From the NCBI RefSeq assembly GCF_000379125.1, contig NZ_KB900626.1, forward strand, positions 1,025,748 to 1,089,747: DNA of 64,000 nt. The letters run 5' to 3'. Of the stretch, positions 1 to 64,000 are shown one piece after another. The position numbers and the translations under genes are program-made. This DNA is from Methylosinus sp. LW4. GTDB taxonomy: Bacteria; Pseudomonadota; Alphaproteobacteria; Rhizobiales; Beijerinckiaceae. How positions within the stretch are numbered: the first letter of the stretch is position 1; the number at the start of each line of letters is the position of its first letter. The notes beneath the pieces are model-generated. The model saw only the letters and a list, made by a program, of their open reading frames with translations. It had not been told where the DNA came from and ran no database searches.

Positions 1-50
1 GCGAGGCTGAAAGCGAGGAGCAAGGTCGAGCGAAGCATGACGAACTCCGA

Positions 51-1124
51 TCAATAATGAGTTTGCGGCAGACGGCGCTGCGTCGGCTCCTGATAGGCGA
101 TATCGACCGGATGCCCGGCCTTGTGGTCGAAGGCGACGGTGCGCTGGTCATTGTCCCAGAGCTGATAGCGCGCGGTGACGCGGCCCGAGCCTATGTCGAT
201 CAGCTGCCAGCCGGTGGCGTCGCGCTCGAAGAAAGGATCGGCGCGATTCATCGGAATGGTGAGCACGGGCAGATGGCTCTCGGCCTGCGCATAGCTCTGC
301 GGATAGGGCCAGGGCCAGGCGGTGGCCATCACCGAATTGAAGCTGATGTTGCCGATCTGATTATATTGGATCTGATGGACATGGCCGTAGATGACGTTCA
401 CGCTGTCGAAAGGCGCGAGCAGCGCCTGCACATCCTCGGCGTCGTCGGTCCAGAAATTCCAGCCCTTGTAGATCTTCTGCAGCGGCGAATGGGAGAAGAC
501 GACGATCGGCGTTTTCTTGTCCAGCTTGGCGAGATCATTGGCGAGCCATTTGCGCTGCTTGTCGCCGACCATGAAGGGCGAGCCGTTCGGATTGTCGAGC
601 CCCGCCATTTCCAGCATGCGCTGCTCGGCTGTCGGCCAGCGATGGAAGGTCCATTGCTCGCTCGTCAAAATCGAGTTCAGCACGATGAAATGCACGCCCT
701 TATGGTCGAAGCTGTAATAATGCGGGCCGTAGAGCTTGCTCCAATAATCGCCGAGATCGAGATAATAATCGTGCTCGCCCATGACGGCGTGCAGCTTGCC
801 TTTCAGCTTGGAGAGAATCTCGGCGCCGTGGTCCAGCTCCTCGCGCTTGCCGAGCTGGGCGAGATCGCCGCCGAAGATGACGAAATCCGATTCCGGCTTC
901 ACCAGATTGGCCTCGGCGACGGCGCGCTTCAGCCCCTGATCCCAATTGCGCACGAAGCTCGCGCCCTTGATCTGCTGAATATGCGCGTCGGAAATATAGG
1001 TGAAGGTGAAATCCTCGCGCTCCCCGCCGAAGGCGAGCGTGACCATGCTGATCGGCAGAGTGGTCAGCGCCGCGCCGGCGCCGGCTCCCGCCAGCACGCT
1101 GCGCCTGGTGACGAATTCGCTCAT
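51..1124 (-). CDS. Tat-exported calcineurin-like metallophosphoesterase
   Basis: Predicted 357-residue phosphoesterase. The start at 1124 is chosen because GGAGCGGAGCAG precedes it and because it opens a twin-arginine signal (TRRSVLAGAG, residues 6-15) followed by a hydrophobic stretch. The family's metal motifs are in order: SDAH (Asp46, His48), GGDL, GEHD (the usual GNHD with Asn replaced by Glu), FSHSP and GHVH. It probably hydrolyses a phosphomonoester or diester in the periplasm; the substrate is unknown. Its start lies 40 bases after the stop of the dihaem protein gene at 1165-2301, so the two form an operon. A longer reading frame reaches upstream to 1340 but overlaps that gene and has no better ribosome site. 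Confidence 0.85.
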   Translation of the reverse strand: MSEFVTRRSVLAGAGAGAALTTLPISMVTLAFGGEREDFTFTYISDAHIQQIKGASFVRNWDQGLKRAVAEANLVKPESDFVIFGGDLAQLGKREELDHGAEILSKLKGKLHAVMGEHDYYLDLGDYWSKLYGPHYYSFDHKGVHFIVLNSILTSEQWTFHRWPTAEQRMLEMAGLDNPNGSPFMVGDKQRKWLANDLAKLDKKTPIVVFSHSPLQKIYKGWNFWTDDAEDVQALLAPFDSVNVIYGHVHQIQYNQIGNISFNSVMATAWPWPYPQSYAQAESHLPVLTIPMNRADPFFERDATGWQLIDIGSGRVTARYQLWDNDQRTVAFDHKAGHPVDIAYQEPTQRRLPQTHY

Positions 1125-1164
1125 CTGCTCCGCTCCCTTGTCGTGACCGCGTGGCGCGGCGCGC

Positions 1165-2301
1165 TCATCTCGTTTTGGCGCCGAAATAGGCCGGCGTGGT
1201 GAGCGTTTCCATGAAGGCGACGAGATCGTCCATCTGCTGCTCGGAGAGATTGAGAGGACGAATGCCGCCGGAGAGATAGTCGTTGACCTGGGCTGGATCG
1301 CCCTCGCTGCGTCCGCCATTATTGTAGTGCTTGACGACATCCTTCAGAGTCTTCAGCGAGCCGTCGTGCATATAGGGCGCTGTCACCGCGACATTGCGCA
1401 GGGTGGGCGTCTTGAAGGCGCCGATCACGTCGAATTGATCGGTGACGGCGAAGCGACCGAGCTCGGAGGTTTTGGGATCGGTCAGCACGGCCTTGTCCAC
1501 GTCCGCGCCTTTCGCCTTGGCGTTAAGGAATTCGGCGGAGAGTCGAGGCACGTCGAATTGCGCCCGATTGATGCCGACGCCGATATTGTGGAAGCGATTA
1601 TCGGTGAACAGCGCCTGAGTCTGCTCGATCACATGGCAGGAGACGCAGCGGCCCTGGCCGACGAACACCTCGAAGCCGCGCTTGGCGGCCTCCGATATCG
1701 CATTCTCCTCATTGCCGAAGCGCCAGCGGTCGAAAGGCGAATCGCCGGCGATGACTGTGCGCTCATAGGCGGCGATGGCCTTCTTCACCTCCTCCATCGT
1801 CACGCCGTCGCCGGTCTTGCCGAAGGCCTTTTTGAACAGCTCGACATAGAAGGGATCGGACCGCGCGATGAGCAGAATGGGCTCATGCGTCGGCAGGCCC
1901 ATCTCGACCGGATTGAGGAAGGGATGCTGCGACTGATCCTCGAGCGTAGGCGAGCGGCCGTCCCAGAAAAAGGAGGTGAAATAGGCCGCGTTTATCACCG
2001 TCGGGGCGTTGCGCGTTCCGGTCTTCTTGCCGACGCCCTCGGATGTGCGCAGCGGGCTGTCGGTGAAGGCGTGATCGTCCTTGTGGCAGGTGGCGCAGGC
2101 GACCGCGCCGTCCGAGGAGAAGCGTAGATCGTGGAACAGGCGATTGCCCAGCGCGATCTTGTCCGCCGTCTGCGGATTGTCCTGCGGGATCGTCACCGGG
2201 GGAAGCCCCAGCGGCTCGGCGACGCCGACCCCCGCGAAACCGAGCCCCGAAAGACTGAGCATTGCCGCGAGCGTCGTCGCGGCGCGCTTGCGCACGGCCA
2301 T
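1165..2301 (-). CDS. MauG-like dihaem cytochrome c peroxidase family protein
   Basis: 378 residues with an N-terminal signal peptide and two c-haem sites, CATCH (69-73) and CVSCH (219-223), so a periplasmic dihaem protein. The C-terminal block APYMHDG followed by HYNNGG is the MauG/SapE style. Tyr326 of HYNNGG sits about where bacterial CcpA proteins have the Met ligand of the high-potential haem, and where MauG and MbnH use Tyr; that alignment is my inference. It may therefore be an oxidative protein-modifying enzyme rather than a peroxidase. First gene of an operon with the metallophosphoesterase, and divergent from a classical dihaem peroxidase at 2688. Confidence 0.85.
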   Translation of the reverse strand: MAVRKRAATTLAAMLSLSGLGFAGVGVAEPLGLPPVTIPQDNPQTADKIALGNRLFHDLRFSSDGAVACATCHKDDHAFTDSPLRTSEGVGKKTGTRNAPTVINAAYFTSFFWDGRSPTLEDQSQHPFLNPVEMGLPTHEPILLIARSDPFYVELFKKAFGKTGDGVTMEEVKKAIAAYERTVIAGDSPFDRWRFGNEENAISEAAKRGFEVFVGQGRCVSCHVIEQTQALFTDNRFHNIGVGINRAQFDVPRLSAEFLNAKAKGADVDKAVLTDPKTSELGRFAVTDQFDVIGAFKTPTLRNVAVTAPYMHDGSLKTLKDVVKHYNNGGRSEGDPAQVNDYLSGGIRPLNLSEQQMDDLVAFMETLTTPAYFGAKTR

Positions 2302-2687
2302 GTCTTCCTCCCCGTCGCGCCTGTCGGATAGGAGCCGCTTCTTTTCTCGGCGCGATGGCCATGATCCTGCCCGGAATTTCTCTCATCGGCAAGGCGCCTC
2401 GCGCCCGAGCGCATGTTTTTGTCTTGGCCTTCGCCAGTAACATCGGCTGTGCGGCGCAACAAATATTGCCATAGCCGAGCGCAAGAAAATCATCTGAGCG
2501 CAGGTCGGCGTCATCAATTCGACATGACCGGAAAAATCGTCGAGCTATAGTTGCAATTACATGATTTCTCCCATTTTGGCGCATTATCGCCTTTGCCCGT
2601 GAGCCCAGCTTGTGGTAGGCGGGCGGCGGTTCGGGCCTCGGCTGTTCGCAGCGCAAGCTCGATCCCCATCGGAGGAGCCCTGGGAAA
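2302..2687. other. Divergent intergenic region between two dihaem protein genes
   Basis: 386 bases without a convincing gene. About 2455-2600 is clearly more AT-rich than the surroundings and must carry the promoters of both flanking genes, but I cannot pick reliable -35/-10 pairs. GGAGGAG at 2671-2677 is the ribosome site of the rightward peroxidase gene. Short reading frames here are overlaps of the neighbours. Confidence 0.5.
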
Positions 2688-3752
2688 ATGTCACGAGCAT
2701 TCATCGCTGCGCTGAGCGCGCTGGCGCTGGTCCCTTTCGCCGCGGTCGCTGGCGATCTGCGGTCGGACGCCAACGCCGTTTTCAAGCCGATCACCCCGGC
2801 CGCGGCCACAAAGGCGGTCAAGAACAACGACGTCACACCTGCCAAGATCGAGCTCGGCAAGCAGCTGTTCTTCGATCCGCGCATTTCCTCGAGCCAGCTC
2901 ATCAGCTGCAACTCGTGCCATAATCTGAGCCTCGGCGGCGTCGACGCCGGCTCGACCTCCATCGGCCATGGCTGGCAGAAGGGTCCGCGCCGCGCGCCGA
3001 CCGTTCTCAACGCCGTGTTCAACGTCGCCCAGTTCTGGGACGGCCGCGCCGAGGATCTGAAGGCCCAGGCCAAGGGCCCGGTGCAGGCCGGCGTCGAGAT
3101 GAACAACACGCCCGCCAATGTCGAGGCGACGCTGAACAGCATTCCGGCCTATGTCGCCTCCTTCCAGAAGGCCTTCCCCGGCGACAACAAGCCGGCGAGC
3201 TTCGACAATTTCGCCAAGGCGATCGAGGCCTTCGAATCGACTCTGGTGACGCCCAATTCGCGCCTCGACAAATTCCTCGGCGGCGACGAGGCGGCGCTGG
3301 ACGCGACGCAGAAGAAGGGCCTGCGCCTCTTCCTCGACAAGGGCTGTGGCGGCTGCCACGACGGCGTGAACGCCGGCGGCGGCGGCTACACGCAGTTCGG
3401 CGCGGTGGAGAAGCCGGCGGCGGCCATTCTGCCGGAAGCTGACAAGGGCCGTTTCAACGTCACCAAGAGCCCGGCGGACGTCTTCTCCTTCCGCGTCGCG
3501 CCGCTGCGCAATGTGGCGCTGCGCGCTCCCTACTTCCACACCGGCCAGGTGTGGACTCTGGAGGAGGCGGTCAATGTCATGGCGAAATCGCAGCTCGGCC
3601 TCGAGCTGGCGCCGGACGAGACCACGGCCATAGTCGCCTTCCTCGGCGCGCTGACCGGCGATCAGCCCAAGGTCGAATATCCGGTCCTGCCGGGCCGCAC
3701 CAATGCGACGCCTCAGCCGCAGCAGGAGCTCGCCGCGAAGCACGCTCACTGA
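2688..3752 (+). CDS. Dihaem cytochrome c peroxidase (bacterial CcpA type)
   Basis: 354 residues: signal peptide to about residue 22, then two haem c sites CNSCH (74-78) and CGGCH (220-224). The segments FWDGRAEDL, APYFHTGQVW and AVNVMAKSQLG are those of classical bacterial cytochrome c peroxidases; Met298 corresponds to the axial Met of the electron-transfer haem. Known role of the family: periplasmic reduction of hydrogen peroxide with electrons from cytochrome c or cupredoxin. The ribosome site GGAGGAG lies 10 bases before the ATG. The last residues include a short His-containing tail. A strong terminator follows at 3778, so it is probably monocistronic. Confidence 0.9.
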   Translation: MSRAFIAALSALALVPFAAVAGDLRSDANAVFKPITPAAATKAVKNNDVTPAKIELGKQLFFDPRISSSQLISCNSCHNLSLGGVDAGSTSIGHGWQKGPRRAPTVLNAVFNVAQFWDGRAEDLKAQAKGPVQAGVEMNNTPANVEATLNSIPAYVASFQKAFPGDNKPASFDNFAKAIEAFESTLVTPNSRLDKFLGGDEAALDATQKKGLRLFLDKGCGGCHDGVNAGGGGYTQFGAVEKPAAAILPEADKGRFNVTKSPADVFSFRVAPLRNVALRAPYFHTGQVWTLEEAVNVMAKSQLGLELAPDETTAIVAFLGALTGDQPKVEYPVLPGRTNATPQPQQELAAKHAH

Positions 3753-3777
3753 GCCGCTTCTCGCCCGACATCGAAGA

Positions 3778-3808
3778 GCCTCCGCGCATCGCCGCGCGGA
3801 GGCTTTTT
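3778..3808 (+). terminator. Rho-independent terminator after the peroxidase gene
   Basis: Perfect 10-bp stem GCCTCCGCGC / GCGCGGAGGC (3778-3787 with 3794-3803), a six-base loop and a run of five T directly after it. Lies 25 bases past the stop codon at 3752. Confidence 0.9.
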
Positions 3809-3877
3809 CTATGGCGCGCGGCATTCTACCTTCGCCCATCACGCCTTCGACGAGGCTATCGAGACTGGAGCCGCGCC

Positions 3878-5356
3878 ATGGATCGCTCACGCGTTTGGAC
3901 ACAGGCACGCATTTCGACACGATCGCGAATTTTCGCCGGAGCGGCGCTCTTGCCGCTGCTCTTCGGCCTTTCCGGCCCCGCAACGGCGGAGGCGCGAAAC
4001 CCTTTCGCCGCCATCGGCCATATCGTCGTGATCTACACGGAGAATCGCAGCTTCGATAATGTCTTCGGCCTCTATCCCGGCGCCGATGGACTCGGCATAG
4101 GCGCGGATCGTTTCGTCCAGGTCGATGTCGACGGCAGGCCTTTCGGCGAGCTGCCGCCGATCCGTGGCGAGAAGGGCGTCGACTCCCGCTTTCCCGCGGT
4201 TCTTCCCAATGCGCCTTTCGCGATCGACGCTTTTCTGCCCAATGCGGAGAAGACGCCCGATCTGACGCATGACTTCTTCCAGGAGAAGGAGCAGATCGAC
4301 GGCGGCAAGATGGATCGCTTCGCCGCCGTTTCCGGCGCCGGCGGCCTGGTGATGGGCTATTACGACGGCCGCTCGCTGGCGCAATGGCGGCTCGCGCAGG
4401 AGTTCACGCTCGCCGATCATTTCTTCCACGGCTTCTTCGGCGGCTCCTTCGTCAATCACATGTTCCTCGTCTGCGCCTGCGCGCCGACCTTTCCTTCGGC
4501 GCCGCCGTCGCTGATCGCCGAGGCCGATGAGGCGACCGGCCTTCTGGCCCGTGCGCCGGATTCGCCGAAGAGCGCGCGCATCGGCCCGCCGCGCTACAAA
4601 AAGTCCGGGCCCGTGACCAGCGACGGCTTCGTGATCAGCACGATGCAGCCGCCGACCCCGCTCTCGCCGCTCGAATCCCCGTCGGGCGTCGGCCTGCCGC
4701 CGCAGACTCAGCCGACGATCGGCGATCGCCTTTCCGAGCAAGGCGTCTCATGGGCGTGGTACGCCGGCGGCTGGAACGATATGCGGGCCGGGCGCATCCG
4801 CCAGCGCGAGGCGCCGGAATATTTTCAGACGCATCACCAGCCCTTCCTCTATTTCGCCAATTTCGCGCCCGGAACGCCGGCGCGCGAGCAGCATTTGAAG
4901 GACGCCGACGATTTCTTCGCGGCGGCGGAGGCGGGGACGCTGCCCGCCGTGTCCTTCTACAAGCCGGTCGGCAAGTTCAACGAGCATCCCAATTACGCCG
5001 ATCTGAAAACCGGCGACGCCCATCTCGCCGACGTCGTCGCGCGTCTGCGGCGCAGCCCCAATTGGAAAGACATGCTGGTCATCGTCACCGCCGACGAGAA
5101 CGGCGGCGCCTGGGATCATGTCGCGCCGCCGCAGATCGACCGCTTCGGTCCCGGAACGCGCGTGCCGACGCTGATCCTCTCGCCCTTCGCGAAAAAGGGA
5201 TTCGTCGACCACACGAGCTATGACACGTCGTCGATTCTGGCGACGATCGAGACGCGCTTCGGATTGGCGCCGCTCACCGCGCGCGACAAGGGCGCCGCGG
5301 ACCTGCGCAATGCGTTGGACGCTGTGGCTTCCGAGCCGGCGAGAGCCGCCCGCTGA
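3878..5356 (+). CDS. Secreted phosphoesterase of the phospholipase C / acid phosphatase family (PF04185 type)
   Basis: 492 residues from the ATG at 3878, which opens a signal peptide (hydrophobic core GAALLPLLFGLSG, cleavage near ATAEA). The N-terminal metal and catalytic region shows IYTENRSFDNVFG, and the C-terminal half carries TADENGGAWDHV, both hallmarks of the family that includes phospholipase C and acid phosphatase AcpA. It probably releases phosphate from an organic ester in the periplasm or outside the cell. An in-frame extension back to 3551 runs through the preceding peroxidase gene and terminator, so it was rejected. Confidence 0.85.
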   Translation: MDRSRVWTQARISTRSRIFAGAALLPLLFGLSGPATAEARNPFAAIGHIVVIYTENRSFDNVFGLYPGADGLGIGADRFVQVDVDGRPFGELPPIRGEKGVDSRFPAVLPNAPFAIDAFLPNAEKTPDLTHDFFQEKEQIDGGKMDRFAAVSGAGGLVMGYYDGRSLAQWRLAQEFTLADHFFHGFFGGSFVNHMFLVCACAPTFPSAPPSLIAEADEATGLLARAPDSPKSARIGPPRYKKSGPVTSDGFVISTMQPPTPLSPLESPSGVGLPPQTQPTIGDRLSEQGVSWAWYAGGWNDMRAGRIRQREAPEYFQTHHQPFLYFANFAPGTPAREQHLKDADDFFAAAEAGTLPAVSFYKPVGKFNEHPNYADLKTGDAHLADVVARLRRSPNWKDMLVIVTADENGGAWDHVAPPQIDRFGPGTRVPTLILSPFAKKGFVDHTSYDTSSILATIETRFGLAPLTARDKGAADLRNALDAVASEPARAAR

Positions 5357-5388
5357 CGGGCGCCGCGCCGCGGCTCAAGTCATTCTGT

Positions 5389-5423
5389 CACAGCCTGGAC
5401 GGGGAGGGCCGTCTGAGGCTGTG
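5389..5423 (+). terminator. Possible hairpin terminator after the phosphoesterase gene
   Basis: CACAGCCT (5389-5396) pairs with AGGCTGTG (5416-5423), with an ACGG/CCGT pairing nested inside. There is no T run, so it is only a candidate. It separates the phosphoesterase gene from the pmo promoter region. Confidence 0.3.
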
Positions 5424-5943
5424 GCGCCTGATCTATAGGCGTTGCTGAAATTTATAAGTGCTGAATTAAAAGGATTTATATGCGGATAGTGCGGCTCCGG
5501 CGACAACCGCCGCGGGTGGGAGCGCCCGAAAGTGCGGCGCCGCATAAACTACCTGATAGCGTGCTAGATACCATTCTATAGATTATTTTGACCCACCCTA
5601 TTGGATATTGTCATTACGAGGCGGAACGGAAATGGTTGCGGCTCGCCGGACGAGGGCGTTTTGGATGTTTTGGCGCTGGGAGGCGCCGGGGGGCTGGGGC
5701 TTTCGTTTCGCGCGGCGGTTTCGAGAAAAATTCGTCTCCGAGCAAAGAAGAAGAACGCCGTCGGCGGGTCCTTTTGGAGGGGTCGTCAGGCGGTGAGAAC
5801 GGGAGGTCGGGAGAGCGGCGCGCCGAGGGCGAGGCCGCGGCAACGACAATCAACCGTTGGAGACGAAGGCGCGTGCCGAGCAGGGAGGCGGGACGCGGCG
5901 AAATCGCTTCGAGAATCCCTGGGAGCACTTAGGAGGAATTGAG
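5424..5943 (+). promoter_or_regulatory. pmoCAB promoter region and long 5' leader
   Basis: 520 bases with no supported gene. The part 5440-5620 is markedly AT-rich for this genome and contains weak sigma-70-like boxes (TTGCTG at 5442-5447; TTGACC at 5588-5593), so transcription most likely starts here. From about 5640 to 5930 the sequence turns purine- and G-rich, with several G runs, giving an untranslated leader of roughly 300 bases or more. AGGAGG at 5931-5936 is the ribosome site of pmoC. The exact start site cannot be read from sequence. Copper-dependent control of pmo genes is known in methanotrophs, but no operator is obvious here. Confidence 0.55.
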
Positions 5944-6714
5944 ATGAGCGTAACGACAGAGACATCGGCCGGCGCAGCCGCCGGCTCAGATGCCATCGTG
6001 GACCTGAAGGGCATGTGGATCGGCGTTGCCGTCCTCAATGTTTTCTACCTCTTCATCCGCATCTATGAGCAGATCTTCGGCTGGCGCGCGGGCCTCGACT
6101 CGTTCGCTCCCGAGTTCCAGACCTATTGGCTGACGATGCTGTGGACGGAAATTCCGCTCGAGCTCGTGGCTGGTCTGGGCCTCGCCGGCTATCTGTGGAA
6201 GACCCGCGACCGCAATGTCGACGCGGTTTCTCCGCGTGAGGAGCTTCGCCGTCACGTCGTGCTGCTGCAGTGGCTGACGGTCTACTCGGTGGCCATCTAC
6301 TGGGGCGCCAGCTTCTTCACGGAGCAGGACGGCACCTGGCATATGACCGTGATTCGCGACACGGACTTCACGCCGTCGCACATCATCGAGTTCTATCTCA
6401 GCTATCCGATCTACTCGATCTTCGGCGTCGGCTCGTTCTTCTACGCCAAGACCCGCATTCCGTTCTTCGCGCACGGCTATTCGCTGGCGTTCCTGATCGT
6501 GGCCATCGGCCCGTTCATGATCATCCCGAACGTCGGCCTGAACGAGTGGGGCCACACCTTCTGGTTCATGGAAGAGCTGTTCGTCGCTCCGCTGCATTGG
6601 GGCTTCGTGTTCTTCGGCTGGATGGCGCTGGGCGTGTTCGGCGTGGTCCTTCAGATCCTGGCCGGCGTGAAGCGCCTGCTGGGCAAGGACGGCGTTGCGG
6701 CGCTGATCGGCTGA
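5944..6714 (+). CDS. pmoC: Particulate methane monooxygenase subunit C
   Basis: 256-residue polytopic membrane subunit of pMMO, the copper enzyme that oxidises methane to methanol in intracytoplasmic membranes. The metal ligands known from Methylococcus capsulatus are all present, with a numbering offset of 27: Asp129, His133 and His146 for the CuC site, and Asn200, His204 and His218 for the CuD site, in NEWGHTFWFMEELF. The ATG at 5944 follows AGGAGG with an ideal gap; an upstream in-frame start at 5857 lies in the leader and lacks a ribosome site. First gene of pmoCAB. Codon choice in all three pmo genes is more biased towards ctg, gtt, ggt and gct codons than in most neighbours, as expected for very high expression. 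Confidence 0.98.
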   Translation: MSVTTETSAGAAAGSDAIVDLKGMWIGVAVLNVFYLFIRIYEQIFGWRAGLDSFAPEFQTYWLTMLWTEIPLELVAGLGLAGYLWKTRDRNVDAVSPREELRRHVVLLQWLTVYSVAIYWGASFFTEQDGTWHMTVIRDTDFTPSHIIEFYLSYPIYSIFGVGSFFYAKTRIPFFAHGYSLAFLIVAIGPFMIIPNVGLNEWGHTFWFMEELFVAPLHWGFVFFGWMALGVFGVVLQILAGVKRLLGKDGVAALIG

Positions 6715-6967
6715 TCGCAGCCTGACACTCGGCCGCCCGCTCTGCGGACGGCCGCCTCCGGCGAATGAAATTTCCGAATGCTCTCGGAACGAAGGCTTCG
6801 TTCGGACGGCCGCGCAGCGGCGGTTCGGACGGGGTCTCGGGGAGCGGGGGAGAGGGCGGCCGCCGGGGACGCAAGCTTTAAGGACAATCCGGCGCGAGAG
6901 AGCCGGAGGCAGGTCTCGAGACGCCGGCGCGAAGACGCCGGGCGGACAGACACCAAGGAGAAGAGTG
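6715..6967 (+). other. pmoC-pmoA spacer with hairpin
   Basis: 253-base G-rich spacer. GAACGAA (6787-6793) and TTCGTTC (6797-6803) form a tight hairpin that could take part in processing or stabilising the pmo message. AAGGAG at 6955-6960 is the pmoA ribosome site. No gene is seen. Confidence 0.45.
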
Positions 6968-7726
6968 ATGTCTACATCGAAGAGCGGGGGGGCTATCGGG
7001 CCTTTCCATTCTGTCGCGGAAGCGGCGGGATGCGTTAAGACCTCCGATTGGCTGATTCTGACGCTGCTGTTTCTGGCAGTGCTGGGCGGCTATCATATTC
7101 ACTTCATGCTGACGGCCGGCGACTGGGACTTCTGGGTCGACTGGAAAGACCGTCGTATGTGGCCGACGGTCATCCCGATCCTGGGCGTGACCTTCGCGGC
7201 TGCGGCTCAGGCGTTCCTGTGGGAGAACTTCCGTCTCCCGTTCGGCGCGACCTTCGCGGTTCTGGGTCTGCTCATCGGCGAGTGGATCAACCGTTACGTG
7301 AACTTCTGGGGCTGGACCTATTTCCCGATCAGCCTGGTGTTCCCGTCCGCTCTGGTCGTTCCGGCTCTGTGGCTGGACATCATCCTGCTGCTGTCGGGCT
7401 CCTATGTGATCACGGCTGTGGTCGGCGCCCTGGGCTGGGGTCTGCTGTTCTACCCGAACAACTGGCCGGCGATCGCCGCCTTCCATCAGGCGACGGAGCA
7501 GCATGGTCAGCTGATGTCTCTGGCTGATCTGATCGGCCTCCACTTCGTCCGCACCTCGATGCCGGAATACATCCGCATGGTCGAGCGCGGCACGCTGCGC
7601 ACCTTCGGTAAGGACGTCGTGCCGGTGGCCGCGTTCTTCTCGGGCTTCGTGTCGATGCTCGTGTACTTCCTGTGGTGGTTCGTCGGTAAGTGGTACTCCA
7701 CCACGAAGGTGATCACCAAGATCTGA
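6968..7726 (+). CDS. pmoA: Particulate methane monooxygenase subunit A
   Basis: 252 residues, the standard PmoA length, with about seven membrane segments. The conserved blocks GDWDFWVDWKDRRMWPT and NFWGWTYFPISLVFPSALV identify PmoA, the usual marker gene of methanotrophs, and the sequence is clearly of the type II (Methylosinus/Methylocystis) kind. The ATG at 6968 is preferred over the GTG three bases upstream because AAGGAG (6955-6960) is better spaced. Middle gene of the operon, between long spacers to pmoC and pmoB. Confidence 0.98.
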   Translation: MSTSKSGGAIGPFHSVAEAAGCVKTSDWLILTLLFLAVLGGYHIHFMLTAGDWDFWVDWKDRRMWPTVIPILGVTFAAAAQAFLWENFRLPFGATFAVLGLLIGEWINRYVNFWGWTYFPISLVFPSALVVPALWLDIILLLSGSYVITAVVGALGWGLLFYPNNWPAIAAFHQATEQHGQLMSLADLIGLHFVRTSMPEYIRMVERGTLRTFGKDVVPVAAFFSGFVSMLVYFLWWFVGKWYSTTKVITKI

Positions 7727-7883
7727 TCTGCCGCAAGGCGACGGATCGCGATCCCTCACGCGAGGAGGGGCGGCTGCGAAGGGCTCCTTAGAAGAGAGCC
7801 CGGGAGAGCCGCTCCGGCAAGGACGACAGCGGACGATCGGCCCGACGGGCCGGTCCGCGAAGAGAAACTTGGGAGGTTGTTCC

Positions 7884-9179
7884 ATGAAACTGTTGGAGAG
7901 AATGGCCGTGCTGGCGACGGGACGCGTCGCTCGGCTCTTCGGCCTGGGCATGGCGGCTGCGGTCGCTGCGACGATGGGCTCCGTCGCTCCGGCGTCGGCG
8001 CACGGCGAGAAGTCGCAGCAGGCGTTCCTGCGCATGCGCACGCTGAACTGGTATGACGTGAAGTGGTCGAAGACGTCTCTGAACGTCAACGAGTCGCTGG
8101 TGCTTTCGGGCAAGGTGCACGTGTTCTCGGCTTGGCCGCAGGCCGTGGCGAACCCGAAGTCGTCGTTCCTGAACGCCGGCGAGCCCGGCCCGGTTCTGGT
8201 TCGCACGGCTCAGTTCATCGGCGAGCAGTTCGCTCCGCGTTCGGTTTCGCTCGAGGTTGGCAAGGACTACGCCTTCTCGATCGAGCTGAAGGCGCGCCGC
8301 GCCGGCCGTTGGCACGTCCATGCGCAGATCAACGTCGAAGGCGGCGGCCCGATCATCGGACCCGGCCAGTGGATCGAGATCAAGGGCGACATGGCCGACT
8401 TCAAGGACCCGGTCACGCTGCTGGACGGCACGACCGTGGACCTCGAGACCTACGGCATCGACCGCATCTACGCCTGGCACTTCCCGTGGATGATCGCGGC
8501 TGCGGCCTGGATCCTCTACTGGTTCTTCAAGAAGGGCCTCATCGCTTCCTACCTGCGCGTCAGCGAAGGCAAGGAAGACGAGCAGATCGGTGACGACGAC
8601 CGTCGCGTCGGCGCTATCGTTCTGGCGGTGACGATCCTCGCGACGATCATCGGCTACGCTGTCACCAACAGCACCTTCCCGCGCACGATCCCGCTTCAGG
8701 CCGGCTTGCAGAAGCCGCTGACGCCGATCACCGAGGAAGGCACTGTGGGCGTCGGCTCCAAGGTCGTCACGGCCGATCTCAAGGGCGGCGTCTACAAGGT
8801 GCCGGGCCGCGAGCTGACGGTTCAGGTGAAGATCACGAACAAGACGGACGAGCCGCTGAAGCTCGGCGAGTATACGGCGGCGGGTCTCCGCTTCCTGAAC
8901 CCCGACGTGTTCACGACGAAGCCGGAGTTCCCCGACTATCTGCTGGCGGACCGTGGTCTGTCGACGGATCCGACGCCGATCGCGCCGGGTGAGACGAAGA
9001 CGATCGAGATCAAGGTGCAGGACGCGCGTTGGGACATCGAGCGTCTCTCCGACCTCGCCTATGACACGGACAGCCAGATCGGCGGTCTGCTGTTCTTCTT
9101 CGGCCCGTCGGGCAAGCGCTACGCCACCGAAATCGGCGGCCCGGTCATTCCGAAGTTCGTCGCCGGCGACATGCCCTGA
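7884..9179 (+). CDS. pmoB: Particulate methane monooxygenase subunit B
   Basis: 431 residues: signal peptide, N-terminal cupredoxin domain, two membrane helices (near residues 195-211 and 232-250), and a C-terminal periplasmic cupredoxin domain. After cleavage at ASA|H the mature protein starts with His40, which together with His144 and His146 (RWHVH) forms the known copper site (His33, His137, His139 in M. capsulatus). The residue equivalent to M. capsulatus His48 is Asn55, as in type II methanotrophs, so the additional monocopper site of that organism lacks this ligand. The start at 7884 follows GGGAGG (7871-7876). Last gene of pmoCAB before a strong terminator. Confidence 0.98.
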   Translation: MKLLERMAVLATGRVARLFGLGMAAAVAATMGSVAPASAHGEKSQQAFLRMRTLNWYDVKWSKTSLNVNESLVLSGKVHVFSAWPQAVANPKSSFLNAGEPGPVLVRTAQFIGEQFAPRSVSLEVGKDYAFSIELKARRAGRWHVHAQINVEGGGPIIGPGQWIEIKGDMADFKDPVTLLDGTTVDLETYGIDRIYAWHFPWMIAAAAWILYWFFKKGLIASYLRVSEGKEDEQIGDDDRRVGAIVLAVTILATIIGYAVTNSTFPRTIPLQAGLQKPLTPITEEGTVGVGSKVVTADLKGGVYKVPGRELTVQVKITNKTDEPLKLGEYTAAGLRFLNPDVFTTKPEFPDYLLADRGLSTDPTPIAPGETKTIEIKVQDARWDIERLSDLAYDTDSQIGGLLFFFGPSGKRYATEIGGPVIPKFVAGDMP

Positions 9180-9206
9180 TCGAACTCTCTGAAGGCTGAA
9201 AATACC

Positions 9207-9242
9207 GCCGGCCGGGCCTCGCGCCCGGCCGGCTTTCTTTTT
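9207..9242 (+). terminator. Rho-independent terminator after pmoB
   Basis: Perfect 11-bp GC stem (9207-9217 with 9223-9233), a five-base loop and the T-rich tail TTTCTTTTT. It should end most pmoCAB transcription and so separates pmoCAB from pmoD and the copper genes. Confidence 0.93.
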
Positions 9243-9567
9243 GCGATCGGGGTAGATTCCGGGGCTCGCAGCAAGAACGCGGCAATTATATCGGACTGCG
9301 ATATATGCGGCGTTTGGACGCAGGAGAAATTGTCGCGTCTGCGCCAGAACGCGCATAGAATTTATCCATAGAGTCTCACGCTGGCAGTGGTCCGCAGGAG
9401 CGCAGCTACGCCGCGGCCGATCGACGAAATAGCGATTTCAAATCGATTCCTTTTTGCACTAAGAAAAATCGGGACGAGCGAGGGCGAGGCGAGCTCGCTC
9501 TCTCGAAAGCTCGAAGAAAAAGCGCCGCGGCGACTGTGTGCGCGCGTGGTCGGGAGGAAGGAAGCCG
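9243..9567 (+). promoter_or_regulatory. Probable promoter region of pmoD and the copper genes, with inverted repeat
   Basis: 325 bases with no gene. It holds a perfect inverted repeat, TATATCG-N5-CGATATA (9287-9305), and further on a good -10-like hexamer TAGAAT (9356-9361) with no matching -35, which is the pattern of an activator-dependent promoter. Two AT-rich runs follow near 9430-9470. GGGAGGAAGGAAG before 9568 is the pmoD ribosome site. The assignment is inference from position and sequence only. Confidence 0.5.
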
Positions 9568-10182
9568 ATGATCGTTCGATCCGTGAGACCGTGCCTATTG
9601 GCGCTTGCGCTGCTCTTCGCGTCCTTTGCCGCTCCTCCGGCTCGCGCCGGCGGCGACGGCCCGGAAGCGATGGTCATGGACAATATGTGCATGGTCATGT
9701 TCGGCTATGACATGATCCACGTCACCGCCTATGAGGCGGAAGGCGCGCGCGAGCAATATTGCGACCATATTCCCTTCGTCGGCCGCGTCATCTTCACTTT
9801 CGACATCGCCAATCCCGATTTTCGAGATCTGCCGCTGGAGCTGCGCATCATTCGCGATCCGCTGACGCCGATTTCGGCCAATACGGATCTCGAGCCGCTC
9901 ACCATCGTTCATCTGCCGGCGAAGCTCTATAAGACCGGCACCTTCAACTTCGAGCACAGATTCACTGAAAAGGGCCATTTCATCGGCTATGTGACGCTCA
10001 CGCGAGCGAATGGCGAGAAAGAGACCCAGCAGTTCAAATTCATGGTCGGTCAGACGCTGTGGTCCTTCGTGCCGCAGGCGCTCGGCGCCGTGCTGATCGC
10101 GCTGATGGTCGGCGCCTATTGGCGTCACAGCCACCCCAAGCCGAAGACCGCCGAGCCTGCGGACGCGCTGAAGTCATCGTGA
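9568..10182 (+). CDS. pmoD: PmoD-type periplasmic copper protein
   Basis: 204 residues: signal peptide to about residue 27, a periplasmic domain, and one C-terminal membrane helix (LGAVLIALMVGAYW). The N-terminal part of the domain is rich in soft metal ligands: Met35, Met37, Met40, Cys41, Met42, Met44, Met49 and later Cys65 in QYCDHI. PmoD proteins are known from type II methanotrophs, encoded next to pmoCAB, and form an unusual CuA-like centre from Cys and Met at a dimer interface. The ATG at 9568 is preferred to a GTG at 9538 because of the GGGAGG just upstream. First gene of the set pmoD-copC-copD-PCuAC. Confidence 0.88.
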   Translation: MIVRSVRPCLLALALLFASFAAPPARAGGDGPEAMVMDNMCMVMFGYDMIHVTAYEAEGAREQYCDHIPFVGRVIFTFDIANPDFRDLPLELRIIRDPLTPISANTDLEPLTIVHLPAKLYKTGTFNFEHRFTEKGHFIGYVTLTRANGEKETQQFKFMVGQTLWSFVPQALGAVLIALMVGAYWRHSHPKPKTAEPADALKSS

Positions 10183-10217
10183 CCGCCGCCCGTCTTGAAC
10201 GGGTGCGGCCGACAGAC

Positions 10218-10231
10218 CAGATCATGATCTG
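10218..10231. promoter_or_regulatory. 14-bp perfect palindrome between pmoD and copC
   Basis: CAGATCATGATCTG is its own reverse complement and lies 26 bases before the copC start in a 74-base spacer, next to an AT-rich run. It could be an operator or a weak hairpin. No function is established. Confidence 0.35.
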
Positions 10232-10256
10232 ATAATAAATAAGCGGAGGAGCGACG

Positions 10257-10622
10257 ATGAAGGTGAAGTTCGGAGCCGGCCTCGTGGCGGCGTTTCTATG
10301 CATGAGCGCCGGAGCGGCGCTCGCGCATTCCTTTCTGGTCGACGCCTCTCCGTCGGCCAAGGATCATGTCGCCGCCTCGCCCAAATTCGTGAAGCTGCGC
10401 TTCGGCGGCGGCGTGGAGGCGGCCTATTCGACGATCTCCATCGTCGGCGCCGATGGCAAGACCATCGTCGAAGGCGCCAAGGGCGCGCCCGACAAGCCGC
10501 GCGAGCTGACGCTCGACGCGCCGGATCTCGCGGCGGGCAAATATGTCGTGAAATATCGCGTTCTCTCCTCGGATGGCCACATCGTCGAGGGGAAATACGA
10601 GTTCACGGTGGACGCTCACTAA
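10257..10622 (+). CDS. copC: Periplasmic copper-binding protein CopC
   Basis: 121 residues. The signal peptide ends at ALA|H, so the mature protein begins with His24. With Asp106 and His108 (SSDGHI) this gives the known Cu(II) site of CopC: His1, Asp83 and His85 of the mature chain match exactly. The Met-rich Cu(I) site of Pseudomonas CopC is absent, as in the methanotroph CopC studied from Methylosinus. Probable role: holding or passing copper in the periplasm, with CopD encoded next. GGAGGAG precedes the ATG. Confidence 0.93.
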   Translation: MKVKFGAGLVAAFLCMSAGAALAHSFLVDASPSAKDHVAASPKFVKLRFGGGVEAAYSTISIVGADGKTIVEGAKGAPDKPRELTLDAPDLAAGKYVVKYRVLSSDGHIVEGKYEFTVDAH

Positions 10623-10716
10623 GTCTGGCTCACGAGCAACTTTAAAAAATAAAGCGGGCGGCGCCGATCGGCGGGGCGCCGCGCCGCGCTCGCGAGCGTA
10701 ACGGAAGTCGAAATCA

Positions 10717-12660
10717 ATGGAATTGGCGACGCTTCGCTTCGTGGAGAGCGTTCTTTCCGCTCTCGCCGTCGGACTATTGCTGCTGCCCCGCCTCATCGAG
10801 GAGGATGGCGCGCGCTTCAAGAAAGTGATCGCGGGCGCCGCGGTCTTGCGCCTGCTGTTCGGCTTCGGCCTCATCGTCGCGACGGCGCGCAACATCATCC
10901 CTGCGGGCCGTCCGGTCGATTCCGACGCGCTGCTGCAGTTCATCTCCGGCACGGTGATCGGCAAGGCTTGGGTGGCGACGCAGATTCTCGCGGCGGTCTT
11001 CGCCGGGGCGACGCTGGCGCGCTTGCGGGTCTCCAATCTCTGGCTCGATCGCGCGACGCTCGGGCTCGGGCTCGCCGTGCTCGCCGTCGTTTCCGTCACC
11101 GGCCATGCGGTGGACGACAGCCTGCCGATCTACACGCAGCTGAGCTTCCCCTTCCACACGCTGGCGGGCCTCACCTGGATCGGCGGCCTGCTCGGCCTCG
11201 TCTATTGGATGCTGACAGGCCGCGGCAAGCCGCCGGAGGTCGCTTGGCGACTCGCCGAGCGCTGGTCGCTCGTCGCCAAGGGCGCGATGGTCATCGTGCT
11301 CATCAGCGGCCTCATCCTCGCGTGGGAGACGGTCGGCAGCTTCGGCTTCATGCTGGCGACGCCCTACGGCCGTCTGCTCAGCGTCAAGCTGGCGCTGCTC
11401 TGCGCCGCTCTGCTGCTGGCACTCTCGCTGGCGCGCTATCTGACGCTCGGCTCCTCGAAGAAGGATTTCGATCTCGGCTGGTATGCGAAAATCGGCGGCT
11501 TCGAGGGCGGCTGCGCGCTCGGCCTCTTGTTCATCGCCGGCTGGATCGCCACCATCACGCCGGCGGCGCATGAGAACAACGTCTATTGGCCGCTGCCTTT
11601 CCGCGTGACCTATGCCGGCACCTGGGGTCTCAAGGTCACGCCCTGGATCGATCCCACCTGGCAATGGGGCGTCGCCGGAGCGGCGCTGGCGGTGGCCGCG
11701 GCCTTGGCCTGGCTCGCGCCGGCGCTGGTCGCGGCCGTGGGCTTCACGCCTTTGCCGCAGCTACGCGATTGGCGAAAATATTCGACTGCGGCGCTGGCGC
11801 TGGCCGCGGCGGTCTGTGGAACAGTCTCGCTTTCGGTGCAGGCCTATCCCGAGACCTACACCGATCCGCCCATCGCTTACACGGCGGCCTCTGTGAAGCG
11901 CGGCTTCGAGACCTTCCAGGCCAATTGCATCCCCTGTCACGGCGTGACCGGCGAAGGCAATGGACCCATGGCCAAGGATCTCAAGGTTCCGCCCGCCGAT
12001 CTCACCGCGCCGCATGTCGCGACGCATACGCTCGGCGATATTTTCCATTGGCTGACCTATGGCGGGCAGAGCGGCGTCATGCCGCCTTTCGCCGACGCCA
12101 TAGGCGAGGACGAGCGCTGGGATCTCATCAATTTTCTCACGGTTCTGTCCAACTCCAATCAGTCGCGCTTCTTGAGTCCCAAGGGCGTCATTCCTTGGCT
12201 GGTCGCGCCCAATTTCGCGCTGGAGGATCCAAAGGGCGAGATCGACGACCTCGAGAAGCTGCGCGGCGTGCCGACGCTCGTCTCCTTCGCGCGCTGCAAG
12301 CCGGAGGACGCCGATTTCGCCGATCGCGTCGCGAGCCTGAAGGCCGCCGCCGAGACGGTGAAGGCGATGGGCGCGCATCATGTCGCCGATTATTTCGGCG
12401 AATGCCCGGCCGATCCGAACGCGCTGACGCCGAGCCATCCCGACGCCACAGAGCTCACCTATTCGATCATCAACCATTATCTCGACGAGCCGGTCGTCAA
12501 TGAGATCCCGGAAGGGCATTTCCTCATCGATCGTTCCGGCTATGTGAGAGCCCGCTTCCGCCATTTCGGGACCGACGACGGCAATCTCGCTCTGCTGAAG
12601 GCGCAAATCGCGCTGACGGCGAAGGAGCCCGTCGTCTACGTCTCCCCGCATCAGCACTGA
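10717..12660 (+). CDS. copD: CopD-like copper membrane protein fused to cytochrome c and a thioredoxin-like domain
   Basis: 647 residues, much longer than a typical CopD of about 300. Residues 1 to about 385 are many membrane helices with the CopD block FPFHTLAGLTWIGGLLGL. Residues about 390-490 form a class I cytochrome c domain: CIPCH at 404-408 and a later GVMPPF that supplies the Met ligand. Residues about 497-647 resemble a thioredoxin/SCO fold: APNFALEDPKGE, LRGVPTLVSFARC and FLIDRSGYVRARF. The usual CxxC is missing there; only Cys527 and Cys563 remain. CopD proteins are linked to copper import. The added haem and redox domains suggest copper reduction or electron transfer coupled to transport, which is inference. 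Confidence 0.85.
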   Translation: MELATLRFVESVLSALAVGLLLLPRLIEEDGARFKKVIAGAAVLRLLFGFGLIVATARNIIPAGRPVDSDALLQFISGTVIGKAWVATQILAAVFAGATLARLRVSNLWLDRATLGLGLAVLAVVSVTGHAVDDSLPIYTQLSFPFHTLAGLTWIGGLLGLVYWMLTGRGKPPEVAWRLAERWSLVAKGAMVIVLISGLILAWETVGSFGFMLATPYGRLLSVKLALLCAALLLALSLARYLTLGSSKKDFDLGWYAKIGGFEGGCALGLLFIAGWIATITPAAHENNVYWPLPFRVTYAGTWGLKVTPWIDPTWQWGVAGAALAVAAALAWLAPALVAAVGFTPLPQLRDWRKYSTAALALAAAVCGTVSLSVQAYPETYTDPPIAYTAASVKRGFETFQANCIPCHGVTGEGNGPMAKDLKVPPADLTAPHVATHTLGDIFHWLTYGGQSGVMPPFADAIGEDERWDLINFLTVLSNSNQSRFLSPKGVIPWLVAPNFALEDPKGEIDDLEKLRGVPTLVSFARCKPEDADFADRVASLKAAAETVKAMGAHHVADYFGECPADPNALTPSHPDATELTYSIINHYLDEPVVNEIPEGHFLIDRSGYVRARFRHFGTDDGNLALLKAQIALTAKEPVVYVSPHQH

Positions 12661-12793
12661 GCGGGCGAAGAAATGGCGCGCAATTCGTCGCATGGTCGCG
12701 ATGCGGCGAAACGAGGCCGCGAGAGCCTCGCCGAGAAAAGAGCGACGAATGCAGCCGACGAGCTTTTCGTCGGGCTAGTTAGGGAGAACGCAC

Positions 12794-13411
12794 ATGATGA
12801 TCAAGCGGCGTGATCTGTTGGCGGCGGGCGGCGCTCTATTGGGCGGCGCTGCGTTCGGCGCGTTGACTCCGATGCGCTCGGCGCAGGCTCATGAATATGA
12901 GCTCGGCAAGCTGACGATCGAGCATCCCTGGGTGCGCGCGCCCAAGGACGGCGAGACGACGGCGTATTTCTACGCCTTCATCCACAATAAGGGCGGCGCG
13001 GACACGCTCATCGCGGTGAAGTCGCCGAATATCGGCAAGGTGACGCTGCATGCGGACGCCAAGCATACGGTTGCCGAAGGCGGCATCGCCATCGCGGCCG
13101 ACAAGACGACGACGCTCTCGCCCGAAGGCGCGCATGTCGTGCTCGCCGAGGTGAAGAAGATCAATCCCGTCGGCTGGGGAATCGAGCTCGTTCTCGTGTT
13201 CGAGAAGGCGGGCGAGGTGACTGTCGACGCGGCGGTCGATGCGCCCGACGCCAAGCATGCGCATGACGCGGAGGCGCTGCAGCGTTGGGAAAAGGCCCAT
13301 CCAGAAGGCGGCGAGGCCAAGCCGGCCGAGCATACCGGCCATGACCATGACCACCACGATCACGATCATCACGATCATGATCACCACGAAGAGCCGGCCA
13401 AGAAGCCGTAA
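12794..13411 (+). CDS. PCuAC-domain periplasmic copper chaperone with His-rich tail
   Basis: 205 residues. A twin-arginine-type signal (KRRDLLAAGG) leads to cleavage near AQA|H33, exposing an N-terminal His. The core is a PCuAC (DUF461) cupredoxin-like domain, but the canonical Met-rich HM-X10-M-X21-HXM motif is lost: His86 and His114 remain and the Met positions do not. That fits the histidine-brace type of PCuAC reported from methanotrophs. Residues 180-198 are almost only His and Asp. The preceding ribosome site is AGGGAG; translation may start at either of two adjacent ATGs. Last gene of the copper set. Confidence 0.9.
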   Translation: MMIKRRDLLAAGGALLGGAAFGALTPMRSAQAHEYELGKLTIEHPWVRAPKDGETTAYFYAFIHNKGGADTLIAVKSPNIGKVTLHADAKHTVAEGGIAIAADKTTTLSPEGAHVVLAEVKKINPVGWGIELVLVFEKAGEVTVDAAVDAPDAKHAHDAEALQRWEKAHPEGGEAKPAEHTGHDHDHHDHDHHDHDHHEEPAKKP

Positions 13412-13425
13412 CGCTACGCTCGGGC

Positions 13426-13448
13426 GGAGCCGCGCAGCGCGCGGCTCC
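13426..13448. terminator. Hairpin between the PCuAC gene and the convergent small gene
   Basis: Perfect 10-bp stem GGAGCCGCGC / GCGCGGCTCC with a three-base loop. There is no T run, but it sits in the 44-base gap between two convergent genes, where a shared terminator is expected. Confidence 0.5.
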
Positions 13449-13455
13449 GTGGCCG

Positions 13456-13695
13456 TCAGTCGACGCCGACCAGCCGGCCGATATAGATATCGCCGGCGTC
13501 TGAGGAGATGGCGGGGGTCGGCGGCGAGCTCCGCGGCGCGTTCAGCGGCAGCGCGAAGCCCAGGATGAAGGCCGCGAGCGCCATTGCGGCGACGAGAATG
13601 AGTGAAACTCTGAACTGACGACGAGCCGATTCCGGGTCGAAGCTGCGCGTGAAAGCCGGCTCCATACGGTCTTCGAACTTATCCACCAACGACAT
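13456..13695 (-). CDS. Small single-pass membrane protein, unknown function
   Basis: 79 residues from the ATG at 13695, preceded by GGAGAGGG. The N-terminal 30 residues are charged (SLVDKFEDRMEPAFTRSFDPESARRQF), followed by one membrane helix (VSLILVAAMALAAFILGFAL) and a Pro/Ser-rich tail. I do not recognise the family. It converges on the copper gene set but is on the other strand, so a link to copper is not supported. Confidence 0.6.
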   Translation of the reverse strand: MSLVDKFEDRMEPAFTRSFDPESARRQFRVSLILVAAMALAAFILGFALPLNAPRSSPPTPAISSDAGDIYIGRLVGVD

Positions 13696-13863
13696 GACGC
13701 ACCCTCTCCGGGACGCTCCCCCGAACGTCCGACGCGTCGCGACCGCTCCCACGATCGTTCGGCGAAGAATAAACGGCGGCGCCGCCCAAAAAGTTTCACG
13801 CCTCGAGCAACGGGCGCCGATTTTTTTCGCGAAGTGAATTTTTTGTGGTCGTCCGGCCGTCGA

Positions 13864-15087
13864 TCATAGCGATGGGGCGGCGCCCGCGTGGCGAAAACAT
13901 GCGTCGCGCGAATTTGAGAGAATTATCGTGAACAACGCCGCCATCGTGACCGCGCCGAGGGGCAGCGCCGCCGCCGCCGCTATGGGACGCGCCGCGAGCG
14001 GAATGACGAAAGCCGCGGCGAGCGCGCTCTTCATATAAGGACCGAAGCCGCGTTCGAGCCCGCAGGAGACGAGCAGCGCGAGAGCGGGCGCGAGCGCCGT
14101 CATATCGTAGTCGAGACAATAGGGCGTCGTGAGGAATGTCGCGACGATCGCCCCGGCGGCCTTGGCGCGATAATCGGCGCCGCTGCGCCACAGCCACACG
14201 AGCGCGGCGAGGGTCGTCGTCGTGACCAGAGCCTGCGCGGCATAGGCCGTCCCAATATCGGCGCCGAGCAGGCGCGCCGCCGCGAAGACGCTTTGGATTT
14301 TCGGAAAGCCGGCCGCGCCGCGCTCGACGACGAGATCGCGCGTGACGTCGAGATTTTGCGCGAAGGCGATCCAGCTCTCCGGCCCGAAGACGAGGAGGCT
14401 GGCGAGCGTCGTCACGAGCAGCGCGGCGGCGGCCGAGGCGAGCGCGCGCCAATATCCGCCGACGATGAGCGCGACCGGCAACGCCAGCGCGAATTGCGGC
14501 TTATAGGCGAGCAGCGCGAAAGAGACGCCGGCGAGCGCCGGGCGCTGCGGCAGGGCGAGAAAGCCGAAGCCGAGCAGAGCGGCGGTCAGGAATCCGTTCT
14601 GCCCATGGCCGAGATTGACGAGCGTCGCCGGAAAGGCCAGCGCCAGAAGCGCGACGCGCCAGGGCGGCGCAGTGGAGCCGCGCATCAGCGCGAGCACGGC
14701 GAGGAGATAGAGGGCGAGCGTCGCCATCTGCCAGACGGCGAGCGCCTGGAGATAGGGCAGATGCGCGAGCGCCGCCGCCGGCGCGAGGAAATAGGGCGGG
14801 TAGTGCCAGCCATAGACGTCGCTGTCGGCGCCGAATTCGGCGCGTTGCGCGGCGATGTGGCGCTGCAGATCGAAAGGCGTCTCGGGATGGCCGCGCAAGG
14901 TCTCGAGGCCGGCGACCCACACTTGGCTGAAATCCGTGCCCAGCGGATGGCCATTGGCGTCGAAGCGGCCCTGCGCCGTCATCAGAACGGCGGCGATGCA
15001 GCCGGCCGAGAGCAGCAGCAGCATCAGCGGATAGACGCGCAGACGCTCCGCGTCGAGCCAATCGCCGCTGCGCAGCTTCTCCCACAT
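13864..15087 (-). CDS. GT87-family (DUF2029) membrane glycosyltransferase
   Basis: 407 residues with about ten membrane helices. The early periplasmic loop GTDFSQVW and the later YGWHYPPYFLAPAAALAHLPY are the signature of GT87/DUF2029 polyprenol-phosphate-mannose-type glycosyltransferases. It would add a sugar to a lipid or cell-wall glycan outside the cytoplasmic membrane; donor and acceptor are unknown. It stands alone, divergent from the aminotransferase gene at 15264. Confidence 0.85.
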   Translation of the reverse strand: MWEKLRSGDWLDAERLRVYPLMLLLLSAGCIAAVLMTAQGRFDANGHPLGTDFSQVWVAGLETLRGHPETPFDLQRHIAAQRAEFGADSDVYGWHYPPYFLAPAAALAHLPYLQALAVWQMATLALYLLAVLALMRGSTAPPWRVALLALAFPATLVNLGHGQNGFLTAALLGFGFLALPQRPALAGVSFALLAYKPQFALALPVALIVGGYWRALASAAAALLVTTLASLLVFGPESWIAFAQNLDVTRDLVVERGAAGFPKIQSVFAAARLLGADIGTAYAAQALVTTTTLAALVWLWRSGADYRAKAAGAIVATFLTTPYCLDYDMTALAPALALLVSCGLERGFGPYMKSALAAAFVIPLAARPIAAAAALPLGAVTMAALFTIILSNSRDACFRHAGAAPSL

Positions 15088-15134
15088 GTCGAGTCTCCCT
15101 AGGCCCCGGCGCGAGCGGAGCAGGGCGACTCTAG

Positions 15135-16466
<1,332 letters not shown>

Positions 16467-16557
16467 ACGAGAGCGAGCGTCGGAAAGACGCCTCGCCACA
16501 GAGCGAGAACCGCGCTATTTGTAAGAGACATCTCGTCCTCGCGAGGAGCTTCTTTCT

Positions 16558-16815
16558 GTGAGCGTTGCATTCGACACGCTGAAATTCGTCGAAAAGCTCG
16601 AGGCGGGCGGGTTCACGCATGAGCAGGCGAAAGCGGCTGCCGAAGCCTTTGCCGAGGCGACGAGTCAGGAACTCGCCACCAAGACGGACATATTGGCGGT
16701 TCGCTCCGAAATTCGAGAATTGGAGCTACCCATGACCGTGAAGCTCGGCGGTCTGACTGTCGTCGCGACCGGCATTATTCTAGCGGCGATACGGTACTTG
16801 CCGGGCGCGCATTGA
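16558..16815 (+). CDS. Small coiled-coil membrane protein (DUF1640-like)
   Basis: 85 residues starting at a GTG behind GAGGAG (16542-16547). The first two thirds look like a short coiled coil (VEKLEAGGFTHEQAKAAAEA, then LATKTDILAVRSEI), and the end is one membrane helix. This is the pattern of the DUF1640/CCDC90-like proteins that are common and often repeated in methanotroph and other proteobacterial genomes. The function is unknown. Confidence 0.7.
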   Translation: MSVAFDTLKFVEKLEAGGFTHEQAKAAAEAFAEATSQELATKTDILAVRSEIRELELPMTVKLGGLTVVATGIILAAIRYLPGAH

Positions 16816-16822
16816 TTTGCAT

Positions 16823-17443
16823 TCAGACCTCGTCTGCGACTCCGAGATCGAATTCCCCAAAGCCCGCTTCTTTTATTCGCCTATACAATTCATTGGATAT
16901 AAATAGAAACGAGTGAGTCGTCTGCTTGTCTCGCCAAAGATGAAAATTACGCGCGTTTTGCCGACGAATTTTTAATGGATGGAGTGAGCCTGCACGATAA
17001 AGGCGATCGCCATTATTGAGAGTCGAATATCTTCCTTCCACGATCGCATCAACGAGTCGACAGGCATTGAGAATGTAGCGACGCGGCTCTCGGAGCGTTC
17101 CGTCGACATCATAGATGTCGACGGGGAAAAATTGGTGCACGCCCGGCTCGAGCGCCTCGATGAGGTCGCGCACCTGGACGCTCAGACAGGGAGCCCCGCC
17201 AGAAACAAACGAAATATCAGGATTATGAGGTGAGAAGTCCTCTTCAGGGACATAGTCTGCGCGCAAAACCGATTGCGGCTGAGCTTCCGGCCGAATGCGT
17301 TCACCGACCACATTCTGCCATGTCATGAATTTTTGCCCTGCCGCGAATTCTTCACGCACCTCGCACCAAGGATAGGGCGATGGGTGCTGTTCGAGACTTG
17401 CGCTGATCACATATGCCACGGCATTTGCTCCGGGCGATTTCAA
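16823..17443 (-). CDS. Imm11-like (DUF1629) protein, possible orphan immunity protein
   Basis: 206 residues. The C-terminal half, with FFPVDIYDVDG, YILNACRLVDAI and FISNELYRRIKEAGF, resembles the DUF1629/Imm11 family found with polymorphic toxins. The gene is visibly more AT-rich than its neighbours (for example near 16850-17060), which suggests transfer. The only in-frame start is a TTG at 17443 with a weak ribosome site, so the 5' end is uncertain. No toxin gene lies beside it in the window. Family assignment is from motif memory, not a search. Confidence 0.6.
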   Translation of the reverse strand: MKSPGANAVAYVISASLEQHPSPYPWCEVREEFAAGQKFMTWQNVVGERIRPEAQPQSVLRADYVPEEDFSPHNPDISFVSGGAPCLSVQVRDLIEALEPGVHQFFPVDIYDVDGTLREPRRYILNACRLVDAIVEGRYSTLNNGDRLYRAGSLHPLKIRRQNARNFHLWRDKQTTHSFLFISNELYRRIKEAGFGEFDLGVADEV

Positions 17444-17502
17444 ATGGCTGGAGCTATGGTCTCGACTTCGTCGGCGAGTGCAAGCGGCGATTTGGAAATT
17501 TG

Positions 17503-17531
17503 ACGGCGGCGACGCATCGCGCCGCCGCCGT
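17503..17531 (-). terminator. Possible hairpin terminator after sodB
   Basis: ACGGCGGCG (17503-17511) pairs with CGCCGCCGT (17523-17531), 12 bases beyond the sodB stop on the minus strand. The following stretch reads TCAAATTTCC on that strand, so the T run is poor. Confidence 0.4.
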
Positions 17532-17542
17532 ATGAAACTGTC

Positions 17543-18142
17543 TTACTTCGTCGCGGCCTCGTAGAGCTCCTCGACATATTCCCAATTCACGAGATGCTCG
17601 AGGAAGGCCTTGAGGAAGTCGGCGCGGCGGTTGCGGTAGTCGATGTAATAGGCGTGTTCCCACACATCGGCGACCAGCAGCGGCTTGGCGCCGAACACCA
17701 GCGGGTTCTCGGCGTTCGGGGTCTTGCGCACGGCGAGCTTGCCGTCCTTGATCTCGAGCCACACCCAGCCGGAGCCGAACTGGCCGAGACCCTGGGTCTG
17801 GAACTCTTCCTTGAACTTGTCGACCGAGCCGAAGGACTCGACGATCGCCTTCTCGACCTTGGCGGGAATCGCGCCGCCACCATTCGGCTTCAGCCACTTC
17901 CAATATTCGGAGTGGTTGTAGATCTGCGCCACATTGTTGAAGATCGGCACGTTCTTGCCGTAGGAGGCGACGATGACCTCCTCGATCGGCTTACCCTCGA
18001 ACTCGGTGCCTTTGATCAGATTATTGGCGTTGGTGACATAGGTCGCATGATGCTTGTCGTGGTGATACTCGAAGGATTCCTTCGACAAATAAGGCTGCAG
18101 CGCATCATAGGCGTAGGGAAGGTCGGGAAGGGTGAAGGTCAT
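17543..18142 (-). CDS. sodB: Superoxide dismutase, Fe type
   Basis: 199 residues, the standard length of Fe/Mn superoxide dismutase. The four metal ligands are His27, His77 (AQIYNHSEYW), Asp159 and His163 (DVWEHAYY). Gln73 in AQIYNH is in the position favoured by Fe enzymes. It removes superoxide in the cytoplasm and probably has its own promoter in the 186-base gap upstream. Confidence 0.95.
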   Translation of the reverse strand: MTFTLPDLPYAYDALQPYLSKESFEYHHDKHHATYVTNANNLIKGTEFEGKPIEEVIVASYGKNVPIFNNVAQIYNHSEYWKWLKPNGGGAIPAKVEKAIVESFGSVDKFKEEFQTQGLGQFGSGWVWLEIKDGKLAVRKTPNAENPLVFGAKPLLVADVWEHAYYIDYRNRRADFLKAFLEHLVNWEYVEELYEAATK

Positions 18143-18287
18143 AATCCTTGCTCCTGACTGGGGTTCGCGAGCGCAGCATTCTCCGCTCGCCTCTACCTAG
18201 AACCCGGCAGGGCTCCAAGCAATCTCGCACGGCCGCAGTCTAACAATTTTCGTGCAAAGCTCGGACGACAAGCGCATTCCGGGCGCG

Positions 18288-18317
18288 AAAAAACCCGCCC
18301 GATCGGATCGGGCGGGT
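18288..18317 (-). terminator. Rho-independent terminator after the PmoD-like gene
   Basis: ACCCGCCCG and CGGGCGGGT form a 9-bp stem (18293-18301 with 18309-18317), and on the minus strand the stem is followed by six T (18288-18293). It lies 12 bases past the stop at 18329. Confidence 0.9.
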
Positions 18318-18328
18318 GGGGAAGCCGG

Positions 18329-19000
18329 CTATTCGGCCTGATGCAGCGCGGCGCCATGCGCCGGCTCCGTCGGCCGTCGCCGCCAGGCGATCAGCCAGAG
18401 GCCGGCGGAAAGCCCGAGGAAGCCGATCCCATAGAGAACATATTCGATCGTGTTCCACAGGCTGAGCACGCCGACGCGGAAGGGAAAGCGCGAACTCCAC
18501 TCATGCCCATCGCGATCGGCGACGGTGATGATGGCCACATAATTTCCCGCCTCCTTGAAGTCGTGCTCGAAGGTCATGGTCGCGTTGCGCTGTGTCTTCG
18601 GCGGCGCGTAGAATTGCGTCGCCGCCTCTATATCGGCTCCTTCGCCGCCCTCCTTGACGATGCGCACGCCGATGGCGATGTCGCGCACATCCACGGCCGG
18701 GGCGGGCGGCGCGGAAGACGGCGCCTGATTCTGCGCCATGTAGGAATCGGGCTGGCGACCCAATTCTATAGCGGTCAGCGCGATTACCGTCGGACCCGTC
18801 TGGGCGATGTCGTCGCAGAATTCTTCCGGCTCGCCCTTTCGCTGATAGCCGATGAAATGCACTTTCACCGGCCCGACCGTCGTCACGCATTCGTCCTGCT
18901 CGAGCTTTACTCCTCCATGAGCGAAAGCATTTTCAGCCATCGCCGAAGCGAGAAGAAAGGTGAGCATAAATAAGCTACGCCTCGAAGAGCGCGTATCCAT
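18329..19000 (-). CDS. PmoD-like periplasmic protein, orphan paralogue with changed ligands
   Basis: 223 residues: signal peptide cleaved near AFA|H28, periplasmic domain, C-terminal membrane helix (VLYGIGFLGLSAGLWLIAW). It matches the PmoD at 9568 in plan and locally: Cys38 and Cys62 (EFCDDI) have the same 24-residue spacing as Cys41 and Cys65 of PmoD, and both end TF.H.F...G.... ahead of the helix. The Met residues around the first Cys are absent; instead there are Glu, Asp and His (HGG near the N-terminus, VKVHF). An insertion of about 30 residues rich in Ala/Pro separates the two halves. A good ribosome site (AGGGGAG) precedes the ATG, and a terminator follows, so it is monocistronic. The function is unknown. 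Confidence 0.75.
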   Translation of the reverse strand: MDTRSSRRSLFMLTFLLASAMAENAFAHGGVKLEQDECVTTVGPVKVHFIGYQRKGEPEEFCDDIAQTGPTVIALTAIELGRQPDSYMAQNQAPSSAPPAPAVDVRDIAIGVRIVKEGGEGADIEAATQFYAPPKTQRNATMTFEHDFKEAGNYVAIITVADRDGHEWSSRFPFRVGVLSLWNTIEYVLYGIGFLGLSAGLWLIAWRRRPTEPAHGAALHQAE

Positions 19001-19311
19001 GGTTTCGACTCCCCTGAATTAGGCGGATCGTCGCCGCTTTCCGTCCGAGAGACGTTTGTCTCTACTTTTGATGTCTGTATTCATATCGTCGAATTCCATG
19101 TGGCGTTACGACGCATATATGTTGTTTTCTACGGGCTTGAATATTATGTGCAGGCGCCGGTCGACGAAGGGCGCCGCGGGCCTCCACAATCGCGCCGGAA
19201 TTGTCGCGCCGAATGCAGCGCGAAAACCGTCGGAGCGGCGCGCGAGCCGGCGTGCTAACAAGCGTTCGGCGGCGTGATCTTTGTCGCCATGTGAGATCGA
19301 AGAGGCGGAAC
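19001..19311. other. Divergent intergenic region
   Basis: 311 bases between the PmoD-like gene and the membrane protein at 19312. The part 19060-19150 is AT-rich and probably carries promoters for both. I see no gene; a short reading frame at 19056-19277 has no ribosome site. Confidence 0.4.
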
Positions 19312-19839
19312 ATGCGGAGCGTCTGGTTCTTTCGGCTGACGCGTTGGGGCGTTTTCGGGCTCGGCGCGGCGCTCGCGGCGTGGGGCGTCGCGGCCATGTT
19401 CGAGGGCTGGGACAAAATCCAGATCGAGCGTGGCTGGAGCCTGTTCATCGCGGGCGCGGTGGCGCTCTCCGGCGGCGTGGTGACTGTGGCGATCGCCGCC
19501 GCTCTGTCGCGTCTCGACCACGCGCTCGCGACATTCTCTCCGCAGGCGCCGCGCGTCGACGCTCCGGCGCCCGCTCCCGTGATATCGCAGCCGGCCCCGG
19601 CGCCGGAGATGGAGCCGCCGCCGGCGATGGCCCCGCCGACCGCCATGGCGCCGCCGCCGGGCTTCGAAGCCTATGCGCCCAAGCGCTATGTCGAGGCGGA
19701 ACCGGTCGAGGTCGACCGCTATGAGAATGGCGGCGCGCTCTATGTGATGTTTTCCGACGGCTCGGTCGAGATTCGCGGCGAGGGCCGCGTGCGGCGCTTC
19801 GCCTCGCTCTCCGAGCTGCGGGCGCAGGTCAACGCCTGA
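19312..19839 (+). CDS. Membrane protein with Pro-rich linker, unknown function
   Basis: 175 residues from the ATG at 19312 behind AGAGGCGG. Two membrane helices (VFGLGAALAAWGVAAMF and SLFIAGAVALSGGVVTVAIAA) are followed by a Pro/Ala-rich linker and a C-terminal cytoplasmic piece ending GALYVMFSDGSVEIRGEG and FASLSELRAQV. The tail looks like a small folded domain that I cannot name. A longer in-frame start at 19201 lies in the intergenic region and was rejected. Confidence 0.7.
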   Translation: MRSVWFFRLTRWGVFGLGAALAAWGVAAMFEGWDKIQIERGWSLFIAGAVALSGGVVTVAIAAALSRLDHALATFSPQAPRVDAPAPAPVISQPAPAPEMEPPPAMAPPTAMAPPPGFEAYAPKRYVEAEPVEVDRYENGGALYVMFSDGSVEIRGEGRVRRFASLSELRAQVNA

Positions 19840-19845
19840 CTCGTT

Positions 19846-20646
19846 TCAGACCGCCAGCGAGATCGTCACCGGCACATGGTCCGAGGGGCGCGTCCAATTG
19901 CGCGCCTCGCGCAGCACATGCATCTGCTGCAGCGTTTCGGAGAGCGCCTCGCTCGCCCAAATATGATCGAGCCGGCGGCCGCGGTCGGATTTCTCCCAAT
20001 CCGAGGCGCGATAGCTCCACCACGTATAGAGCTTCTCCTCCTTGGGCACGAAGCGGCGCATCGCGTCGATCCAGCGTCCCGCGTCGATGACGCGGCCGAG
20101 CTTCTCCACCTCGATCGGCGTATGGCTCACCACTTGGAGCAGCGCCTTATGGCTCCAGACGTCCTGCTCCAGCGGCGCGATATTGAGGTCGCCGGCCAGC
20201 ACCACGCGGCCGTCGGTCACGCGGTCGCGCGCGATCCATTCGGCCATCTCGTCCAGAAAATCGAGCTTATGGGCGAATTTCGGATTGATCTCGCGATTGG
20301 GCTCGTCGCCGCCGGCCGGCACGTAGAAATTATGGATCGTGACCGGCGTTCCGCCATTGGGGACGCCGACCGACACATGGCGGGCGTCGCCTTTCTCGCA
20401 GAAATCGCGCGTCTCCAGCAGCTCCAGCGGCTGCTTCGAGACGATGGCGACGCCGTGATAGCCCTTCTGGCCATTGATGGCGAAATGCTCATAGCCGAGC
20501 GCGCGAAAATCCGAATAGGGGAATTCGGCGTTGCGGCACTTGGTCTCCTGCAGGCAGATGACGTCCGGCGCGTGCTCCTTCAAGAATTGCGCGACGATCG
20601 GCATGCGCAGGCGCACGGAATTGATGTTCCAGGTGGTGATCTTCAT
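19846..20646 (-). CDS. xthA: Exodeoxyribonuclease III
   Basis: 266 residues with the AP-endonuclease family motifs: TWNINSVR, LQETK (Glu34), the GDLNIAP active-site block and the terminal SDHVPV. It cuts at abasic sites and removes 3' blocking groups in base excision repair. It converges with the membrane protein gene at 19312, six bases away, and lies downstream of the YcjF-like gene. Confidence 0.95.
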   Translation of the reverse strand: MKITTWNINSVRLRMPIVAQFLKEHAPDVICLQETKCRNAEFPYSDFRALGYEHFAINGQKGYHGVAIVSKQPLELLETRDFCEKGDARHVSVGVPNGGTPVTIHNFYVPAGGDEPNREINPKFAHKLDFLDEMAEWIARDRVTDGRVVLAGDLNIAPLEQDVWSHKALLQVVSHTPIEVEKLGRVIDAGRWIDAMRRFVPKEEKLYTWWSYRASDWEKSDRGRRLDHIWASEALSETLQQMHVLREARNWTRPSDHVPVTISLAV

Positions 20647-20688
20647 CCGCTTGTCTTCTCGAGAGGGAAAATCCGCGCCGCCATATCG

Positions 20689-21768
20689 TCAGCCGCCGCT
20701 GCTGCGGTCGCCGAACAAGAAAGGCGCCACATCGGCGACGCCGGGGGCCTTTTCGGCGCTGAAGGGCATGGGCCGGCAGACCGCCATGGCCGAGAGGCCG
20801 ACGCGCGCGGTCAAGAGGCCGTTGAGCACGCCCTCGCCGAGCTTGGCGGAGAGCTTGGCGGCGATGCCATGGCCGACCACCTGCTGCAGCAGCGAATCGC
20901 CGATGGCGAGGCCGCCGGTGATGGCGAGATGCGCGCCGACCGAGCGCGCGAGCTTGAAGAAGCCCAGCATTCCCGGTCGGCCGCCATAGATTTCCGCGAT
21001 GCGGCGCATCAGCCGTATCGCCTGCGCGGCGACGAACAGCACGTCGAGCAGAGCGCGCGGGCTGACCGTGGTGACGATGGAGACGCGCTTGGAGGCGTCG
21101 GCGATCTCGCGCCGCGCCTGCGCGTCCAGCGGATGCGCGATATGGCGCTCGGCGAGATCGACGAGATCGCGCCCATCGATGATCTGCTGCGAGAACTCCA
21201 GCACCAGCGCGCGCGCGCGGCCGGTCTCGGGGCGATCCTCATAGAGCTTGCACAGCTCCTTCACATGCTCACGCGCGGCTTTGATGTCGTCGCGAAGCCG
21301 CGCCTCGGCGAGGGCGATATGCAGCTTGGCGATGCGATTCTGCCGCGCGATGGCGGCGATCTCCTTGGCCAGCATCGCCGCCGCGGCGACGAGCGCCAGG
21401 CCGGCGAGCGCGAGCCCGACAGTTCCGAGCATGGCCGAATGCGCGAAAAGGTCCTCGACCAGATTGGTGAGCCACATGCCGGCGGCCAGCGACAGCAGCC
21501 CGCCCACGGCCGAGACGAACAATCCGCCCCAGGAGACCAGCATGCTGCGGAGCACGCCGCGCTTCTGCGCGGCCTCGATCGCCTTCTCTTCCTCGACGAA
21601 GTCGCGCGGGGCGGTCTCGGCCTCGAGCGCGAAGACGTCGATCTGCGCCTCGAAGACGCTGGGCTGGGCTCGTTCCGCCTCCTGCGGCTTCGCGCTTTTG
21701 GGGGGGACGATCTGCTCGCCGTCGAGGCGGAAGGCGCGCGGGCGCGGTCTGCGTTCTGGTTCCGTCAT
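20689..21768 (-). CDS. YcjF-like membrane protein (TIGR01620 / DUF697 family)
   Basis: 359 residues. A charged Pro-rich N-terminus is followed by two membrane helices (residues about 82-130) and a C-terminal DUF697-type domain with GARL-like helices (IGDSLLQQVVGHGIAAKLSAKLGEG, split here only by description). This matches the TIGR01620 family of inner-membrane proteins whose role is unknown. In other proteobacteria it is next to ycjX, an ATPase gene; that partner is not adjacent here. Confidence 0.8.
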   Translation of the reverse strand: MTEPERRPRPRAFRLDGEQIVPPKSAKPQEAERAQPSVFEAQIDVFALEAETAPRDFVEEEKAIEAAQKRGVLRSMLVSWGGLFVSAVGGLLSLAAGMWLTNLVEDLFAHSAMLGTVGLALAGLALVAAAAMLAKEIAAIARQNRIAKLHIALAEARLRDDIKAAREHVKELCKLYEDRPETGRARALVLEFSQQIIDGRDLVDLAERHIAHPLDAQARREIADASKRVSIVTTVSPRALLDVLFVAAQAIRLMRRIAEIYGGRPGMLGFFKLARSVGAHLAITGGLAIGDSLLQQVVGHGIAAKLSAKLGEGVLNGLLTARVGLSAMAVCRPMPFSAEKAPGVADVAPFLFGDRSSGG

Positions 21769-21910
21769 CTCTGTCGCTTCGATGGCGCTTTCGCCCCGCA
21801 GCTTTCTAGCGCATGGGGGGCGGCTCCGCTCGGGAAAATTGCCGCCCGCGCAGAGCTCTCGACAGAAAACATCGGAGGCGGGGCCATCTCGCCCCGCCGA
21901 CAGCGCTCTG

Positions 21911-21950
21911 GTCTCAGGCGGGAGCTCAGGGTCTCAGGCGGGAGCCCATG
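21911..21950. repeat. 20-bp tandem duplication at the end of the GST gene
   Basis: The unit starting GTCTCAGGCGGGAGC occurs at 21911 and again at 21931, with the first 15 bases identical. The right-hand copy carries the GST stop codon at 21934-21936; the left-hand copy lies just past it, so the duplicated stop gives no change in the protein. Confidence 0.7.
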
Positions 21951-22563
21951 CCTGCCGCGCGGCGAGCTTCTCATTGTGCTCGAGGGCGCGCAGCCGCGCC
22001 GGGCGATTCTCGAGGCCGGCCCAATAGGCCTCGAACTCCGGCCGCTTCTCCAGCACGCCGAAGCGCATGCCGAAGCCGATCATCGAGCCGAGATAGACAT
22101 CGGCCGCGCTGAAGGCATCGCCGGCGATATAGCGCCGCCCCGCCAGCGCTTTCGCCAGAGTGTCCAGCACGGCGGCGTATGAGCCGTAGCCGAAGCTCCG
22201 CTGCCTGTCCGCGGCCGGGTCCCAGCCGACGGAATGATTGCTCATCGCCGGCTCCACGCAGCCGGCGGCGAAGAACAGCCAGCGATAATAGGCGCTGCGC
22301 TCGGCCGTCGGCGGCGCGAGGCCGGCCTGCGGAAAGGCGTCGGCGAGATAGGCGCAGATGGCCGCGGCCTCCGTCACCACCTTGTCTCCGTGGCGGATCG
22401 CCGGCACCTTGCCCATGGGGTTGATGGCGAGGAACTCGGGCGATTTGATCGTGGTCCCATATTCCTGGATCTCGACGGAATAGGGCGCGCCGATCTCCTC
22501 GAGCAGCCAATGCACGATCATGCCGCGCGATTGCGGATTGGTGTAGAAAACGATCTTCGACAT
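21934..22563 (-). CDS. Glutathione S-transferase (from internal start)
   Basis: 209 residues from the ATG at 22563, preceded by AAAGGAG at ideal distance, so it can be translated on its own even though it shares the frame of the regulator upstream. The N-terminal thioredoxin-like domain shows FYTNPQSRGMIVHWLLEEIG, NPMGKVPAI and the TEAAAICAYLAD block; the C-terminal helical domain contains the FSAADVYLGS motif. It would conjugate glutathione to an unknown electrophile. Related regulator-GST gene pairs are common, which suggests that the regulator controls this gene. Confidence 0.85.
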   Translation of the reverse strand: MSKIVFYTNPQSRGMIVHWLLEEIGAPYSVEIQEYGTTIKSPEFLAINPMGKVPAIRHGDKVVTEAAAICAYLADAFPQAGLAPPTAERSAYYRWLFFAAGCVEPAMSNHSVGWDPAADRQRSFGYGSYAAVLDTLAKALAGRRYIAGDAFSAADVYLGSMIGFGMRFGVLEKRPEFEAYWAGLENRPARLRALEHNEKLAARQAWAPA

Positions 22564-23295
22564 AGAATCTCCTTTCGCGGTCGGGGACGCGAGACGTCCA
22601 TAAGCCGACACGCTGTCAGATTCTGTCAGCATCGAGCGCCGCCACTCCTTTTGCAGCGTCTGGCGTCGGCGCGGCGGGCGCTCCTCCAGCATTTCCGCCG
22701 CCTCGATGCGATCCGCGCGGAAATGGCGAAAATCGCCTCTCAGCTCGCACCAGGCGACGAGCACGCGGGCCGATTCGAAAAAGCCGAGCGCCACCGGCCA
22801 GACGACGCGCCTCGTGCGCGCGCCTTTGCCGTCGGCGTAAGAGATGGCGAGCTTGCGCTCCTCGCGCAGGGCGCGGCGCAGCAGCTTCAGCTCGGCGACA
22901 TGCGCGCGCGACCAAGGCGGGCCGACGATCAGCGCGTCGTCCGACGTGCACGACCGCCCTTGCGGGAGCACGGCGGAAATTTTCGCCATCGCGCTCTGCG
23001 CGGCGCGCGAAAGTCCGTCGTCGGTGCGCTGCGCCACCCATTTGGCGCCGAGCTCCAGCGCCTCGATCTCTTCCTCGGAGAACATCAGCGGCGGCATCAG
23101 AAAGCCGGGCCGCAGGACATAGCCGACGCCCGGCTCGCCCTCGATCTCCGCGCCCATGGCCTGCAGCGCCGCGATATCGCGATAGAGCGTGCGCAAGGAG
23201 ACGCCGGCCGCGCGCGCGAGCTCGGCGCCGCTGACCGGGCGTCGGCGCCCGCGCAGGAGCTGCAAGAGTTCGAAGAGGCGGCCGGCGCGCGACAT
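21934..23295 (-). CDS. WYL-type HTH regulator reading in frame into a glutathione S-transferase
   Basis: The frame opened by the ATG at 23295 runs 453 codons without a stop. Residues 1 to about 60 form a YafY-type HTH (SGAELARAAGVSLRTLYRDI). Residues about 130-225 are a WYL-like domain ending VWPVALGFFESARVLVAW and HFRADRIEAAEML. Instead of stopping, the frame continues through about 24 residues into a complete GST whose own Met is residue 245. The regulator may thus be made as a fusion, with free GST from the internal start. A sequencing error or a recently lost stop is the alternative. It lies 41 bases after the LuxR-type gene. Confidence 0.65.
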   Translation of the reverse strand: MSRAGRLFELLQLLRGRRRPVSGAELARAAGVSLRTLYRDIAALQAMGAEIEGEPGVGYVLRPGFLMPPLMFSEEEIEALELGAKWVAQRTDDGLSRAAQSAMAKISAVLPQGRSCTSDDALIVGPPWSRAHVAELKLLRRALREERKLAISYADGKGARTRRVVWPVALGFFESARVLVAWCELRGDFRHFRADRIEAAEMLEERPPRRRQTLQKEWRRSMLTESDSVSAYGRLASPTAKGDSMSKIVFYTNPQSRGMIVHWLLEEIGAPYSVEIQEYGTTIKSPEFLAINPMGKVPAIRHGDKVVTEAAAICAYLADAFPQAGLAPPTAERSAYYRWLFFAAGCVEPAMSNHSVGWDPAADRQRSFGYGSYAAVLDTLAKALAGRRYIAGDAFSAADVYLGSMIGFGMRFGVLEKRPEFEAYWAGLENRPARLRALEHNEKLAARQAWAPA

Positions 23296-23336
23296 GGGAC
23301 GTGATGCTAGCACGGGACGCGGAGCGGTTCGCGATC

Positions 23337-24434
23337 CTAGTCCTTCGGCGGACGCGGCGGCTTGAGCTGGCTCGCCAGCAGCGCGACGAGGCTGGACTGC
23401 CGGCCGACTCCCGTCTTGGCGAAGACGCTCTTGAGCTGGCTGCGAACAGTCGCGGGCGTCGTGCCCTGCCGCCTCGCGATCTGCCCCGGAGACAGGCCCG
23501 AGACGATGCCGCTGGCGACGCAAGCCTCGGCGGCGGTGAGATCGAAGAGGCCGCGGATCACCGCCGCGTCGAGCGCTTGGCGGAGCGCGATGGGCGCGAC
23601 CACCAGAAGGGCGCAGCCGCCGTCGAAAAGATCGCGCGATTCGCCCGCCATCGGAATGAGATGGACGACCGCCGCTGCGCCGTCGCGGCCGCGGGCGGGA
23701 AAGGAGCGCGGGGTCGTGGCCGCAGGGCTCGACACATCGGCGAGCGCGCGCCGCAGCATGCCATTGGCGGCGGAGTCGGCGAGAGCGACGCGGTCGTCCG
23801 GTAGCCAAAGGACATGGGGCGTCATCGTCTCGATGAGCGAATTGGCGGCGAGGGCGCGCCCGCGCGCGTCGAGAGCGGCGGCGGGGAGGCCGATCAGCGC
23901 CAGCGCTTCGGTGGCGGCGCGCAGCCGCTCGAGCCGCCAGCGCGCCGCCAGAAAGCCGGCGCGCGCGAGATGCGGACGAAACGCGTCGAGCCGCGCGATA
24001 TCGGCGGGCGAGAAGGCCGGCTGGCCGATGCGTCGGCTGATATGAACCACCACGAAATCCTCTGTCGGCATGGGCATGGCCGTGGCGGCGGCATGGCTCA
24101 GGCCATTGGGCGTTCCCCAATGCGTCATCACCGGATCGGCGAACCATTCTTCCGACGTGAACACGGTCTCGGCGTCGAGGAATCCGGCCCGGTCGGCGGC
24201 GAGCAGCCTTATGGGCGCCTCGCTGCGCGCGCTGGCCGGCGACCGCAGATAGTCGTCGACGCCGACCATTTCGGGGGAATGTCGCCAGCCGACCCAGGAG
24301 TCGCTGCGCCGCGTGAGAATGATTCCGCCGGCGGCGTCCGCCGAGGCGGCGAGCTCGTGCATCGCGCGCGGCCAGAGATCGGGATCGGTGGCGGCGCGAT
24401 AGATGAGCTCGACGAGGCTTTCGAAATCGATCAT
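23337..24434 (-). CDS. LuxR-family transcriptional regulator
   Basis: 365 residues. The C-terminal 60 residues are a LuxR-type HTH (LTAAEACVASGIVSGLSPGQ, then RSQLKSVFAKTGVGRQSSLV). The N-terminal part starts DFESLVELIYRAATDPDLWP, the opening seen in PAS-like sensor regions of many alphaproteobacterial LuxR proteins. The signal is unknown. It is transcribed towards the regulator-GST gene, 41 bases away, and diverges from plsY. Confidence 0.85.
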   Translation of the reverse strand: MIDFESLVELIYRAATDPDLWPRAMHELAASADAAGGIILTRRSDSWVGWRHSPEMVGVDDYLRSPASARSEAPIRLLAADRAGFLDAETVFTSEEWFADPVMTHWGTPNGLSHAAATAMPMPTEDFVVVHISRRIGQPAFSPADIARLDAFRPHLARAGFLAARWRLERLRAATEALALIGLPAAALDARGRALAANSLIETMTPHVLWLPDDRVALADSAANGMLRRALADVSSPAATTPRSFPARGRDGAAAVVHLIPMAGESRDLFDGGCALLVVAPIALRQALDAAVIRGLFDLTAAEACVASGIVSGLSPGQIARRQGTTPATVRSQLKSVFAKTGVGRQSSLVALLASQLKPPRPPKD

Positions 24435-24595
24435 GGCCGGGCTCGAATATGAATTTTCGAAATGAGAAAACCAAGCTTGTGCGAATGTCGAAGCAGCTTT
24501 CGCGCCAGCGCGAGGCGTCGCGCATTTCGGCGCCGCTTCGGGCTCGGCTTGCGGCGCGCTTCGGGCTCGACTAGTTTGCGCGCCGCGTTCGGCGA

Positions 24596-25225
24596 ATGGC
24601 GCCGGCGGCGCGGCGCGGGTCCTTCTCCTTGGCGTTTTCTTCTTTTCCAGAGCTCGGCGCGCTGGCGGTCGGCTATCTGCTCGGCTCGATCCCCTTCGGC
24701 CTTCTGCTGACGCGGCTCGCGGGGACGACCGACATTCGCTCGATCGGCTCCGGCAATATAGGCGCGACCAATGTTCTGCGCACCGGCCGCAAGGATCTCG
24801 CCGCAGCCACTCTGCTGCTCGACGCGCTCAAAGGCGTCGCCGCCGCGCTCATCGGCGCGCAGATATCGCCGGACGGCGCCGTCATCGCCGCGGCGGCCGC
24901 CTTTATCGGCCATATAGCGCCCGTCTGGCTGCGCTTTCGCGGCGGCAAGGGCGTGGCGACATTTTTGGGCGCGCTGTTCGGCATCAGCTGGCCGGCGGGC
25001 CTCACCTTCGCGGCCGTGTGGCTGTCGATGGCGGCGCTGTTCCGCTACTCCTCGCTCTCCGCGTTGGCGGCGAGCCTCGCTTCGCCGCTCGCTCTCGCGG
25101 CGATGGGCCATGGCCCTGAGGCCGTCGTCTTCGCCGCCATGGCGGCGCTGCTGTGGTGGAAGCATCGCGACAATATCCGCCGGCTTCTCTCCGGCAATGA
25201 GAGCCGCATTGGGCAGAAGGCATGA
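24596..25225 (+). CDS. plsY: Glycerol-3-phosphate acyltransferase PlsY
   Basis: 209 residues with five to six membrane helices. PlsY motifs are present: GSIPFGLLL, the [15 protein letters not shown] block and [13 protein letters not shown]. It transfers the acyl group from acyl-phosphate to glycerol-3-phosphate, the first step of membrane phospholipid synthesis. The stop overlaps the next start (ATGA at 25222), so it is translationally coupled to dprA, an arrangement common in alphaproteobacteria. Confidence 0.93.
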
Positions 25226-26466
25226 GCGCTTCCTCCTCCGCGACGCGATTGACGGAGGAGCAGCTCTTTCATTGGCTGCGGCTCATTCGTTCGGAGAATG
25301 TCGGGCCGCGCACCTTTCGCCAGCTCGTCAACAAGTTCGGCGGCGCGCAGGCGGCGCTGGAGGCGCTGCCCGATCTGCTCGCGCGCTCCGCCCATGGGCG
25401 CATGATCCGCATCGCCGAGCCGGACGACGTGCGCGCCGAGATGGAGCGCTCGGCCAAGCTCGGCATTCGCTTCGTCTCGCTCGGCGACGCCGATTATCCG
25501 CAGCCGCTGCGCGCGATAGAGGCGCCGCCGCCGCTGCTGGCGTTGCGCGGCTCGGCGGAAATTCTGTCGCGTCCCTGCGTCGCCATCGTCGGCTCGCGCA
25601 ACGCTTCTGCAGCGGGGCTGACCTTCGCCGAGCGTCTGGCGCAAGGCCTCGCGCGGGACAATTACGTCATCGTCTCCGGCCTCGCGCGCGGCGTCGATTT
25701 CTCCGCGCATCGCGCGAGCCTCGCGGCCGGGACCGTCGCCGTGCTCGCCGGCGGCCATGCGCGGCCCTATCCCAATGAGCATCGCCCGTTGATCGAGGAG
25801 ATCATCGCGCGCGGCGGCGCCGTGGTGACGGAAATGCCGCTCGAATGGGAGCCGCGCGGGCGTGATTTTCCACGTCGCAATCGCATCGTCTCGGGCCTGT
25901 CGCGCGGCGTCGTGGTGGTGGAGGCGGCGCGCCGTTCCGGCTCGCTCATCACCGCGCGCTTCGCCATGGAGCAGGGCCGCGAGGTGTTCGCCGTTCCCGG
26001 CTCGCCGCTCGATCCGCGCGCCGAGGGAACCAATGATCTGCTGCGCCAGGGCGCAACTCTCTGCGCCGGCGCGGAGGATGTCACCCGCGCGCTCGCCGCC
26101 GGCGTCGGAAGGCAGGGCGATCTCTTTGGAGAAGGGGAGGGCGCGCCGAAGGACGAGCCCTTCTGGGAAGAGATGGACGATCTCTTCTCGCTGCAGGAGC
26201 AGGCGCCGAATTTCACGCATGATCGCGCCGCTCCCATCGCGCCGCAGCCGGCGAGCGCGCCGATCGTCGCCGCGCCGGAGCGCGAGGCGGAGACGGTCGA
26301 TCCTGTGGCGCGCGTCATGGCGCTGCTCGGGCCGGCGCCGGTCGCTATCGACGATCTCGTGCGCGCGGCGGGCCTGCCCGCGCGCGAGGTCAACGCCGCG
26401 CTGCTGGAGCTCGATCTCGCCGGGCGGCTCGCGCGTCACGGAGCCAATCTCGTCTCCTTGGCGTGA
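25222..26466 (+). CDS. dprA: DNA-processing protein DprA
   Basis: 414 residues. A SAM-like N-terminal domain ([19 protein letters not shown]) is followed by the Rossmann-like DprA fold with [29 protein letters not shown] and [22 protein letters not shown], then an acidic linker and a C-terminal winged-helix ([20 protein letters not shown]). DprA loads RecA on incoming single-stranded DNA in transformation. Coupled to plsY by a four-base overlap. Confidence 0.94.
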
Positions 26467-26475
26467 TCCGAGGCT

Positions 26476-26691
26476 CTACGCGCGGCCGCGCTCCTCGGCG
26501 GCGTGCTCGCGGGATTTCGCCTCGGCCTCGACGCGCGCCAGATTGAGGAAATAGGCGAGCATTGTGAGCTCGGACCGGTCGGCCATCATCGCCAGCTCGC
26601 CCGCCATTTGCGCGATATAGACGGCGAGAGAAGCGGTCGACGCCTCCTGCGCGTTCATTTCGGCGGTCGTTGCTTTTGCGCTCTTCGACAT
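26476..26691 (-). CDS. Small conserved-looking protein, unknown function
   Basis: 71 residues from the ATG at 26691 behind GAGGAG. A charged start is followed by an amphipathic, mostly helical body (SLAVYIAQMAGELAMMADRS, LTMLAYFLNLARVEAEAKSR). No signal peptide. I recall similar short proteins in alphaproteobacteria but no function. It converges with dprA across a nine-base gap. Confidence 0.6.
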   Translation of the reverse strand: MSKSAKATTAEMNAQEASTASLAVYIAQMAGELAMMADRSELTMLAYFLNLARVEAEAKSREHAAEERGRA

Positions 26692-27255
26692 CGGCTCCTC
26701 GCATCGGCGCAATGCGTGGCACCGGCGATTCCAGATTTCAACCTACGGTCGTAAAATGCCTCTTCGTCGACGGCTTGTCAACGCGACCGCGGCAATGGCG
26801 ACGCGATTTTCCCTTTGAAGGCCTCGCTCGGCGGCGACTACGGAAGCCGTCGAAATGCCGCTCGATACAACTAAAAGTTTTCATATCGAGGCGGTCCCGG
26901 CGCGGCGGGAGCGTTAACGGAGGGTTTTTTTTGACCCTCGATGGTCTGGACGGCCGGTAAGCGCGCCTTAGTTCCCCTTCACCTGGGCCGCGCTTCTCTC
27001 AGCGGAGCGACGGCATGAACGGGAATTTTTCAATGAGGCGCGAGTTCAGCGACCGATGAGTTGGGGGACTGATATGTGCGTTGGCTTCTCTTCACCGACC
27101 GCGCTCCTCCCTGCGCATCTGGTCGTCTGCGCCGTCGCGTCTGCCGTAACTGAATGAACGTCTGCGCCGGCGCGGATCGCGCCGTGACGAAAGGTTCCGG
27201 TCGCCCGCTGCGGGCGGCTGGAAAGGGGGGCGAGAGCCACGAGGAGGCTTGAGTC
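26692..27255. other. Intergenic region between two small genes
   Basis: 564 bases without a supported gene. A minus-strand promoter candidate lies at 26753-26781. Around 26920-26935 there is a run of eight T. A GGAGGCTTG ribosome site precedes 27256. Reading frames here on both strands lack ribosome sites and recognisable protein. Confidence 0.4.
26753..26781 (-). promoter_or_regulatory. Candidate sigma-70 promoter of the 71-residue gene
   Basis: On the minus strand TTGACA (26776-26781) is followed after 17 bases by CATTTT (26753-26758). The -35 box is perfect, the -10 weak. It would start transcription about 55 bases before the ATG at 26691. Confidence 0.35.
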
Positions 27256-27729
27256 ATGAGCAAGGTTGTGAAGTTGTCTCTGCTGGGCGCCGCTGGCGCC
27301 GTGATCGGCATCGCCGCGCCGGGCGTCGCTCTGGCCGGTCCGGTCGGAATGGCGAATGTGGCGTCCGTGTCGCTTCCGGCGGCGACGGACGAGGTCCATT
27401 ATCGTCGCATTCATTCGGGCCGCTCGGCGCACTTCTGCCCGCCGCGCCGCATCGAGCACCGCACGGTCTATGTGCGTCGCATCATCGAGCGCCGCACCGC
27501 CTACTATCCGCTGTATGAGCGCCGCACGGCCTATGTCGCGGCTCCGGTGGCGACGGCTGTCGCCGTGCCGGTCGTCGCGGCGACCTACGCCTATCCCTCC
27601 TATGGATATGGCTATGGCGGCCCGGGCATCATCGGCGCCGGCGCCGGTCTTCTCGGCGGCGCGCTGAACATCGGCTTCGGCGGCGGCGGCTGGGGCGGCG
27701 GCTGGGGTTGGCGTCGCGGCTGGTGGTGA
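27256..27729 (+). CDS. Secreted Arg- and Gly-rich protein, unknown function
   Basis: 157 residues. Signal peptide to about residue 27 (GVALAGP). Then a basic segment with repeated units EHRTVYVRRI, ERRTAYYPLY and ERRTAYVAAP, a hydrophobic stretch, and a Gly/Trp-rich end (GGGGWGGGWGWRR). It has a good ribosome site (GAGGAGG). It could be an outer-surface or cell-wall associated protein. Similar Gly-Trp tails occur in small secreted alphaproteobacterial proteins of unknown role. Confidence 0.7.
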   Translation: MSKVVKLSLLGAAGAVIGIAAPGVALAGPVGMANVASVSLPAATDEVHYRRIHSGRSAHFCPPRRIEHRTVYVRRIIERRTAYYPLYERRTAYVAAPVATAVAVPVVAATYAYPSYGYGYGGPGIIGAGAGLLGGALNIGFGGGGWGGGWGWRRGWW

Positions 27730-27739
27730 GCCGGCTCGT

Positions 27740-28222
27740 CTAGCCTCCCGTAGCGAGGCGCCCCAGCCTGTCTAGGGCGCCTTGCAGAATATAGGCCGCG
27801 GCCATTCTGTCCACGACCTCGGCCCGTTTCGCGCGCGAGACGTCCTGCGCCAGCAGCTCTCTGGTGACGGCGGCGGTGGAAAGCCGCTCGTCCCAGAAGG
27901 CGTAGGGCGTGCGGCGCATCGCGTCGAAATTGCGCATGAAGGCCCGCGTCGCTTGCGCCCGCGGGCCTTCGGACCCATCCATGTTGAGCGGCAGGCCGAC
28001 GATCAGCGCGGCGATCTCATGCTGCGCGATCAAGGCGGCGAGCCGCTCGGCGTCCTTGGTGAATTTCACGCGGCGGATCGTCTCGAGCGGCGTCGCGAGG
28101 CGGCGCTCGACGTCCGACAGCGCGAGCCCCACGGTCTTCGTTCCGACATCGAGCCCGATCAGCCTGCTTTTTTGCGGCAGCAGAGCGGCGAGCTCCTCGA
28201 GCGTCTTTTGTCCGGCGGTCAT
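27740..28222 (-). CDS. ruvX: RuvX / YqgF family putative pre-16S rRNA nuclease
   Basis: 160 residues with the RNase H-like motifs RLIGLDVGTKTVGLALSD and AALIVGLPLNMDGSEG and a late KRAEVVDRMAAAYILQGAL. The family (YqgF, also called putative Holliday junction resolvase) is needed for 16S rRNA 5' end maturation. The start at 28222 matches the conserved N-terminus; an upstream in-frame start at 28297 is not supported. Divergent from gatC. Confidence 0.9.
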   Translation of the reverse strand: MTAGQKTLEELAALLPQKSRLIGLDVGTKTVGLALSDVERRLATPLETIRRVKFTKDAERLAALIAQHEIAALIVGLPLNMDGSEGPRAQATRAFMRNFDAMRRTPYAFWDERLSTAAVTRELLAQDVSRAKRAEVVDRMAAAYILQGALDRLGRLATGG

Positions 28223-28359
28223 GCCTATTCGCCTAGCACGTCGCGCGGCTTTCTGGAAATCCGGCGCGCTCGTTGCATCACGGGCGGACGCGCGCATTGC
28301 GCCCTCGAAGCCGCGAGTGGTATAGCGCGCGGGACGAAGTCGGAACGGAGCTCCATAAA

Positions 28360-28647
28360 ATGTCCGTCGATCAGGCGACTGTCCGCCGCATCGCCCATCT
28401 CGCGCGCATCGCCGTCGAGGACCAAGAGGTCGAGCGCCTCGGCGCGGAGCTCAACGCCATATTGGATTTCGTCGCCGAGCTGTCGAGCGTCGACGTCGAA
28501 GGCGTCGAGCCATTGACCTCCGTTCTGCCCATGCAAATGAAGAAACGGCAGGACGTCGTCACCGACGGCGGCTTCGCCGACGCCATTCTGGCCAATGCGC
28601 CGGAAAAGGACGATCAATATTTCGTCGTGCCCAAGGTCGTGGAATAG
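28360..28647 (+). CDS. gatC: Asp/Glu-tRNA amidotransferase subunit C
   Basis: 95 residues, the normal GatC length, starting [19 protein letters not shown] and ending [12 protein letters not shown], which are family hallmarks. GatC stabilises the GatA-GatB complex that amidates misacylated Glu-tRNA(Gln) or Asp-tRNA(Asn). An upstream in-frame extension to 28273 overlaps the ruvX promoter side and was rejected. First gene of gatC-gatA-chorismate mutase-gatB. Confidence 0.94.
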
Positions 28648-28720
28648 ACGCCTTCCGCAAAGACGAGCGACGCCCGCGACGCGGGCTTTCGAATAAGACA
28701 CGAACGAGCGAAACGCATTC

Positions 28721-30220
28721 ATGTCCGATCCTACGCATTTGTCCCTCGCCGAGGCGCGCGATGCGCTCGCTGCGAAGAAGCTGTCGGCGACGGAGCTGAC
28801 CAAGGCCCATATAGAGGCGATAGAGAAAGCGCGCGCGCTCAACGCTTTCCTCACCGAGACGCCCGAGCTCGCGCTCGCGGCCGCGCAGGACAGCGACGCG
28901 CGCATCGCCCGCGGCGAGGCGCGTCCGCTCGAGGGCCTGCCGCTCGGCATAAAGGACCTCTATTGCACCAAGGGCGTGCGCACCACGGCGGCGAGCCGCA
29001 TCCTCGACGATTTCACGCCCACTTATGAATCGACCGTCTCCGCCAATCTGTGGCGCGACGGCGCGCTGATGCTGGGCAAGCTCAATCTCGACGAATTCGC
29101 CATGGGCTCCTCCAATGAGACCAGCGCCTTCGGCCCTGTCGTCTCGCCCTGGCGGCGCAAGAAGGGCGAGGGGTTCGACGACGCCAAGATCGTTCCCGGC
29201 GGCTCCTCGGGCGGCTCCTCCGCCGCCGTCGCCGCGCGTCTCGCGCTCGGCGCGACGGCGACCGACACGGGCGGCTCCATTCGCCAGCCGGCGGCTTTCA
29301 CCGGCACTGTGGGCATAAAGCCGACCTATGGCCGCTGCTCGCGCTGGGGCATTGTCGCTTTCGCCTCATCGCTCGATCAGGCGGGACCGATCACGCGCAC
29401 GGTGCGCGACGCGGCGATCATGCTGCGCTCTATGGCCGGCCATGATCCCAAGGACACGACCAGCGTCGATGCGCCGGTTCCCGATTACGAGGCGGCGATC
29501 GGCGCCTCGGTGAAGGGCCGCCGCATTGGAATCCCCAAGGAATATCGCATCGGCGGCGGCGCCGAGATCAATGCGCTGTGGGACCAGGGCGTCGCCTGGC
29601 TGCGCGACGCCGGCGCCGAGATCGTCGAGATTTCCCTGCCGCATACGCGTTTCGCTCTGCCGGCCTATTACATTATCGCGCCGGCGGAGGCCTCTTCCAA
29701 TCTCGCGCGCTATGACGGCGTGCGCTACGGCCTGCGCGAGAAGGGCCGCGACATCGCCGACATGTATGAGAAGACGCGCGCCAAAGGCTTCGGGGCCGAG
29801 GTGCGCCGCCGCGTGATGATCGGCGCCTATGTGCTCTCGCACGGCTATTACGACGCTTATTATGTGCGCGCGCAGAAGATCCGCAGCCTCATCAAGCGCG
29901 ATTTCGACGAGGCTTTCGCGGCCGGCGTCGACGCCGTGCTGACGCCCGCGACGCCTTCCACCGCTTTCGCGCAAGGCGAGAAGGGCGCGGCCGATCCCGT
30001 CGAAATGTATCTCAACGACATTTTCACCGTGACGGTGAACATGGCCGGCCTGCCGGGCATTGCAGTGCCGGGCGGGCTCGGCGCCGATGGATTGCCGCTC
30101 GGCCTGCAGCTCATCGGCCGCCCCTTCGACGAGGCGACCTTGTTCTCGCTCGCCGCAGCGCTGGAGAGCGCGGCGCCGAAGATCGTTTTCCCGCAGCCCT
30201 GGTGGACAGACGCGAAATGA
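28721..30220 (+). CDS. gatA: Asp/Glu-tRNA amidotransferase subunit A
   Basis: 499 residues, an amidase-signature protein. The Ser-cisSer-Lys triad is visible: Lys78 in GIKDLY, Ser162 in PGGSSGGSS and Ser186 in [10 protein letters not shown]. It hydrolyses glutamine to supply ammonia to GatB. Its stop overlaps the start of a chorismate mutase gene (ATGA at 30217), an unusual insertion between gatA and gatB. Confidence 0.97.
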
Positions 30221-30558
30221 CGCGCAGAGCAGAGGCCGCAAAGCGCGAACCGCGCGACGAAATGTCGGACGTGCGCGCCACCATAGACGCGCTCGACGAC
30301 GAGCTCGTCGCTCTGCTCGCGCGCCGTCAGCGCCAGATCGAGCGCGCCGCGGCGGTGAAACCCTCGCTCGGGATTCCCGCGCGTGTGCCGGAGCGCGTCG
30401 ACGAAGTGCTGGCGCGCGTCGCCGCGGCGTCCGAGCGCGAGGGGCTCGAGACCGAGCTGGGCCAAGCGCTGTGGCGCGCGCTGATCGAATGGTCGATCGG
30501 CTATGAAGAGCGGCTGATGGGCGATCGCGAGCAAAGCGAGACGCCGTCCGGCGCCTGA
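30217..30558 (+). CDS. Chorismate mutase (AroQ type)
   Basis: 113 residues from the ATG that overlaps the gatA stop. The helical AroQ pattern is present: [20 protein letters not shown], then [18 protein letters not shown] and [16 protein letters not shown]. It would convert chorismate to prephenate for Phe and Tyr synthesis. An earlier in-frame GTG at 30202 is less likely. A gene for aromatic amino acid synthesis between gatA and gatB is odd; translational coupling to gatA is clear from the overlap. Confidence 0.85.
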
Positions 30559-30561
30559 GCG

Positions 30562-30645
30562 GTCATTGCTGGGAGCGGAGCGGCGACGCGCGATCGAGGG
30601 GCCATCGGCCCCTGGATTGCTTCGCCCTCGGCTCGCAATGACGAG
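30562..30645. repeat. REP-like palindromic element
   Basis: Outer arms TCATTGC (30563-30569) and GCAATGA (30635-30641) enclose an inner hairpin AGGGGCC-ATC-GGCCCCT (30597-30613) and the phrase GGATTGCTTCG. This is the layout of extragenic palindromic repeats seen in many alphaproteobacteria. I see one clear copy in the window, between the chorismate mutase gene and gatB. Confidence 0.65.
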
Positions 30646-30702
30646 CGTCGATCTTAGATGTAAGCTTCCCTCAACGATAGACACGGTTCGAGGACGAAAG
30701 AC

Positions 30703-32175
30703 ATGAACACGCGCGAGACGCAGCCGAGCAAGCTCCTCAAAGGCGCGACCGGCGACTGGGAAGTCGTCGTCGGCATGGAGATACACGCCCAGGTGACGAG
30801 CAAGGCCAAGCTCTTCTCCGGCGCTTCCGCGGAATATGGCGGCGAGCCCAATAATCATGTCTCGCTCGTCGACGCGGCCATGCCGGGCATGCTGCCGGTC
30901 ATCAATGAGGAATGCGTCAAACAGGCCATTCGCACCGGCCTCGGCCTGCAGGCGCAGATCAATCTGCGTTCCGTGTTCGATCGGAAAAATTATTTCTATC
31001 CCGATCTGCCGCAGGGCTATCAGATTTCCCAGTACAAGCATCCGATCGTCGGCGAGGGCGAAGTCATCGTCGATGTGACGCCCAGCGAGCGCATCACCGT
31101 CGGCATAGAGCGTCTGCATCTCGAGCAGGACGCCGGCAAGTCCATCCATGATCTCTCGCCCAGCGAGAGCCATGTGGACCTCAATCGTTCCGGCGTCGCG
31201 CTGATGGAGATCGTTTCCAAGCCGGACATTCGCTCGGCGGAGGAGGCGCGCGCCTATGTCTCCAAGCTGCGCACCATTCTGCGCTATATCGGCTCCTGCG
31301 ACGGCAATATGGAGCAGGGCTCGCTGCGCGCCGACGTGAACGTCTCCGTGCGCAAGCCCGGCGCGCCCTTCGGCACGCGCTGCGAGATCAAGAACGTCAA
31401 CTCCATCCGCTTCATCGGCCAGGCGGTGGAGGTGGAGGCGCGCCGCCAGATCGGCATTCTCGAGGACGGCGGCGTCATCGCTCAGGAGACGCGCCTCTTC
31501 GATCCCGGCAAGGGCGAGACGCGCTCCATGCGCTCCAAGGAGGAGGCGCACGACTACCGCTATTTCCCTGACCCCGATCTGCTGCCGCTGGAATTCGATC
31601 AGGCCTATGTCGATGCGCTGAAGGTCGAACTGCCCGAGCTGCCGGATGAGAAGCGCGCGCGCTTCGTCGCCGATTACGGCCTGCCGCCCTATGACGCGGG
31701 CGTGCTCGTCGCCGAGCGCGCGAGCGCAGACTTCTTCGAGGAGGCGGCGAAGGGCCGCGACGCCAAGCTCGTCGCCAATTGGGTGATCAACGAGCTGTTC
31801 GGCCGCCTCAACAAGGAGGGGCTCGACATTACGCGCTCGCCCGTGTCCGCGCAGGCGATCGGCGCCATTGTCGATCTCATCTCCACCGGCGTCATCTCGG
31901 GCAAGATCGGCAAGGATCTGTTCGAGATCGTCTGGCAGGAGGGCGGCGATCCACGCGAGATCGTCGAGACGCGCGGCTTGAAGCAGGTGACGGACACGGG
32001 CGCGATCGAGAAGGCGATCGATGAGATCATCGCCGCCAATCCCGACAAGGTCGCGCAAGCCAAGGCGAAGCCGACCATGCTCGGCTGGTTCGTCGGCCAG
32101 GTGATGAAGGCGACCGGCGGCAAAGCCAATCCGCAAGCCGTCAATGACTTGCTGAAGAGCCGTCTCGGCGTCTGA
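30703..32175 (+). CDS. gatB: Asp/Glu-tRNA amidotransferase subunit B
   Basis: 490 residues. GatB signature [20 protein letters not shown] and [17 protein letters not shown] at the N-terminus, [18 protein letters not shown], and a C-terminal YqeY-like domain ([18 protein letters not shown]) are all present. It is the kinase/transamidase subunit. It lies about 140 bases after the chorismate mutase gene, with a REP-like element in the gap, so it may have its own promoter. Confidence 0.97.
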
Positions 32176-32836
32176 GACGCTTTGGGCAGAGCCGAAACTC
32201 GAATCACCGGCGGCGTCGATTCGATCGAATCGACGCCGCGTCATGGCCGCAGCGCAGCTATCGCGAGACGCGGCGCGCACGCTGCGCACAATTTTTTTTC
32301 ACATGGTCGGCAGCGCCGCGAGCGCGCGCGCGACGACATTCGCAGAGGCGGCGCCGGCGTCGTCGCGAGTGCGTCGAGACATGCGACGCGATCGTCTTCG
32401 AGCGTCGGCGACAGCGTGAAATGCAAGCGCGAAATCTCTCATCGTCATGCGCGCGGCTTCTCGCCGATGCGTTGCGCGCAATTGCGCGCATCTCCTAGTC
32501 ATTGAAGGAAAACAATAGATTGAATGCTCTCGTCGAGGGTTGCGCAGTCTGCGCCGACATCTCGGCGCGGCGGCGTCCGCGATGCGCGACGCGTCCTTCG
32601 AGCGCCGCCGAAATCGCATTCGACATGTGTCTTCCGCGCTGCCTCACGCGTCGTTTTCGACATGCGTTTTTCTGTTCATCGGCGCGCGCATTCGTCGCCG
32701 TCGCGCGCTAAGCGACATCGCATTCGCGAGCAATTCGTGAAAGCGCCACTTGAACGACTATTTAACCACGTTACGCTATTGCGGCCTATTGTCGGTCATA
32801 GCGACATTCCGACGATATGGATCAAGGGGACTGAAT
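32176..32836. other. Long intergenic region before the histone-like gene
   Basis: 661 bases with no supported gene. It starts with the 30-bp palindrome listed separately, then has a GC-rich part full of CGCG and GCGC steps, and from about 32740 an AT-richer part that should hold the promoter of the gene at 32837. Short reading frames on both strands have no ribosome sites and no family resemblance. Confidence 0.45.
32210..32239. terminator. 30-bp perfect palindrome after gatB
   Basis: The 15 bases at 32210-32224 are the exact reverse complement of 32225-32239, starting GCGGCGTCGATTCGA. It lies 34 bases beyond the gatB stop and as RNA would form a long hairpin, so it is probably a terminator although no T run follows. 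A dimeric regulator site is the alternative. Confidence 0.55.
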
Positions 32837-33202
32837 ATGGCGAAACCAACGACGAAGCGTAAGCCTGCGAAAAAGGCGACCGCGAAGAAGGGTGCTCGTA
32901 AGACTGCGACCAAGAAGGCGGCGACCAAGAAGGCCGCGACCAAGAAGGCCACCGCCAAGAAGGCTACGCGCAAGGCCGCTTCGAAGAAGGTCGCCCGCAA
33001 GACCACGCGCAAGACGGCGACGAAGAAGCGCGTTGCGACGAAGAAGCGCGTCGCCACGAAGAAGCGCGTCGCGAAGAAGAAGCGCACTGCGACGAAGAAG
33101 ACCGCGACGAAGAAGGCCGTGCGCAAGGCGCCCGTCAAGCGTCGCGCTCCGCGCAAGGCCAAGGAAACTCCTCCGGCTCCCGAAAGCTCGGAAGCGGTCT
33201 GA
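32837..33202 (+). CDS. Histone H1-like Lys/Ala-rich DNA-binding protein
   Basis: 121 residues made almost wholly of Lys, Ala, Thr and Arg in short units such as KKAATKKA and KKRVATKKRV (the latter repeated three times). It matches the bacterial histone H1-like proteins (AlgP/Hc1-like tails) that bind DNA non-specifically and compact the nucleoid. It starts at an ATG behind AAGGGGA. The length of such repeats varies between strains, so alleles may differ. Ends in a short acidic tail (KETPPAPESSEAV). Confidence 0.85.
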   Translation: MAKPTTKRKPAKKATAKKGARKTATKKAATKKAATKKATAKKATRKAASKKVARKTTRKTATKKRVATKKRVATKKRVAKKKRTATKKTATKKAVRKAPVKRRAPRKAKETPPAPESSEAV

Positions 33203-33399
33203 CGAAAGACCCGCGGCCCGAAACGCGTTCGCCATGCGCAGCCGATCCACCTCGCATCGTGAACGCGTTTCGCAGCATTTCTCGCCCGGGCCGGCTCGGC
33301 CCGCGCTCCCTGTTTCCGATCGGCTGTCTTGCTCTCGCGCTTTGCCGCCGGCCTCCATGCGAGGTCCGCGGCGGCGAGCGAGACGCCTCTGTCAGGCCA

Positions 33400-35029
<1,630 letters not shown>

Positions 35030-35039
35030 CTTCCGGCTC

Positions 35040-37559
35040 TCACCATTCGGCTTTCACCAGCGGCAGCTTCTGCTTCAGCCGCGTGATGAGATCCTGCAGG
35101 CTCTGGCGATTGGCTTTGTCGCAGAGCTGAGCGTCGAGATCGGCCTGCACCGATTGCGACAGCCACCAGCTCATCGATACTTTCGACATGGACAAGGTCT
35201 GGCCCTTGAAGCGCGCGCAGGTCGCGTCGAGCAGCGGATCGTCGCCGCCATCGGCGACCAGCACGGGCGCGACGCGGACGCCGATCTGGAAGAAGCTCGC
35301 CGTCATGTCGCCGGCGTAGCGGTCGGTGTCGGCGTTCATCTCGACGAGGCTGCGCTGCGCCAGCGCCGCCTGCTCGGCCGCATGGCCGGCGCGCGTCGCC
35401 AGCAGAGCGTCCACGGGCGCGGCGACGAGGCCGAAGAGATCGGAGACGAAGCTCACCCCCGCCGCGCCCAGCCGCGGCGTGCCGGCCGCGCGCGGCGGCA
35501 GCGTATCGTCGGTGAGCGCGCCCACGGGATCGTTCTGCACCCACAGGATCAGCGGCGTGACGCCTTGGCCCTTCAGCGCGCGCGCCACATCGAGCGCGGA
35601 GGCGAGGCCGGCATTGTCGAAATAGCCGCCGTCGACGATGCGGTCGCCATGGGAGGCGTCGTCCTTGGCGCGCAGCGTTCCCGCTGGCGAGATGACGGGG
35701 AAGCGCGCGCTGAGCAGAGCCGCGGTGGAGAGAAGAATGTCCGGCCCGTCGCGCAGCGCCGCGACATCCTCGGCGCCATGCGCCGCGGCCGGGCACATGT
35801 CGCCCTGCGGCGTCTTGCAGGGCGTCGAGATCATCTCGAAGAAATCATAGGCGGCGGGATAGAGCGGCGCGCGTGAATTTGTCGCGGGCGCCGGGCGCGT
35901 CGAGATCAGATCGGTTCCGATGATGCGCGTTCCGCTGTCCACCGACGTGCCGTTGAGCAGCAGCAGCGGCGCCCATTTGCCCGCCGGCGTCGCGCGCGCA
36001 TAGCCGAGGCGGCGGCACATGCCGGTCGCGGCGCCGCTCGCGCAGGGCTCGCCGGTCTGGATCAGCTCGCCGGTCCAATAGTCTTTCTTATAGGCGGGGT
36101 TGGTCACGAAGTCGTAATGACGCTCCCAGGATTTCTCGAGCAGAGCGGCGCGATCCTCCATCCAGCTCTCCTCGCCGAAGAAAAATTTGCGCGGCGAGAA
36201 ATTGTCGCGAAAGCCGAGGCCGACGAAGGCCGGCGAGAGATAATCGCCGGCGACCAGCAATTGCAGGCAATCGCGCCAGCTCTTGGTCGGGTCGCGATGC
36301 TCATGCGCGCCGACCCAGACGCGCGCCGTATTGACGCAGGGCGGCGTCGGCGCATCCTTTTCCGCGGCGTCGGCGAGAGCGGCGCGGAAGATCGCCGAGC
36401 CGAAGGCGCCGCCGGAGACTCCCGAGAAGGCGAAGATGCGGCGGCCGGGCGAGCCGAGCTGCGGCGCATCGTGGAGATCGCCGTCGCGATCGATCAAATG
36501 GCCGATGACCGTGGCCGCCATATAGGCCGCGCGGCTGGCGCCGCCTTCGGCCGCGACGATCAGCGCCGGCGGACATTCCGTCTCGGTGCAGCCATTGGCC
36601 GTCTTCCAATTGCGCACCGCCTCGGCGATGTCGATCTGCCGATCCGCCTTCGAGGGCGCGCCGGAAGCCGCGGGCAGGGCGCGCACATCGTCGAGATGCG
36701 TATTGGCCGCCGTTATGCCGGCCGCGAAGAGAATGGCGATCAGCAGCAGCGGACGGCCGGTCTCATAGCCCTTGCGCACCAGCCAGCTCGCGCCGAGCAC
36801 GAGGCTGCCGAGCAGAAAGGGCACCAGCACGGCGCGCGGCGCATGGTCGGACAGGAAGAAGGGCCAGATCAGCGCCGAGACGAACACCGCCATGGTGGCG
36901 TGCAGCGAGGCATAGGTCAGCTGGCGCAGATCCATGCTCGCGCCGATGAATTTGGCGATGCGCTGGCGCTTGGCCACGAAATAGACGAAAGCGACGGCCG
37001 TCGCCGCGTCCAGCGCCAGCAGCGCATAGATCTGGTCGCGCGTCGCCGTCGCCTCGGGAAGTATCGCGGCGTTTTCGATCGAGGCCAGCGCGCCGCGCAG
37101 CCCGAGCGCCACGGCGACGAAAGGGATCAGCCCGAGGAGGCGCGGCGTCCATAATATGACATGCCCGAAGCGTCGGCGCACATGGTCGCGGACCGAGCGT
37201 ATGTCATTGTCGCGCATCTCGACGCGCAGCAGATAGGGGATCATCCAGGCCGAATCGGCGTCCTCGAGCACGCGGCGCGCGCCGTAATGGACCGGGAAGG
37301 CCCAGACCAGGAAGACAGAGGCGAAGACGAAGAGCCAATAATGCGCGCCGAAGAGCAGCGCGTCGAAGGAGCGGTCCGCGAACAGATTTTGGGCCTGATC
37401 GACGAGGCCGAAGAGGAGAAGCCCGGCGAGGGCGCTGACGACGCTCACGCGGCAGGCCCAGAGAATGCGCAATATCCAGTAGAAATCCGTCTTCCACTGT
37501 GGCGCGGGCGCCGTCACCTCCGCGTGAATCTCCGATTTCGTCTCGAGCAATTGCGACAT
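35040..37559 (-). CDS. Membrane-anchored patatin-like phospholipase
   Basis: 839 residues from the ATG at 37559, which has GGAGAG at a good distance; an ATG at 37571 is also in frame. About six membrane helices fill residues 30-300. The rest is a patatin-type acyl hydrolase: oxyanion block VAAEGGASRAAYMA, nucleophile FSGVSGGAFG (GxSxG) and the partner Asp in IVDGGYFDNAG, so the catalytic dyad is intact. It would cleave acyl chains from membrane lipids. The fusion of a multi-helix anchor with patatin is uncommon. The hydrolase domain probably faces the cytoplasm or periplasm; the side is not clear. Confidence 0.82.
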   Translation of the reverse strand: MSQLLETKSEIHAEVTAPAPQWKTDFYWILRILWACRVSVVSALAGLLLFGLVDQAQNLFADRSFDALLFGAHYWLFVFASVFLVWAFPVHYGARRVLEDADSAWMIPYLLRVEMRDNDIRSVRDHVRRRFGHVILWTPRLLGLIPFVAVALGLRGALASIENAAILPEATATRDQIYALLALDAATAVAFVYFVAKRQRIAKFIGASMDLRQLTYASLHATMAVFVSALIWPFFLSDHAPRAVLVPFLLGSLVLGASWLVRKGYETGRPLLLIAILFAAGITAANTHLDDVRALPAASGAPSKADRQIDIAEAVRNWKTANGCTETECPPALIVAAEGGASRAAYMAATVIGHLIDRDGDLHDAPQLGSPGRRIFAFSGVSGGAFGSAIFRAALADAAEKDAPTPPCVNTARVWVGAHEHRDPTKSWRDCLQLLVAGDYLSPAFVGLGFRDNFSPRKFFFGEESWMEDRAALLEKSWERHYDFVTNPAYKKDYWTGELIQTGEPCASGAATGMCRRLGYARATPAGKWAPLLLLNGTSVDSGTRIIGTDLISTRPAPATNSRAPLYPAAYDFFEMISTPCKTPQGDMCPAAAHGAEDVAALRDGPDILLSTAALLSARFPVISPAGTLRAKDDASHGDRIVDGGYFDNAGLASALDVARALKGQGVTPLILWVQNDPVGALTDDTLPPRAAGTPRLGAAGVSFVSDLFGLVAAPVDALLATRAGHAAEQAALAQRSLVEMNADTDRYAGDMTASFFQIGVRVAPVLVADGGDDPLLDATCARFKGQTLSMSKVSMSWWLSQSVQADLDAQLCDKANRQSLQDLITRLKQKLPLVKAEW

Positions 37560-37807
37560 GATGCTCTCCATTGAAAAGGGCGTGCCCGGACCGTCGCGGC
37601 CCAGCGGGAAAAGCTGTCTCGAAGTTTACGCTAGGTCACGACAGTGACAAGACGGCCACGCCCGCGGCCAGATTGCGCGGCGCGAGGCGTCGTCGGGGTG
37701 GACAAAGCGGCCGTCCCGTGGTTTGGCTGTGCATCGCCGCTTCGGGCCGAAGGTCCGCGGCGCCGCTCTTCGACCCTCTCGCGACTGTTCCGCCCATGCC
37801 CGGCCGC

Positions 37808-38221
37808 ATGACTCGCTTTGTGATTATTTCGTGTTGTCTTTGCGTTATATCCGGCGCTCGAGCGGATTTTCGCCTATGCAACAACACGACGAACAGGGTG
37901 AGCGTGTCCTTGGCCTATACGGACGGACGCAATTGGCTGTCGGAAGGGTGGTGGAATTTACGCGCCTCCGCCTGTGAGACGCTGTTGCGCGGACCGCTCG
38001 CAGCGCAGTACTACTACGTATATGCGATGGACGAGCGCGGCGGAGAGTGGAAGGGCAAGGCGTTCATGTGCACGCGCGATCGCGAGTTCCGCATCGATGG
38101 GCGAGACGACTGCTTCGCGCGCGGCTTCGACCGCACGGGCTTCTTCGAGATCGACACGGGGCGCGACGCCAAGAACTGGACGGTGCAGCTCACAGATCCG
38201 ACGCCGTCGTCGACTCAGTGA
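37808..38221 (+). CDS. Secreted DUF1036-family protein
   Basis: 137 residues starting MTRFVIISCCLCVISGARAD, a short signal peptide. The mature part, with FRLCNNTTNRVSVSLAY, WLSEGWWNL and YYYVYAMDERGGEWKG, is the DUF1036 fold, a small secreted domain common in alphaproteobacteria and of unknown role. The start is uncertain: an ATG at 37796 is also in frame, and neither has a strong ribosome site. Confidence 0.8.
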   Translation: MTRFVIISCCLCVISGARADFRLCNNTTNRVSVSLAYTDGRNWLSEGWWNLRASACETLLRGPLAAQYYYVYAMDERGGEWKGKAFMCTRDREFRIDGRDDCFARGFDRTGFFEIDTGRDAKNWTVQLTDPTPSSTQ

Positions 38222-38266
38222 CGAAGACGGCCGCGCGGCTCTGACAAAGAAGGATTGGGCGACAAA

Positions 38267-39700
38267 ATGAGAAGGTTGCGGCGCGTGAAGATCATCGCGA
38301 CGCTCGGTCCCGCGAGCGTCGAGAAGACCGTCGTGGCCGGCCTGTCCACGGCCGGCGCCGATGTGTTTCGGATCAATATGAGCCACACCGATCATGCCGG
38401 GCTCGCCGCCTATGTGCGCATGATCCGCGAGATCGAGGCCGAGACCGGCCGCGCCATCGGCATATTGGTCGATCTGCAGGGGCCGAAGCTCCGCATCGGC
38501 GCCTTCGCCGACGGGCCGGTGCATTTGCGCAAGGGCGATCATTTCGTCCTCGACGCCGATCCGACGCCCGGCGACGCCGTCCGCGTGCAGCTCCCGCATC
38601 CCGAGATTCTGCAGGCGCTGAAGATCGGCGACGCCATTCTGATCGATGACGGCAAGGTGCGGCTGCATGTGGTCGAGACCTCGGACGACATGGCTCGCGC
38701 CGTCGTCGACATCGGCGGCCGCGTCTCCAATCGCAAGGGCGTCAGCCTGCCGGACACGGATATTCCGATCACCTCCATGACGCCCAAGGACCGCGCCGAT
38801 CTCGACGCGGCGCTGATCGAGGGCGTCGATTGGGTGGCGATCTCCTTCGTGCAGCGCGCGGAGGACGTGCTCGAGGTCAAGCGCGTCGTCGGCCCGCGCG
38901 CGCTGGTCATGGCCAAGATCGAGAAGCCGCAGGCCATCGCCCGGCTGGACGAGATCATCGAGCAATCCGATGCGCTGATGGTGGCGCGTGGCGATCTCGG
39001 CGTCGAGGTGCCGCTCGAGAAGGTGCCGAGCCTGCAAAAGCGCATCACCCGCGCCGCGCGCCGGCTGGGCAAGCCGGTCGTCGTGGCGACGCAAATGCTG
39101 GAATCGATGATTCTGGCCCCGCTTCCCACCCGCGCCGAAGTGTCCGACGTCGCCACCGCCGTTTATGAGGGCGCCGACGCCGTCATGCTCTCCGCGGAGA
39201 GCGCCGCCGGCCAGTTCCCGATCGAGGCGGTGGCCACGATGAGCCGCATCGCCGAGGAGGTGGAGACCGACGGCGTCTATCGCTCCATCCTCAACGCTCA
39301 GCGCAATGCGCCGCCCAATCCCACCGCCGCCGACGCCATCGCCGTCGCCGCGCGCGACGTCGCCGAGACACTGGACTCCATGGCCATTTGCGCCTGGACG
39401 GCCTCCGGCGCCACGGCGCTGCGCATCGCCCGCGAGCGGCCGCGCCCGCCGATTTTGGCGCTGACGCCCAATCGCGACACGGCGCGCCGGTTGGCGCTGG
39501 TCTGGGGCGTCCATGCGCTGGAGACTCAGGACGCGCGCGATGTGGAGGATATGGTCGATCGCGCCAGCGTGAATTCGCTGGGCGAGGGCTTCGCGGCGCC
39601 GGGCGACCGCATCATCATCGTCGCCGGCATGCCCTTCGGCTCGCCGGGCGCGACCAATATGGTTCGGCTCGCGCTGGTCGGCGAGAAGAGCGGCGCCTGA
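38267..39700 (+). CDS. pyk: Pyruvate kinase
   Basis: 477 residues. Classical motifs: KIIATLGPAS at the N-terminus, RINMSHTDH, MAKIEKPQAIARLDEI with the catalytic Lys, and the MVARGDLGVEVPLEKVP block. It makes pyruvate and ATP from phosphoenolpyruvate. The ATG at 38267 is behind AGAAGGA; a TTG twelve bases upstream is in frame but less likely. It lies 45 bases after the DUF1036 gene, possibly co-transcribed. Confidence 0.95.
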   Translation: MRRLRRVKIIATLGPASVEKTVVAGLSTAGADVFRINMSHTDHAGLAAYVRMIREIEAETGRAIGILVDLQGPKLRIGAFADGPVHLRKGDHFVLDADPTPGDAVRVQLPHPEILQALKIGDAILIDDGKVRLHVVETSDDMARAVVDIGGRVSNRKGVSLPDTDIPITSMTPKDRADLDAALIEGVDWVAISFVQRAEDVLEVKRVVGPRALVMAKIEKPQAIARLDEIIEQSDALMVARGDLGVEVPLEKVPSLQKRITRAARRLGKPVVVATQMLESMILAPLPTRAEVSDVATAVYEGADAVMLSAESAAGQFPIEAVATMSRIAEEVETDGVYRSILNAQRNAPPNPTAADAIAVAARDVAETLDSMAICAWTASGATALRIARERPRPPILALTPNRDTARRLALVWGVHALETQDARDVEDMVDRASVNSLGEGFAAPGDRIIIVAGMPFGSPGATNMVRLALVGEKSGA

Positions 39701-39724
39701 TGTTCGGATCGGCCTCCGCGCGGC

Positions 39725-40213
39725 TCAGGCCGGCGCGGTGGCCGACGACCACTCCATGATCAGCGTCGGCCGGCCCGCGAGGCTTGGCCGGCCTTCGCCG
39801 ATTCGCACGAATCCTTCGCGCTCGTAAAAGGCGATCGCGCGCTCATTGTCCTGATTGACGTCGAGCCGCAGCCGCGCGGGCGAGAGGCTGCGCGCCGCCT
39901 CGATCAGCGCCTCCGCCGCGCCGGAGCCGAAACGCTCTGGATGCACGCAGAGCTGATCGAGCCAATGCGACGCTGGATCGACGGTGACGAAGCCGATGAG
40001 AATCCGCCCGGCGCCCTCGAGCAGCAGCAGCGTGCGCGCGCCGCCATGCTCCAGCTGAACAATGTGATTCTTCAGCCAGTCGCGGCGCGCCTCGAAATCA
40101 ATGTCCGCATAGGTCCGCCGCCAGGCCGCGACCCAGAGGTCGGTGAGCGCGGCCCAGTCCGAATCGCGGCGCGCGACGATGCGCGGGCCGGTTATCGGGC
40201 GGCCGCCTGTCAC
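39725..40213 (-). CDS. GNAT-family N-acetyltransferase
   Basis: 162 residues, GTG start overlapping the stop of the inositol-monophosphatase gene (GTGA at 40210-40213). GNAT fold features: GFVTVDPASHWLDQLCVHPE, then GSGAAEALIEAA as the acetyl-CoA loop and LDVNQDNERAIAFYEREGFV. The substrate is unknown. Translationally coupled to the gene upstream and convergent with pyk. Confidence 0.85.
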   Translation of the reverse strand: MTGGRPITGPRIVARRDSDWAALTDLWVAAWRRTYADIDFEARRDWLKNHIVQLEHGGARTLLLLEGAGRILIGFVTVDPASHWLDQLCVHPERFGSGAAEALIEAARSLSPARLRLDVNQDNERAIAFYEREGFVRIGEGRPSLAGRPTLIMEWSSATAPA

Positions 40214-41007
40214 GCGCGCGCCTTGCGCACTGTGTCGAGCAGGAGGCGATGGATCGTCTCATTGCCGGCGCAGATCGCGCCCTTGGGCAGCATGTCGCCG
40301 CCGCCGTCGAGATCGCTGACGAAGCCGCCGGCCTCCCGCACCAGAACAATTCCGGCGGCGATGTCCCAGGGCTTGATGCCGCGCTCCCAGTAGGCGTCGT
40401 AGCGGCCGGCGGCGACGCCGGCGAGATCGAGCGCGGCGGCCCCCATGCGGCGGATATTGCCGGTCTTGGCCATGACGGCGGTCAGCTCCGTCTGGAACAG
40501 CGCGTGGCGGTCCACTGCTGCGAGCGGGGGAATGCCGCAGGCGATGAGCGAGTCGCCGAGCGACTTGCGCGAGGCGACGCGCATGCGCCGGTTGTTATGA
40601 TAGGCGCCCTGGCCCTTCTCGGCGACGAACATATCGTCGGTCGCCGGATTATAGACGACGCCGGCGACCAGCTGGCCCTCCCGCTCGAGCCCGATGGACA
40701 CGGCGAAAATCGGGATGCCGTGCAGGAAGTTGGAGGTGCCGTCGAGCGGATCGATATGCCAGGTGTGGGTCTTGTCGCTGCCCTCGACGGCGCCGCTCTC
40801 CTCCATGAGAAAGCCATAGCCAGGGCGGGCGCGCGACAATTCCTCGAACACGACCTTTTCGGCCCGGCGGTCGGCGGCGGAGACGAAATCGCCGGGGCCT
40901 TTTACGGACACCTGCAGATTCTCGACCTCGCCGAAGTCGCGCTTCAGGCTGCGCCCGGCCTTTATGGCGGCGGCAGTCATGACGTTCATCAATGCGGATC
41001 GGATCAT
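40210..41007 (-). CDS. suhB: Inositol monophosphatase family protein (SuhB-like)
   Basis: 265 residues with the metal motifs EESG, IDPLDGTSNFLHG and WDIAAGIVLVREAGG. The opening MIRSALMNVMTAAAIKAGRSL is that of alphaproteobacterial SuhB/IMPase proteins. It hydrolyses inositol-1-phosphate or related sugar phosphates with Mg2+. A second family member (hisN) lies at 44461. It overlaps the GNAT gene by four bases. Confidence 0.9.
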   Translation of the reverse strand: MIRSALMNVMTAAAIKAGRSLKRDFGEVENLQVSVKGPGDFVSAADRRAEKVVFEELSRARPGYGFLMEESGAVEGSDKTHTWHIDPLDGTSNFLHGIPIFAVSIGLEREGQLVAGVVYNPATDDMFVAEKGQGAYHNNRRMRVASRKSLGDSLIACGIPPLAAVDRHALFQTELTAVMAKTGNIRRMGAAALDLAGVAAGRYDAYWERGIKPWDIAAGIVLVREAGGFVSDLDGGGDMLPKGAICAGNETIHRLLLDTVRKARA

Positions 41008-41233
41008 GGAGTCCTGAAGAATGGCGCGTGTGGGGGGAGGTGGGGCGAGGCCTCAAATGACAGGCCGGCGGCGGGCGCGTCAAGCATTCACTCGCACGCT
41101 ATCCGCATTCGCCGCGCCCCGGCGTTAACCGGAGATAAACCCTGACGGCGGCGTCCGTCGCGGCCTTCACCGTTTCGAAAGCGCCATTTGGCCAGAGTGA
41201 GGCCCTCGGCCCCCGTCTGTTGGAGAGTGTCCC

Positions 41234-41503
41234 GTGCCGTTCGATCCTGTGGAAATCGTCGAGACGAGAGGCGGCCGGCCCGCCGCGACCCTTCGCCGGA
41301 GCGACGCCGCCCCGAAAAACGGCCGCTCGATCGCGCTCCATGGCCGGCCCGCGGCGCCCGATCGCTGGCAATTGCTGCGCGTCGGCCTGCTGCTGGCGGT
41401 CGCCGCGCTCTGCGCCGGCGCTCTGAAGGCGGGCCTCGGCCGCACGGTCGCCGGCGCCGAGCGCACTGCGGGCGTGGAGCTCCAGCGCAACATCAAAGGC
41501 TGA
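41234..41503 (+). CDS. Small single-pass membrane protein, unknown
   Basis: 89 residues from a GTG behind TTGGAGAG. The N-terminal 45 residues are basic and Pro-containing, then one hydrophobic helix (LLRVGLLLAVAALCAGALKAGL) and a short tail. No family recognised. Support is the ribosome site and the helix; overlapping frames on both strands look like shadows. Confidence 0.5.
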   Translation: MPFDPVEIVETRGGRPAATLRRSDAAPKNGRSIALHGRPAAPDRWQLLRVGLLLAVAALCAGALKAGLGRTVAGAERTAGVELQRNIKG

Positions 41504-41850
41504 GCCTAAGCTGTTTGGCTGGAAGGACATTCCGCGCCTCCGCGCGCCGTCGCGGCGGAATTTCGCGTCCTTCTTCGAGCGATGGTTAAAGCAGGCCGAT
41601 AAAAGGCGATATTTCATTTGCTTAAAGCCGGTCGCGAATGCGTCGCATCGGCATCGGCCGGGCGGGGAGAGGCGGGGGGCCGCCCCGCGCTTAGGCGGCT
41701 CGCGAGCCGTGACCTCGGGCGTAATACGTACGGATTCAAAGATTAAGGTTAAGCAAAACCTAATAAGGCGCGCCCCGCAAATTTGCGTTACATAGGTCTC
41801 ATCGGAACGGCGCGGATCGAGCGCGGCGTTCGAGCGTTCGAGAGCGTCGT
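41504..41850 (+). promoter_or_regulatory. rcdA: Upstream region of rcdA with TTAA-rich sites
   Basis: 347 bases without a gene. Near the 3' end is GATTC (41733-41737) and TTAAGGTTAAG (41743-41753), and two further TTAA words lie near 41585 and 41624. CtrA sites of alphaproteobacteria use TTAA half-sites, with 7-base spacing in the classical form; the spacing here is different, so this is only suggestive. Caulobacter rcdA is known to be under CtrA control. Confidence 0.3.
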
Positions 41851-42390
41851 ATGATGGGGCAAGCGTCCGATTCGGTGGAAAGCATTCAGACTCCCGTCTC
41901 CTTCGTGGAGAAGCTGGCGGGGTCGGAAGCGTTCGGGGCCATGTTTCGCGAGGGCATGGCGCTGGTGGAGGAGGCGGCGGCCTATCTCGACGGCGATGGC
42001 CGGGACGACGCCAAATCGCTGCCGCGATCCGAGGCTCTGGCCTATGCGGCCGAGAGCATGCGGCTGACGACGCGGCTGATGCAGATCGCCTCCTGGCTGC
42101 TGCTGCAGCGGGCGGTCAATCAGGGCGAGATCACGCGCGCGCAGGCCGCCAGCGACAAGCACAAGGTGCGGCTGTCGCAGCAGGAGCTCGCGTCCAATCC
42201 AGACGTTTTCGCGCATCTGCCGCAAAAGCTGCGCGACCTCGCCATTCACTCGCTGCGCTTGCAGGCGCGGGTGATGCATCTCGATCAGCTGATCTATGGC
42301 TCGGACGCCGGCTATCCGCAGAATAGGGCGGAGAGCCCGGTCGAGGCCCAGCTGCAGAGGCTGCGCAACGCTTTCGCGCCGGGGCTGTGA
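41851..42390 (+). CDS. rcdA: RcdA-type cell-cycle protein (DUF1465 family)
   Basis: 179 residues. The helical DUF1465 pattern is present: SFVEKLAGSEAFGAMFREGM, ESMRLTTRLMQIASWLLLQRAV and VMHLDQLIYG. In Caulobacter RcdA works with CpdR and PopA to deliver CtrA and other proteins to ClpXP. cpdR is encoded 0.4 kb downstream on the other strand and clpP is at 61670. Two adjacent ATGs (41851, 41854) are possible starts. Confidence 0.88.
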   Translation: MMGQASDSVESIQTPVSFVEKLAGSEAFGAMFREGMALVEEAAAYLDGDGRDDAKSLPRSEALAYAAESMRLTTRLMQIASWLLLQRAVNQGEITRAQAASDKHKVRLSQQELASNPDVFAHLPQKLRDLAIHSLRLQARVMHLDQLIYGSDAGYPQNRAESPVEAQLQRLRNAFAPGL

Positions 42391-42416
42391 GACGCTCCGC
42401 TTCGTGAGAAGAAACC

Positions 42417-42449
42417 AAAAAAGCCGCGCTCTCGAGCGCGGCTTTTTTT
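42417..42449. terminator. Bidirectional terminator between rcdA and rpmE
   Basis: GCCGCGCT and AGCGCGGC form a perfect 8-bp stem (42423-42430 with 42435-42442) flanked by six A on the left and seven T on the right, so it can stop transcription of both convergent genes. Confidence 0.95.
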
Positions 42450-42471
42450 GGCGCCGGTGAAGACCGAACGC

Positions 42472-42702
42472 TTACTTCTTGCCGAAGGACAGATTGCCGA
42501 AGCGCGAGTTGAAGCGCGACAGGCGGCCGCCACGGTCGAGCAGCTGAGCGGAGCCGCCGGTCCAGGCCGGATGCGTCTTGGGGTCGATGTCGAGGTTGAG
42601 CGTGTCGCCCTCGGCGCCCCAGGTCGAGCGCGTGAAATACTCCGATCCGTCGGTCATCACGACCCTGATCGTGTGATAGTCGGGATGGATTTCCTTCTTC
42701 AT
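42472..42702 (-). CDS. rpmE: 50S ribosomal protein L31
   Basis: 76 residues, starting [19 protein letters not shown]. It lacks the CxxC zinc pairs of L31 type A, as is normal in alphaproteobacteria (C- form). The ATG at 42702 is chosen because CGAGGA lies at the right distance; an ATG six bases upstream is too close to it. Confidence 0.96.
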
Positions 42703-42827
42703 CGTCATTCCTCGAAAAGAGAGCCGCGCCGACGCCGGCGTTTGGCGGCGCTCATAGCGCATGGCGCGCAAAGGAGCAAGGTCGCCCGAGCGGCGCCGCA
42801 ATTCTAAACCGCGTCGCGCCGCTCTGG

Positions 42828-43202
42828 TCAGGCGGCGAGCAGGCGCTGCACCTCATTGACGAGGTCCTTGAGGTGGAAGGGCTTGGAGAGGATTTTCGCC
42901 TGCCGCGGGGCCTGATTGTCGGGATTGAGGGCGACCGCCGCAAAGCCCGTGATGAACATCACCTTTATATCGGGATCGAGCTCCGTCGCGCGGCGCGCCA
43001 GCTCTATGCCGTCCATCTCCGGCATCACGATATCGGTGAGCAGCAGCTCGAAAGGCTCGACCCGGAGCTGGTCATAGGCGGAGAGGCCGTTGTCGAAGGA
43101 GGTGACGGCGAACCCGGCCGTCTGCAGCGCGCGCACCAGAAAGCGGCGCATGTCGGTATCATCCTCCGCCAGCAGGATTTTCGCGGCAATCTTGTCGGTC
43201 AT
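42828..43202 (-). CDS. cpdR: Single-domain response regulator CpdR
   Basis: 124 residues, a receiver domain only. The acidic pair (AEDDTD), phospho-acceptor Asp57 ([13 protein letters not shown]) and SKPF lysine are present, and [14 protein letters not shown] is typical of CpdR. Unphosphorylated CpdR primes ClpXP for cell-cycle proteolysis in Caulobacter and Rhizobium. It lies close to rcdA, its pathway partner, and diverges from the N-formylglutamate amidohydrolase gene. Confidence 0.93.
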
Positions 43203-43414
43203 ATCGCTCCTCGCATGTTCTAGGACATAAGGGCGCAGTTTGGTAAAAATCGGGTGAAAATAAGGACCCGCTCACGCCCGCTCGTGAAATTCTGGCCCTT
43301 GTTTCGCATGAACCGAAATTTTCGGGAATATGCCCGCCGAAAGAGTCTATGCTGCCCCTCCGCGATATTCTCTCGAGGGGGCGATAGGAGAGTGAGAGCG
43401 ATGAGGCGTCGACG

Positions 43415-44338
43415 ATGATGGACGAGGAGCGGGCCGCGAGCCCGACGCCCGCCGATCCCGAGCTCCATGTTCCGTTCGAGCTGGTCGAGCCCGCCGAGCT
43501 CTCCTCGCCGCTCGTCTTCTCGTCTCCGCATTCGGGCGACATTTATCCGGCGAGCTTTCTCGCCAGCTCGCGGCTCGACATCGCCAATCTGCGCCGGTCC
43601 GAGGATGCGCATGTGCACGAGCTCTTCGCCCTCGCGCCCGCGATCGGCGCGCCGCTGCTCAAGGCGCATTTTCCGCGCGCTTTCCTGGACGTGAATCGCG
43701 AGCCCTATGAGCTCGACCCGCGCATGTTCGAGGATGCGCTGCCGGAATTTGCCAACACGCGCTCGCTGCGAGTGGCGGCGGGGCTCGGCACGATTCCCCG
43801 CGTCGTCGCCGACGCCCGCGAGATCTATTCCGGCCGGCTGCGCGTCGCCGAGGCGCTGCATCGCATAGAGAGCCTGCACAAGCCCTATCACGCCGCTCTG
43901 CGCGGGTTGATGGAGCGCGCGCGTCGCAAGTTCGGCGTCGCTCTGCTGGTCGATTGCCATTCCATGCCCTCCAGCGTCGCCAAGGAGAGCGCGACCGGCC
44001 GCGGCGACAAGCGCAAGCCTGATTTCGTGCTCGGCGATCGTTTCGGCGCGAGCTGCTCGGGCGACGTTGTCGAGGCGATCGAGGCGCGGCTGCGCCAATG
44101 GGGCTATCATGTGCAGCGCAATCGGCCCTATGCCGGCGGCTATATCACCGAGCATTACGGCAGGCCGGGCGCCGGCTGGCATGCGGTGCAGATCGAAATT
44201 TCACGAAATCTCTATATGAACGAGACCGATCTGCGTCGCAGCGTCGATTTCGATCTGCTGGCCTCCCGGCTCGGCGAGATCGTGCGGCTGCTGACGCAAA
44301 TCGTCGGCCCGCGCGAGCAGCGCGCCGCGGCCGAGTAA
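43415..44338 (+). CDS. N-formylglutamate amidohydrolase family protein
   Basis: 307 residues. Family blocks: VFSSPHSGDIYP at the start, EDAHVHELF, FLDVNREPYELDP and LVDCHSMPS (metal His). It would hydrolyse N-formylglutamate or a related N-acyl amino acid, a late step of one histidine breakdown route. It sits between cpdR and hisN, an order that recurs in alphaproteobacteria. Two adjacent ATGs are available. Confidence 0.9.
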   Translation: MMDEERAASPTPADPELHVPFELVEPAELSSPLVFSSPHSGDIYPASFLASSRLDIANLRRSEDAHVHELFALAPAIGAPLLKAHFPRAFLDVNREPYELDPRMFEDALPEFANTRSLRVAAGLGTIPRVVADAREIYSGRLRVAEALHRIESLHKPYHAALRGLMERARRKFGVALLVDCHSMPSSVAKESATGRGDKRKPDFVLGDRFGASCSGDVVEAIEARLRQWGYHVQRNRPYAGGYITEHYGRPGAGWHAVQIEISRNLYMNETDLRRSVDFDLLASRLGEIVRLLTQIVGPREQRAAAE

Positions 44339-44460
44339 ATCCACAGCGCTTCCAGCCGAAGTGGACGCCGGTTCGGCGTTGGAGACGCTTCGAAACAAAA
44401 ACCTAGCGTCGCTCCCCGGTTTCATTGAAACAGGGGAGAGACCTAGAGCCCGGAGAGGCA

Positions 44461-45297
44461 ATGACCGCCGTCGATTTCGAGAAATTCGTCGAACGCCTCG
44501 CCGACGCCTCCGGCGAGGCGATCCTGCCCTTCTTCCGCACCAGCCTCGCGGCGGAGGACAAGGCCCCGGGCGGCGCCTTCGATCCGGTGACGGAGGCCGA
44601 CCGCGCCGCCGAGATCGCCATGCGAAGGCTCATAGAGGCGACCTTTCCGAGCCATGGAATCATCGGCGAGGAATTCGGCAATCTCCGCGCCGACGCCGAA
44701 TATGTCTGGGTGCTCGATCCGATCGACGGCACCAAGAGCTTCATCTGCGGCCTGCCGCTGTGGGGCACGCTCATCGGGCTCCAGCATCGCGGGCGGCCCT
44801 GCTATGGGCTGATGCATCAGCCCTTCACGCGCGAGCGCTTCTCCGGCGACGGCGAGGCCGCCTATTGGCGCGGGCCGGCGCGGCATCACCATCCACAGCC
44901 GGGCTGGAAGGCCCAGCCGGCGCCGACCGAGGAGCGTCGCAAGCTGCAGACGCGCCCCTGCGCCACGCTCGCCGAGGCGACATTGATGACCACCTCGCCG
45001 CGGCTCATCGACGAGCGCCTGCGCGACGATTTTTTCCGAGTGGAGGCAGAGACGCGGCTCTCGCGCTATGGCGGCGATTGCTACGCCTATTGCGCGCTCG
45101 CCGCCGGCCATGTGGATTTGGTCATAGAGACCAATCTCAACCCTTACGACATTGTCGCGCTGATCCCGATCGTCGAAGGCGCGGGCGGAATCGTCACCAC
45201 ATGGGACGGCGGCCCGGCTGCGCAGGGCGGCGCGATCATCGCGGCAGGCGACAAGCGCGTGCATGAGGCGGCGATGCGGGCGCTCGCTGCGGGATGA
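44461..45297 (+). CDS. hisN: Histidinol-phosphatase (inositol-monophosphatase family)
   Basis: 278 residues. Metal motifs GEEFG, LDPIDGTKSFICG and the late GGDCYAYCALAAGHVDLVIE match HisN, the IMPase-type enzyme that makes histidinol in actinobacteria and alphaproteobacteria. The ATG at 44461 follows CGGAGAGG; an in-frame upstream ATG at 44425 has a poorer site. About 120 bases after the N-formylglutamate amidohydrolase gene and probably in one transcript. Confidence 0.9.
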   Translation: MTAVDFEKFVERLADASGEAILPFFRTSLAAEDKAPGGAFDPVTEADRAAEIAMRRLIEATFPSHGIIGEEFGNLRADAEYVWVLDPIDGTKSFICGLPLWGTLIGLQHRGRPCYGLMHQPFTRERFSGDGEAAYWRGPARHHHPQPGWKAQPAPTEERRKLQTRPCATLAEATLMTTSPRLIDERLRDDFFRVEAETRLSRYGGDCYAYCALAAGHVDLVIETNLNPYDIVALIPIVEGAGGIVTTWDGGPAAQGGAIIAAGDKRVHEAAMRALAAG

Positions 45298-45369
45298 CCG
45301 CAGCCTGTGGCGCTCGACCGCGTCTCGCCGAGACGCTACCCTCGCGGCGTCCTTATGCGAGGTCTCGTC

Positions 45370-45762
45370 ATGCGGAATATTTTGCGCCTTTGCCTTCTCG
45401 CCTTCCTGTCCGTCTTCGCCGCCGCCGCGCTGGCGCAGGCGCCTGCGACCTCCATCGCCAAAGCGGGCAAGAGCGCGCCCGCCAAGCAGCAGCCGGCGAC
45501 GCCGGCGCAGGAACCTTCCAAGGAGCAACCTGCCAAGGAGCCGCCCGCCAAGGAGGCCGCGCCGAAGCCGGCGGAGCTTCTCGACATAAACTCCGCGAGC
45601 AAGGAAGAGCTGGACGCGCTGCCCGGCATAGGCGAGGCGCGCTCCGTGGCGATCATCAAGGGGAGGCCCTATAAGGGCAAGGACGAGCTCTATCAAAAGA
45701 ACATCCTCCCCAAAGGCGTCTATGAGAAGATCAAGGACAAGATCATCGCTAAGCAGAAGTGA
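45370..45762 (+). CDS. Secreted helix-hairpin-helix protein (ComEA-like)
   Basis: 130 residues from the ATG at 45370 behind GCGAGG. Signal peptide (LRLCLLAFLSVFAAAALA), a Lys/Pro/Ala-rich linker with PAKEPPAKEAAPKP repeats, then a helix-hairpin-helix domain: LDINSASKEELDALPGIGEA and YKGKDELYQKNILPKG. ComEA-type proteins bind incoming DNA in the periplasm during transformation. With dprA in the window this hints at DNA uptake ability, which is inference. Confidence 0.82.
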   Translation: MRNILRLCLLAFLSVFAAAALAQAPATSIAKAGKSAPAKQQPATPAQEPSKEQPAKEPPAKEAAPKPAELLDINSASKEELDALPGIGEARSVAIIKGRPYKGKDELYQKNILPKGVYEKIKDKIIAKQK

Positions 45763-45783
45763 GCGCGCCCCGCGCGTGAGAGC

Positions 45784-48270
45784 GTGGGCGCATCCTTGAT
45801 CGCATTCGCCGACCGTCTGCCGATCGACGAGGTTTTGCCGCGCGTGACGGCGGCGCTCGCCGAAAAGCGCAATCTCGTCGTCGTGGCGCCGCCCGGCGCC
45901 GGCAAGACGACGCGCATTCCGCTCGCTCTGCAGGACGCCGATTGGGCGAAGGGCGGCAAGATCATTCTGCTGGAGCCGCGCCGTCTCGCCGCGCGCGCCG
46001 CCGCCGCGCGCATGGCCGCGAGCCTGCGCGAATCCGTCGGCGAGACGATCGGCCTGCGCATGCGGCTCGAGTCGAAAATCTCCGCGAAGACGCGCGTGGA
46101 GGTCGTCACCGAAGGCGTTTTCGCGCGCATGATCCTCGACGATCCCATGCTCGAGGGCGTCGTCGCCGTGCTCTTCGACGAATTTCACGAGCGCTCGCTC
46201 GACGCCGATGTCGGCCTCGCACTGGCGCTCGACGCGCAAGCGGGGCTGCGCGACGATCTGCGCATCATTGCAATGTCGGCGACGCTCGACGGCGCGCGCG
46301 TCGCCGGCCTCATGGGCGGCGCGGAGGTCATCGAGAGCGAGGGCCGCGCCTTTCCGGTGGAGACGCGCTATCTCGGCCGCGACTCCAATGAGCGTCTGGA
46401 AGAGGCCGTCATTCGCGCCGTGACACGCGCGCTGGCGGAGGAGAAGGGCTCGATCCTGGTCTTCCTGCCGGGGCAGGGCGAGATTCAGCGCGTCGCCAAT
46501 TTTCTCGGCGAGCGGCGCCTTCCTGCGGATGTCGATATCGCGCCGTTGTTCGGCGCGATGGATCGCAAGGAGCAGGACCTCGCCGTCGCGCCCGCTGCGC
46601 CGAGGCGCCGCAAGGTGACGCTCGCCACGTCCATCGCCGAGACCTCGCTGACCATAGAAGGCGTCCGCGTCGTCATCGACAGCGGGCTCTCGCGCGTCGC
46701 CGTCTTCGAGCCCGATCTCGGCCTCACGCGGCTCGAGACAGTGCGCGCCGCGCGCGCCAGCGTCGATCAGCGACGGGGCAGGGCGGGGCGCACGGAGGCG
46801 GGCGTCTGCTATCGCCTGTGGGACGAGGCCGCGACCGTCTCGCTGCCGGCTTTCGCCGCGCCGGAAATCCTCGCCGCCGATCTCTCCGGCCTCGCGCTCG
46901 ATCTGCGCTCCTGGGGCCTCGACGATCCGAATAAGCTCGCCTGGTTCGATCCGCCGCCGGCGCCGGCCTGGAAGGAGGCCGTCGCTCTGCTGCGCGCGCT
47001 CGGCGCTCTGGATGAAACAGGCGCACTCACCGCGACCGGCCGCGCGATCCGCTCGCTGCCGCTGGCGCCGCGCCTCGCGCGCATGATCTTGGAAGCCGCC
47101 CGCCATGGCGAGGCCGAACGCGCCGCCGATCTCGCTCTGCTGCTCTCCGAGCGCGGGCTGGGCGGGACATCCAGCGATCTCTCGGATCGCCTCGATCGTT
47201 TCCGCTCCGACGGCTCCCGCCGCGCTCGCGATGCGCAGCGGCTTTCGGCGAGCTGGGCGAGCCAAGCGAAAGCCGCCGTCCGGCGGGAGGCGGAAGCGGA
47301 TCTCTCCGATGGCGCGCTCATTTCCTTGGCCTATCCCGATCGCATCGCCAAAGCGCGCGGCGCCGGCGGCGAGTTTCTGATGGCCAATGGCCGCGCCGCC
47401 GCCGTGCCGCCGCATGACGTTCTCGCCAAGGCGTCTTTCCTCGCCATTGCAGAAATCACCGGCCGCGCCGCGCAGGCGCGCATTCTCGCCGCTTGCGCGC
47501 TCTCGGCCGAAGAGGTGGAGCGCATCGCCGCCGATCGCATCGAGACGCGCGACGAAACGATTTTCGACGCGCCGAGCGCGAGCCTGCGGCGGCGACGGTT
47601 TCGCAGGCTCGGCGCGATCCGTCTCGCCGAGCAGAATCTCTCGGTCGAGGCCAGCGAGGAGAATGCGCGCATTCTCGCGCGCGGCGTCGCCGGCCTCGGC
47701 GTCGCGCGTCTTCCTTGGAGCAAGGCGCAGGAGCAATTGCGCGACCGCATCGCCTTTCTGCGCCGCGCCGAGGGCGACGATTGGCCGGACGTCAGCGACG
47801 AAGGCCTCGCGCCGAGCGTCGAAGCTTGGCTCGCGCCTTTCATCCTCGGCCGCGCCAGCGTCGCCGCCATAACGGCCGACGATCTCGGCGCCGCGCTTTC
47901 GGCGCTGCTTCCCTATGAGCTGACGCGGCGGCTCGATCAGGAGGCGCCCGCCTTTTTCGAGACGCCCGCCGGCTCTCGCCATGCGCTCGATTACGCCGCC
48001 GCCAATGGGCCGCTCTTATCTGTGCGCGTGCAGGAGCTATTCGGCCTCTCCACGCATCCGACGCTCGCCAAGGGCCGCGTTCCCTTGACGCTGGAGCTCT
48101 TGTCGCCGGCGCATCGGCCCATTCAGACGACGCGCGATCTGCCGGGATTCTGGGCCGGCTCCTGGAGCGAGGTGAAGCGCGAGATGAAGGGCCGCTATCC
48201 GCGCCATCCATGGCCCGACGATCCCGCCGGCGCGGCTCCGACGACGCGGGCGAAGCCGCGAGGGACGTGA
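45784..48270 (+). CDS. hrpB: ATP-dependent helicase HrpB
   Basis: 828 residues, the standard HrpB length. DEAH-type motifs: VVAPPGAGKTTRIPLAL (Walker A), FDEFHERSLD (here DEFH), AMSATLDG, and QRRGRAGRTEAGVCYRLW. HrpB-specific C-terminal domain is present to the end. It is a putative RNA or DNA helicase whose exact role is unclear. Starts at a GTG; a TTG twelve bases later is possible. Confidence 0.94.
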   Translation: MGASLIAFADRLPIDEVLPRVTAALAEKRNLVVVAPPGAGKTTRIPLALQDADWAKGGKIILLEPRRLAARAAAARMAASLRESVGETIGLRMRLESKISAKTRVEVVTEGVFARMILDDPMLEGVVAVLFDEFHERSLDADVGLALALDAQAGLRDDLRIIAMSATLDGARVAGLMGGAEVIESEGRAFPVETRYLGRDSNERLEEAVIRAVTRALAEEKGSILVFLPGQGEIQRVANFLGERRLPADVDIAPLFGAMDRKEQDLAVAPAAPRRRKVTLATSIAETSLTIEGVRVVIDSGLSRVAVFEPDLGLTRLETVRAARASVDQRRGRAGRTEAGVCYRLWDEAATVSLPAFAAPEILAADLSGLALDLRSWGLDDPNKLAWFDPPPAPAWKEAVALLRALGALDETGALTATGRAIRSLPLAPRLARMILEAARHGEAERAADLALLLSERGLGGTSSDLSDRLDRFRSDGSRRARDAQRLSASWASQAKAAVRREAEADLSDGALISLAYPDRIAKARGAGGEFLMANGRAAAVPPHDVLAKASFLAIAEITGRAAQARILAACALSAEEVERIAADRIETRDETIFDAPSASLRRRRFRRLGAIRLAEQNLSVEASEENARILARGVAGLGVARLPWSKAQEQLRDRIAFLRRAEGDDWPDVSDEGLAPSVEAWLAPFILGRASVAAITADDLGAALSALLPYELTRRLDQEAPAFFETPAGSRHALDYAAANGPLLSVRVQELFGLSTHPTLAKGRVPLTLELLSPAHRPIQTTRDLPGFWAGSWSEVKREMKGRYPRHPWPDDPAGAAPTTRAKPRGT

Positions 48271-48334
48271 GCGAAGACGGCTTGATGCCGCCGGCCGGCG
48301 CGCCAGATGTACCGGCCTGCAAGGAATCTCGCCA

Positions 48335-49729
48335 ATGACCGAGGTTCAGACGCTCGCGGAATTCGTCGATCGGGCGCGGCTCGAGGAGATGAGCGAGGCC
48401 GCGCTCGGCCAGCTGAAAATCCGCGTTCTCGACACGATCGGCGTCGCCTTGGGCGCGCTCGACGCGGCGCCGATTGAGGCGATCCGCGAGATGACGTTTG
48501 CGCTCGGCGGCGCGCCGATCTCGACGCTCATCGGCGGCGGCAAGACCGCGCCCGATCGCGCCGCCTTCTACAATGGCGCGCTCTCCCGCTATCTCGATTT
48601 CATGGACAGCTATCTCGCGCCGGGGGAGACGTGCCATCCTTCCGACAATCTCGGCGCCGTTCTCGCCGCGGCGGAAATGCGCGACGCCAGCGGCGCGGAA
48701 TTTTTGACGGCGCTCGCCGTCGCCTATCAGGTGCAGACGCGCTTGAGCGATGTCGCGCCGGTGCGGGCGCGCGGCTTCGACCATACGGTGCAGGGCGCTT
48801 ATGCCGCGGCCGCCGGCGTCGCCAAGGCGCTGCGTCTCTCGCCCGAACAGATCGCCAACGCCATCGCCATCAGCGGCACGGCGAACAACGCCTTGCGCGT
48901 GACGCGCACCGGCGCGCTCTCGCATTGGAAGGGCCTCGCTTATCCCAATACCGCAATGGCGGCGACGCATGCGGCGCTGCTCGCCGCGCATGGGATCACC
49001 GGGCCGCGGCAAGTCTTCGAAGGCAATAAGGGCTTTGAGGAGACGATCGCCGGACATTTCGAGATCGACTGGCTGCGTGAGGATTTGGAGAGCGTCACGC
49101 ACACGATTCTCAAGAAGCACAATGCCGAGATTCATTCGCAATCGGCGATCGACGCGGCGCTCGACATTCGCGCGCGGCCGGGGTTTTCCGCGGCGGCCGT
49201 GCGCGAGGCGCGGCTCGAGACTTTCGCCGTGGCCTTTCAGATCATCGGCGGCGGAGAAGAAGGCGACAAGCGCCTGGTGCGCAATAAGGAGGAGGCCGAT
49301 CACAGCCTTCCCTATATGCTCGCCGTCGCGCTCATCGACGGCGAGGTGCAGCCGGAACAATATGCGCCGCAGCGCATTCTCGCCGATGATGCGCAGACGC
49401 TGCTACGCAAGGTGACGATCGTCCCTTCGCCGGAGCTGACCGCTCTGTTTCCGAAATTTCTGCCGGCGCGGCTCGCGATCGAGCTCGAGGATGGGCGCCT
49501 GCTCGCCTGCGCGCGCGACGATTATCACGGCTTCTATACCGATCCCTTCGATTGGGAGGCGGCGCGGCGCAAATTCGATCGCGTCACGCGCGAGAAGACG
49601 AGCGAGATCGAGCGCGACGCCATCGCCAATGTGGTCGAGACGCTCGAGCGGCGGCGCGTCGCGGAGCTGACGGGACTGCTCGGACGCATCGGCGGATCGG
49701 CGCAGGGAGAACGACGAATGCGGGCCTGA
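48335..49729 (+). CDS. MmgE/PrpD family protein
   Basis: 464 residues. Family blocks: LKIRVLDTIGVALGALDAAP, FYNGALSRYLDFMDSYL, CHPSDNLGAVLAAAE and LPYMLAVALIDGEV. Members include 2-methylcitrate dehydratase and cis-aconitate decarboxylase; the substrate here is not known. No prpB or prpC lies nearby, so a methylcitrate role is unlikely. It is followed 70 bases later by a ComA-like gene on the same strand, which suggests an unrecognised joint pathway. Confidence 0.88.
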   Translation: MTEVQTLAEFVDRARLEEMSEAALGQLKIRVLDTIGVALGALDAAPIEAIREMTFALGGAPISTLIGGGKTAPDRAAFYNGALSRYLDFMDSYLAPGETCHPSDNLGAVLAAAEMRDASGAEFLTALAVAYQVQTRLSDVAPVRARGFDHTVQGAYAAAAGVAKALRLSPEQIANAIAISGTANNALRVTRTGALSHWKGLAYPNTAMAATHAALLAAHGITGPRQVFEGNKGFEETIAGHFEIDWLREDLESVTHTILKKHNAEIHSQSAIDAALDIRARPGFSAAAVREARLETFAVAFQIIGGGEEGDKRLVRNKEEADHSLPYMLAVALIDGEVQPEQYAPQRILADDAQTLLRKVTIVPSPELTALFPKFLPARLAIELEDGRLLACARDDYHGFYTDPFDWEAARRKFDRVTREKTSEIERDAIANVVETLERRRVAELTGLLGRIGGSAQGERRMRA

Positions 49730-49766
49730 AGGCTCGCGGCAGGGACCGCGTTGGACCGCGAGCCTT
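49729..49766 (+). terminator. Hairpin between the PrpD and ComA-like genes
   Basis: AAGGCTCGCGG (49729-49739) pairs with CCGCGAGCCTT (49756-49766), an 11-bp stem with a 16-base loop, right after the PrpD-family stop. No T run follows. It could weaken read-through into the next gene or stabilise the upstream message. Confidence 0.4.
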
Positions 49767-49799
49767 CCGGCTCGCACTCGAGCACGTGAGGCGAACGCC

Positions 49800-50621
49800 A
49801 TGGCCGAGACCACATTCTCCTTCATTCCCCGCGCCGCGCGCACGGGCAAGCCGCGCCAGCGGGGGCTCACCGAAATTCGCGGGCCTTATTACAGCGCTTA
49901 TGGAAAGCGCCATCTCGCCGATCTGTTCGAGACCATGGGCGCATGGATCGACGGCGTGAAATATGCCGGCGGCTCCTTCGCGCTGATGCCGCCCGAGGCG
50001 GTGCGGAGCTTCAACAAGACCGCGCATGACCATGGCGCCTATATCTCGACCGGCGGCTGGCTCGAGAATGTGATGCGCTTCGGCCCCGACGCCATCGGCC
50101 GCTATATCGAGGAAGCGAAATCGCTCGGCTTCGATGTGGTGGAAATATCGGCGGGCTTCGTCAGCCTGCCGACCGACAGCCTGCTGCGGCTGGTGCGCAT
50201 GGTGAAGAAGGCGGGGCTGAAGGCCAAGCCCGAGGTCGGCATTCAATTCGGCGCCGGCGGCGATACGGCGGCGGTGGAATTGGAGGCGGAGGGAACGCGC
50301 GACGTCTCCTGGCTCATCGCGCAGGCCGAGCGCGCGCTCGACGCCGGCGCCGACATCATCATGATCGAGAGCGAAGGGATCACCGAGAATGTGACGCGCT
50401 GGCGCACCGATGTCGCTGCGCGCGTGATAGACAAGCTCGGGCTCGAGAAAGTGATGTTCGAGGCCGCCGATCCGCCGGTCTTCGAATGGTACGTCAAGAA
50501 TTATGGCAATGAGGTCAATCTCTTCGTCGACCACTCGCAAATCGTGCAATTGGAGGCGCTGCGCCAGGGCATATGGGGCACCAAGAGCACATGGGGCCGC
50601 ATTCAGAACATTGGCGGATGA
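49800..50621 (+). CDS. Phosphosulfolactate synthase family protein (ComA-like)
   Basis: 273 residues, an (alpha/beta)8-barrel of the ComA/HSA32 family. Recognisable parts are RGLTEIRGPYYSAYG, VKYAGGSFALMP, VEISAGFVSLP and IIMIESEGITEN. ComA adds sulfite to phosphoenolpyruvate in coenzyme M synthesis, but the family also has plant and bacterial members of other or unknown function. No other coenzyme M genes are seen here. It follows the MmgE/PrpD gene on the same strand. Confidence 0.85.
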   Translation: MAETTFSFIPRAARTGKPRQRGLTEIRGPYYSAYGKRHLADLFETMGAWIDGVKYAGGSFALMPPEAVRSFNKTAHDHGAYISTGGWLENVMRFGPDAIGRYIEEAKSLGFDVVEISAGFVSLPTDSLLRLVRMVKKAGLKAKPEVGIQFGAGGDTAAVELEAEGTRDVSWLIAQAERALDAGADIIMIESEGITENVTRWRTDVAARVIDKLGLEKVMFEAADPPVFEWYVKNYGNEVNLFVDHSQIVQLEALRQGIWGTKSTWGRIQNIGG

Positions 50622-50821
50622 GGGCGGGATCACGGCGCGACGGAGGCGACGTACGAGCTGCAACGGATTGATCGATTGCAACTTGCGGTTTATCAAAAGA
50701 TTCAAATCAAGCGTTATTTCGATTATTGAAATTAAATCGAGGTTCAGGTCGAGATCGATATCTCCCATGCTTCTGATTTGAAATTGTTTTTTCTGTGGTG
50801 TTGGTTCGTAAGGTGATCAAG

Positions 50822-52294
50822 ATGGGCACTTCTACAGTAAATTATACAATTCCCGCCAATGCGGCGGATGGAACTCCCAAAATCGACGTCACGCTCAATC
50901 TGACATACGCCGATGCACTGAATACCGACGGCTCGCACACTGTCACGAATGCGAGCGGGACCTATTCCGTGAATGGAACGGTCTACAATGTCACCGGCGT
51001 TGTCGATCCGAGCGGATCGACCGAGGGCGCGGACAATCATTTTTGGCCGAGCGGCAATGGCCCGAACGGCGCCTATGTCGACTACAACGGCCTCAACTTC
51101 GTGACCGACTATCCCGCCGCCAATGGCAATCAGACCGGCGGAAACGGCAGCTATGTCGGCCCCAATGTCGATCTATACTATGATCCGCGTCAGCAAGCCT
51201 ATCTTCAGGACACGGGCGTCCAGAAGAGTCCGCTCGCCGCGACCAATTTCAGCGCGACCGTGACCTGTTTCGTCACCGGCACGCTGATCCGCACGACGCG
51301 CGGCGAGATCGCCGTCGAGAATTTGCGCATCGGCGATCTCGTCGTTACGTCAGAAGGGCGCGAGCGTCCGATCGTGTGGATCGGCCATCGCAAGATCGAC
51401 TGCACGGCGCGCGCGACGCCGCGCGACGCTTGGCCGGTGCGCATCGCAGCCGGGGCTTTCGGCGAAAATCGTCCGGCGCGCGATCTCTATGTCTCGCCGG
51501 GACATGGTCTCTGCGTCGATTGCGTCGGCGAGGCGCTGATCCATGCGCAGAGCCTCGTCAATGGCGCGACGATCGCGCGAGTCCCGGTCGAGACAGTCGA
51601 TTACTGGCATGTCGAACTCGAGAGCCACGATATTCTGATCGCCGAAAATCTTGCCTCGGAGAGCTACAGCGCGACCGGCGAGCGCGGCTTCTTCCTCGAC
51701 ATCCAAGGCTCGCCGGCGTCGGAGCGGCGCTTCGACTCCGACTTCTGCCGCCCCTTCGCTTCGGCGGCGATGATCGCGGCCGTGCGCGAGCAGCTCATGG
51801 CCCGGGCGGAGCGACTGGGCTATCGGCGCGAGCTCGATCCCTGCGTGCGCCTCCTCGTCGATGGAGCGGAGATCTCGCCGATCCGCGCCGAAGGCTCGGC
51901 GATATTCTCATTTCCGCATGACGCGCAGGACATTCGGCTGCTTTCGACGAGCTTTGTTCCGGCGGATGACACTGGCCTCTGCGCCGACATGCGCCGCCTC
52001 GGCCTCTCTCTGAGCGGCTTGGTGGCGACGGACGGGCGGGAGATCGCGCGAATTTCGCTCGATCATCCGCAGCTCGCCGAATCCTTCCATCCAGAAGAGG
52101 CGGGCGAGCATCGCCCCTGGCGCTGGACGCAGGGCGATGGTCTCGCGCTGCCGCGGTCTCTGTTCTCGCAATTGAACGGCGCGCAGATCATGCTAGTCGT
52201 CGCCTATAATTGCGACCAGATGCGCGGATGGGCGCCGCCGCCGTCGCGCCGCGACGTCTGCGCCGTTGAAGTGGAGCGCCGCGAGGCGGCCTGA
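50822..52294 (+). CDS. Hint-domain (Hedgehog/intein-type) protein
   Basis: 490 residues from the ATG at 50822 (an in-frame GTG at 50795 has no ribosome site). Residues 1-150 are rich in Asn, Thr, Gly and Tyr with no Cys, resembling a secreted or adhesin-like region. Residues about 153-300 form a Hint_2-type domain: TCFVTGTLIRTTRGEIAVEN begins at the nucleophilic Cys, followed by VSPGHGLCVDCVGEALIHAQ and VDYWHVELESHDILIAEN. The rest is a C-terminal domain ending in Trp/Arg-rich sequence. Hint domains cleave themselves or ligate. The first part and the 200 bases upstream are more AT-rich than the rest. Confidence 0.8.
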   Translation: MGTSTVNYTIPANAADGTPKIDVTLNLTYADALNTDGSHTVTNASGTYSVNGTVYNVTGVVDPSGSTEGADNHFWPSGNGPNGAYVDYNGLNFVTDYPAANGNQTGGNGSYVGPNVDLYYDPRQQAYLQDTGVQKSPLAATNFSATVTCFVTGTLIRTTRGEIAVENLRIGDLVVTSEGRERPIVWIGHRKIDCTARATPRDAWPVRIAAGAFGENRPARDLYVSPGHGLCVDCVGEALIHAQSLVNGATIARVPVETVDYWHVELESHDILIAENLASESYSATGERGFFLDIQGSPASERRFDSDFCRPFASAAMIAAVREQLMARAERLGYRRELDPCVRLLVDGAEISPIRAEGSAIFSFPHDAQDIRLLSTSFVPADDTGLCADMRRLGLSLSGLVATDGREIARISLDHPQLAESFHPEEAGEHRPWRWTQGDGLALPRSLFSQLNGAQIMLVVAYNCDQMRGWAPPPSRRDVCAVEVERREAA

Positions 52295-52318
52295 CGAGAA
52301 CGGCGCCGGGCGGGCCGC

Positions 52319-52705
52319 TCACGCCGGCCCGGCGCGGAAGGTCCACAGGCGATTGCCGAGAAAGGACCAGAAGAAGACGATTCCCGTGGTGACGATCTGC
52401 GCCGGCAGATAGGGCGCGCTCATGCGCTCCACGAAAAGATTCATGAAGCCATAAGTTATGCAAAAGCCGACGAAAGCGACGAGGGCGAAGCGCCATGTCG
52501 TCTCCTCATGCGGCCGCACGCTCTCGAAAGTGTGCCGGCGGTTGAGGATGTAGGAGACGATTCCGCCGGAGAGATAGCCGGCGAGCGCGCCGGGCACTGG
52601 CGTCCAGGCGGCGAGCTCGACGAGGCCGACGAGCACCGCATAATGGAGCGCTGTCGCAATGACGCCCACCAGGGCGAAGACGGAGAGCTGGCGGGGGAGC
52701 GACAT
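52319..52705 (-). CDS. GtrA-family membrane protein
   Basis: 128 residues with four membrane helices. GtrA signature: FALVGVIATALHYAVLVGLV, VSYILNRRHTFES and FFWSFLGNRLWTF. These proteins flip or support lipid-linked sugars for surface polysaccharide synthesis. It converges with the Hint gene, 24 bases away. The ATG at 52705 opens the conserved N-terminus. Confidence 0.9.
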   Translation of the reverse strand: MSLPRQLSVFALVGVIATALHYAVLVGLVELAAWTPVPGALAGYLSGGIVSYILNRRHTFESVRPHEETTWRFALVAFVGFCITYGFMNLFVERMSAPYLPAQIVTTGIVFFWSFLGNRLWTFRAGPA

Positions 52706-52771
52706 GCGCGGACAATCGCATGTTTCCCGCTCCCGCGCGAGAGGGCCGAGCCCGCAGATGAGGCCAGACGC

Positions 52772-53332
52772 CTACTGACGCAGAACCAGCTTTCCGCTTC
52801 CCGCCTCGATACGGGACAGACGCGACAGAAAGGTCATGCCGAGCAGGCTGGCGCCCAGAGCGCTGCGCTCGGCGACATAGGCGTCGACGTCGCGCAGCAC
52901 GACCTGGCCGAGACGCGCCTCGCGCAGCTTCACGCGCGCCATGCGGGTGACGCCATTGGCGGTCTGGGCGGGATATTTGAAATCGACGGGCGCCGGCAAA
53001 TAGCCGATCGCGGCGGCGTCCTCATAGGACAGCACGACCGTGCTCGCGCCCGTGTCCACCAGCATGCGGATGCGCTGGCCCTCGATCTCGACATTGGCGG
53101 AATATTGGCCGAGCCGATCGGCGGCGATGGTCGTCTCGCCGGGCGCGGCGAGCGGGGCCGCCGGCGCGACAGGCGCGAAGCTCCGCATCGGAGCGGCGTA
53201 ATCGGCCTGCTGGCGGTAGGGCGAGGTCTTGGCCTGCACCTGGGTGAGAATATGAACGAGCGACTGAGATGCGACGAGCGTGATGAACGCCCCGCCAATG
53301 GCGGTGCGGAGGATGGAGCTGGACATCGACAT
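52772..53332 (-). CDS. Retropepsin-like aspartic protease, membrane-anchored (TIGR02281 type)
   Basis: 186 residues. One N-terminal membrane helix, an Ala/Pro linker, and a single aspartic-protease domain with MLVDTGASTVVLSYEDA (catalytic Asp) and GASLLGMTFLSRL. Such clan AA proteases of alphaproteobacteria work as dimers in the periplasm; targets are unknown. An ATG at 53326 is an alternative start. Confidence 0.88.
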   Translation of the reverse strand: MSMSSSILRTAIGGAFITLVASQSLVHILTQVQAKTSPYRQQADYAAPMRSFAPVAPAAPLAAPGETTIAADRLGQYSANVEIEGQRIRMLVDTGASTVVLSYEDAAAIGYLPAPVDFKYPAQTANGVTRMARVKLREARLGQVVLRDVDAYVAERSALGASLLGMTFLSRLSRIEAGSGKLVLRQ

Positions 53333-53429
53333 GGTCCCTTAATCCCGGCGACACACCGCCGGCCACGGAAGGCAGAGTAGCGAGGGGACCCTGATCAATA
53401 CTTAAGGCGCGTCCTTAAACTCGGGCGTG

Positions 53430-54086
53430 TCAGCGCTTTTTGGAGAGGCTGCGCTGCTCCTGGGCGACGTTCGGCTCGGGCGCCGGCTCGCGGACGATCG
53501 GCGCCGAGCCGAAGCCGGCGCTCACCACATGGACCAGCGCGGTCCGCACATCCCAGCCGTGGTCCGTCAATGTGATGTCGTAGCAGGCGCGCGGCTCGCC
53601 TATGTCGGACTTTTTGGCCGCCTTCGCCAGCTCGGCGACCACTTTCGCCTTGATCTGCGGATTGTCGATGAGCGTCGCGAGGCCGCGATCCTGCAGATGA
53701 TGATCGGTGCTGAAATCGTCGATCATCGAGGTCGTCGGCCTGTCGAACTCGCAGAGATTGGCCAGCAGGCCGACCTGCAGCAGCCGCAGCGCCATGCGCG
53801 GCTCCAGCGCGTTCAAATCGCGGGCGACGCGGCGGCGGTCCTTGGCGTCCAGCCGCTCGAACAGCACGGGCGGCACGCGCTGCTCGATCGTCGCCTCGCC
53901 GAAATCCAGCTTGACGCCGGCGATCTCCGCTCCGCGCAGGCCGCCGAAGCGATCCGCGAGAGCCGCGAGGCCGTCGCCGATGGCGTTGGCGTTGACGATG
54001 GCGAAGCCGATCGCCAGAACGAGGCCGAAAGTTCCGATCAAGCTCTTCAGCGCCGCGAGCGCCTCCTGCATGCCTTTGATATCCAT
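53430..54086 (-). CDS. Membrane-anchored protein, unknown function
   Basis: 218 residues from the ATG at 54086; an extension to 54224 in the same frame has no good site. One N-terminal membrane helix (LIGTFGLVLAIGFAIVNANA), then a mostly helical soluble region with FERLDAKDRRRVARDLNALE and a late ITLTDHGWDVRTALVHVV that could be a winged-helix-like segment. I do not recognise the family. Confidence 0.7.
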   Translation of the reverse strand: MDIKGMQEALAALKSLIGTFGLVLAIGFAIVNANAIGDGLAALADRFGGLRGAEIAGVKLDFGEATIEQRVPPVLFERLDAKDRRRVARDLNALEPRMALRLLQVGLLANLCEFDRPTTSMIDDFSTDHHLQDRGLATLIDNPQIKAKVVAELAKAAKKSDIGEPRACYDITLTDHGWDVRTALVHVVSAGFGSAPIVREPAPEPNVAQEQRSLSKKR

Positions 54087-54244
54087 TTCGCCCCCGCAAC
54101 CGCCCGCAATATTGCGCGATGATAGCGGAGGCCGGCGGGCTCCGCCATTCGGCGCGTCGGCGCGGAGGCGCGCATTCGCTTGCGCCCCGCCGCCGGTTCG
54201 GCTAAGGGGCTGTGCTTCATGCACTCCAGCCCGCCGGAAGAGCC

Positions 54245-54751
54245 GTGGCGCAGTCCAAGAAGCCTGTCGCGATCATCATGGGGTCCCAATCCGATTGGGC
54301 CACCATGCGGCATGGCGCCGAGACGCTCGATGCGCTCGGCGTCGGCTATGAGGCGCGCATCATATCCGCCCATCGCACGCCGGACCGGCTCAGCGCCTTC
54401 GCCAAAGGCGCCGAGGCGGAGGGATTCGAGGTCATCGTCGCCGGGGCCGGCGGCGCGGCGCATCTGCCCGGCATGACGGCGGCGCATACGACGCTTCCCG
54501 TGCTCGGCGTGCCGATCGAGAGCGCCGCGCTCTCCGGCATGGATTCGCTGCTCTCCATCGTGCAGATGCCGGGGGGCGTGCCGGTGGGCACTCTGGCCAT
54601 CGGCAAGGCCGGCGCGATCAACGCCGCTCTGCTCGCTGCGTCGATTCTCGCCCGCGGCGACGCCGATCTCGACGCGCGCGTGAAGGAATGGCGGCGCCGA
54701 CAGACCGAGCAGGTCGCCGAAACGCCGAGCGACGATGCGGGAGCCAAATGA
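54245..54751 (+). CDS. purE: N5-carboxyaminoimidazole ribonucleotide mutase
   Basis: 168 residues, class I Pur[15 protein letters not shown], then [10 protein letters not shown] and the [13 protein letters not shown] loop. It moves the carboxylate made by PurK to C4 in purine synthesis. Start GTG at 54245 behind GGAAGAG; an upstream GTG at 54212 is less likely. Overlaps purK by four bases (ATGA). Confidence 0.95.
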
Positions 54752-55836
54752 CCAGTCTGCGCCCCGGCTCCACTATTGGAATATTGGGCGGCGGCCAGCT
54801 CGCCCGCATGCTGGCCAAGGCCGGCGCGCGGCTCGGCTTGCGCGCCCATGTCTATTCGCCCGTGGCGGATGACCCCGCCTTCGACGTCTGCGCCGCGCGC
54901 ACCATCGCCGCTTTCGAGGACGAGACGGCGCTCGCCGGCTTCGCCGCGGCCGTCGATGTGGTGACTTATGAATTCGAGAATGTGCCGTCGCAGACGGCGG
55001 CGTTTCTCGAGGCGCATTCGCTGGTGCGGCCCAATCCGCGCGTGCTGGCGTTGACGCAGGACCGGCTCACCGAGAAGAATTTCGTCCGCGGCCTCGGCAT
55101 CGAGACCGCGCCTTTCGAGAATGTCGAGAGCGCCGACATGCTGGCCGCCGCCGCATCGCGCCTCGGCTCGCCCGCCATTTTGAAGACGCGGCGCTTCGGC
55201 TATGACGGCAAGGGCCAGATCATGCTGCGCGAGGGCGCCGATCTTTCCGACGCTTTCGAGCAACTCGGCCGCGCGCCTTGCGTCCTCGAGGGCTTCGTGC
55301 CCTTCGCGCGCGAGGTCTCCGTGGTGGCGGCGCGCGGCGCGGACGGCGTCTTTCGCGCCTATGACGTCTGCGAGAATGTCCATGAGCATCATATTCTCGC
55401 GCTGACCGTCGCGCCGGCGCGGATTTCGCCGCAGACGGCGGCGGCGGCCGTCGAAATGGCCCGCAAGATCGCCGAGGCGTCCGATTATGTCGGCGTGATC
55501 GCGGTGGAGATGTTCGTCGTCGAGACGGGGGGCGGCGAGCTTCTCGTCGTCAATGAGATCGCGCCGCGCGTGCATAATTCCGGCCATTGGACGCTGGACG
55601 GCGCCGTGACCTCGCAATTCGAGCAGCATATGCGCGCCGTCGCCGGCTGGCCCCTCGGCGCGACGCGCCGCCATGGCGCGCGCGTCGAGATGCGCAATCT
55701 GATCGGCGATGAGGTCGACAAATGGCCGGAGCTGCTGGCGGAGGAGGAGGCCTCGCTCCACCTCTACGGCAAGAAGGAGACGCGTCCCGGCCGCAAGATG
55801 GGGCATGTGACGCGGGTGTTCGAAGGTCGCGATTAG
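54748..55836 (+). CDS. purK: 5-(carboxyamino)imidazole ribonucleotide synthase
   Basis: 362 residues, ATP-grasp enzyme. [40 protein letters not shown] and the ATP-grasp end [18 protein letters not shown] identify PurK. It carboxylates AIR with bicarbonate and ATP. Coupled to purE by ATGA overlap. Confidence 0.95.
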
Positions 55837-55846
55837 CGCGAGCGGC

Positions 55847-56548
55847 TCACCGCGCCTCCGCCACTCTGCGCCTGCCCGCCGCCGCGTCGAGATTGCGCTC
55901 CACCAGCGGCGCGATTCCCGCGACGATGCGGGCGACGCCCGCCGCATTGGGATGGATGTGATCCTCCTGCATCAGCGCCGGATGGCCGAAGACGCCGGCG
56001 AGAAAGAAGGGATAGAGCGAGGCGCCCCAACGCGCCGCGAGCTTCGGATAGATCTGATCGAAGGTCACATTATAGACGAAGCCGAGCTCTGGCTTGGACA
56101 GCATCCCGCCGATGACGATGCGGGTTCCACGCTTCTTATAGCCATCGAGAATCCAATCGAGATTGCGCGCCACGACCGGCGGGTCGGTCTGCGTCAGCAT
56201 GTCATTGCCGCCGAGCTCGACGATGACGACGTCGGCGTCATAGTCCTGCGGCGTCGAGGCGAGGCGCGTGGCGGCGTCGGCGGTGGTGTCGCCGGCCATC
56301 GAGCCATTGACGACATCGACATTGCGATAGCCGTCGGCGCGCAGGCGGCGCGCCAGCGCCGGGCCGAAGCCATAGCCCTCCGGCACGCCGAGACCGGAGC
56401 TGAGGCTGTCCCCGAGAATGAGCAGCTTGAGCGCAGGAGAAGGCTGCGCCACAGCCTCTGTTACCGCGAGCAAGGACAGCGCCGAGGCCAGCATGATGAT
56501 GCTGCGGCCACGGCGGCGCCGCGTCGCGTCGAAAGGATAAGCTCGCAA
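55847..56548 (-). CDS. SGNH/GDSL esterase (TesA-like arylesterase)
   Basis: About 233 residues. GDSL block LLILGDSLSSGLGVPEGYGF (catalytic Ser), the GGND motif IVELGGNDML and HIHPNAAG (Asp/His) are present, so the active site is complete. Signal peptide with a basic start and ALSLLAVTEAVA. It would hydrolyse small esters or lysophospholipids in the periplasm. The start is uncertain: a TTG at 56548 has GAGG at a good distance, while a TTG at 56563 and an ATG at 56494 are also in frame. Convergent with purK. Confidence 0.85.
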   Translation of the reverse strand: MRAYPFDATRRRRGRSIIMLASALSLLAVTEAVAQPSPALKLLILGDSLSSGLGVPEGYGFGPALARRLRADGYRNVDVVNGSMAGDTTADAATRLASTPQDYDADVVIVELGGNDMLTQTDPPVVARNLDWILDGYKKRGTRIVIGGMLSKPELGFVYNVTFDQIYPKLAARWGASLYPFFLAGVFGHPALMQEDHIHPNAAGVARIVAGIAPLVERNLDAAAGRRRVAEAR

Positions 56549-56675
56549 GACGCACCTCGACAATACCAGATGAAATGTCGAGGCGCAGGATAGGCAGCGG
56601 CGCGTATGATCGACGTGAAGAAATCCCGTCGGATTCGACGCGTCGCCGAATCCGCGGCCTTCATCTGTCGCCGCT

Positions 56676-59213
56676 CTACATGAGCTTGACGCGAAACGCC
56701 CCGCCGAAGGTCGCCGGCCAGCGCGTGAGCGAGACTCTCGCAGGATTGGAGGCGGAGCCCGTGTCCCACGCGGTGTAGGGTCTCTCGTCGCCGATATTCT
56801 TGGCCCAGAAGCTGAGGCTGTATTTGTCGTCGTCGGTGCGGATGCCGACGCCGACGTTCACGATCGCATAGCTTCCCTGCCAATATTGCAGAATGGACCA
56901 TGGATTGGTCAGCTGCGTCTTGTCCTGCCAGTTGACGTTGAAATAGCCGAAGGCGGTGATCGGCTTGGAGGTCCAGTCGTCGAGGCCGGCGAACTTTCCG
57001 AAGCCGCCGAGATCGGCGAAGACGGCCCCGAGCGGCTGCTCGTAATTCGCGCCGATGTTGAATGTCCACATCGGAACGCCCTGCCAGCGCGTGTTGGAGA
57101 GCGAGAGATATTGGGGCGCCTTCGGCGTTCCCGACGTCCATTGCCAATCGGTCGGCGGGGCGGCGTCGGGATAGGAAACCCATCGCGCATCGGAGAAGGC
57201 CGCGTTGACGCTGATCCACAGCCTGTCGATCGGGCTCCAGCGGCCATCCAGCTCTATTCCCCGCAGACGCGCATGGTCGGCGTTGCCGAGCGACGACACC
57301 GAGATCGGCGCGCCGAGCGCGTCGACGCGCGAGGAGTCGACGGTCGTGGTCTGAAAATTATAGAAGTCGTTCCAATAGAAATTGGCGTTGAGCTGGAGCT
57401 TGTTGTCCAGCCAGTTCGTCTTGACTCCGAGCTCATAATCCCAGGAGACCTCGGGCTTGGTGAAGAGCGGCGTCCAGGCGCTGAAGATTTTCTGCCCGGT
57501 CGCATTGGTCGAATAGGTCGGATTGCCGCTCGTGTTGACGGCGGCCGCCTTCTCGGCGCGACCGACGATTCCATAGAAGAGGATGTTCTCGTCCCATCGA
57601 TATTGCGGATTGAAGATCGCCGTCACATGGTTGGAGCGCGTGGTCGCGCCGCCGCGGTCGGAAAGGCCGAAGCCGCTCGCCGCGATGATCGCCTGATCCT
57701 GATCGACGATCGAGACGGTCGGATAATATCGGTTGAGATGGCTCACCGAGCCCTGGCGAATTTCGTAGCTGTTGCGAACGCCGAGGGTGAGCGCCAGCTG
57801 CTCGTCATAATGCCAGGTCGCCTGCCCATAGGCGGCGAACTGAATGTCGCGCGCCTTGGTGTACCACCAATCCTGCACGCCGGGCAGCGCGCCCGGCATG
57901 TTCAGCCATTTCGCGGCGTCGGAGCCGAACTCGACATGGTGCATCTGGTTGGCGGAGTCGTCGTTGAGGAAATAGAGGCCGGTCGTCCACGCCAGCTCCT
58001 GATCCTTTGGCGAGGTCAGACGGAACTCTTGCGACGCCTGACCGACATAAGTGTCCATGCCGTCGCGCCAGAGCTCCAGCAATTGCGTCTCTTCGAAATA
58101 GCGCTGCTCGTTTCGGTTGAACCCATAGGCCGAGATCGACGTGAAGATATTGTCGCCGATCCCTATGTTGAGCTCATTGGTGGCGGTGATGGTTCTCACC
58201 GGGTCGACGCCCATGCGCGAGATGGACGGCTTATAGGGATCCAAGGAAAGGATCGGCTTGCCGAGCTTCTTCCATACGTTCTGGACCCAGGTCGAGCTCG
58301 GACGCGTGCCATTGGCGTAGACGAGGGTGGTGTCGGCGTAGGGCGCGCTGTTGTAACCATTATATTCGTGAGACGTGCTGTAATTGAAAATGAGCCGGTC
58401 GGTGATCTCGTCGCCGACATAGAGAAGCTGCCCGCGGACGCCCCAACGGTCGGTGTTCTTATATCCGGCGCCGCTCACCTGATCGCGAATCCAGCCGTCG
58501 CCCTTGTCCATGAAGAAGCTCACGCGATAGGCGAGCGCGTCGTCGACGATCGGACCCGTGACCGAGACTTTCTCGATGACGCGGTTGTAATTCGCGAAAT
58601 TGGTCTCGACCGTCGCTCCTTGGGTGAAGGACGGCAGTCTCGTGTTGATGATCAGATTGCCGACCGCAGCGTTCTTTCCGCCCGCCGTGCCTTGCGGCCC
58701 ATAGGCGATCTCGAATGATTTGAGATCGAAGAGGTCCATCCACTGGAAGCCCCAATATCTCCAGAAGACATTGTCGACGACATAGCCTGTCGGCGACTCT
58801 GTGCCGACGCCGGTGCCGGCGCCGATGCCGACCCATCGCATGGTTTGGCGCGAGGACTGCTGCGTGCCGCCGTTATTGGCGCGATAATTCGGGATCTTCT
58901 GCTGCAATTCGTCGGCGCGGTTGATGTTCTCCCGCTCGATGGTCTTCTCTTCGACCACGATGACGGAGCGCGCCTTTTTCTGCGCCTCCAGGACAGGACG
59001 CGAGGTTTCGCCCCCATTATCCTCCTCGCCGGGGACCACGACATCGCCGACCTGGACATTGACAGAGCCCGGAGCCGGCGCGTCCTGGGCGAAAGACTCG
59101 CCTATTCGAGTAGACAGTGTGATTGCCGTCATGGCCAAATAGGCGACGCACGAAGCGCTGGATAGAAGATAAAACCTTGTCTTTGATGCGCCTCGAGGCT
59201 CTGAGCGGAACAT
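56676..59213 (-). CDS. TonB-dependent outer-membrane receptor
   Basis: 845 residues. After a signal region (SSASCVAYLAMTAITLS) comes a plug domain: SVIVVEEKTIERENINRADE, GYVVDNVFWRYW and FEIAYGPQGTAGGKNAAVGN. A long beta-barrel with many aromatic strands follows, ending FRVKLM. The barrel end lacks the usual terminal Phe. It imports a chelate, for example a siderophore or copper chelator, using TonB energy. No fur-type or synthesis genes lie next to it, so the ligand is open. AAGAAGG precedes the ATG at 59213. Confidence 0.9.
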   Translation of the reverse strand: MFRSEPRGASKTRFYLLSSASCVAYLAMTAITLSTRIGESFAQDAPAPGSVNVQVGDVVVPGEEDNGGETSRPVLEAQKKARSVIVVEEKTIERENINRADELQQKIPNYRANNGGTQQSSRQTMRWVGIGAGTGVGTESPTGYVVDNVFWRYWGFQWMDLFDLKSFEIAYGPQGTAGGKNAAVGNLIINTRLPSFTQGATVETNFANYNRVIEKVSVTGPIVDDALAYRVSFFMDKGDGWIRDQVSGAGYKNTDRWGVRGQLLYVGDEITDRLIFNYSTSHEYNGYNSAPYADTTLVYANGTRPSSTWVQNVWKKLGKPILSLDPYKPSISRMGVDPVRTITATNELNIGIGDNIFTSISAYGFNRNEQRYFEETQLLELWRDGMDTYVGQASQEFRLTSPKDQELAWTTGLYFLNDDSANQMHHVEFGSDAAKWLNMPGALPGVQDWWYTKARDIQFAAYGQATWHYDEQLALTLGVRNSYEIRQGSVSHLNRYYPTVSIVDQDQAIIAASGFGLSDRGGATTRSNHVTAIFNPQYRWDENILFYGIVGRAEKAAAVNTSGNPTYSTNATGQKIFSAWTPLFTKPEVSWDYELGVKTNWLDNKLQLNANFYWNDFYNFQTTTVDSSRVDALGAPISVSSLGNADHARLRGIELDGRWSPIDRLWISVNAAFSDARWVSYPDAAPPTDWQWTSGTPKAPQYLSLSNTRWQGVPMWTFNIGANYEQPLGAVFADLGGFGKFAGLDDWTSKPITAFGYFNVNWQDKTQLTNPWSILQYWQGSYAIVNVGVGIRTDDDKYSLSFWAKNIGDERPYTAWDTGSASNPARVSLTRWPATFGGAFRVKLM

Positions 59214-59575
59214 GGACGAACCTTCTTTGTGTATTAATCCTATCAAAAATATAGAGTATTATCTCGATGCGCTTGTCAAGCCGAGCTCGAGGCGAGGCGC
59301 CGGCGAACAGTCGAGAGCGCATGGAAAAGCGCATCCGCGCGCGCGCTTTGGCGCCGGGCGTTATCGCCCGCGCGCGATGCGTTCGTTCGCTTCGATGATG
59401 GGCTGAGGATGGGCGGAGCGCTCGACGGCGGAGCGAGAGACGGCGTCGGCTCCGCCTCCTTTTGTGGAGCGGAGCCGATCGGTCGTCATAGGGACATCGC
59501 GCTCGGTGAGCCCCGAGGCTTTTCAGTCGCAGGGCCGCGAGCCGCGCCCGTGGGCGCTCTCGCGGCGCTGGGGCG
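59214..59575. other. Intergenic region between the TonB receptor and pccA
   Basis: 362 bases without a gene. The receptor-proximal 70 bases are AT-rich and hold the promoter candidate listed separately; the rest is GC-rich with inverted GC stretches around 59340-59390 and no clear gene. Confidence 0.4.
59250..59279 (-). promoter_or_regulatory. Candidate promoter of the TonB receptor gene
   Basis: On the minus strand a perfect TTGACA (59274-59279) is followed after 18 bases by TCTATA (59250-59255), in an AT-rich stretch about 40 bases before the ATG at 59213. The -10 box is weak. Confidence 0.45.
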
Positions 59576-61588
59576 CTACTCGGCGAACTCCATGATCACC
59601 GCATCGACGGCGAGGCTGTCGCCCGGCTTGGCGGCGATCTTCTTGATCGTCACGTCGCGCTCGGCGCGCAGCACATTTTCCATCTTCATGGCTTCCACCA
59701 TGCAGAGCGGCTCGCCGGCCTTCACCTCCTGGCCCTCGACGACGTCTACCGTCTTGACGAGGCCGGGCATGGGGCAGAGCAGATGCTTGGAGACGCCGAC
59801 ATTCTTTTTCTTCGGCATCAGCGCGTTGAGCTCGGCCTCGCGCTTGGTGAAGACGCGCGCGTCCACCGCCACGCCTTGGTGCGAGAGCTGGAAGCCGTTG
59901 AGGATCGGCCGAATCTGCACATAGATGGAGGCCCCGTCTATGGTCCCCTCGAAGACGGGATCGCCCGGCCGCCAATGCGAGGAGATGCGGCGCGTGCGGC
60001 CGTCCTCCTCCTCGAAATGGACGATCAGCGCCTCGCCCTGCGTGTCCAGCGAGACATGGAACGACTGCTCGCCGAGCGCGCAGACGCGCTCGCGCTCGAA
60101 CTCGAACGGCCGGCCGTGGCCGAGCTGTCCGCTGATCAATCGCTTGCGTTCGTTGCCAATGTGATCGACCAGCGCGGCGACGGTCGCCAGCACATGGGCG
60201 ACCTCGCCATCCGGCTGCGGTGCGGCGAAGCCGCCCGCATATTCCTCCGCGATGAAGCCGGTGGAGAGCTGGCCGGAGCGCCAGCGCTCATGCTGCATCA
60301 GCGAGGCGAGGAAGGGGATATTGTGGCGAATGCCGTCGATCACGAAACGATCCAGCGCGCTGCCCTGGGCGTCGATCGCCGCGAGGCGGTCGGGGCCATG
60401 GGTGACGAGCTTGGCGATCATCGGATCGTAATGGATGGAAATCTCGCGGCCTTCCGCGACGCCCGTGTCGTTGCGCACGGTGATCGCGCCCTCGCGCTTC
60501 TCCTCCGGCGGGCGATATTTCACCAGACGGCCGATGGAGGGCAGGAAGTTGCGGGTCGGATCCTCGGCGTAGATGCGGCTCTCCACCGCCCAGCCGTTGA
60601 TCGTCACCTTCTCCTGGCGCAGCGACAGAGGCTCGCCGGCGGCGACGCGAATCATCTGCTCGACGAGATCGATGCCGGTGATGAGCTCCGTGACCGGATG
60701 CTCCACCTGCAGGCGGGTGTTCATCTCGAGGAAGTAGAAGCTCTTATCCTGGCCGGCGACGAACTCCACCGTGCCGGCGGAGTCGTAATCCACCGCCTTG
60801 GCGAGCGCGACGGCCTGCGCGCCCATGGCGGCGCGGGTCTCCTCGTCGAGGAGCGGCGAGGGGGCTTCCTCTATCACCTTCTGATTGCGGCGCTGAATGG
60901 AGCACTCGCGTTCGTTGAGGTGAATGACGTTGCCATGCTTGTCGCCCAGCACCTGAATTTCGATATGGCGCGGGTTGACGATGAATTTCTCGATGAAGAC
61001 GCGATCGTCGCCGAAGGAGGACGCGGCCTCGGAACGGGCGCGATTGAAGCCCTCGACCACTTCCTCGGCCTTGAAGGCGACGCGCATGCCCTTGCCGCCG
61101 CCGCCGGCGGAGGCCTTCAGCATGACCGGATAGCCGATCTCATTGGCGATGCGGACCGCCTCTTCGCCGTCCTGAATGACGCCGAGATAGCCGGGAACGA
61201 CATTCACCTTGGCGGCGGAGGCGAATTTCTTCGACTCGATCTTGTCGCCCATCGCCTCGATCGCGCGGGGATTGGGGCCGATGAAGACGATTCCGGCCTC
61301 GGCCAGCGCCTTGGCGAAGGCGGCGCGCTCGGAGAGAAAGCCATAGCCCGGATGCACGGCCTCGGCGCCGGTCTCCTTGCAGGCCGCGACGATCTTGTCG
61401 ATGAGCAGATAGGATTGCGCGGCAGGGGGCGGGCCGAGATGAATGGCCTCGTCGGCCATTTCGACATGAAGCGCGTCGGCGTCGGCGTCTGAATAGACTG
61501 CGACCGTCTTTATGCCCATGCGGCGGGCGGTCTTGATGATGCGGCAAGCGATCTCGCCACGATTGGCGATCAGAATTTTACGAAACAT
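59576..61588 (-). CDS. pccA: Propionyl-CoA carboxylase alpha subunit
   Basis: 670 residues. Biotin carboxylase domain (RKILIANRGEIACRII, GGGGKGMR, FLEMNTRLQVEHPVTEL), a BT linker domain, and a C-terminal biotinyl domain with Lys635 in EAMKMEN. Together with PccB it makes methylmalonyl-CoA. The length and BT region fit PccA better than acetyl-CoA or methylcrotonyl-CoA carboxylases. pccB is not in the window. Confidence 0.92.
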   Translation of the reverse strand: MFRKILIANRGEIACRIIKTARRMGIKTVAVYSDADADALHVEMADEAIHLGPPPAAQSYLLIDKIVAACKETGAEAVHPGYGFLSERAAFAKALAEAGIVFIGPNPRAIEAMGDKIESKKFASAAKVNVVPGYLGVIQDGEEAVRIANEIGYPVMLKASAGGGGKGMRVAFKAEEVVEGFNRARSEAASSFGDDRVFIEKFIVNPRHIEIQVLGDKHGNVIHLNERECSIQRRNQKVIEEAPSPLLDEETRAAMGAQAVALAKAVDYDSAGTVEFVAGQDKSFYFLEMNTRLQVEHPVTELITGIDLVEQMIRVAAGEPLSLRQEKVTINGWAVESRIYAEDPTRNFLPSIGRLVKYRPPEEKREGAITVRNDTGVAEGREISIHYDPMIAKLVTHGPDRLAAIDAQGSALDRFVIDGIRHNIPFLASLMQHERWRSGQLSTGFIAEEYAGGFAAPQPDGEVAHVLATVAALVDHIGNERKRLISGQLGHGRPFEFERERVCALGEQSFHVSLDTQGEALIVHFEEEDGRTRRISSHWRPGDPVFEGTIDGASIYVQIRPILNGFQLSHQGVAVDARVFTKREAELNALMPKKKNVGVSKHLLCPMPGLVKTVDVVEGQEVKAGEPLCMVEAMKMENVLRAERDVTIKKIAAKPGDSLAVDAVIMEFAE

Positions 61589-61669
61589 GCGCGCCCCGAT
61601 ACATGCGGAACGGCGCGCCCGCCTCGCTCGACCAGCGAGAAAAGCGGGCGCGCCGGGATTTGATCTCGC

Positions 61670-62305
61670 TCAGGCCTTGGCCTCGGCCGGATCGTCGGGA
61701 TGGTTGATCTCCACCCGGTCGACGATGCCGAACGCCTTGGCCTCCTCGGCGGACATGAAATGATCGCGATCGAGGGTCTTCTCGATCGTGTCATAGTCCT
61801 GGCCGGTGTGCTTGACGTAGATTTCGTTGAGACGCCGCTTGATCTTCATAATGTCCTCCGCATGGCGGAGGATGTCCGACGCCTGGCCCTGGAAGCCGCC
61901 GGAGGGCTGATGGACCATGATGCGGGCGTTGGGCAGCGCGATGCGGTTGCCGGCCTCGCCGGCGCAGAGCAGCAGCGAGCCCATGGAGGCCGCCTGGCCG
62001 ATGCAGAGCGTCGCCACCTTGGGCTTGATGTATTGCATCGTGTCGTAGATGGCGAGACCGGAGGTCACGACGCCGCCCGGCGAGTTGATGTAGAGAAAAA
62101 TCTCGCGCTTGGGATTTTCCGCCTCGAGGAAGAGGAGCTGAGCGATGATGACCGAGGCCATATGGTCCTCGACCTGGCCGGTCATGAAGATGATTCGCTC
62201 GCGCAGCAGGCGCGAATAGATATCGAAGCCGCGCTCGCCGCGGCTCGTGTTCTCGATCACCTGGGGGATCAGATATTGGTTGTAGACGTCGATCGGATCA
62301 CGCAT
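61670..62305 (-). CDS. clpP: ATP-dependent Clp protease proteolytic subunit
   Basis: 211 residues from the ATG at 62305; the longer frame to 62470 has a poor start. Catalytic triad Ser107 (GQAASMGS), His132 ([10 protein letters not shown]) and Asp181, with the same spacing as in E. coli ClpP. Works with ClpX, the partner of CpdR and RcdA. Order tig-clpP on the same strand is the usual one; clpX would be expected next but the downstream gene is pccA. Confidence 0.95.
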
Positions 62306-62509
62306 CTGTTTTGCGCCTTTTTTAGATTTGACTGGCCTGCGACCGAGGCTCCGCGCAGCGGGGCTCTGCGCTCCCGGCTTCGCGGCGGCCTCTTCGACCC
62401 GCCGTCTTTCCCCCGCATGGAGTGAAAGCCACGAGCCAGCTTTTGGCTCGTTGGTAGCATATTGCGGCAAGCCGTCCAGACAGAAACCGCAAAAGGGGCG
62501 AGCGGAAAC

Positions 62510-62537
62510 CCCGGGGCCGCCCTTAATCGGCCCCGGG
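62510..62537 (-). terminator. Hairpin after tig
   Basis: CCCGGGGCCG and CGGCCCCGGG form a 10-bp stem (62510-62519 with 62528-62537) with an eight-base loop, just past the tig stop on the minus strand. The tail there is only GTTTCC, so termination may be partial. Confidence 0.6.
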
Positions 62538-62550
62538 TCGGCGCGCCGGA

Positions 62551-63915
62551 TCAGGCCGCGGGCTGGGCCAGATCGTCGTCTTCCTCGGCGGCGAGCAGCT
62601 CTTCCTTGGTCACGGTCTTGTCGGTGACGCTGATCTTGGCGACCAGATGGTCGACGACCCGCTCCTCATAGAGGGGGGCGCGAATCTGGGCGAGCGCCTG
62701 GGGATTGTTGCGGTAATAGTCCCAAACCTGCTTCTCGCGGCCCGGGAAGGCGCGCACGCGCTCGACCAGCGCGTCGGTCACGTCCTTGTCCTCGACGGTG
62801 ACGCCGGCGCCCTGGCCGATCTCGGCCAGCACCAGGCCGAGACGCACGCGGCGCTCGGCGATCTTGCGATATTCCTCGCGCGCCGCCTCTTCCGTCGTGT
62901 TCTCGTCCTCGAAGCTCTTGCCGGAGCGCTTGCGCTCGGCCTCGAGCTGCGACCAGATCGTGTCGAACTCCTGGGCGACGAGGCCCTCGGGCAGCTCGAA
63001 GCTGTATTTCTTGTCGAGAGCGTCGAGAAGCGAGCGCTTCAGCTTGGCGCGCGAGGCCTTGGCGTAATCGGCCTCGAGATTGCCGCGCACGGCGAAGGTC
63101 AGCTCGGCGAGCGATTCGAAGCCGTATTTGGTGGCGAAAGCGTCGTCGATCGGCAGCTCCTTCGGGCCGGCGACCGCCTTGACGGTCACGTCGAACTCGG
63201 CGTCGCGGCCGGCGAGCGTCGGCACGCCGTAATCGTCCGGGAACTTCACCTTGACGACGCGCTGCTCGTCCTTGGCGGCGCCCTCGAGCTGCTCCTCGAA
63301 GCCGGGGATGAAAGAGCCCGAGCCGAGCACGAGATTGACGTCGCCGCCCGTTCCGCCCTCGAAGGGCTCGCCGTCGAGCTTGCCGGTGAAGTCTATGGTG
63401 ACGCGGTCGCCCTTGGCGGCGGCGCCTTCCTTATCCTCAAATTCGCGGATGCGGTCGGCGAGATCGGAGATCGCCTTCTGGACCTCTTCCTCCGAGACCT
63501 CGGCGATGGGACGCTCGATGGCGATGTCGTCGAAAGCGCCGAGCTCGATCGCCGGCAGCACCTCGAAGGCGACGGAATAGGAGAAGTCGCCCTCGGCCTC
63601 CAGCGCCTTCTCGACCTCGGACTGATCGGTCGGGAAGTCGAGGCGCGGCTCCATGGCGACGCGCAGGCTATTGTCCTCGACGATCTTGCGATTGGCCTCG
63701 TTGACGGCCTCCTGCAGGACCTCGCTCATTATGCCTTTGCCGTAGATCTTCTTGAGATAGGAGATGGGCGCCTTGCCGGGGCGGAAGCCCTTGATCTGCG
63801 CCTTGCCGCGCAGCTCGACGAGCTGCGACTCGAGCTTGGCGGCGAGGTCGCCGGCCGGAAGCACCACTTTGAACTCGTGTTTCAAGCCCTGCGACAGGGT
63901 CTGCGTCACCTGCAT
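62551..63915 (-). CDS. tig: Trigger factor
   Basis: 454 residues. N-terminal ribosome-binding part with [17 protein letters not shown], central FKBP-type domain ([20 protein letters not shown]) and a long helical C-terminus. It is a ribosome-bound chaperone and prolyl isomerase. Lies upstream of clpP in the common alphaproteobacterial order. The last 85 bases of the window are its upstream region. Confidence 0.96.
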
Positions 63916-64000
63916 GTCGTTTTCGCCTTCTCGAATCTCGACCAGTCCGGCGTGCGCCGGGAAAATATCTCTGCCGCCGGCGCGCGTCGGATGGTGCGGG

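Follow-up and report, generated by a model that had tools for sequence, protein, structure and literature searches.

The gene at 10717..12660 of the window (the whole stretch of DNA analysed, 64,000 nucleotides) encodes a CopD protein that carries a class I cytochrome c domain and a redoxin-like domain in the same 647-residue chain. This three-domain design is common to alpha methanotroph loci and to an ammonia-oxidiser-like family and is not peculiar to the window gene. Tentatively, at a probability of about 0.42, the fused CopD is read as a protein of the periplasmic face that would carry out copper redox chemistry and hand copper over in the service of copper monooxygenases.

Domain architecture, predicted topology and conservation

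A Pfam search of the whole chain assigns residues 178-276 to CopD and residues from about 392 to 475 to cytochrome c. An AlphaFold2 model of the full chain, built on 58 relatives (mean pLDDT 89.2, pTM 0.79), contains eight membrane-length helices in the CopD core (residues 2-277, with two short helices between them) and two more at 313-340 and 347-371. The cytochrome c and redoxin domains follow these ten helices. Search and model thus bear out the three domains that the first-pass annotation had proposed (Table 1). The fused chain recurs across many separate genomes, which rules out an assembly or annotation error.

Table 1. Positions in the window of the fused copD gene, its parts and its operon neighbours; residue numbers refer to the 647-residue chain and counts to the family set of 58 proteins
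Feature	Position	Strand	Basis or remark
pmoC (AmoC/PmoC family)	5944..6714	+	Pfam/NCBIfam
pmoA (AmoA/PmoA family)	6965..7726	+	Pfam/NCBIfam
pmoB (AmoB/PmoB family)	7884..9179	+	Pfam/NCBIfam
pmoD-type gene	9538..10182	+	Operon position and Cx7MxH...C motif
CopC	10257..10622	+	Pfam/NCBIfam, sequence
Three-domain CopD protein, 647 aa	10717..12660	+	ORF translation, Pfam, AlphaFold2 model
CopD core, residues 1-282, eight predicted membrane helices	10717..11562	+	Aligns with E. coli YebZ (290 aa)
His130	11104..11106	+	58/58; YebZ His135; helix 4, predicted periplasmic end
His147	11155..11157	+	58/58; YebZ His154; helix 5, towards predicted periplasmic end
Linker, residues 283-380, two predicted membrane helices (313-340, 347-371)	11563..11856	+	Trp291 and Arg296 58/58
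Class I cytochrome c domain, residues 381-483	11857..12165	+	Pfam, fold match
CIPCH haem attachment motif, residues 404-408	11926..11940	+	C404, C407 and H408 each 58/58
His433 to His437 of HxxxHTxG[DN], fused-family signature, candidate copper site	12013..12027	+	Motif counts
Met455, predicted sixth haem ligand	12079..12081	+	57/58
Redoxin-like domain, residues 490-647, no CxxC	12184..12657	+	Structure prediction, profile
Cys527 / Cys563 of redoxin domain	12295-12297 / 12403-12405	+	Invariant in alpha branch only
HQH C-terminal tail (His-x-His)	12649..12657	+	18/18 alpha, 17/40 others
PCuAC-domain protein, His-rich tail	12794..13411	+	Pfam, sequence

The CopD family PF05425 matches with 44.7 bits (E 1.9e-11), above the Pfam gathering score of 32.1 bits. 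The NF033808 equivalog scores 73.7 bits over residues 5-282, under the NCBIfam cut-off of 195 bits, and the product is classed by sequence as a CopD relative, not as an NF033808 equivalog. Alignment with E. coli YebZ is confined to the first part of the fused chain. Averaged over the 58 sequences, the predicted cytoplasmic loops contain 11.2 Lys and Arg residues and the predicted periplasmic loops 3.1. Together with the ten predicted helices, this bias predicts an N-out/C-out topology with the haem and the redoxin domain outside and His130 and His147 on the same periplasmic side. The periplasmic placing of haem and redoxin is therefore supported as a prediction.

The predicted fold of the CopD bundle matches CydA, PsrC and ACIII subunits. 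CydA and CydB have themselves been related to PsrC in PMC4602095, where a YebZ model is among those given; a comparison with it is absent from the excerpts. Statements about cited papers refer to excerpts of them. Profile comparison of CopD with CydA was negative, with an hhalign probability of 0.1 out of 100. Sequence thus gives no sign of kinship with cytochrome bd, and the likeness is one of predicted fold.

The family set consists of 58 fused proteins hand-picked from the retrieved loci (18 of the alpha branch and 40 others). One member (L132) is truncated at the C-terminus and was scored as lacking the His tail; two (L135, L136) lack the N-terminus. On average, alpha members share with the others 42.3% identity in the cytochrome, 28.8% in the linker, 21.1% in the redoxin domain and 20.4% in CopD. 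The cytochrome is the best conserved part of the fused chain. Profiles of the CopD, linker and cytochrome parts from either branch recover every member of the other (18/18 and 40/40; E below 1e-3). With redoxin profiles 13/18 and 22/40 of the other branch are found (E < 1e-3), so that common descent of this part is less well shown.

The cytochrome domain has the CxxCH motif, the distal Met and the fold of class I cytochromes c (fold match 9vr0, TM 0.77 by target, rmsd 1.5). CIPCH at 404-408 and a Met ligand in GVMPPF had been noted in the first reading; Cys404, Cys407 and His408 are kept in all family members, and Met455 is the predicted sixth ligand. The motif HxxxHTxG[DN] is present in 55/58 fused proteins and in 0/46 other cytochrome c domains, a comparison set that is not random: it was drawn from other loci found in homology searches (one of which considered no more than three candidates in each genome and may have missed some), and several of its domains belong to one multi-domain protein. 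A 47th domain was dropped, being a second fetch of family member L145. His433 and His437 could hold copper; the pair may instead serve folding or partner docking. It is absent in L126, L137 and L151. The last of these (L151:3161-5161, genome G957) also lacks Met455 and keeps CxxCH and the redoxin domain; its function has perhaps changed.

For residues 490-647, structure prediction and profile agree on a redoxin/thioredoxin-like fold close to ResA, SCO1 and TlpA. The first-pass annotation had suggested a redoxin/SCO fold without CxxC. The redoxin fold, its likeness to SCO1 and the missing CxxC hold; membership of the SCO1-SenC family does not, since its profile gives no match at E<=1 and CxxxC is absent from the chain. 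The two cysteines stand alone, 36 residues apart. Cys527 is the last residue of strand 520-527 in the model, and redoxins carry their first active Cys just after the equivalent of this strand. Neither column has a Cys in any of the 40 non-alpha members; the redoxin domain of G830 has two cysteines elsewhere. A canonical Sco protein is ruled out because CxxxC is missing and members outside the alpha branch do not have these cysteines, and a canonical TlpA/ResA thiol reductase because CxxC is missing and the two lone cysteines are confined to that branch. The best profile match is AhpE (E 5.9e-10). A working peroxiredoxin is ruled out as well, as non-alpha members read SWPxS or similar at this place, without Cys.

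Operon context and distribution

The first-pass annotation placed the gene beside pmoCAB, and the order pmoCAB-pmoD-copC-copD-PCuAC confirms this, with a copC gene adjoining. The extended operon of PMC6189053 comprises pmoCAB, pmoD, copC, copD and pCuAC, and a CuA centre is described for PmoD. By its identical operon position, the window gene is the copD of that operon, which is reported for Methylosinus, Methylocystis and beta-proteobacterial ammonia oxidisers. The pmoD-type gene has no Pfam or NCBIfam match; its motif is the CuA-type motif of the same paper. The mature N-terminus of CopC is likely His, as in Cu(II) His-brace proteins. The N-terminus of the PCuAC protein resembles a Tat signal (Pfam TAT_signal E 0.29, below its cut-off). 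The window's genome has three pmoB copies and one fusion.

Elsewhere in the window, a phosphoesterase-family protein (3551-5356, + strand; PF04185, E 2.1e-84) is encoded about 0.6 kb upstream of pmoC, and a gene at 16823-17443 (- strand) has an Imm11 immunity-protein domain (E 6.9e-15). One 863-codon open frame at 21934-24525 (- strand) reads HTH_11 and WYL and then glutathione S-transferase; this may be a true fusion or a pair of genes run together in a single frame. The 768-codon open frame at 19876-22182 (+ strand) has no Pfam match at E<=1e-4, is overlapped by antisense ORFs and is possibly not a gene.

Full-length homologues are present in 12 of 150 relatives, namely all ten genomes searched of the window's genus (its own included), G026 and G065. 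Several records of the genus set are titled Methylosinus; the contig titles of G007 and G008 read Methylocystis and Methylocystaceae. The other matches listed are partial, to the cytochrome part, the CopD part or both. Of the 150 genomes, 11 have pmoB, namely the ten genus members and G026; in G065 the fusion lies at a contig end without pmoB. G007 contains a broken second copy besides the intact one.

A contig scan with two peptide patterns taken from the alpha branch gave 33 loci titled Methylosinus, Methylocystis, Methylocystaceae, Hyphomicrobiales or Alphaproteobacteria. All match residues 1-647, and 31 have intact ORFs of >=600 aa. Genes similar to pmoD and copC lie upstream in 33/33 and PCuAC downstream in 32/33 (the contig of L041 ends first). 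PmoB is visible in 11 loci, and 20 contigs start no more than 600 bases from pmoD. In L054 and L057 the sequence upstream of pmoD runs to more than 8 kb and contains no pmoB. L057, from a MAG titled Methylocystis, holds a second, frame-changed copy of the fusion (10001-11969) in a pmoD-copC-copD-PCuAC cluster with no pmoB nearby.

In the family of G243, which probably consists of ammonia oxidisers to judge from amoCAB-like operons, a match with E no higher than 1e-15 was obtained in 87 of 100 genomes, some of these matches being partial at contig ends, and 13 genomes gave none. PmoB/amoB is found in 63; most genomes are drafts, and missing amo copies may be assembly gaps. Among 20 chosen stretches copC lies upstream of the fusion in 19 and amoB is shown in 15; no PCuAC was seen in these. 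The survey of domain order proposed in the first-pass annotation gave the same order in this family and in the alpha methanotroph loci.

In the class of G243, the pmoB family PF04744 occurs in 10 of 369 genomes. Near-full-length matches (E 1e-20 or better) were found in at least three (G243, G830, G957), all among those ten; the best three candidates per genome were scored, and misses are possible. The other 17 matching genomes have CopD or cytochrome alone. With G243, which was known beforehand, left out and genomes taken as independent, the chance of two fusions among 9 pmoB genomes of 368 is about 5e-4. In the gamma-class genome G830 the fusion comes after pmoCAB, pmoD and copC; in G957, also gamma-class, copC adjoins it and pmoB is on other contigs. 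With G243 set aside, a direct search of the nine pmoB genomes in the class sample found seven without the fusion. These seven, the 13 G243-family genomes without a match and Nitrosomonas sp. Is79, which lacks copCD beside amo (PMC3764937), indicate that the fusion is not needed for every such enzyme.

Known relatives and functional readings

CopD/YebZ/PcoD proteins (PF05425) share the eight-helix core, the equivalents of His130 and His147 and a CopC encoded alongside. YebZ stops after the CopD core, whereas the window protein adds two helices, cytochrome c and redoxin. Bacillus subtilis YcnJ, a CopC-CopD-YtkA fusion, also combines CopD with extracytoplasmic copper-handling domains (PMC12362106, PMC13344008), but no haem domain is named for it, YtkA and not a redoxin is at its C-terminus, and the CopC of the window is a separate gene. 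In CtiP of Corynebacterium glutamicum (PMC9145763, PMC13344008) CopD is fused to a copper-enzyme assembly factor, CtaG, where the window protein has cytochrome c and redoxin. The CcoG cupric reductase of Rhodobacter capsulatus reduces Cu(II) at the membrane for a copper enzyme (PMC7558416); it has iron-sulfur clusters and no haem c and is likened by function alone. A Variovorax plasmid protein (L155:4635-6581) joins a class I cytochrome c and a metal permease in one chain, but the cytochrome comes first and the permease is the iron permease FTR1. Pfam gives cytochrome c and FTR1 and no CopD, and such plasmid proteins were rejected as relatives.

No description of a CopD fused to cytochrome and redoxin was found in the passages of openly readable literature searched, and an earlier description is possible. 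Neither a cytochrome nor a redoxin is mentioned as part of CopD in the excerpts of PMC6189053, and those of PMC6769254 and PMC9145763 are silent on the fusion. The conserved architecture is real and possibly undescribed; the gene itself is known as copD.

In the preferred reading, the periplasmic haem c of the ten-helix protein would exchange electrons with copper, and reduction of Cu(II) to Cu(I) is the most likely direction. CopC would bring Cu(II), to be held by the periplasmic His site of CopD (His130, His147) and by His433/His437. The haem would receive electrons from the pool of periplasmic cytochromes that methanol or hydroxylamine oxidation supplies and would reduce this copper, which would then be passed on to PmoD (CuA), PCuAC or pMMO/AMO. 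A docking or receiving arm would be formed by the redoxin domain and its His tail, and in the alpha branch the lone cysteines may provide further Cu(I) ligands. Conservation of the haem ligands and of the cytochrome as a whole, the His pair, His130/His147 and the predicted topology argue for this reading, as do the copC, PmoD-type and PCuAC neighbours and the co-occurrence of fusion and pmoB. CcoG sets a precedent, as a copper enzyme there has a membrane-bound cupric reductase of its own (PMC7558416). Against it count the review statement that copCD of Methylosinus trichosporium OB3b seem not critical for copper uptake (PMC7558416; its excerpts do not address delivery, and the deleted locus is not necessarily the counterpart of the window gene) and the scarcity of CopD in proteomes (0.02 and 0.03% in two ammonia oxidisers, not seen in a third; PMC5960693). 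The 20 stretches without PCuAC, the pmoB genomes and G243-family genomes without the fusion, G957 without Met455 and an intact pair, and L126 and L137 without the pair weigh in the same direction. A narrower version, a new class of electron-fed loader in a single chain that would be dedicated to copper monooxygenases, is possible and rather doubtful: the HxxxH of the cytochrome would reduce CopC-delivered Cu(II) beside the haem and send Cu(I) through the redoxin arm to PmoD and pMMO/AMO. Its bolder variant, in which the CopD bundle itself would take electrons from quinol, has about a fifth of that chance.

The first-pass annotation described a copper-reductive import machine, in which CopD would receive Cu(II) from CopC and, after reduction by the haem, transport Cu(I) into the cytoplasm. 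The three domains, the neighbouring CopC gene and the operon link stand, and the His pair and the well-conserved haem domain strengthen the case for copper reduction. The case for import is not strengthened, given the OB3b copCD, and the complete model is unlikely. It draws on the CopD homologues YcnJ and YebZ, which are implicated in copper uptake (PMC13344008; PMC12362106), on His130/His147, which YebZ shares, and on the matter of reduction: no reductase is known beside YcnJ (PMC13344008), and whether copper is reduced en route is left open (PMC12362106). In two comammox Nitrospira, copCD between amoCAB and amoED1D2 is treated as copper uptake (PMC13374858). Electron donation by the cytochrome to the CuA of PmoD or to pMMO/AMO, with copper handling secondary, is distinctly unlikely. 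Helical bundles match one another easily, the profile comparison with CydA was negative and the adjoining CopC points to copper.

A Sco/TlpA-like maturation factor, whose redoxin domain would reduce cysteines or load the CuA of PmoD, is improbable. The fold close to ResA, SCO1 and TlpA, the place of Cys527 and the adjoining PCuAC of the alpha branch suit it; the missing CxxC, CxxxC and SCO1-SenC match and the non-alpha members without Cys at both columns do not. Least of all is detoxification expected, in which the haem would take electrons from Cu(I) so that copper in the periplasm stays Cu(II). Sequence does not settle which way the electrons flow, and the cop genes were originally named for resistance. 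The tie to copper monooxygenase operons argues against it, as does the very mild up-regulation of the OB3b operon by copper (PMC6189053).

The fused CopD suggests that copper handling in the bacteria that have it involves an electron carrier which is part of the CopD chain itself. The copper route to pMMO and AMO is unsettled, and a haem-bearing CopD makes the question of reduction testable on one protein and two histidines. The fused CopD is at the same time a candidate physical partner of PmoD, the CuA protein.
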